A program made the translations under genes and the position numbers. DNA of 21,754 bases from a virus. The stretch is taken from positions 1 through 21,754 of IMG/VR virus record IMGVR_UViG_3300025759_000809; one strand, 5' to 3'. The notes beneath the pieces are model-generated. The model did not search any database. It was not told the DNA's origin and saw only the letters and a program-made list of their open reading frames with translations. This document shows, one piece after another, positions 1 to 21,754 of this stretch; the stretch's first letter is position 1, and every line of letters begins with the position of its first letter.

Positions 1-445
1 CATCGGACGGTTTGAAAACTTCAATTTGGTGTTTCACGGTTGAAATCGCCACGCCGTTTTTTGATTCTGGCGAATAGAGGTCGATTTCCGTTGATTTGTT
101 GTTTTGAACCCTCGCCGAATACGCATCATCTTCAATCTTAACCGTGGCGTGGCGTTCGGTTTCGTTGAATGTGATTGATGGTAAAAAAATCACGCCTTTC
201 AATTCGTATTCCTCAGAACCCGAAAAAACTTTGATTGTCACATCGACCAGGTCACAAGATGACGCCAACGCCTTGTCGTACAAATACGAATATGCGTCAC
301 CGTGCCACACATATTCTTGGCCGTAATCAATCGCCACAATTTGCGATGCGTGGTCGTATGTGATTTCAACGGCGGTGTTTTCCCAATTTTCGGGCGAATC
401 ATATTCGACACCGTCCAAATAAAATTTGATAGGGTTACCAATCAT
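1..445 (-). CDS. Tail protein downstream of tape measure (partial, cut by window edge)
   Basis: An open frame begins with ATG at 445 and runs without a stop to base 1, giving 148 codons before the window ends, so the C-terminus is missing. It begins MIGNPIKFYLDGVEYDSPENW. The visible part is rich in short beta-type stretches, acidic and aromatic residues, with no membrane segment or signal peptide. Its start lies inside the last codons of the tape measure gene (11-base overlap), which indicates translational coupling. In long-tailed phages the gene after the tape measure usually encodes a distal tail or baseplate component, so that is the likely role. This is inference from position. I do not recognise a specific family in the visible residues. 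Confidence 0.75.
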   Translation of the reverse strand, partial: MIGNPIKFYLDGVEYDSPENWENTAVEITYDHASQIVAIDYGQEYVWHGDAYSYLYDKALASSCDLVDVTIKVFSGSEEYELKGVIFLPSITFNETERHATVKIEDDAYSARVQNNKSTEIDLYSPESKNGVAISTVKHQIEVFKPSD

Positions 446-2552
446 TGCGTGACGACTTTTTCATTGATTCGGCGATGCGGTCGGCCATGTACATGAAACC
501 CTCTTTGTTTGATTGTCGCAACCGATCGGTGGCAACCAACAAATTGCGGTCGTTGAACCCTTGCAACTTTGCCGATTCGCCCAACGCCCCGAAACCACCT
601 TTTTGGATGCCATCCAAATCGACCGTTTCGATATTGTATTTTTCCAAAATCTTCATTGATTCTTTGTGCGTGATGATCGGATAACCTCCACCATCATAAA
701 TCAACTCAGGCCCTTCTTCGCCCACCCATTTGAAACCAGACGGTGCGTCTTTCGTTCCTTTCGCAAACGCGGGCAACGGTTCGGATTGAATCAACCCGAC
801 TTGCACGCCACCCATTACGGCGGCGGCGGCGGCCAATCCATACGATGCGGGCGGTGCGTTACTTGCCAACGCTTGCATCACCGCTTGTGCCGTTCCCAAT
901 ATGGCGTTGAACGTTGCCGCATCCTTCGCCGCTTGCGCTTGCTTGCGTTTCAATTCGGCCGATTTCTGGTCAAATTGTTCTTGCGTCAATAACCCTTGTT
1001 CAAATTGTTGTTGCAACAAGGATTGTTCGTGCGCAATTCGCCGTTCGGTTTGCGCAATGACCACGTCCGAAATCATGTACGCCGCATCAATCGCAACGCC
1101 ACGGTATTGGTCAATGTTTGCAATTCGTTGTTGTGTGGCGGCATTATCGGCGGCAATTTGTTCATCGGTGGCCGCCATCATCGCATCAAGTTCAGATTGG
1201 ATCTGCGATTCCGCACCATCGCCGAAAACGCTTTGCAACGCCTCGCCAAGATCGAACACCGCGCCCGTCATGCCCTCGACGTTGTGTTTGGCTTCCTCAT
1301 CAATTTCATCAACAAACGGAACGCCTTTTCCCTTGTCTTTGCCCAGTAACGCATCCAACTTTGCACGCGCATCGACCAACTCTTTGACAATTTGCGTGTT
1401 TCGTTCCAACGTGGTGTTTTGTGCGTTTTGCTCGGTCGTCAATTCTTTGATCAACGCTTTGTAAAATGCAACGTTTCTGATTTGCTCGGCGGTTTGCTCG
1501 TTCTGGTCGGCCGTTGATTTCGTGATTTTGTTGATGTTGTCGATGGTCATTTCATCGATTGGGATTATCGTTTCCCGTTCGGCGCGTAACTTTTCAGCCA
1601 ACGCCAACTTTTCGCGCTCGGTGTTTATTCTTTCTTGCGAAATTTTTACTTGCGCTTCGCTTATTTTCCCAATTCGAGCCGTCAAATCTGCCTCCATTTC
1701 GTCAACAATCGCCTTTTGCGCTTGGATTGATTTGTCTATTTCGCCAACGGTCGCTTTTGATAGTGTTGCCGCAAATCGGTCAACCTCGGTAATTTCATCG
1801 GCGATTGCGGTTACTACGGACGACAAACCCGCCATCATTGGGCCGACCGCCTCATTGATGATTGTACCCAATGCCACCTTCAAATTGTCGGTGGATGCGT
1901 TCAGTCGATCCATCTTGTCCTTAGTTGACAAAACCTCATCACCCATTTTTTGCATTTCCTCGGTGGCAATGTCGCCCACTATTTTGGCCACATCGCCAAC
2001 CTCGGCGGACGCGATTGATATGCCCTCGAAACGTTTGCGCAATTCAATGGCGGAAATGCCAAGATTGTCAAGAATCAACGGCGACTTTCGCCCGATACCC
2101 ATGACGATGGAATTGACCAAGAAATCAACCGATTCGCCCGTTTCTTTTGCTCGGCGGCGGGCAAACTCAAACAACTTTGCAAGTTGCTCCAATGGAATTT
2201 TGAAATTGGACGCACGCACCGCGCCTTTCATCAACTCAAGATCTGACACCGTGCCTTTGGTTGCATCGCGCAAACCTTGCAACAATTTCGGGTCGCCAAT
2301 ACGCTGAAATGCGGTTCGCACGCCCTCAGCTTCAGCCGCAAGTTTGGACGCCTCCGCGCCAAATGCAACGATTCGGTCAACCGCAAACGCGGCCGCAACC
2401 GCCCCGCCGATTTTCTTCAATCCACTTTCAAGACCGCTTGCGCTTTCGTTTACCTTCTCGAAATCCTTTTGTGCAATGCCTGTTGCCTTTTCGATTTCTT
2501 TGATGTAATCCTTTACATCGGCAACGTATTTTGCGACAACTTTATCGGCCAT
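435..2552 (-). CDS. Tail tape measure protein
   Basis: A 705-residue protein, the second longest here, with the usual make-up of a tape measure. A helical, Ala/Lys/Glu-rich N-terminus (about 1-60) leads into a hydrophobic Gly/Ala stretch (KKIGGAVAAAFAV, about 46-58). Long coiled-coil regions follow, including a Gln/Glu-rich helix after a second low-complexity Ala stretch, and the C-terminus contains the common tape measure signature GEEGPELIYDGGG. It would set tail length and occupy the tail tube before DNA ejection. About 700 residues predicts a fairly short siphovirus- or myovirus-type tail (near 100 nm by the usual 0.15 nm per residue; a rough inference). It follows the chaperone-like genes, as expected. 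No lysozyme or peptidase domain is evident. Confidence 0.88.
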   Translation of the reverse strand: MADKVVAKYVADVKDYIKEIEKATGIAQKDFEKVNESASGLESGLKKIGGAVAAAFAVDRIVAFGAEASKLAAEAEGVRTAFQRIGDPKLLQGLRDATKGTVSDLELMKGAVRASNFKIPLEQLAKLFEFARRRAKETGESVDFLVNSIVMGIGRKSPLILDNLGISAIELRKRFEGISIASAEVGDVAKIVGDIATEEMQKMGDEVLSTKDKMDRLNASTDNLKVALGTIINEAVGPMMAGLSSVVTAIADEITEVDRFAATLSKATVGEIDKSIQAQKAIVDEMEADLTARIGKISEAQVKISQERINTEREKLALAEKLRAERETIIPIDEMTIDNINKITKSTADQNEQTAEQIRNVAFYKALIKELTTEQNAQNTTLERNTQIVKELVDARAKLDALLGKDKGKGVPFVDEIDEEAKHNVEGMTGAVFDLGEALQSVFGDGAESQIQSELDAMMAATDEQIAADNAATQQRIANIDQYRGVAIDAAYMISDVVIAQTERRIAHEQSLLQQQFEQGLLTQEQFDQKSAELKRKQAQAAKDAATFNAILGTAQAVMQALASNAPPASYGLAAAAAVMGGVQVGLIQSEPLPAFAKGTKDAPSGFKWVGEEGPELIYDGGGYPIITHKESMKILEKYNIETVDLDGIQKGGFGALGESAKLQGFNDRNLLVATDRLRQSNKEGFMYMADRIAESMKKSSRNDW

Positions 2553-2593
2553 TGTGGTTTGATTTTCTGGTCACAATGCCGACCGTGTGGCAA

Positions 2594-2893
2594 CTATTTG
2601 TGCGCGGTCGCGGCTTTCTGTTCGGCCGCCTTGCGTTCGACAAAAATAGTTAATTCAAACAAAAATTCGGATGACGGCATCCGCCAGAACCGTTCAAACG
2701 TGTGGTCGTCACCCGCTATGTATCTGATGAATTTTCGGAACGTGTAACTTTCGTTTCCGATTTCTTGGCGTACCGTGTGCCATTGATAGCTTCGATTCGG
2801 CTTTCGTGTTGTTGCCGTTTGGCTTTGTAATCGTTCTGTAATTTCTCTGCATCCTTTGTGGAAATCTCGAACCGCTTTGATAGTTCCCTCCAT
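2594..2893 (-). CDS. -1 frame extension of the tail assembly chaperone candidate
   Basis: This frame overlaps the 3' third of the upstream 220-residue gene and continues 122 bases past its stop to a stop at 2594. Its first half looks like the off-frame shadow of that gene. The last about 55 residues (from SYTFRKFIRYIAGDD to KAATAHK) look like real protein, with a sensible hydrophobic and charged pattern. The frame is exactly -1 relative to the upstream gene, and that gene carries a T TTT TTT heptamer in the right phase at 2914-2908. The frame is open from there, so a shift would give a fusion of about 261 residues. Position just before the tape measure matches the G/GT arrangement of phage lambda and relatives. 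Independent initiation at the ATG at 2893 is the alternative. Confidence 0.55.
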   Translation of the reverse strand: MEGTIKAVRDFHKGCREITERLQSQTATTRKPNRSYQWHTVRQEIGNESYTFRKFIRYIAGDDHTFERFWRMPSSEFLFELTIFVERKAAEQKAATAHK

Positions 2894-3378
2894 TCCCGTT
2901 GCTTGAAAAAAAAAGATGTGTCGTTGATTTTGGATTCTAGAAAATCCAACTTTTCTTGGTGGACACGCGAATCGTGACCGCTTGCATCTTCATCTTCGCG
3001 CACATACTTCGCGGCCATGATGTTCAGAAACGCATCAATGTTGACACACGACCGTTGAAATTCTTGCAACGATGTCAGTACCGCGCCCGCTTTCAACGTG
3101 TCGCCATGCGCAAGGTATTCCTTGACATCATCAAACGCCTTATTCAAAAGGTCAGGCGTCAACGCCACCGCCAAATATGATGTGTAAGTTTGGATTGCAC
3201 CCATCCGAACCACGGGTATCATGCCATCGGGGTATCGGTAATAGGCCCGACCCTTGTCGTCCATGAACGCCAATTCGAGGTCGTTGCCATTCTCTGGTCG
3301 CGTCAATAGATCATTGGTGAAATCAATGACCGACTTGCGGCCGATCAGTCGTAAAATACTATGAATTAGTTTTTTCAT
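2716..3378 (-). CDS. Putative tail assembly chaperone, zero-frame product
   Basis: A 220-residue soluble protein starting MKKLIHSILRLIGRK. The first about 150 residues look globular. After the Phe run at 156-158 the rest is a charged, helical, Lys/Arg/Glu-rich tail ending ENSSDT. It overlaps the preceding small gene by 20 bases and lies directly before the tape measure with an overlapping -1 frame, the classic place for a tail assembly chaperone that binds the tape measure while the tube polymerises. I do not recognise the family by sequence; the call comes from gene order and the slippery site. A tail-completion or tube-associated role is possible instead. Confidence 0.7.
   Translation of the reverse strand: MKKLIHSILRLIGRKSVIDFTNDLLTRPENGNDLELAFMDDKGRAYYRYPDGMIPVVRMGAIQTYTSYLAVALTPDLLNKAFDDVKEYLAHGDTLKAGAVLTSLQEFQRSCVNIDAFLNIMAAKYVREDEDASGHDSRVHQEKLDFLESKINDTSFFFKQREWRELSKRFEISTKDAEKLQNDYKAKRQQHESRIEAINGTRYAKKSETKVTRSENSSDT
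2906..2914 (-). promoter_or_regulatory. Candidate programmed -1 frameshift site (T9)
   Basis: Nine T residues on the minus strand, phased as TCT TTT TTT TTC in the 220-residue gene, form a perfect X XXY YYZ slippery heptamer. A 7-bp hairpin (TTGGATT, loop TTCTAG, AATCCAA; 2949-2930) lies 15 bases upstream. I did not find a convincing downstream pseudoknot. A homopolymer sequencing error is the competing explanation. Confidence 0.5.
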
Positions 3379-3562
3379 TTTGCCCCGTCTTTGGTGTTCT
3401 CAGCACCTCATAAAATTGCGGAATCTTTCGACCCGTGGTCGGGTCAGTTTTGAAACCGCATTGAAACCACTTTCGTCCTTTGATGTATGCCCGCAAATGT
3501 CGCTTTTCAAATTGTTCTTCGGCCGTGTTGATGAACCCCGAAAGTTTGCCGCCAAACCCCAT
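3359..3562 (-). CDS. Small basic phage protein of the tail region
   Basis: A 67-residue protein, MGFGGKLSGFINTAEEQFEKR onward. The start at 3562 is chosen because its ATG shares one base with the stop of the preceding gene (TAATG); the same frame is open further upstream but is only a shadow of the neighbour there. It is rich in Lys/Arg, with aromatic residues in the middle (RKWFQCGFKTD), and resembles short phage proteins that sit between tail tube and chaperone genes. I do not recognise a family. Its end overlaps the next gene by 20 bases, so it belongs to the same transcript. Confidence 0.6.
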   Translation of the reverse strand: MGFGGKLSGFINTAEEQFEKRHLRAYIKGRKWFQCGFKTDPTTGRKIPQFYEVLRTPKTGQNEKTNS

Positions 3563-3900
3563 TAAACTTTGTCGAATAGTCGTTTGATAATCGTGGCGAA
3601 CAACGCAACCATCGCAATTGTCGGCACATACCACGCGACCAGATCCCACGAATGGTAATTCAATGGCGCAAGACAAACGTAAAAGAACGAACCCCACACG
3701 GACGACATACACGTCACGCAATAAAAGGTCGGCTTTGCAAGATGTGTTTGCCACGTCTTGCGGAACACGCCATCGCGCAACGCTTCGTGGGTTTCATCGT
3801 ACCACTCGGCGGATGACCACCCCGTGTAATGTTGCAACAATTCATCAATGACCAGGTGAACACCAACAATTGCCAACGCTATTGTGACCGCCAGAATCAT
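3562..3900 (-). CDS. Integral membrane protein with C-x2-C motif
   Basis: A 112-residue protein with three likely membrane segments: residues about 1-18 (MILAVTIALAIVGVHLVI), about 69-85 around SSVWGSFFYVCLAPL, and about 90-105 (LVAWYVPTIAMVALFATI). A conserved-looking KPTFYCVTCMSSVWG lies before the second segment; a CxxC followed by a Trp-containing segment recalls DUF1360-like small membrane proteins, though this is only a resemblance. The start at 3900 overlaps the previous stop as ATGA. It is unusual to find such a protein between virion genes; a role in superinfection exclusion or host membrane modification is possible but not shown. Confidence 0.65.
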   Translation of the reverse strand: MILAVTIALAIVGVHLVIDELLQHYTGWSSAEWYDETHEALRDGVFRKTWQTHLAKPTFYCVTCMSSVWGSFFYVCLAPLNYHSWDLVAWYVPTIAMVALFATIIKRLFDKV

Positions 3901-4271
3901 ACTTTGACCAACGTTTGGTCGGTGACCGTTTCGCGTGCGCCCGCTGAATCGTAAACCGCACGCGGTGTGAATGTGCCGCAACTCATTGTCGTGGTCGCAT
4001 CCAACAACGTGATGGTGATGGTGTCATCAATTGATTGGGCGGTTGCCAATGTTGCCCAAACTTTGAACGCGACGTTGGGCAACCAATCGAAACCGCTAAT
4101 GTCAAACCGACCCGCGCCCGTTGATGTGCGGTCGAACACGGTCATTTTTCCCGTGGCCATATTTTGCGCGTACACTTTCAAATCGGTTGAAAGATGGGTG
4201 GTTGTTCCGATGTTCAGATTCGTTAAACACGCAACCACGGGTTGCAACGCTTGGCAAGATTCACAACTCAT
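3897..4271 (-). CDS. Hypothetical virion or tail protein
   Basis: A 124-residue protein beginning MSCESCQALQPVVACL, with a Cys-rich N-terminus followed by alternating beta-type sequence rich in Thr, Val and Gly (TITITLLDATTTMSCGTFTPRAV). No signal peptide or membrane segment. The beta-rich composition and its place ahead of the tail genes suggest a structural protein, perhaps a tail tube or head-tail protein, but I recognise no family. It overlaps the small-terminase-like gene by four bases (ATGA) and its own stop overlaps the next start the same way. Confidence 0.6.
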   Translation of the reverse strand: MSCESCQALQPVVACLTNLNIGTTTHLSTDLKVYAQNMATGKMTVFDRTSTGAGRFDISGFDWLPNVAFKVWATLATAQSIDDTITITLLDATTTMSCGTFTPRAVYDSAGARETVTDQTLVKV

Positions 4272-4684
4272 TTTGATTCTGTTTTTGTGCCGTCTATAAA
4301 TTCAACGGCCAATTTCTTGATTGCATCGTCGCCCATTTCGATGACTTGTTCGGTTCGCTCAACATATCCGCGATCCTTCATTTTCGTTTTGGCGAAAAAG
4401 ATGATGGACGTTTTGCATGGCGGATGTTGATAAACCTCGCCGCCCGCCGTCAATGTTTTGACCCCCGAAATCAATTCGCGCATTTTTGATTCGACCCAAT
4501 CGCCCGTTGATGACTCAACATCAGCAACCGCTTGTTTGTAATCTGGGTCGTTTTTCAGATACTTATAATGCGTGGTGCGGTCAATGCCGACTTGTTTACA
4601 CGCCTCTGAAACGTGTCCCATTGTTGCCGACAATGATTCAAGCATCGCCTTTTTTATAGCTTGTTGTTTTTTGTCGATACTCAT
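4268..4684 (-). CDS. Small terminase subunit-like DNA-binding protein
   Basis: A 138-residue protein with an N-terminal helix-turn-helix at about residues 10-48, containing EACKQVGIDRTTHYKYLKND. This is the ACxxxGIxRxTxYxYLxxDPDY pattern found in many phage small terminases (phBC6A51-like HTH). A second helical part ends SIIFFAKTKMKDRGYVER, a stretch also common in such proteins. The small terminase recognises the packaging site and recruits the large ATPase subunit. Oddly, no large terminase follows; the next genes are a beta-rich protein and a membrane protein. It could instead be a regulator built on the same HTH. The start overlaps the preceding 28-residue gene as ATGA. Confidence 0.62.
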   Translation of the reverse strand: MSIDKKQQAIKKAMLESLSATMGHVSEACKQVGIDRTTHYKYLKNDPDYKQAVADVESSTGDWVESKMRELISGVKTLTAGGEVYQHPPCKTSIIFFAKTKMKDRGYVERTEQVIEMGDDAIKKLAVEFIDGTKTESK

Positions 4685-4767
4685 TCACCCTTGCGAATTT
4701 CTTTTGAAATGCACGCCACGCAAATCACAACACACGCGGCGGCCAATATTCCCATCGTCAAATCCAT
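4681..4767 (-). CDS. 28-residue single-span membrane peptide
   Basis: A very short frame: MDLTMGILAAACVVICVACI followed by the basic tail SKEIRKGE and a stop whose TGA overlaps the next ATG (ATGA at 4684-4681). Almost all of it is one hydrophobic segment rich in Ala, Val, Ile and Cys, with positive charges at the C-terminal end. It fills the gap between the DnaA-like gene and the small-terminase-like gene. The stop/start overlap is the same coupling used by neighbouring real genes, which supports translation. Function unknown. Confidence 0.45.
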   Translation of the reverse strand: MDLTMGILAAACVVICVACISKEIRKGE

Positions 4768-4776
4768 GTCGCAAAA

Positions 4777-5172
4777 TTACAACATTTGGGTCATCATGTA
4801 AATCACCAGAACAACCGTCACTGCGTTGGCAACATACATTCCCGCAAAGAACTTGCGTTTGTAATTCGCGCCCGCCTTTTCCGCGTCGGTGCGATGATGC
4901 ACCCAATAGTTGATTTTGCGAAACATCGGCGTGATGTGCGAGTCGTTGCACAACAACCCATCGGTCACCGACTTGATCGAATGAATGACCGTTGCGTGTT
5001 TGACGTTGAACATTGCGCCAATTGCTTGCAAGGTGTGGCCACAATGCATTCGGATCATGTACATGGCAACTTGCCGTGCGACCACGATTTCACGTTTGCG
5101 ACCTCCGTGGATGATTTCGTCAATTGACATTTCGGTCGCCTTTTCAACGGCCATTATGATGCGTCTTTCCAT
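4777..5172 (-). CDS. DnaA domain IV-like DNA-binding protein with C-terminal membrane segment
   Basis: A 131-residue protein. Residues about 28-70 match the DNA-binding domain IV of DnaA (Bac_DnaA_C): RQVAMYMIRMHCGHTLQAIG, then FNVKHATVIHSIKSV, corresponding to the DnaA signature (GRDHTTVIHA in bacterial DnaA). The AAA+ ATPase domain is absent. A linker (71-107) leads to a hydrophobic segment of about 23 residues at 108-130 (FAGMYVANAVTVVLVIYMM), a likely membrane anchor. It could bind DnaA boxes or phage origin sites and tether them to the membrane; this is inference. It sits two genes after DnaB, with one base between the previous stop and its start. Confidence 0.75.
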   Translation of the reverse strand: MERRIIMAVEKATEMSIDEIIHGGRKREIVVARQVAMYMIRMHCGHTLQAIGAMFNVKHATVIHSIKSVTDGLLCNDSHITPMFRKINYWVHHRTDAEKAGANYKRKFFAGMYVANAVTVVLVIYMMTQML

Positions 5173-5173
5173 C

Positions 5174-5341
5174 TTATTTGTTTTGGTTTAATTTGAAACC
5201 GCGCAACGCGACAATGGCCGCATCGGTCAGCTTTTGCATGATTTTCAAATTGTCATCGGTCGGTTGATCCAGAAATCGGCGTGTTGCGTTGGTCGATGCA
5301 TCAACCACCCGCATGACCTTTTCAAAATGGTGTTTGTCCAT
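5174..5341 (-). CDS. Small hypothetical protein in the replication block
   Basis: A 55-residue helical protein, MDKHHFEKVMRVVDASTNAT onward, ending GFKLNQNK. The start at 5341 is preferred because the upstream open part is within the 3' end of dnaB; it still overlaps dnaB by 20 bases. One base separates its stop from the start of the DnaA-like gene, so the three genes are probably cotranslated. No motif is recognisable. Given the neighbours it may be an accessory replication protein, but this is only guilt by association. Confidence 0.55.
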   Translation of the reverse strand: MDKHHFEKVMRVVDASTNATRRFLDQPTDDNLKIMQKLTDAAIVALRGFKLNQNK

Positions 5342-6644
5342 GATTGTGGTGTTTTGGTGTTTCAAATTTCGTGCATTCCGCGTTGAATGAAAATTCAATG
5401 TCGCGGGTTGATCCGTGGCGGTTCTTTTGAATTAGCACCCACGCGCGGCCATTGAGGTCACCCGAATCGTCATTCAGATCGGTGTAATATTCTGGTCGGT
5501 AAACCATTTCGACAATGTCGGCATCTTGTTCAATCGACCCACTTTCGCGGAGGTCGGACAACATCGGTTTTTTGTCGGCGCGTGTTTCGCAAGATCGGTT
5601 CAATTGCGACAAGGCGATCACGGGAATGTTCAGATCCTTCGCCATCATTTTCAACGCCCGTGAAATTTCGGAAACCTCATTGGCCTTTGAACGGCCCGCG
5701 TCAACCTTGTGAACGATCAATTGCAAATAGTCGATGAACACCACGTCAAGTTTGCCGCGCATTGCCATTTTCTTGCACCGTGTCCGCAAGTTGGTCAGCG
5801 TGTAAACATCATCCACGATGGTCAGGTTGTCGCCCATCAATTCGGTCACCTCCGCGTTGTATTGCGACCACTCGGTGGAGGTCAACCGACCCGACCGAAT
5901 GGTCTGCAAAGGTATTTCGGTATGCAACGAAATCAATCTTTGCATCAATTGTTCCGCGCCCATTTCCAACGAAAAGAACGCAACGTTGCAACCTCCGCCA
6001 ATTGCCATGTTGTACGCTTCGCCTAACGCTTGCGCGGTTTTGCCCATGCCTGGTCGCCCCGCTTTGATGATAAGGTCGGTTTTTTGCCGTCCGCCATAAA
6101 CTTGGTCGAGGTCGTGAAACCCCGTTGAAATGCCCGTGATGCCGTTGGTTTGGCTTGCCGCCTCCATTCGGTCGGTGTTAGCTTTTATCAGATCAACGTT
6201 TGATTGCGGGCGCGACACATCGGTCAATGACGTGATGCGTTCCGTTTCTTTGATCAATAGGTCGTTCGTTTCCAATGGGTCAACCTTTTCATCGTTGCCC
6301 ATCGTTGCCAATTTGACGCCCAGATTGATTTGATTGCGGGCAACCTCAAGTTCGCGCAATATCATACATTGGTTGGCAATGGCGCGGCCAGAATCAGCGA
6401 AACCAATGATGTCGTACACGTTGAATTTCACACCGAGGCGTTGCAATTCGTTGTCAACCGAATCAATGGTCACGGGTGTGTTTTTGAAATAGAGGTCAGA
6501 AATCACCCCGAACAATTGTTGATGTTCGTAAACGCTGAACGTTGACGCGCCAATGATTTCGGTGCAATCGATTAGCCGGTCAGGGTCAACCACCAATGTG
6601 GCCAACACTTTTGTTTCAAGTTTGATGTTGTTGCGGTTGTTCAT
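5322..6644 (-). CDS. dnaB: Replicative DNA helicase, DnaB family
   Basis: A 440-residue hexameric helicase of the DnaB family, which unwinds the template at the replication fork using ATP. The N-terminal helical domain spans about 1-105. The RecA-like motor carries the Walker A motif GRPGMGKT at 196-203, an EMGA stretch near 227-230, Walker B DVVFIDYLQLI at 300-310, the LSQLNR motif at 345-350, and SDLRESGSIEQDADIV at 363-378. Length is close to the usual 440-470 residues. It overlaps the upstream DUF6291-like gene by ATGA, as expected if that gene supplies its loader or partner. No primase domain is fused and no primase gene is visible in this window. Confidence 0.96.
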   Translation of the reverse strand: MNNRNNIKLETKVLATLVVDPDRLIDCTEIIGASTFSVYEHQQLFGVISDLYFKNTPVTIDSVDNELQRLGVKFNVYDIIGFADSGRAIANQCMILRELEVARNQINLGVKLATMGNDEKVDPLETNDLLIKETERITSLTDVSRPQSNVDLIKANTDRMEAASQTNGITGISTGFHDLDQVYGGRQKTDLIIKAGRPGMGKTAQALGEAYNMAIGGGCNVAFFSLEMGAEQLMQRLISLHTEIPLQTIRSGRLTSTEWSQYNAEVTELMGDNLTIVDDVYTLTNLRTRCKKMAMRGKLDVVFIDYLQLIVHKVDAGRSKANEVSEISRALKMMAKDLNIPVIALSQLNRSCETRADKKPMLSDLRESGSIEQDADIVEMVYRPEYYTDLNDDSGDLNGRAWVLIQKNRHGSTRDIEFSFNAECTKFETPKHHNHGQTPF

Positions 6645-7237
6645 GTTCGCATTGATTCAATGATTGACGTGGCGGTGATATTACCGCTTTTTTGCTTGTT
6701 CTCATCTTTGAACCAGACCGCCAACATCTTGGCTTTCCAATTTTTCACCGCCTTACCGTTTGCATCCTTCCAATCTTGGAGGTCGTAATATTCAAAGGCC
6801 TTTGCACCCGAATCTTTGGTGTAACCCTTTTCGGCAAAATAGTCGATGACTTGGTCGCGTGTGGGTGGTTTGAATTTGCGTTTGCCTTTTACATTCTCTT
6901 TATCTGTATCTGTATCTGTATCTGTATCGGCTTTTTTGGGTTTTTTCAAAAAGGCTTGGGTTTTTTGGGTTTCGTTGGTTTTTCTTGGTCGCCCACCCCT
7001 TTTGCCGTTTTCCCGTTGGCGGTCGATGAAATCTTCGTATTTGCGCAAATCACGTTTCAATTGTTGTTTGATCGGCTCAAACGTCAATTGCACAATCAAA
7101 TCATCGGTGGTTGGGTTCTGGTCGTTGACGTATTGCAAAATGTGTTTGAACAATTCGCCCGCCTTTTCGGTCGGCATCTTTTCCACGGTGTGGATGATGT
7201 CGCAATACAGCAAGAAAGATTTTTTGTCTTTGGCCAT
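6641..7237 (-). CDS. DUF6291-like replication partner (DnaB loader or organiser candidate)
   Basis: A 198-residue protein. The N-terminal domain (about 1-70, MAKDKKSFLLYCDIIHTVEK onward) resembles the DUF6291 domain often found just upstream of phage helicase genes. A basic linker (about 75-120) includes a (TD) dipeptide run encoded by a hexanucleotide repeat. The C-terminal domain (about 125-180) reads PPTRDQVIDYFAEKGYT and DLQDWKDANGKAVKNWKAKM, a form typical of replisome organisers and DnaT-like proteins. It probably recruits DnaB to DNA; this is inference from architecture and neighbour. The start at 7237 is preferred over an in-frame ATG 21 bases upstream because the domain begins here and the leader AAAA precedes it. 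Confidence 0.8.
   Translation of the reverse strand: MAKDKKSFLLYCDIIHTVEKMPTEKAGELFKHILQYVNDQNPTTDDLIVQLTFEPIKQQLKRDLRKYEDFIDRQRENGKRGGRPRKTNETQKTQAFLKKPKKADTDTDTDTDKENVKGKRKFKPPTRDQVIDYFAEKGYTKDSGAKAFEYYDLQDWKDANGKAVKNWKAKMLAVWFKDENKQKSGNITATSIIESMRT
6901..6930 (-). repeat. Hexanucleotide tandem repeat in the DUF6291-like gene
   Basis: Four perfect copies of TATCTG (plus strand) and a fifth variant TATCGG encode the Thr-Asp dipeptide run in the linker. Such runs can change length by slipped-strand mispairing without breaking the frame, because the unit is six bases. Confidence 0.9.
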
Positions 7238-7247
7238 TTTCAGAAAT

Positions 7248-7323
7248 AAAAAACGCAACGGGTGGGTGCGGACAACACCCCAATGATCGGCACAAAGACA
7301 CGCCCATCAATTGTTCCCGTTGC
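7248..7323 (-). ncRNA. Candidate three-way-junction RNA ending in a U-tract
   Basis: On the minus strand an 8-bp closing stem (GCAACGGG at 7323-7316 with CCCGTTGC at 7262-7255) encloses two arms that tile the interior almost completely. Arm one starts CAATTGATGGGC and ends GCCGATCATTG (about 10 bp with one bulge and one mismatch). Arm two is GGGTG, loop TTGTCCG, CACCC (5 bp). The closing stem is followed at once by GTTTTTTATTT. This could be a small RNA with its own terminator, or an attenuator in the leader of the replication operon, whose first ATG is 11 bases further on. It matches no class I can name. Confidence 0.45.
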
Positions 7324-7359
7324 TAATGAAAATCGGTTCATTTGTCTTTGAATTATGGA

Positions 7360-7380
7360 TCCACGTTTGTCAGGCGTGGA
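7360..7380 (-). terminator. Hairpin just after the GNAT gene, without a T-tract
   Basis: A perfect 6-bp stem TCCACG/CGTGGA with a 9-base loop starts 11 bases after the acetyltransferase stop codon. It lacks the T run of an intrinsic terminator, so it may be an RNA 3'-end structure or chance. Confidence 0.3.
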
Positions 7381-7390
7381 GGTTGCGAAA

Positions 7391-7990
7391 TTACTTGTTT
7401 TCGTCCTTTCCTAATATTTTTAGGCGGTAATCTTTTAATTTATTCCCGCGATTAAATGCCGAAACAATACCCGTTTGTTTGTGCTTTCGCCAAATACTTG
7501 AATCAGTTTTGCCAATTGCGGGTTCCAACCATATTGGCTCAAACAATTGTGGTTGCAAATATTTACGCCACACGTTGATTTTTCGATTTCTTCGGATGCC
7601 GCCTTGTTGTATGCTTATCACTTTATAACCTAATTCTTGCCAAAATTTGTTGGCCTCTAAATCAAAACCGCATCTTAATGTAATACTATTTGATGCGCTT
7701 GCGTTCGCATAATTTTCTAACGCCAAAACCAACATTTGACCATACATTTTGCGCCTCGCATCATATTCAATGCATACTTGGTGACATTTTACATCACCGC
7801 CAGATGCCCCCACATAAATGTAGCCACACGGTCCGCCGTTCAACAAACCCAAATAGACACGGCCTTTTTTTTGTTCGCGCTCAAAAACTTGTTTTGGGTA
7901 AAAACTTAACGCCTCCGCATTTTTTTTTTGTAGACTATCGACAAACGATAAAATGTCGGGGTGTTCTTTTACAATTACGAAATCAGTCAT
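7391..7990 (-). CDS. GNAT-family N-acetyltransferase
   Basis: A 199-residue protein with a GNAT-like core: beta-type YLGLLNGGPCGYIYVGAS at about 46-63, a region VCIEYDARRKMYGQML at about 72-87 where the acetyl-CoA pyrophosphate loop (R/Q-x-x-G-x-G/A) is expected, and the C-terminal core signature GFDLEANKFWQELGYKVI at about 108-125. A basic extension of about 70 residues follows. It would transfer an acetyl group to an unknown substrate. The start at 7990 is preceded by an A run and sits right after a promoter-like site. The gene is visibly richer in A and T and uses TTA and ATA-type codons more than its neighbours, so it looks like a later insertion (moron). The acetyl-CoA loop is imperfect, so activity is uncertain. 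Confidence 0.72.
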   Translation of the reverse strand: MTDFVIVKEHPDILSFVDSLQKKNAEALSFYPKQVFEREQKKGRVYLGLLNGGPCGYIYVGASGGDVKCHQVCIEYDARRKMYGQMLVLALENYANASASNSITLRCGFDLEANKFWQELGYKVISIQQGGIRRNRKINVWRKYLQPQLFEPIWLEPAIGKTDSSIWRKHKQTGIVSAFNRGNKLKDYRLKILGKDENK

Positions 7991-7996
7991 TTTTTT

Positions 7997-8026
7997 ACAA
8001 TCTAAATTTTGTAAAATCGGCGGCAA
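7997..8026 (-). promoter_or_regulatory. Bacteroidota-type promoter candidate for the GNAT gene
   Basis: Minus strand TTG (8026-8024), 19 bases, then TAGATTGT (8004-7997), close to the consensus TTG-N19-TAnnTTTG. It ends six bases before the ATG at 7990, so the transcript would be nearly leaderless. The -7 box is one base short of consensus. Confidence 0.4.
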
Positions 8027-8065
8027 GGTCAAAACCTCCGATTCCCGAAAACAATGACCCGTGCG

Positions 8066-8371
8066 TCATTTGCACAACCGCCAACAATTGACCATTCGCC
8101 CGCGCATTCCTTTGGTTTTGCCACCCGTCATTTCGATAATCTTGTCGTTTTTCAGCGTGTTGAACGACCGCCGAATTGAAATAATCATGGTCGGGTGGTC
8201 ATACTTGCGCGGGTTGATTTGCGACAAATACACCACCACTTTTTCGGGCGTGACCTGGTCATCGTTCGGGTTCGTTGTAAAGTATCGCAACACATCGTGA
8301 TCTTGCGTGTTTGCTTTCACGAGATAGGTGCGAAGGTGTTCTCCTTGTTCGTTGGTTGTATTGAAAAACAT
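8066..8371 (-). CDS. Small winged-helix-like protein
   Basis: A 101-residue protein starting MFFNTTNEQGEHLRTYLVKA. The middle and C-terminus (about 25-95) have a helix-helix-helix-strand pattern like a winged-helix domain: VLRYFTTNPNDDQVTPEKVV, then IISIRRSFNTLKNDKIIEMT followed by a basic hairpin KTKGMRGRM. This is compatible with DNA binding and transcription control, but the assignment rests on pattern only. The start at 8371 is chosen because a triple AAAAACC repeat, the leader type used by other genes here, lies directly before it. Confidence 0.58.
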   Translation of the reverse strand: MFFNTTNEQGEHLRTYLVKANTQDHDVLRYFTTNPNDDQVTPEKVVVYLSQINPRKYDHPTMIISIRRSFNTLKNDKIIEMTGGKTKGMRGRMVNCWRLCK

Positions 8372-8392
8372 GGTTTTTGGTTTTTGGTTTTT
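8372..8392 (-). repeat. Triple heptanucleotide repeat forming the translation leader
   Basis: Three perfect copies of AAAAACC on the minus strand end exactly at the ATG at 8371. The A-rich, C-punctuated leader replaces a Shine-Dalgarno sequence and resembles shorter CCAAAA leaders before other genes in this window. Confidence 0.75.
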
Positions 8393-8394
8393 GC

Positions 8395-8997
8395 TCAGTA
8401 ATCGAATTTGATTAACCCCCACAACAATGACATCGTGCGGCGTTTTGGCTTTGGCTTTGGCTTTGGCTTTGGCTTGTAATTCTCGGCGGCCGCATTGATT
8501 TGTGCCGCGAAATCGGGGTCGTCGTCAATATATTGATAAAACGTTTTGCGTCCGATTTCGGCAAATTCGCACGCGCTTTTCACCGTTTTGCAACCAGATT
8601 CAAACGCAAAAATCAATCGTTTTTTTGCGGCGTTTTTGCGAATTGATCGCGGTGTTTCAACTTTTTGCGATGGTGGTGGGTCAGCTTTCACGGGTGTTGA
8701 TTCCGCCCATTTTGATTGCATTGCGTCCAACACCTGACGCGCCATTTTGCGGTTGGGAATGTCGCCCGTCCATCGGTAATACGGAAAACGACCTTTCACG
8801 ATTTCCATTCTTTTCATCACCGACCCCAATGATTTCGATGCGTTGTTTTTGGTCGCGATGTTGGTGATTGACGTGGTTGCCCTCCGCTTTTGCGCTTGCG
8901 CGTGTATTTCGTAAAGTATGCCAACATACTTGTCAACCGCACCTTTCCCGCATTTGTACGGTGCGCGGGTTCTTTTTGCTTTTTTCATCTTTTCCAT
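8395..8997 (-). CDS. Basic protein with terminase-like helix-turn-helix and KP-repeat tail
   Basis: A 200-residue, strongly basic protein. Residues about 18-95 are helical and could form a winged-helix-like domain (GRFPYYRWTGDIPNRKMARQ). A Pro-rich linker (101-117) precedes a helix-turn-helix at about 127-163, SACEFAEIGRKTFYQYIDDD followed by PDF. This matches closely the HTH of the small-terminase-like protein encoded at 4684-4268. A Lys-Pro dipeptide run (174-186) encoded by a hexanucleotide repeat precedes the C-terminus. It probably binds DNA, as a regulator or a second packaging-type factor. Two bases separate its start from the previous stop. Confidence 0.65.
   Translation of the reverse strand: MEKMKKAKRTRAPYKCGKGAVDKYVGILYEIHAQAQKRRATTSITNIATKNNASKSLGSVMKRMEIVKGRFPYYRWTGDIPNRKMARQVLDAMQSKWAESTPVKADPPPSQKVETPRSIRKNAAKKRLIFAFESGCKTVKSACEFAEIGRKTFYQYIDDDPDFAAQINAAAENYKPKPKPKPKPKRRTMSLLWGLIKFDY
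8444..8473 (-). repeat. Hexanucleotide tandem repeat encoding (KP)n
   Basis: Five perfect copies of TTTGGC (plus strand), flanked by partial copies, encode the Lys-Pro run near the C-terminus of the HTH protein. Frame-neutral length variation is expected. Confidence 0.9.
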
Positions 8998-8999
8998 TT

Positions 9000-9206
9000 T
9001 TAGTAAATTTTAGATTTTGCGGCAAAGTATAGTGAACGCGCATCACTTTCGGTGGCATCATCATCTTTGTACGCATCGATCAACGTCATGTCGGTGATGG
9101 TTGCGGTGTGGTGGTTGCCATAGTAACGGAATGTGACATCATAATGCCCGTATCCAGATTTGCGGACTGATTCGATTCGGTCGAAATAAGATTTTGAATT
9201 TGTCAT
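9000..9206 (-). CDS. Small hypothetical protein
   Basis: A 68-residue protein starting MTNSKSYFDRIESVRKSGYG, with strand-type sequence HYDVTFRYYGNHHTATITDM and an acidic C-terminal half ending AAKSKIY. It resembles short early phage proteins of unknown role that begin with an (M)x-SYF-x-x-I-x-S-V-R/K pattern. The frame is open up to an ATG at 9335, which would add 43 residues across an inverted repeat. I prefer 9206 because the globular part starts here and a CCAAAACC leader precedes it. Confidence 0.55.
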   Translation of the reverse strand: MTNSKSYFDRIESVRKSGYGHYDVTFRYYGNHHTATITDMTLIDAYKDDDATESDARSLYFAAKSKIY

Positions 9207-9236
9207 GTTTGAAATGGTTTTGGTTTGCACCTCAAA

Positions 9237-9262
9237 GCCCCCCGTTTGTTTCAGCGTGGGGC
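9237..9262 (-). terminator. GC-rich hairpin between two small genes
   Basis: Minus strand GCCCCACG, loop CTGAAACAAA, CGGGGGGC: seven paired bases of eight, followed by only three T residues. It could slow or stop transcription coming from the promoter at 9599-9570, or act as a leader structure for the gene starting at 9206. Confidence 0.35.
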
Positions 9263-9351
9263 GGTTGGGTCTGTTTTCGTTTAGTACGTTTCTAACTCCT
9301 GTTAAATCTAAATTGTCAATTAAGCAATCGCTCATGTGCTTGTGTTTATAA

Positions 9352-9543
9352 TTATCGGCCTCTTTTAAGTAGTCCGACTACCCTTTTGGCCCATGATCTT
9401 TCTTCCTTATAAAACTTGCAATCACCATCATGAAAGGTGATCATATGCATCCCGTCCCTTGAGATAGCATCCCATCCGTTAGATTCCAACGAAATTATGC
9501 CTCTTTGATTTCTAACTTCCAATACTTCTTCTACGGTGTTCAT
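9352..9543 (-). CDS. Small AT-rich hypothetical protein
   Basis: A 63-residue protein, MNTVEEVLEVRNQRGIISLE onward, ending RVVGLLKRGR. An in-frame ATG at 9582 lies inside the promoter-like sequence, between its two boxes, so it would not be on the transcript; the ATG at 9543 is therefore the better start. The protein has acidic first and basic last parts and no membrane segment. Codon use is more AT-rich than in surrounding genes, and it has its own promoter, both typical of a recently acquired accessory gene. No family recognised. Confidence 0.6.
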   Translation of the reverse strand: MNTVEEVLEVRNQRGIISLESNGWDAISRDGMHMITFHDGDCKFYKEERSWAKRVVGLLKRGR

Positions 9544-9569
9544 GCTTTCTGCGTTTTTAATTGATACCC

Positions 9570-9599
9570 CAAATCTACACATATTTGTTTAATAAACAA
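9570..9599 (-). promoter_or_regulatory. Bacteroidota consensus promoter
   Basis: Minus strand TTG (9599-9597), exactly 19 bases, then TAGATTTG (9577-9570), a full match to the TTG-N19-TAnnTTTG consensus. The upstream part contains a perfect 15-base palindrome TTGTTTAATAAACAA (9585-9599, plus strand) that overlaps the -33 box and could be an operator. The next ATG on the transcript is at 9543. Confidence 0.75.
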
Positions 9600-9604
9600 G
9601 AACA

Positions 9605-9940
9605 TCACGAAAAATAATCGTCAACCACTTCGATGACCTCGTCCAATGAACGACACACCGCGCATTTGTAACCCGCATTTTCGATGCGCTCAATGACATC
9701 TTTTTGGCTTGGTGTCAACCGACCCTTTGCGGTTTTCAGTTCGATGAATAACCCGCAATAGATTTTGCGCGGGTCTAAAATATGGATGTCTGGCACACCC
9801 GCCAGAACACCCATTTTTTTCAGCTTTGCGCCACGCATCGGCGAGGTCTTGCGCTCATTCGCAACGTGGAATGACACCGCGTTCGGATACGACAATCGAA
9901 TCCAACGCATGGCGGCGATTTGTAGTTGATCCTCTGTCAA
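9605..9940 (-). CDS. VRR-NUC domain nuclease
   Basis: A 111-residue protein consisting of a single VRR-NUC domain of the PD-(D/E)XK superfamily. The motifs appear in order: a helix with E3-x-Q-L-Q at the N-terminus, GVPDIHIL at 48-55 (catalytic Asp), FIELKTAKGRLTPSQ at 65-79 (catalytic Glu67 and Lys69, then conserved Gln79), and a C-terminal helix. Stand-alone phage VRR-NUC proteins are thought to cut branched or structured DNA, such as Holliday junctions, during recombination and packaging. The start is a TTG at 9940, overlapping the stop of the SSB-like gene; the first in-frame ATG, at 9910, would remove the first conserved helix. Its neighbours are SSB-like and ERF genes. Confidence 0.9.
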   Translation of the reverse strand: MTEDQLQIAAMRWIRLSYPNAVSFHVANERKTSPMRGAKLKKMGVLAGVPDIHILDPRKIYCGLFIELKTAKGRLTPSQKDVIERIENAGYKCAVCRSLDEVIEVVDDYFS

Positions 9941-10278
9941 AACGGCAAATCATCTTTTGGTTGTGGCGCAGCCTTTTGTGGTTTGCCCGCCTCCATTTTG
10001 TCAACTCTGAACGCACGCAAATCGGTGTAATAGTTGCCGCTGTATTCGCGTGACGAAATAGAAAATTGAACATCGACCAGGTCGCCGACCTTGTTGTATT
10101 TGATGAAATTGTCAACGTGTTCATCGCCCATTTTGCTGAACGCATAAACATTTTCGCGGCCCTCGTAGCCATCGTTGTTGGTGACGGCAAAAACGACCTT
10201 TCGCCATTCGTTGCCATCTTTCGTTTGCCCGCTTTTTTCATCGATCGCGGTGATCGTTCCGTTGATTTTGAAATCCAT
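9937..10278 (-). CDS. DUF3127-like single-stranded DNA-binding protein
   Basis: A 113-residue OB-fold-type protein. Residues 1-95 match the DUF3127 pattern common in Bacteroidota: an initial strand KINGTITAIDE, then EWRKVVFAVTNN, a KVGDLVDVQFSISSRE block and YYTDLRAFRVDKME. The tail is short and low-complexity and ends DDLPF, the acidic tip through which SSB proteins recruit partner proteins. It probably coats single-stranded DNA for ERF and DnaB. It shares one base of stop/start (TAATG) with the upstream gene and its own stop overlaps the nuclease start, so these are coupled. Confidence 0.85.
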   Translation of the reverse strand: MDFKINGTITAIDEKSGQTKDGNEWRKVVFAVTNNDGYEGRENVYAFSKMGDEHVDNFIKYNKVGDLVDVQFSISSREYSGNYYTDLRAFRVDKMEAGKPQKAAPQPKDDLPF

Positions 10279-10628
10279 TATAATTGATTTTTGAAATGTG
10301 AAATTATTGTTTCGATTTTGTGATTGTAGAAATTCTCGAATTGCTCAAACCCTCGGTTGTCGATTTCCCAAACGCGGAACAAAACACCCCGCAACCTTTG
10401 CGATGGTGATTTGCCCGTTGGCATCTGGTCAATTCCGAATTTGGATTCGCGCAACAATTCGATCTCGTCATCTGTCAATTGACCCGTTGAAATTCCAACG
10501 CTGACAAGTTGGTTTTGCAATTGGAACAATTCGCCCACATCGCGCATTTCTTGCGTTCCCAATGTGACTTTGACGGTTTTGTCTTTTCGCGTGGCGATTG
10601 CCTCCACTTGCGCGTCCAAAATGATCAT
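10278..10628 (-). CDS. Hypothetical early protein between ERF and SSB-like genes
   Basis: A 116-residue protein, MIILDAQVEAIATRKDKTVK onward. A beta-type start (KTVKVTLGTQEM) is followed by a helical region with LQNQLVSVGISTGQLTDDEIELL, and a basic helical C-terminus ending SHFKNQL. No catalytic motif is apparent. Its placement in a tightly coupled recombination block (ATGA with the gene before, TAATG with the gene after) suggests an accessory recombination or DNA-maintenance role, which is inference only. Confidence 0.6.
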   Translation of the reverse strand: MIILDAQVEAIATRKDKTVKVTLGTQEMRDVGELFQLQNQLVSVGISTGQLTDDEIELLRESKFGIDQMPTGKSPSQRLRGVLFRVWEIDNRGFEQFENFYNHKIETIISHFKNQL

Positions 10629-11005
10629 GTGACGATGATGGACGGTTTGGTGTATGTGACCGTTGCGGGTTCGATGATTTCGCCGTTTTCATCAACCATT
10701 GTTGCGTTGGCGTTTGCCGCTTGTTTCGCCAATGTTTCAATGGCTTTTATTTCGGCATTTTTCGTGGCCCAATTGCCCAGATGTTTGAACGAATATCGGC
10801 GTGAACCGTCACGCAATTCAAACGTGTGACCGTGGTCGGTGAATTTCTTTTCGCCGTAGTGTGACGCCTCCGTCATCGCCACATCTTCGATTTCTTTGAT
10901 TGCCGCCGCCACATCTTTGGCGTGGTTTTTCAAGACGGCAAACGCCACCAATGGGTTTTCGTTTCCGTCAATTACATCTTGCACTAATTGTGAAATGTTG
11001 ATCAT
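10625..11005 (-). CDS. Hypothetical protein coupled to ERF
   Basis: A 126-residue mostly helical protein starting MINISQLVQDVIDGNENPLV. The first about 45 residues form likely helices (FAVLKNHAKDVAAAIKEIED). A middle part FTDHGHTFELRDGSRRYSFK with conserved-looking aromatic and basic residues follows, then KAIETLAKQAANANAT. Short proteins of this build are often found directly after ERF or Rad52-like annealing proteins in phages; I cannot assign a function. The start overlaps the ERF stop as ATGA and is preceded by a CCAAAACC-type leader inside the end of the ERF gene. Confidence 0.6.
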   Translation of the reverse strand: MINISQLVQDVIDGNENPLVAFAVLKNHAKDVAAAIKEIEDVAMTEASHYGEKKFTDHGHTFELRDGSRRYSFKHLGNWATKNAEIKAIETLAKQAANANATMVDENGEIIEPATVTYTKPSIIVT

Positions 11006-11694
11006 GATTTTGATTTTTTGGTTTTGGTTTTTGTGTTTGATTTTGGTGCTTGTTCTGGCGCGGTGAAATCCTTAATGGCCGCCAACGTTGCCGCGTCAAC
11101 GTCATATTTTGCGACCAACTTTTCAATGGTCAGCTTGCCCGTGGTGATGTAATCAATCACCTTTTGGAAATTTTCGGTGTCGGTGTGGCGCAATTGTTTT
11201 TTGACCTCTGGCATTTGTGGCATTTGTGGCATTTGTGGCACAACGATGGCATCCGAATGAACGGCATCGGCATCATCAATGTCGCCCGTGGCCACCAAAA
11301 AATTGTACAACAAGGCATATTTCAGCGCGTATGTGGTCGCCTTTCCCGCCGCTTTATCTTGCGTGTCAACGCCGTGGCCATACCCTTGCAATTCGATGGA
11401 TTCGCCAGATGTGTGCATCAACGTATATGTGACAACGACCTCCGCGAACACGCTTTGTTTTTGCTTTGGCCCATATTGCGAATCCTCAACCCATCGTTCC
11501 ACCTTTGTGGTCGGTTCGACTTTGGTTTGGAATATCGCCAGACCATTTGCACGAAACGCGCGGTTGAACATTAGTTTGACATCTTTGTCGCTAACGCCCT
11601 TGTAAGAATTGCGGCCGTTGCCGATGGTCGTGGCCTTTTCGATATTTTGCACGGTCACCATGACTTGGTTGACAGCTTGAATTAAATTTTTCAT
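11002..11694 (-). CDS. erf: ERF-family single-strand annealing protein
   Basis: A 230-residue protein with the ERF core at about 5-145. The diagnostic stretch is GYGHGVDTQDKAAGKATTYA, then LKYALLYNFLVATGDIDDAD, at about 104-143. ERF proteins anneal complementary single strands and promote phage genome circularisation and recombination. A Pro-Gln-Met triple repeat (153-161) encoded by a 9-base tandem repeat links the core to a small C-terminal helical domain (about 165-212), followed by a basic Lys/Thr/Ser tail. The start at 11694 has an A-rich leader. The SSB-like and VRR-NUC genes downstream complete a typical annealing module. Confidence 0.93.
   Translation of the reverse strand: MKNLIQAVNQVMVTVQNIEKATTIGNGRNSYKGVSDKDVKLMFNRAFRANGLAIFQTKVEPTTKVERWVEDSQYGPKQKQSVFAEVVVTYTLMHTSGESIELQGYGHGVDTQDKAAGKATTYALKYALLYNFLVATGDIDDADAVHSDAIVVPQMPQMPQMPEVKKQLRHTDTENFQKVIDYITTGKLTIEKLVAKYDVDAATLAAIKDFTAPEQAPKSNTKTKTKKSKS
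11210..11236 (-). repeat. Nine-base tandem repeat in the ERF gene
   Basis: Three perfect copies of GGCATTTGT (plus strand) encode a Pro-Gln-Met repeat in the linker between the annealing core and the C-terminal part. Confidence 0.9.
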
Positions 11695-11712
11695 GTTTTG
11701 ATTTTTGGTTGG

Positions 11713-11892
11713 TTAAAATGGTGATGGTATGAAACCGATCGTTTGGCGCAATTCTGAATAGCCTTTGACTTTTGGGTCATCTTGCATTTTGGCAAGTTGG
11801 GCATATTTCATGGCCGCCATGAATTGGTCTTTTGTTCGCGAATCCATAATGTTGCGGATCACTCTGTTTTTGTCGGCGTTGATGTCGTACAT
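11713..11892 (-). CDS. 59-residue hypothetical protein upstream of ERF
   Basis: An open frame of 59 codons starting MYDINADKNRVIRNIMDSRT and ending IGFIPSPF. The ATG at 11892 lies one base after the stop of the previous small gene (TGA T ATG), and the stop lies 18 bases before the ERF start, so it fits the operon exactly. The sequence is helical and charged with three Met-containing helix turns (QFMAAMKYAQLAKMQDDPKV). Its composition matches flanking genes. No family recognised; probably a small early protein. Confidence 0.65.
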   Translation of the reverse strand: MYDINADKNRVIRNIMDSRTKDQFMAAMKYAQLAKMQDDPKVKGYSELRQTIGFIPSPF

Positions 11893-11893
11893 A

Positions 11894-12094
11894 TCAGTTA
11901 GCTTTTAAGTTGATACCCATTTCGGCCAACATCTTTTCGGCCTCCGCGAAAATGCGGTCACGGTCAACGCCTCGCGAATTGCGGTCGTTGGCAAACGCAT
12001 CAATTATTGACGAATATGGTATGTCGGGCAACCGCCTCGACAACCGTTTTTTGTGGCCTTGCATGGCCATCGATAAGATTTCCAAACGTGTCAT
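11894..12094 (-). CDS. Small early protein, first gene after the regulatory gap
   Basis: A 66-residue helical protein starting MTRLEILSMAMQGHKKRLSR and ending MLAEMGINLKAN. The start at 12094 is preferred over one at 12238 because the promoter-like site at 12147-12117 would place the transcript start near 12112 and a CAAAAACCAAAAAC leader directly precedes this ATG. A basic first half and acidic second half suggest a nucleic-acid or protein-binding role, perhaps in control of the recombination operon; nothing definite is visible. Confidence 0.6.
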   Translation of the reverse strand: MTRLEILSMAMQGHKKRLSRRLPDIPYSSIIDAFANDRNSRGVDRDRIFAEAEKMLAEMGINLKAN

Positions 12095-12116
12095 GTTTTT
12101 GGTTTTTGAATTTGGC

Positions 12117-12147
12117 GCAAGATACCTTTTATTATTTAATAAACAAA
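12117..12147 (-). promoter_or_regulatory. Bacteroidota-type promoter for the recombination operon
   Basis: Minus strand TTTG (12147-12144), 19 bases, then TATCTTGC (12124-12117), close to TAnnTTTG. The sequence after the -33 box, TTTATTAAA, is identical to that of the promoter at 9599-9570, which strengthens both. Confidence 0.55.
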
Positions 12148-12158
12148 TAAAGGTCGCC

Positions 12159-12217
12159 ACAATTTCAAATTGTAATCGGTTGCAATCGGTTACAAATCGA
12201 CCGTCAATTTGAATTGA
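12159..12217 (-). promoter_or_regulatory. Palindromes and direct repeats upstream of the early promoter
   Basis: Plus-strand elements: a perfect 15-base palindrome ACAATTTCAAATTGT (12159-12173), two direct copies of AATCGGTT ten bases apart (12174-12181 and 12184-12191) with a partial third copy AAATCG (12194-12199), and a perfect 14-base palindrome TCAATTTGAATTGA (12204-12217). These could be repressor or initiator binding sites or an origin; which one cannot be told from sequence. Confidence 0.5.
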
Positions 12218-12422
12218 TCGTGAACCTTTCGCCCTCAATTATCGAATTGAAATACTCTTCGGAATTGGTCGCGGCGGAAAATATCACATCTTGCGTTTCC
12301 TCCACGATTTGAATCTTTTGGTGTACCCTATACAAAAGAAAAAGAACGCCCGTCAGAACGGCTAAAATGCCCGTTAAAATCAAAAGAATCGCGGTTAATA
12401 ATATGGCGGCCACCTCAGTCAT
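12204..12422 (-). CDS. Small single-span membrane protein
   Basis: A 72-residue protein. Residues about 4-31 (VAAILLTAILLILTGILAVL, then TGVLFLLY) form one long membrane segment, followed by a basic turn RVHQK and a cytoplasmic-type acidic tail with EETQDVIF and EGERF. The start overlaps the phosphoesterase stop as ATGA. It is the last gene before the regulatory gap. It could be a second holin or antiholin-like protein, given the lysis genes a few kilobases upstream, but the long soluble tail gives no clear support. Its stop codon lies inside a 14-base palindrome. Confidence 0.65.
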   Translation of the reverse strand: MTEVAAILLTAILLILTGILAVLTGVLFLLYRVHQKIQIVEETQDVIFSAATNSEEYFNSIIEGERFTINSN

Positions 12423-13471
12423 CTGATCATGTGTGTTATTCTGGCAACTTGGCCGTCATTTTTTGAATGGATAAACCCCTCAATTGCTTTTTTCGCGCCA
12501 ACGTAACCGTTGCGGAAATGCCACGAATCTGACGGCGATGGGGTGCGCAAATATTCCGCCGTGATTCCGATGTAATCTTTGCCACTCATCCATTTGTGAA
12601 CCTGTTTGTGGTGGATGTGGTGCAAATAAACGTATCGGTGCGGGCATTCCGCCCACGTTTCTGGAAACTCGGTTGCCATCAACAACGGCAAATCGGCCAA
12701 TTTCGCGCCATCGCCGTGCGATGTGCCGATCATATTCAAACCATACCGTAACACTTTGCGATGTGAAATTGACACATCAAATTCAACGTTCGGATGGTTG
12801 CGAAAATATGCCTCCACGACTTGGGCCAACATATACCCCGATTGGTAATCATGGTTTGATGGGTTGTACACCACCCGAACATCAGCGATGGCCAACACCT
12901 TTTCAATGGCCCGCACATACATTTTTTGCGCGGCCTTAAATGCCTCATGCCACATTCCCGATGTGTCTTGTGGTGTTCCCGCCGTTGTGGTTCGTTTGGG
13001 GGTGTCGATGTGCAACACATCGTTGCCAATAACGAACACGACCAGGTCGATGGCAAACCCCGATGATTTTGCCAAAATGCCGTCAACACCTTCGTCAACC
13101 GATGCGACCGCCTTGTCGATGTCGTATGTTTGGCCGCCCTCGTCAATCGTGCAAAGTTTGCCGACATGAACATCGGCGGGGTCAATTACCAACAAATGCG
13201 GTTGATCAACGGGTTGTCGTTCGATGCGCTCAAACGTGGGCGAATATTCGCGGAGGTCGGCAAGTATCGGCGCGAATAGCTTGTCAAGTGATGGCGTGTC
13301 GCGCTTGGCGAAAATCGAAAACTTTTTGCTTTTATGCCAGAAATGGCGAACGTCTTTGATTTCAATGCCCGCCGCTTTGCATTCCTCAAAAAGCTGAGGC
13401 AATGCACCACGCTTGCGCCACGCTTTTATAATCTCAAATTCTTCGGCGGTCAAACGTGGGCGGTGTTCCAT
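12419..13471 (-). CDS. Calcineurin-like metallophosphoesterase
   Basis: A 350-residue protein. An N-terminal about 90-residue part (LTAEEFEIIKAWRKRG) looks like a helix-turn-helix or DNA-associated region. The metallophosphoesterase core follows with its metal-binding motifs in order: DPADVHVGK (D-x-H, Asp100 and His102), VIGNDVLH (GND, 149-151), NPSNHD (203-208, in the place of GNHD), GTSHGDG (His252) and HHIHHKQ (about 284-290). Such phage enzymes may act as DNA nucleases or nucleotide/protein phosphatases. The substitution of Pro-Ser for Gly before the Asn-His is tolerated in the wider superfamily. It lies between the lysis and recombination blocks. Confidence 0.86.
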   Translation of the reverse strand: MEHRPRLTAEEFEIIKAWRKRGALPQLFEECKAAGIEIKDVRHFWHKSKKFSIFAKRDTPSLDKLFAPILADLREYSPTFERIERQPVDQPHLLVIDPADVHVGKLCTIDEGGQTYDIDKAVASVDEGVDGILAKSSGFAIDLVVFVIGNDVLHIDTPKRTTTAGTPQDTSGMWHEAFKAAQKMYVRAIEKVLAIADVRVVYNPSNHDYQSGYMLAQVVEAYFRNHPNVEFDVSISHRKVLRYGLNMIGTSHGDGAKLADLPLLMATEFPETWAECPHRYVYLHHIHHKQVHKWMSGKDYIGITAEYLRTPSPSDSWHFRNGYVGAKKAIEGFIHSKNDGQVARITHMIR

Positions 13472-13500
13472 TTCTCATTTTTTCGCCCCGTTTGTTTTTT

Positions 13501-13707
13501 TCAATCGTACATTTTGAAACCCGCGAAATGACAAAACAACGGGTCAATCTTGCGCATCTTGGCCAACCGTTCGCGCCAACGCAAATTTAATTCGGCGCGT
13601 TCCTCTTTTGTCATTGACACGCTCATCACGCTCGCCACATCGGTGGCATTTTCGCGCAACAATTCGTCAATCTTTTGTCGGTTATCTGGTGTCGTGTGGT
13701 GTGTCAT
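13501..13707 (-). CDS. Small hypothetical protein after the spanin-like gene
   Basis: A 68-residue helical protein, MTHHTTPDNRQKIDELLREN onward, with MTKEERAELNLRWRERLAKM in the middle and FCHFAGFKMYD at the end. It contains no membrane segment. One base separates its ATG from the stop of the upstream gene (TGA A ATG). I recognise no family; given its position it may belong with either the lysis genes or the phosphoesterase. Confidence 0.55.
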   Translation of the reverse strand: MTHHTTPDNRQKIDELLRENATDVASVMSVSMTKEERAELNLRWRERLAKMRKIDPLFCHFAGFKMYD

Positions 13708-13708
13708 T

Positions 13709-14305
13709 TCATTTTTTCAATCTGAAAACTTGGCCAACTCGCAACATAAAGATATGATCTTTTCCGCCCATGTAACCAATCGAACCGTATGTGCCAGATT
13801 TGAATTTCAACCCAACATCCGCGCCGATATACACGCTTTGAAATTGGTTTGCATACGTCATGCGATAACCGCCCGCGATTGATGTAATCAATTGGAAACG
13901 GTCGGGTTTGTATGTGTTGACGGTCAACGGCCGCAAAACCTTGTATTTGAACGACCGCCCCACGATGTCGTTTTGATAAATCGTGTCGGCAATTGTTGCT
14001 TGGATGTTCGTGTCGCGGAACACCTCGAAATGCGTGTTTGCGCTATCTCGCCACATCTTTATCACCTCCACGGTGTCAACCTCCGCAATTGTTTCGATTC
14101 GCCACCTGACGCGCTCAATTTCGCTGATTTCGATGACGGTGTCGGTGTGGTGTATATTCTTGACAATTTCAATTTCGACCGTGTCGTGTATAATTTCAGT
14201 CGTGACCGTGGGCGGCAATGGGGGCGCATCGCTACACCCACGGAACACAACCAAACAAGTGATCACGGCAAACATCGCGATCAACATGATGTCTTTAATT
14301 GTCAT
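13709..14305 (-). CDS. Membrane-anchored spanin-like protein with beta-rich C-terminus
   Basis: A 198-residue protein. The N-terminus MTIKDIMLIAMFAVITCLVV is a membrane or signal segment followed by FRGCSDAPP, where Cys24 after Gly could be lipidated, although the residues before it are not a textbook lipobox. A long hydrophilic region of alternating Val/Ile/Thr/Asp (about 30-125, with TEIIHDTVEIEIVK) follows. The last about 65 residues resemble outer-membrane beta strands (YIGADVGLKFKSGTYGSIGY) and end with aromatic/basic residues. Directly after the endolysin gene (ATGA overlap), it is a good candidate for the envelope-spanning lysis protein. The start at 14305 is chosen from this overlap. 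Confidence 0.6.
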   Translation of the reverse strand: MTIKDIMLIAMFAVITCLVVFRGCSDAPPLPPTVTTEIIHDTVEIEIVKNIHHTDTVIEISEIERVRWRIETIAEVDTVEVIKMWRDSANTHFEVFRDTNIQATIADTIYQNDIVGRSFKYKVLRPLTVNTYKPDRFQLITSIAGGYRMTYANQFQSVYIGADVGLKFKSGTYGSIGYMGGKDHIFMLRVGQVFRLKK

Positions 14306-14775
14306 GCCCTGACGATCTGGATGGTGTCCGCAAACGCCTCCGATGTGTGGCACGTGTCCCAATGAATCCAAGTTGGCGCATCTCGGATGTCCTCCATTCG
14401 GCGGATTCCCAACGCATAAAATTCGTCTTGATGCTCGCGGATGAAATCGTAAACCTCGCGGGTTGCGATGGGTTCGCCCGTGTCTTTGAACTTGAATTGC
14501 TTGTCAGATGCTTGGCCCGATGAATGCAACGAATATTCGCGGAAATACGGTTCGCCTTTGCGCCGCAACCCCGAAAATTGGCGGTCACCTCCGAACACCC
14601 AACTATTGATTGTACACGACACGGGGCGGTTGAAATACAATTCCAACGCGGTGATCAACGCACGGTCGGCACGGATCAGCGTGTCGGAAATCCAACGCAC
14701 ACATTTGTCGCCGTGTTGATCGTACGTTTCGCGGCTGACATATTCCTGTAAACAAAATCGGTCGTTCAACTTCAT
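14302..14775 (-). CDS. M15-family peptidase endolysin
   Basis: A 157-residue protein of the peptidase M15 (D-Ala-D-Ala carboxypeptidase-like) type, which cuts peptide cross-links of the cell wall. Zinc motif one is SLHSSGQASD at 82-91 (His84, Asp91, the S-x-H-x-x-G-x-A-x-D pattern). The second half carries Glu128 in RRMEDI and the third zinc ligand in TWIHWDT (His138). The N-terminus KLNDRFCLQEYV resembles the usual start of phage M15 enzymes. The start at 14775 overlaps the holin-like gene as ATGA; an ATG 12 bases upstream is less likely. No signal peptide, so export would depend on the holin. Length is typical for single-domain phage enzymes. Confidence 0.88.
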   Translation of the reverse strand: MKLNDRFCLQEYVSRETYDQHGDKCVRWISDTLIRADRALITALELYFNRPVSCTINSWVFGGDRQFSGLRRKGEPYFREYSLHSSGQASDKQFKFKDTGEPIATREVYDFIREHQDEFYALGIRRMEDIRDAPTWIHWDTCHTSEAFADTIQIVRA

Positions 14776-15002
14776 GGCATCTTGCAACGGTTTTCTTTTA
14801 ATTCACCGCGCATTGACGTCAACGCCTCGGTGTTCCTTTCAATGCATTGCGCGAATTTGTCGGTGTTGTCCTTATTTACAACCGTCCATTCTTTGCGCTC
14901 AATTTTATGGTCGTTTGTGATTTTGTGTAAATACCACGCCATGCCCAAGATCGCCAGACCTTGCAACCCATATTCGGCAAACTTTTCAATTAACAATTCC
15001 AT
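14772..15002 (-). CDS. Holin-like single-span protein
   Basis: A 76-residue protein, MELLIEKFAEYGLQGLAILG onward. One hydrophobic segment (about 10-26, YGLQGLAILGMAWYLHK) near the N-terminus is followed by a charged, coiled-coil-like cytoplasmic tail (KIERKEW, IERNTEALTSMRGELKEN). This form is shared by several small phage holins. It lies directly before, and overlaps, the M15 peptidase gene, the usual cassette order. It would form lesions in the inner membrane that release the endolysin. With a single segment it could be a class III-type or pinholin-like protein; the function is inferred from context. Confidence 0.7.
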   Translation of the reverse strand: MELLIEKFAEYGLQGLAILGMAWYLHKITNDHKIERKEWTVVNKDNTDKFAQCIERNTEALTSMRGELKENRCKMP

Positions 15003-15013
15003 CGTTTCAAATT

Positions 15014-15247
15014 TTATTCGGTTGGTTCTTCGTCAGGGCCAAAGTTTTCATTCCACCAATCAACAAAACCTTGCGGCGGTGTTTCGTGGTATGTCCACCC
15101 GTCCACGGGGTAATCGTACTCGGCGTGGTTCTCGATCAACAATTCAAAGTTTTCGTTGATCACTTTCGACAAACCCACCGACCAAAATTCAGATGGCTCG
15201 GTTTGTTGCTTGTAAAATGCGGGCGTTTTTGGAATTTCCTTAAGCAT
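15014..15247 (-). CDS. Small hypothetical protein before the lysis cassette
   Basis: A 77-residue acidic protein, MLKEIPKTPAFYKQQTEPSE onward, rich in Trp and Tyr, with NFELLIENHAEYDYPVDGW and FVDWWNENFGPDEEPTE. It is soluble. Similar short aromatic/acidic proteins follow fibre genes in some Bacteroidota phages, where a fibre chaperone or virion accessory role is plausible but not established. The gene starts nine bases after the fibre stop and ends 11 bases before the holin start. Confidence 0.58.
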   Translation of the reverse strand: MLKEIPKTPAFYKQQTEPSEFWSVGLSKVINENFELLIENHAEYDYPVDGWTYHETPPQGFVDWWNENFGPDEEPTE

Positions 15248-15256
15248 ATCTTTTTT

Positions 15257-17713
15257 TTACGTTGTAACCGTCCATCCTTTATTGGTGGCGATTAAAAGGT
15301 CGGCGGCGGTTAGGTCGCCCGTGCCTGGATTGTCGGTGACGGTAATCGTTGCGGATGCGTTGGCGAGGTCGTTGAAAATTTGCACCAACCCTTCACGCGA
15401 AAAATTACAATCTTCGATGCTGAACGAAACGGCCAAATCAGAAATGCGCAACCATTGCAATGAATAGCAATATTGAAATGCGCCCGTCATGTTGGCGATG
15501 TTCGTGCCATCAATTCCCGAAATGACTTTCACGCCGCTTGAAAATCTGAATGCTTGTTGCAAGGATTGTGGCGCGGTTGTGGCCTCATCAAAATACCCTT
15601 GCACCAAGTTCAGCGCATTATAAAACATTCGGTACATATCCGAACCGCTACTCAACGAACTTAATTGCATCGGATTGTCAGGCGTGCCGAAAACCTCAAT
15701 TAATGAACCATTGAACGTGCTGCCCAGATATGTAAACCCAGAAAAGTAATCGACCACATCCGCCGAATCAAAATCGACATTTGACGTACTCATCATCGAC
15801 AACCCTGTTGTTATTCCGCTTGATGACATCGACATATCGTTGACCTCAATACCCTTGCTAATTCCAAAAAATGTATTTGACGCCGTAGTCACATTTTCAA
15901 AATTGCCCGTCACTTTTCCCAACAAATCGCAATCGTAAAATGTGTGGTTTAAGTTGGTGACGTTGCACGTTCCGAAAAACTCAAACTCTTGCAACATTCG
16001 ATGATATTGGCGAGAATTTGAACCGCGAAAACAATTCACCAATGATGTGATTGTCTGGCTTGTGATTTTAACGGCCAACACATTGGAATTTTGGTAATTG
16101 CTGACGCCCGTGGGTTTTCGGTACATATCCCAACCCGTCAAATTTCCCGTCACTTTGGTAATGACTTGTTTGTAGGCGTACTTAGAAATCTCGCCCGTGC
16201 CTTTGGTGTAATCCAAATCGAAATTTGATTGCGCGCCCGATGCGTGGTTGGTGACCGTTGTGCCGTCATTGTAAAGGTCAACCGTGTAATTAGCCGCCGA
16301 TGTGGTGGCATACATTGCCATGAAATTCGGTTGATTCTCGCGAACGGCTGACAAAATGTATATGATGTTGTCGCCGTCCGATGTGGTCGGCATATCTAAC
16401 CAGTCAGGGTTGCGCACCCACGCCCGCGATGTGCATGGTGTACACGCGGAGGCCGTGAACATGAAACCATCGGTGTTTGGTTTGTAATCGGCCAAAACGG
16501 TGGTTGAACCGTCCGAATCCAACATCTTGGCTTGTGCCAAACTGAATGTTTGTTCGGGTTGAATGTTTTGCGACCAAGTCGGTGACGATGCATCGTTGTT
16601 CACCACGCAATCCGCAACAATTGACGGGTTGGCGGATGTTCCCACCGATGCGCCCGCATCATCTTGGATTAATTGATAAAATGTGCCACCGCTTGCAACC
16701 GTGCCAACCGACACGCCGTTGACCTCCACCGTTGCATCGGCACACGGCGGGCAACTTGTGGCCGTAAACATAAACCCTTGCGATTGTGGTATGTAATCGG
16801 CGGTGACCGTTGACCCGTCCGAATCTTGCATTTTGGCTTGCGCCAACGTCATTGTTGCCTCAGCTTTGACCGTGTCCGACCATGTTGGCGTGGCGTTGTT
16901 CCGCACCGTTGAATCAGCAATCACCCAATCGCCCGCCGCCGATGTGCCGACCGCATCATCGTCAGAATTGACAACGTCCAAATCGTATGTGTCGCCCGAT
17001 GGAATTGTGGCAAATGGCGCGCCGTTGATGTCCAACGTTGCCGCCTCCGCATCCCCGCAAATTTTGTTTTGCAAGCACGTTTTTTGGGTCGGCGTCAAAC
17101 GGTCAACCACCACTTGTTTGCAAAAATCAAAACCGTGCAAAATGTCGGTGTCGGTTGGGCAAGCATCCATGCAATCGGATGTGCCGACAACCATTACATC
17201 AACTTCCACGGCAACCGCCGACCATTTGAACGGAACGTCAGGTGCGAACGGTGGGTCGAACTCATCGGCCAGAACATCGGCCGAATTGGTCGTTGAACCC
17301 GTGACAATGCATTCAACTTTTCGCGCTTTCAACGTTGCTTTCAACGTTTCATTGACGAACGTGATTTGTTTTTTAATCACATCGACCAAACGGTCGGCCG
17401 TGTAATTATCATCCGCGCCAACATCGCCACGGCGTTTGAACGCCACCAAACGCAACGGGAACGTGGTTTCATACAACACATCGGTGGTAAATGGGTTGTC
17501 AACCTTTGACGACGAGACATCGCCAGATTTTCGCCAATATGTGACCCCATCGTGTTGGTCGATTTCGATTTTTTGCCAATCGCCGTTGGCCGAATAACAA
17601 ACGGGGAATGTGTTTTCGCCCTCCGATTTGATTTCGGTCAAACAATAACGTTTGTCGAAATAACCGATCAACGCAAGTTTGGCGTTCAAATAATCAATAA
17701 TGCTTTCAATCAT
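15257..17713 (-). CDS. Large fibre/adhesin with duplicated modules and surface-repeat C-terminus
   Basis: An 818-residue protein, the largest here. Residues 1-215 form an N-terminal domain (MIESIIDYLNAKLALIGYFD) that probably attaches to the virion. Two homologous modules follow at about 224-322 and 326-424; each contains a (V/I)NG strand, LAQAKM(L/Q)DSDGST and GFMFTA(T/S)(S/A)C, and they share CPPC/CTPC Cys pairs. The C-terminal half (about 430-818) has irregular repeats with NLTGWDMYR, NHTFYDCDLL, MYRMFYNALNLV and MTGAFQYCYSL, like BspA/DUF285-type leucine-rich surface repeats, and ends with NPGTGDLTAADLLIATNKGW. It is likely the receptor-binding fibre. It overlaps the previous gene by ATGA. 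Confidence 0.75.
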   Translation of the reverse strand: MIESIIDYLNAKLALIGYFDKRYCLTEIKSEGENTFPVCYSANGDWQKIEIDQHDGVTYWRKSGDVSSSKVDNPFTTDVLYETTFPLRLVAFKRRGDVGADDNYTADRLVDVIKKQITFVNETLKATLKARKVECIVTGSTTNSADVLADEFDPPFAPDVPFKWSAVAVEVDVMVVGTSDCMDACPTDTDILHGFDFCKQVVVDRLTPTQKTCLQNKICGDAEAATLDINGAPFATIPSGDTYDLDVVNSDDDAVGTSAAGDWVIADSTVRNNATPTWSDTVKAEATMTLAQAKMQDSDGSTVTADYIPQSQGFMFTATSCPPCADATVEVNGVSVGTVASGGTFYQLIQDDAGASVGTSANPSIVADCVVNNDASSPTWSQNIQPEQTFSLAQAKMLDSDGSTTVLADYKPNTDGFMFTASACTPCTSRAWVRNPDWLDMPTTSDGDNIIYILSAVRENQPNFMAMYATTSAANYTVDLYNDGTTVTNHASGAQSNFDLDYTKGTGEISKYAYKQVITKVTGNLTGWDMYRKPTGVSNYQNSNVLAVKITSQTITSLVNCFRGSNSRQYHRMLQEFEFFGTCNVTNLNHTFYDCDLLGKVTGNFENVTTASNTFFGISKGIEVNDMSMSSSGITTGLSMMSTSNVDFDSADVVDYFSGFTYLGSTFNGSLIEVFGTPDNPMQLSSLSSGSDMYRMFYNALNLVQGYFDEATTAPQSLQQAFRFSSGVKVISGIDGTNIANMTGAFQYCYSLQWLRISDLAVSFSIEDCNFSREGLVQIFNDLANASATITVTDNPGTGDLTAADLLIATNKGWTVTT

Positions 17714-18288
17714 CGGTTCAAAAATTTGATCAATTCTTTTCGGGCAACGTTCCGAAATTGTTTCTTTTCATCCTCGGTGTGGGCGAAAATTCGCTTTGAA
17801 AAACGCTTTTCCGCGCCCTCCATTTTATCACGATTGATTTTTTTGCGCACTTGGATTTGATATTCTTGCGCGTCAATTTTGATGGTGTTGACCTTTGGCA
17901 CGGCGTCCGAATTTTGACCGATCGGGGCGTTTGCAAAATCCGATTGCAATTCGTTTTTCATGCGGAGGTTGACCACATCGGCGTTGAAACCTTGTTGGCG
18001 TTTCAATGCCTTGTAAGACTTGTAATAACTTGTTTTGATGGGTTCGCCCGTTTTTCCCTTATTCGTTCCCGCACGCCGCAATTGGTCGTTTTCAACCCAC
18101 ATTTCGTTGGTGTTGTCATACGACCCGATTGGCCCGCCATCGGTTGCGCGGCCTTCGTGAAATATGCGGTTGGTGATCAACGCATGGGTTGTTTGCGCGG
18201 CAATTTGCAACGGCACATTTTCTTTAATCAACGCCAAATTCTGGCGTTTGATTTTGTCAAGATATTGTTGCAACGTCAACGTGGCCAT
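17710..18288 (-). CDS. Head-tail joining or tail-completion protein candidate
   Basis: A 192-residue basic protein, MATLTLQQYLDKIKRQNLAL onward. A helical N-terminus is followed by HALITNRIFHEGRATDGGPI and a Lys/Arg-rich middle; the end EKRFSKRIFAHTEDEKKQF resembles the closing part of phage virion-morphogenesis and HK97 gp10-like proteins, which complete the tail and join it to the head. Position after capsid genes and before the fibre agrees. This is a pattern-based call. It starts ten bases after the stop of the preceding gene and its own stop overlaps the fibre start. Confidence 0.65.
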   Translation of the reverse strand: MATLTLQQYLDKIKRQNLALIKENVPLQIAAQTTHALITNRIFHEGRATDGGPIGSYDNTNEMWVENDQLRRAGTNKGKTGEPIKTSYYKSYKALKRQQGFNADVVNLRMKNELQSDFANAPIGQNSDAVPKVNTIKIDAQEYQIQVRKKINRDKMEGAEKRFSKRIFAHTEDEKKQFRNVARKELIKFLNR

Positions 18289-18298
18289 CGCGCAAAGT

Positions 18299-19306
18299 TT
18301 AAGGCAATGATGTCATCATCCGCGCCGATTTTTGGCACGACAAACAAATGTCATCGGTTGGCATCACCATGTTCGCCACCACGTTTTTCATCATTTCGTC
18401 ATATTTTTCTTTGTACATCAACTGACGTTGTTGGTACTTTTCAAAGTTCGTGGCGTTGTCATTGAACCGTGACGATTGAAAAAGTGAATATTCCATCAGC
18501 AATTCGGCGGTTTTGTACATGATCGGCCGCGCCAAAATCGACTTTTGGTTGCACATCCACGATAGGTGGTCGCATTCAACCGAATAAACGATTGACAAAC
18601 CACCCGTGTCGGCCGTTCCCGTGATGTTTGATTGGTCAACATTATCGGTGGTGTCAACCTTCATTGCGCGGGTTTGCAACCAACTATTGACGGACACATA
18701 CGCGGAGGCGGCACATGATGTGCAACCCGTCAACCCAACCGTGCCTTTGTAAGCTGACACGCCCGTGGAATCGTACATGAACCCAATGTATAGGGGTTCT
18801 AAATTGCCCGAATATTCTTTGGAAACGTTGACGGTAACGTGTTGACCCGCAACGGACGAAACCGCGATGGTGTCCAGATGTTCACCCGTCAGCGTGTTGA
18901 ACACTTTGACGTTGACCGTTCCCGTGTGGTCGCCGTAAAATGTAACGGACGCCAACACGATTTTGATGGCCGATTTTGAATTGTCAATCTGAACTTCAAT
19001 TCCCTTGTATGTGTCGGCAATGGCTGATGATGCCGCGTTGCGGTCATCGTATTGGCCGATGCGCTTGGAATCAATTATCGACCGCGTGACATATTGATTG
19101 GTGAATGCGTTGTAAACATCCATCCGCACTTCATTCGTGGCCATTTCCAACCGATTGTCAAACAATGATTTCACCGTTTCAAAAGGTGCATCAATGAATT
19201 TTTCCATTTCTGACACCGTGACCAGGTCATCAATGTACAACCCAACGGTTGGTGTGGTGTCGGTGCATTCCGAACGAATGCCAATTAAATCGGTCAAACA
19301 CGCCAT
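18299..19306 (-). CDS. Virion protein following the capsid gene
   Basis: A 335-residue protein, MACLTDLIGIRSECTDTTPT onward. Residues about 1-90 are helical. About 100-200 are beta-rich (SAIKIVLASVTFYGDHTGTV). A Cys pair region GCTSCAAS and a helical C-terminus with several Cys (DICLSCQKS) follow. It starts after the strong terminator behind the capsid gene, so it may be expressed at a lower level than the capsid. It is probably a minor head, decoration or neck protein; I recognise no family. The paired Cys residues resemble those in the following fibre, which may suggest disulphide or metal stabilisation of the virion. Confidence 0.65.
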   Translation of the reverse strand: MACLTDLIGIRSECTDTTPTVGLYIDDLVTVSEMEKFIDAPFETVKSLFDNRLEMATNEVRMDVYNAFTNQYVTRSIIDSKRIGQYDDRNAASSAIADTYKGIEVQIDNSKSAIKIVLASVTFYGDHTGTVNVKVFNTLTGEHLDTIAVSSVAGQHVTVNVSKEYSGNLEPLYIGFMYDSTGVSAYKGTVGLTGCTSCAASAYVSVNSWLQTRAMKVDTTDNVDQSNITGTADTGGLSIVYSVECDHLSWMCNQKSILARPIMYKTAELLMEYSLFQSSRFNDNATNFEKYQQRQLMYKEKYDEMMKNVVANMVMPTDDICLSCQKSARMMTSLP

Positions 19307-19326
19307 CGTTTCAATTTTTTGGGGTT

Positions 19327-19364
19327 AAAAAAAAACGGGCATGGGCGCAAAACCCACACCCGTT
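19327..19364 (-). terminator. Strong intrinsic terminator after the capsid gene
   Basis: Minus strand AACGGGTGTGGG, loop TTTTGCG, CCCATGCCCGTT: a 12-bp stem with two G-T wobbles, followed by a run of seven T residues beyond the stem. It begins 20 bases after the capsid stop codon. Such terminators keep capsid mRNA abundant and reduce read-through into minor structural genes. Confidence 0.88.
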
Positions 19365-19384
19365 TCAATTTTCAGTCGTGACAA

Positions 19385-20452
19385 TTACGAATTGTCAACG
19401 TCAACTTGCGCGAATCGTGTAACGCCCGAAAGGTCGTCACCCGCTTGGTATAGGTCGCTTGGCAATCCAACCACCTTTGTGGTTGCGGTGATTACCGTGT
19501 GGACGGTTTCGCAATCAATCTTGAATGCGATGTCCATCATCAAACCCGTCATCGGGTCGGTGATGATTCCCAACTTCACGGTGTCGTCATTTCGTCCATT
19601 GAACGAGTTGTCGTACATATTGAATTGGAGCAATTGCAACGCGCCTTGACCAACGGCCCATGACTTGGAATAAGATCCCGTTGCTTGTGTAACCGCGTAA
19701 TCGTATTCGGCCGCGATTCCGTATCGTCTGGCCAACTCGCCAACATCAACACCCGCTTGGCTCATTCCGCCCGCAGCCGCCATTTGGTCGTATGCTTGCG
19801 CGAAATCCAAACCGCCGAACATTCGTACTGGCCCGCCAAAGTTTGACATTTCGGCCGCCCTTCTGATGTTCGCAAATGCGAATGGGTACGGTGAATACTG
19901 ATCCGCGCCCGTGTTTGACAATCTTGTCCGCGTGCTGAAAGTTTTCCAATCTGGCGAAAGGCTTGAATCTTGGATGTTTTCCGCGTGTGTGTTCCACTCG
20001 CCAAGAATTGCTTGCGCTTGATTCGCTGACTTCACGGCAACATCACGGGCAACAAGATCAACGTGGCGCATCACTTGTTCCGCGTAGAAATTTTCATTGT
20101 CTTGGCAATAGCTGACAAGATTGCCGTAAGTGAATGTGAACTCACTTTGAACGTTGACCGATGTGTCCATCGAATACGTCGCACTTGCGTCATCAACGGT
20201 TGATGATGCGGTGCAAGTTCTGGCTTGATCCTCAGATGCCGAACCCGTCACTAATCTTGGAAAGTAAACCACTTCAACGGTTTTCAACTTTCCCTTGCCG
20301 TTGATTTCCATTTGTAACCCGTTTCGGTTCTCGTCCGACATTAGGTATTCAACCATTGGCATTGGTTCGCGATTTCCCGCGTTGGTTTCCCAAATTGTAT
20401 TGAGGCGTGCTTGAATGTTTGAGCACGCCGTTAATCCTGATCCTGCTGACAT
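19385..20452 (-). CDS. Major capsid protein
   Basis: A 355-residue protein directly after the scaffold gene and before a strong terminator, the usual place and size for a major capsid protein. Features compatible with an HK97-type fold are a mobile N-terminal part (about 1-50), a strand-rich E-loop-like part (GLQMEINGKGKLKTVEVVYF), a long helix region (ENFYAEQVMRHVDLVARDVA, then KSANQAQAIL) and a C-terminal beta-rich region (DTVKLGIITDPMTGLMMDIA). The family is assigned by context; no signature motif is absolute. A perfect 7-bp GC-rich inverted repeat lies in its first codons. Start ATG at 20452. Confidence 0.82.
   Translation of the reverse strand: MSAGSGLTACSNIQARLNTIWETNAGNREPMPMVEYLMSDENRNGLQMEINGKGKLKTVEVVYFPRLVTGSASEDQARTCTASSTVDDASATYSMDTSVNVQSEFTFTYGNLVSYCQDNENFYAEQVMRHVDLVARDVAVKSANQAQAILGEWNTHAENIQDSSLSPDWKTFSTRTRLSNTGADQYSPYPFAFANIRRAAEMSNFGGPVRMFGGLDFAQAYDQMAAAGGMSQAGVDVGELARRYGIAAEYDYAVTQATGSYSKSWAVGQGALQLLQFNMYDNSFNGRNDDTVKLGIITDPMTGLMMDIAFKIDCETVHTVITATTKVVGLPSDLYQAGDDLSGVTRFAQVDVDNS
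20404..20429 (-). repeat. Perfect hairpin within the first codons of the capsid gene
   Basis: Minus strand GGCGTGC, a 12-base loop, GCACGCC (7 bp, GC-rich), covering about codons 8-17. It might modulate translation or mRNA stability of the capsid gene; chance is possible. Confidence 0.45.
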
Positions 20453-20474
20453 AGCAAAAAAGTTTTTGTGTTAG

Positions 20475-20506
20475 AAAAAAAGGTGAATTTGCCTGTTTGG
20501 TGGCAA
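20475..20506 (-). terminator. Weak terminator-like hairpin between scaffold and capsid
   Basis: Minus strand TTGCC, loop ACCAAACA, GGCAA, then seven bases and a run of seven T. The short stem and spacer make it a weak candidate; it would lower read-through from scaffold into capsid, opposite to expectation unless the capsid has its own promoter. Confidence 0.25.
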
Positions 20507-20555
20507 CCAACTTTTCGCCGTTAATGTCAGCGCGACAACTTGTTGTTGTGTCTTA

Positions 20556-21401
20556 TCAGAACGCCTGATCGGTCGTTGCGCGTGATGGTCGTTTTGGAAA
20601 ACCATCCGAATCAACTTTCGATTGCGTTGTCACAAAATTACTACTTTTTGACGATTGCGCGTTTGCCGCTTTCAATAGTTTGTTCTTTTCAGCCTCGGCA
20701 CGATATACATCGGCGGGCGTCATAAACTCGCCATGTTTGCCCGCGTTTGGAATCATTTTACCCTCCGCATCTTTGATTTGCATTTCGCCGCCATCATTCA
20801 AATCAATTTGATAGTTGGTTGCCATGTGCGTCAAAAAACCCGTGCGGGTCATGTCGTTGACCTGGTCACTAAAATCTAACTGACTAAGCATTCCATCCAT
20901 CTTTGATTTGATGGCGGTTTGTTTTTGGTTGGTCAACCATTCGGTTTGCTTGGCCTCAAATTCTGACTTCGTGGTTTCCAACAAATCGCGGGTGTCGGCA
21001 AACTCGCCTTTCAATTTGTTGTATTTGGTTTCCCATTCCGCGTTAACCTCGTCAACCTTTGGTGACGACTTCAATTGCCCAGAAAGATCATTGATCTTGG
21101 TTTCATATTCGTTTTTGGTGGTGGCCGCAATTAGGTCAAAGATTTCTTCGACCTTTTTGCCCTCAATTTCATCTTTTGAAATTTCCAACCCGAAATTTTC
21201 TTTTGCCGAACGTTTGATGTGCGTGGTAATTCCGCCCGCCATTGCGCCCGTCACTTTCGATTTGATTTCGGAATCGTTGACCGCATTGTCGCGGGTCAAA
21301 AATTTGCCATCAAATTGGTTTTTGAAATCATCAATGTTGTCAGCTTTCACGCCGATGTAGTCGAACATCTGTTCGATCGTCAATTCGTTATCGTTTGCCA
21401 T
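20556..21401 (-). CDS. Capsid scaffolding protein
   Basis: A 281-residue acidic protein with the typical scaffold pattern: an N-terminal helical domain (ELTIEQMFDYIGVKADNIDD), a central coiled coil at about 90-175 (KNEYETKINDLSGQLKSSPK, then KYNKLKGEFADTRDLLETTK), and a C-terminal region with a flexible Ser/Lys-rich tail ending KRPSRATTDQAF. The scaffold guides assembly of the capsid shell and is then lost. No protease motif is visible in this protein. It precedes the capsid gene by 103 bases. The start ATG at 21401 lies after a region of ATACAT-type repeats. Confidence 0.82.
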   Translation of the reverse strand: MANDNELTIEQMFDYIGVKADNIDDFKNQFDGKFLTRDNAVNDSEIKSKVTGAMAGGITTHIKRSAKENFGLEISKDEIEGKKVEEIFDLIAATTKNEYETKINDLSGQLKSSPKVDEVNAEWETKYNKLKGEFADTRDLLETTKSEFEAKQTEWLTNQKQTAIKSKMDGMLSQLDFSDQVNDMTRTGFLTHMATNYQIDLNDGGEMQIKDAEGKMIPNAGKHGEFMTPADVYRAEAEKNKLLKAANAQSSKSSNFVTTQSKVDSDGFPKRPSRATTDQAF

Positions 21402-21467
21402 TGTATATGTATATGTATTTGAATTTTATTTGAAACGTTGGTGTTGAAACGTATTTCGCCGCGTTAA

Positions 21468-21728
21468 TCATGCGCCAAAACGTTCTTTCAATATGCTGAT
21501 GACCGTGCGCCCGTCATGCTTTAATCCTTTGACCTTTTTGGCCGCTTGTTCATCGGCAAAAACTTCGGGTTTGCCTAACGCATACGAACGCGATTTCATT
21601 GCGGAGGTGTTCAGAACCACGCGCAACGGAATCAAAACGGGCTTGCCGTTCGGTTGCAAAAATTGAATGTCAGGATTTGGATTTGCCGCCTTTGCGGTCT
21701 TTTTTGGTTGCTTATCCGCTTGTGCCAT
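21468..21728 (-). CDS. Small basic protein upstream of the scaffold
   Basis: An 86-residue basic protein. The first about 20 residues (MAQADKQPKKTAKAANPNPD) are Lys/Ala-rich and disordered; the rest forms a small domain IQFLQPNGKPVLIPLRVVLN, then AADEQ-like acidic and KGLKHDGRTVISILKERFGA parts. Small proteins of this sort sit among portal, protease and scaffold genes; a head-assembly role is possible. No family recognised. The portal and large terminase would be expected beyond the window end. Confidence 0.6.
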   Translation of the reverse strand: MAQADKQPKKTAKAANPNPDIQFLQPNGKPVLIPLRVVLNTSAMKSRSYALGKPEVFADEQAAKKVKGLKHDGRTVISILKERFGA

Positions 21729-21754
21729 TTGCGCCCCTTGTTGATAATAGATCG

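Follow-up and report, generated by a model that had tools for sequence, protein, structure and literature searches.

Introduction

In phage lambda, the gene before the tape measure gene possesses a -1 slippery heptamer. Its two products, gpG and gpGT, have a common N-terminus, and the extension ends near the start of the tape measure gene. Genes of this type are expected to yield both products, with an excess of the short one. The shared part binds the tape measure protein and the T domain recruits the tube subunit (PMC5009743). The E/E+E' frameshift of phage P2 is a known case on a U-run (PMC3091744). Furthermore, ORF43/ORF44 of TP901-1 and gp13/gp14 of HK97 are two-frame chaperone pairs adjoining the tape measure gene.

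We analyzed a stretch of viral DNA of 21,754 bases (hereafter called the window), an IMG/VR virus record derived from a metagenome assembly. A first-pass annotation had proposed that the gene before the tape measure gene is G/GT-like, in that a -1 slippery site leads to an extended C-terminus. This proposal is supported by conservation in homologues, and the identity as a chaperone is drawn by analogy. Our main reading, to which we give a probability of about 0.82, is that the gene is of the tail-assembly-chaperone type and that its two forms would be made from one start by programmed -1 ribosomal frameshifting. We also think it probable, with somewhat less confidence, that the gene represents an undescribed chaperone family, probably of Bacteroidota phages, in which a mid-gene -1 shift swaps selected C-terminal modules, 40-62 codons are dual-coding and a strong stem is present in one lineage.

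Results

Gene layout in the window

The features are listed in Table 1. The coordinates of the ORF, the T run, the -1 stop and the 261-residue fusion in the first-pass annotation were all correct on recomputation. Codons 155-158 of the ORF are TCT TTT TTT TTC, and the -1 frame, already open ahead of the T run, continues to its stop. The frame-shifted product would consist of 157 zero-frame codons and 104 codons from the -1 frame. Its junction peptide lies around NDTSFFFQATGMEGTIK, and the zero-frame counterpart lies around FFFKQREWR. The tape measure gene was identified by matches to PHROG tail length tape measure families (E 6e-14 and 4e-8), and it also matches annotated tape measure genes by tblastn.

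Table 1. Positions of the features in the window
Feature	Position	Strand	Details
Putative tail assembly chaperone, zero-frame ORF	2716..3378	-	220 aa; ATG 3378, TAG 2718-2716
T9 slippery run	2906..2914	-	codons 156-158; in-phase heptamers T_TTT_TTT and T_TTT_TTC
-1 frame C-terminal extension	2594..2908	-	104 aa after the slip; TAG 2596-2594
Dual-coded overlap of the zero and -1 frames	2719..2905	-	62 codons
Tail tape measure gene	435..2552	-	705 aa; next gene downstream of the chaperone-type gene
7-bp hairpin TTGGATT/AATCCAA	2930..2949	-	upstream of the T run; lacks conservation and support for a role
Conserved small membrane protein (CxxC and SxWG motifs)	3562..3900	-	upstream neighbor; start inferred at 3900; equivalents in relatives

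Two kinds of small protein genes recur upstream of the chaperone-type gene. One encodes a small membrane protein with the motif CxxC...S.WG and is present in the window and at 4500-4838 in L005, 3178-3594 in L003 and 4465-4791 in L006. A protein of 124-144 aa with a conserved N-terminal Cys motif (MSCESCQALQPVVAC-like) is encoded two to three genes upstream (window 3897-4271, L005 4129-4503, L010 2943-3344 and L026 3447-3881); no family match was found for the window copy. Elsewhere in the window, a protein of 818 aa is encoded at 15257-17713. It contains internal repeats (NGAPFATIPSGDTYDL / NGVSVGTVASGGTFYQL), and the region after them looks by eye like BspA-type leucine-rich repeats. The protein is possibly a receptor-binding or tail fibre protein.

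Homologues of the putative chaperone gene

With the window protein as the only query, neither viral contigs nor annotated phages yielded a relative. A distant match of the tape measure protein led to the locus L003, which carries a 218-aa gene in the equivalent position. Profiles built from the window and L003 pair, and later from more members, detected 19 viral loci (L007 among these is the contig of L003). Further profile searches added one Cytophagales MAG contig and seven more lineages, giving 28 loci with the window. The 27 viral or prophage-like relatives fall into about 14 lineages, with identity down to 20-25% in the profile searches. L005, the closest relative compared, is 65% identical to the window protein, whereas the more distant lineages show only 20-50% identity. 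One further contig, L002 (IMGVR_UViG_3300025769_002300), is 97.9% identical, and its end lies at position 2659 of the window, slightly inside the -1-only tail. Because this contig stops short of the T run, it cannot confirm the T count.

Other searches gave no additional members. When the window protein and three relatives were used as tblastn queries against annotated phages, no match was obtained. A DNA pattern search of viral contigs for the slip site with a variable T count also detected nothing. Among 395 sampled genomes from the phylum to which the Cytophagales MAG belongs, we found just that MAG locus and a single marginal match. The hit to L004 proved misleading, since a short tape measure peptide matched within a helicase-like ORF. 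Since one homologue contig is binned as Cytophagales and Flavobacterium and Porphyromonas phages are among the tape measure matches, the hosts are likely Bacteroidota.

Slip site and -1 frame across the relatives

Conservation of the slip site: T_TTT_TTY was found in phase at the equivalent codon in 27 of the 28 loci, the window counted. The run is T6C, T7, T8, T9 or T10, and it starts in phase 0 or 2, with the slippery phase kept in all of these. Thus, a heptamer of the form X_XXY_YYZ in the zero phase is conserved. The sole exception is L013, which possesses only C_CTT_TTT (CC TTTTT A, L013 607-625) and retains the -1 frame and the stem described below. L013 may use C_CTT_TTT, or its sequence may have changed.

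Conservation of the -1 frame: At no untruncated locus does a stop interrupt the -1 frame in the overlap of 40-62 codons, and the frame runs on for 36-75 codons past the zero-frame stop, where it reaches the start of the tape measure gene. The slippery site thus gives access to a conserved alternative frame that ends near the tape measure start. The -1 C-termini align between lineages. A long tape-measure-like ORF directly follows the gene in all 13 relatives tabulated; in L006 it starts inside the -1 ORF. In the +1 frame, 2-7 stops were present in the overlap in all tested loci except the window. The window differs in that its +1 frame is likewise without a stop at 2719-2905, so that three frames are open there.

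Long T runs are classic error sites, and the contig is a metagenome assembly. The first-pass annotation had considered that a homopolymer error might divide one real gene; a frameshifted pseudogene would give the same picture. This explanation is ruled out by the homologues, in which the same two-frame relation is kept in 27 of the 28 loci despite the differing run lengths. There is no locus with a single continuous frame among the 28, and both frames are selected as shown below. We put its probability at practically nil. As far as sequence can tell, the results strongly support programmed -1 frameshifting. The phase of the T run and both C-termini, whose conservation had been named as the check to make, are thus retained in the relatives.

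The -1 ORF might instead be a separate overlapping gene that is translated from an internal start with no frameshift. The window possesses an ATG at 2893, five codons into the -1 ORF, which would suit this idea. However, the position of the start codon varies between loci: the distance to the first ATG, GTG or TTG of the -1 ORF ranges from 4 to 59 codons, and several loci have none ahead of the zero-frame stop. Furthermore, the -1 residues directly after the run are conserved, and so is the run itself, although the window genes use the synonymous TTC as often as TTT (121 versus 116). An internal start is therefore very improbable.

Chance and selection on the two frames

In the chance test, the zero-frame protein was fixed, synonymous codons were resampled, and the openness of the -1 frame was scored. 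For the window, the -1 frame stayed open in 0.2% of the trials. The log10 probabilities of 20 representative loci add up to -37; as the loci are related, this value overstates their independence and is not a joint probability.

Divergence between the window and L005 was then compared by codon position. At zero-frame positions 1/2/3, it was.28/.12/.70 upstream of the run and.29/.36/.37 in the overlap; in the tail past the zero-frame stop, it was.22/.22/.70 at -1 frame positions 1/2/3. The values for the T7 clade (L010-L024, with L013 included) were.17/.08/.47 upstream,.13/.27/.27 in the overlap and.25/.16/.55 in the tail. The zero-frame third positions are constrained about two-fold in the overlap (.37 versus.70 upstream for window and L005;.27 versus.47 in the T7 clade). 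The -1 third positions are also constrained about two-fold in comparison with the -1-only tail (.36 versus.70;.27 versus.55 in the T7 clade). The shift in the substitution pattern begins at the T run. Because the third positions of both frames are restrained in this way, the substitution pattern indicates that both frames of the overlap, and hence both proteins, are under selection.

With the exception of the most distant pair tested, conservation of the -1 frame was above the level forced by the zero-frame protein and above that of the +1 control; the alignments of distant pairs in this test followed the zero frame, which puts the -1 frame at a disadvantage. For the zero frame in close pairs, resampling did not beat the +1 relatedness control, and the selection on the zero frame is read from the codon-position pattern. 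A codon-usage scan of the window alone had placed the switch near 2750, as a shift at the end of the gene. This placement was rejected, since the homologues show dual coding at 2905-2719 and a switch at the T run.

Stimulatory structures and the mode of slippage

Programmed -1 frameshift sites often, though not always, have a stimulatory structure within a few nucleotides on the downstream side. The T7 clade possesses a stem of 10-13 bp, CTCCCGAATTGAG with CTCRATTCGGGAG, which starts 4-6 nt past the run. Its folding energy is -26 to -35 kcal/mol with z of -2.6 to -5.2 (for example, L010 4319-4401). No covariation signal was detected for this stem in column shuffles, and its arms hardly vary; it is supported by its folding energy, by its position and by one-sided G-U changes. 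In the window and the other lineages, no equivalent of the stem was found, and the best helix in the window has P = 0.73. The downstream fold of the window has z of -2.1 and is not shared by L005. The 7-bp hairpin pointed out just upstream of the run is present; however, a role for it was not borne out, as its local fold has z = -1.45 and by eye it is not retained in L005. A rule by which T7 lineages need a stem, and T9 lineages for this reason lack one, does not hold, because L061 has T7 and no stem.

These structures and the run lengths bear on the possibility that RNA polymerase slips on the nine-T run and that one extra U in some of the mRNA yields both products. Runs of T9 and T10 are long enough for transcriptional slippage. 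The T9/T10 lineages, including the window, are also without a significant downstream stem, as this possibility would allow. In contrast, L067, L061 and L010-L024 use T6C or T7, which is short for the polymerase and keeps the exact phase of the ribosomal heptamer for tandem tRNA slippage. Moreover, the stem of the T7 clade is of the classic ribosomal stimulatory kind. We consider polymerase slippage quite unlikely.

Identity of the protein

No family match above background was obtained for the protein in Pfam, PHROGs, PDB sequence, Foldseek PDB/BFVD or VIA-align. The predicted models are mainly helical, with pLDDT of 72 for the short form and 78 for the -1 domain; Foldseek was run on the model with pLDDT 72, and a missing match there does not exclude a shared fold. 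Because there was no sequence or fold match, we infer the tail-assembly-chaperone-type function from position and architecture.

The frameshift may be real and the protein not a tail assembly chaperone, with some other virion or morphogenesis role. The missing family and fold matches are compatible with such a role, and so is the upstream region: no major tail (tube) protein was recognized by sequence directly upstream, where small CxxC proteins are encoded, and in several relatives a terminase-like gene is present there and not a tube gene. Against this, the place before the tape measure gene, the -1 frameshift and the two C-termini are together characteristic of G/GT-type genes. A role other than that of a chaperone is in our judgment unlikely.

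Discussion

Based on the comparison of the homologues, we conclude that the case is real, conserved and in outline well explained, and that it is a known phage trick in an unusual layout. For programmed -1 ribosomal frameshifting, the following scheme is proposed. Most ribosomes would presumably stay in the zero frame across the T run and produce the 220-aa protein. A minority would slip one base back on T_TTT_TTT/C, with tRNA-Phe re-pairing on UUU, and produce the 261-aa protein. The two forms would have 157 residues in common, and about 63 zero-frame residues, a C-terminal helix, would be replaced by 104 -1-frame residues, for which four helices are predicted. If the roles are as in lambda gpG/gpGT, binding to the tape measure protein would fall to the common part, and the -1 domain would bring in the tail-tube subunit. 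We infer the slippage itself, the ratio of the products and the ribosomal as opposed to transcriptional mode.

With this gene, the frameshifted tail chaperones gain an unannotated family, in which the shift is not confined to the end of the first ORF. The conserved dual-coded stretch implies that the short form's own C-terminus matters, for which the gpG-plus-T model has no need. Gene callers and tools that look for a shift at the end of a gene could overlook such cases. In addition, the family offers a natural comparison of run lengths from T6C to T10, with and without a stem.

The layout was compared with those of the known systems. In lambda, slippage occurs on GGGAAAG five codons before the end of G, and gpGT is essentially gpG plus the T domain. 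In the window, the slip occurs on T_TTT_TTT/C, 62-63 codons before the stop, and another sequence takes the place of the zero-frame tail; similarity in sequence to the lambda proteins was not found. P2 E/E+E' and the P2-like Burkholderia phages are alike in the U-run site (TTTTTTG), the -1 shift and the tape measure gene T next downstream. However, the P2 slip lies six codons before the stop of E, E is 91 aa, and homology is not detectable. TP901-1 uses GGGAAAG eight codons before the stop, and in HK97 at most 16 codons of -1 overlap are possible. A tube gene lies directly upstream in lambda, HK97 and P2, whereas in the window none was recognized there by sequence. The genes before the tape measure gene of Flavobacterium phage morran showed no comparable -1 arrangement. 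The slip usually lies near the 3' end of the first ORF, which is not strictly a defining feature, and the family departs from this: the overlap is 40-62 codons here, in contrast to 5, 6 and 8 in lambda, P2 and TP901-1. Thus, the mid-gene slip position, already thought unusual from the window alone, is unusual in comparison with all three of these phages.
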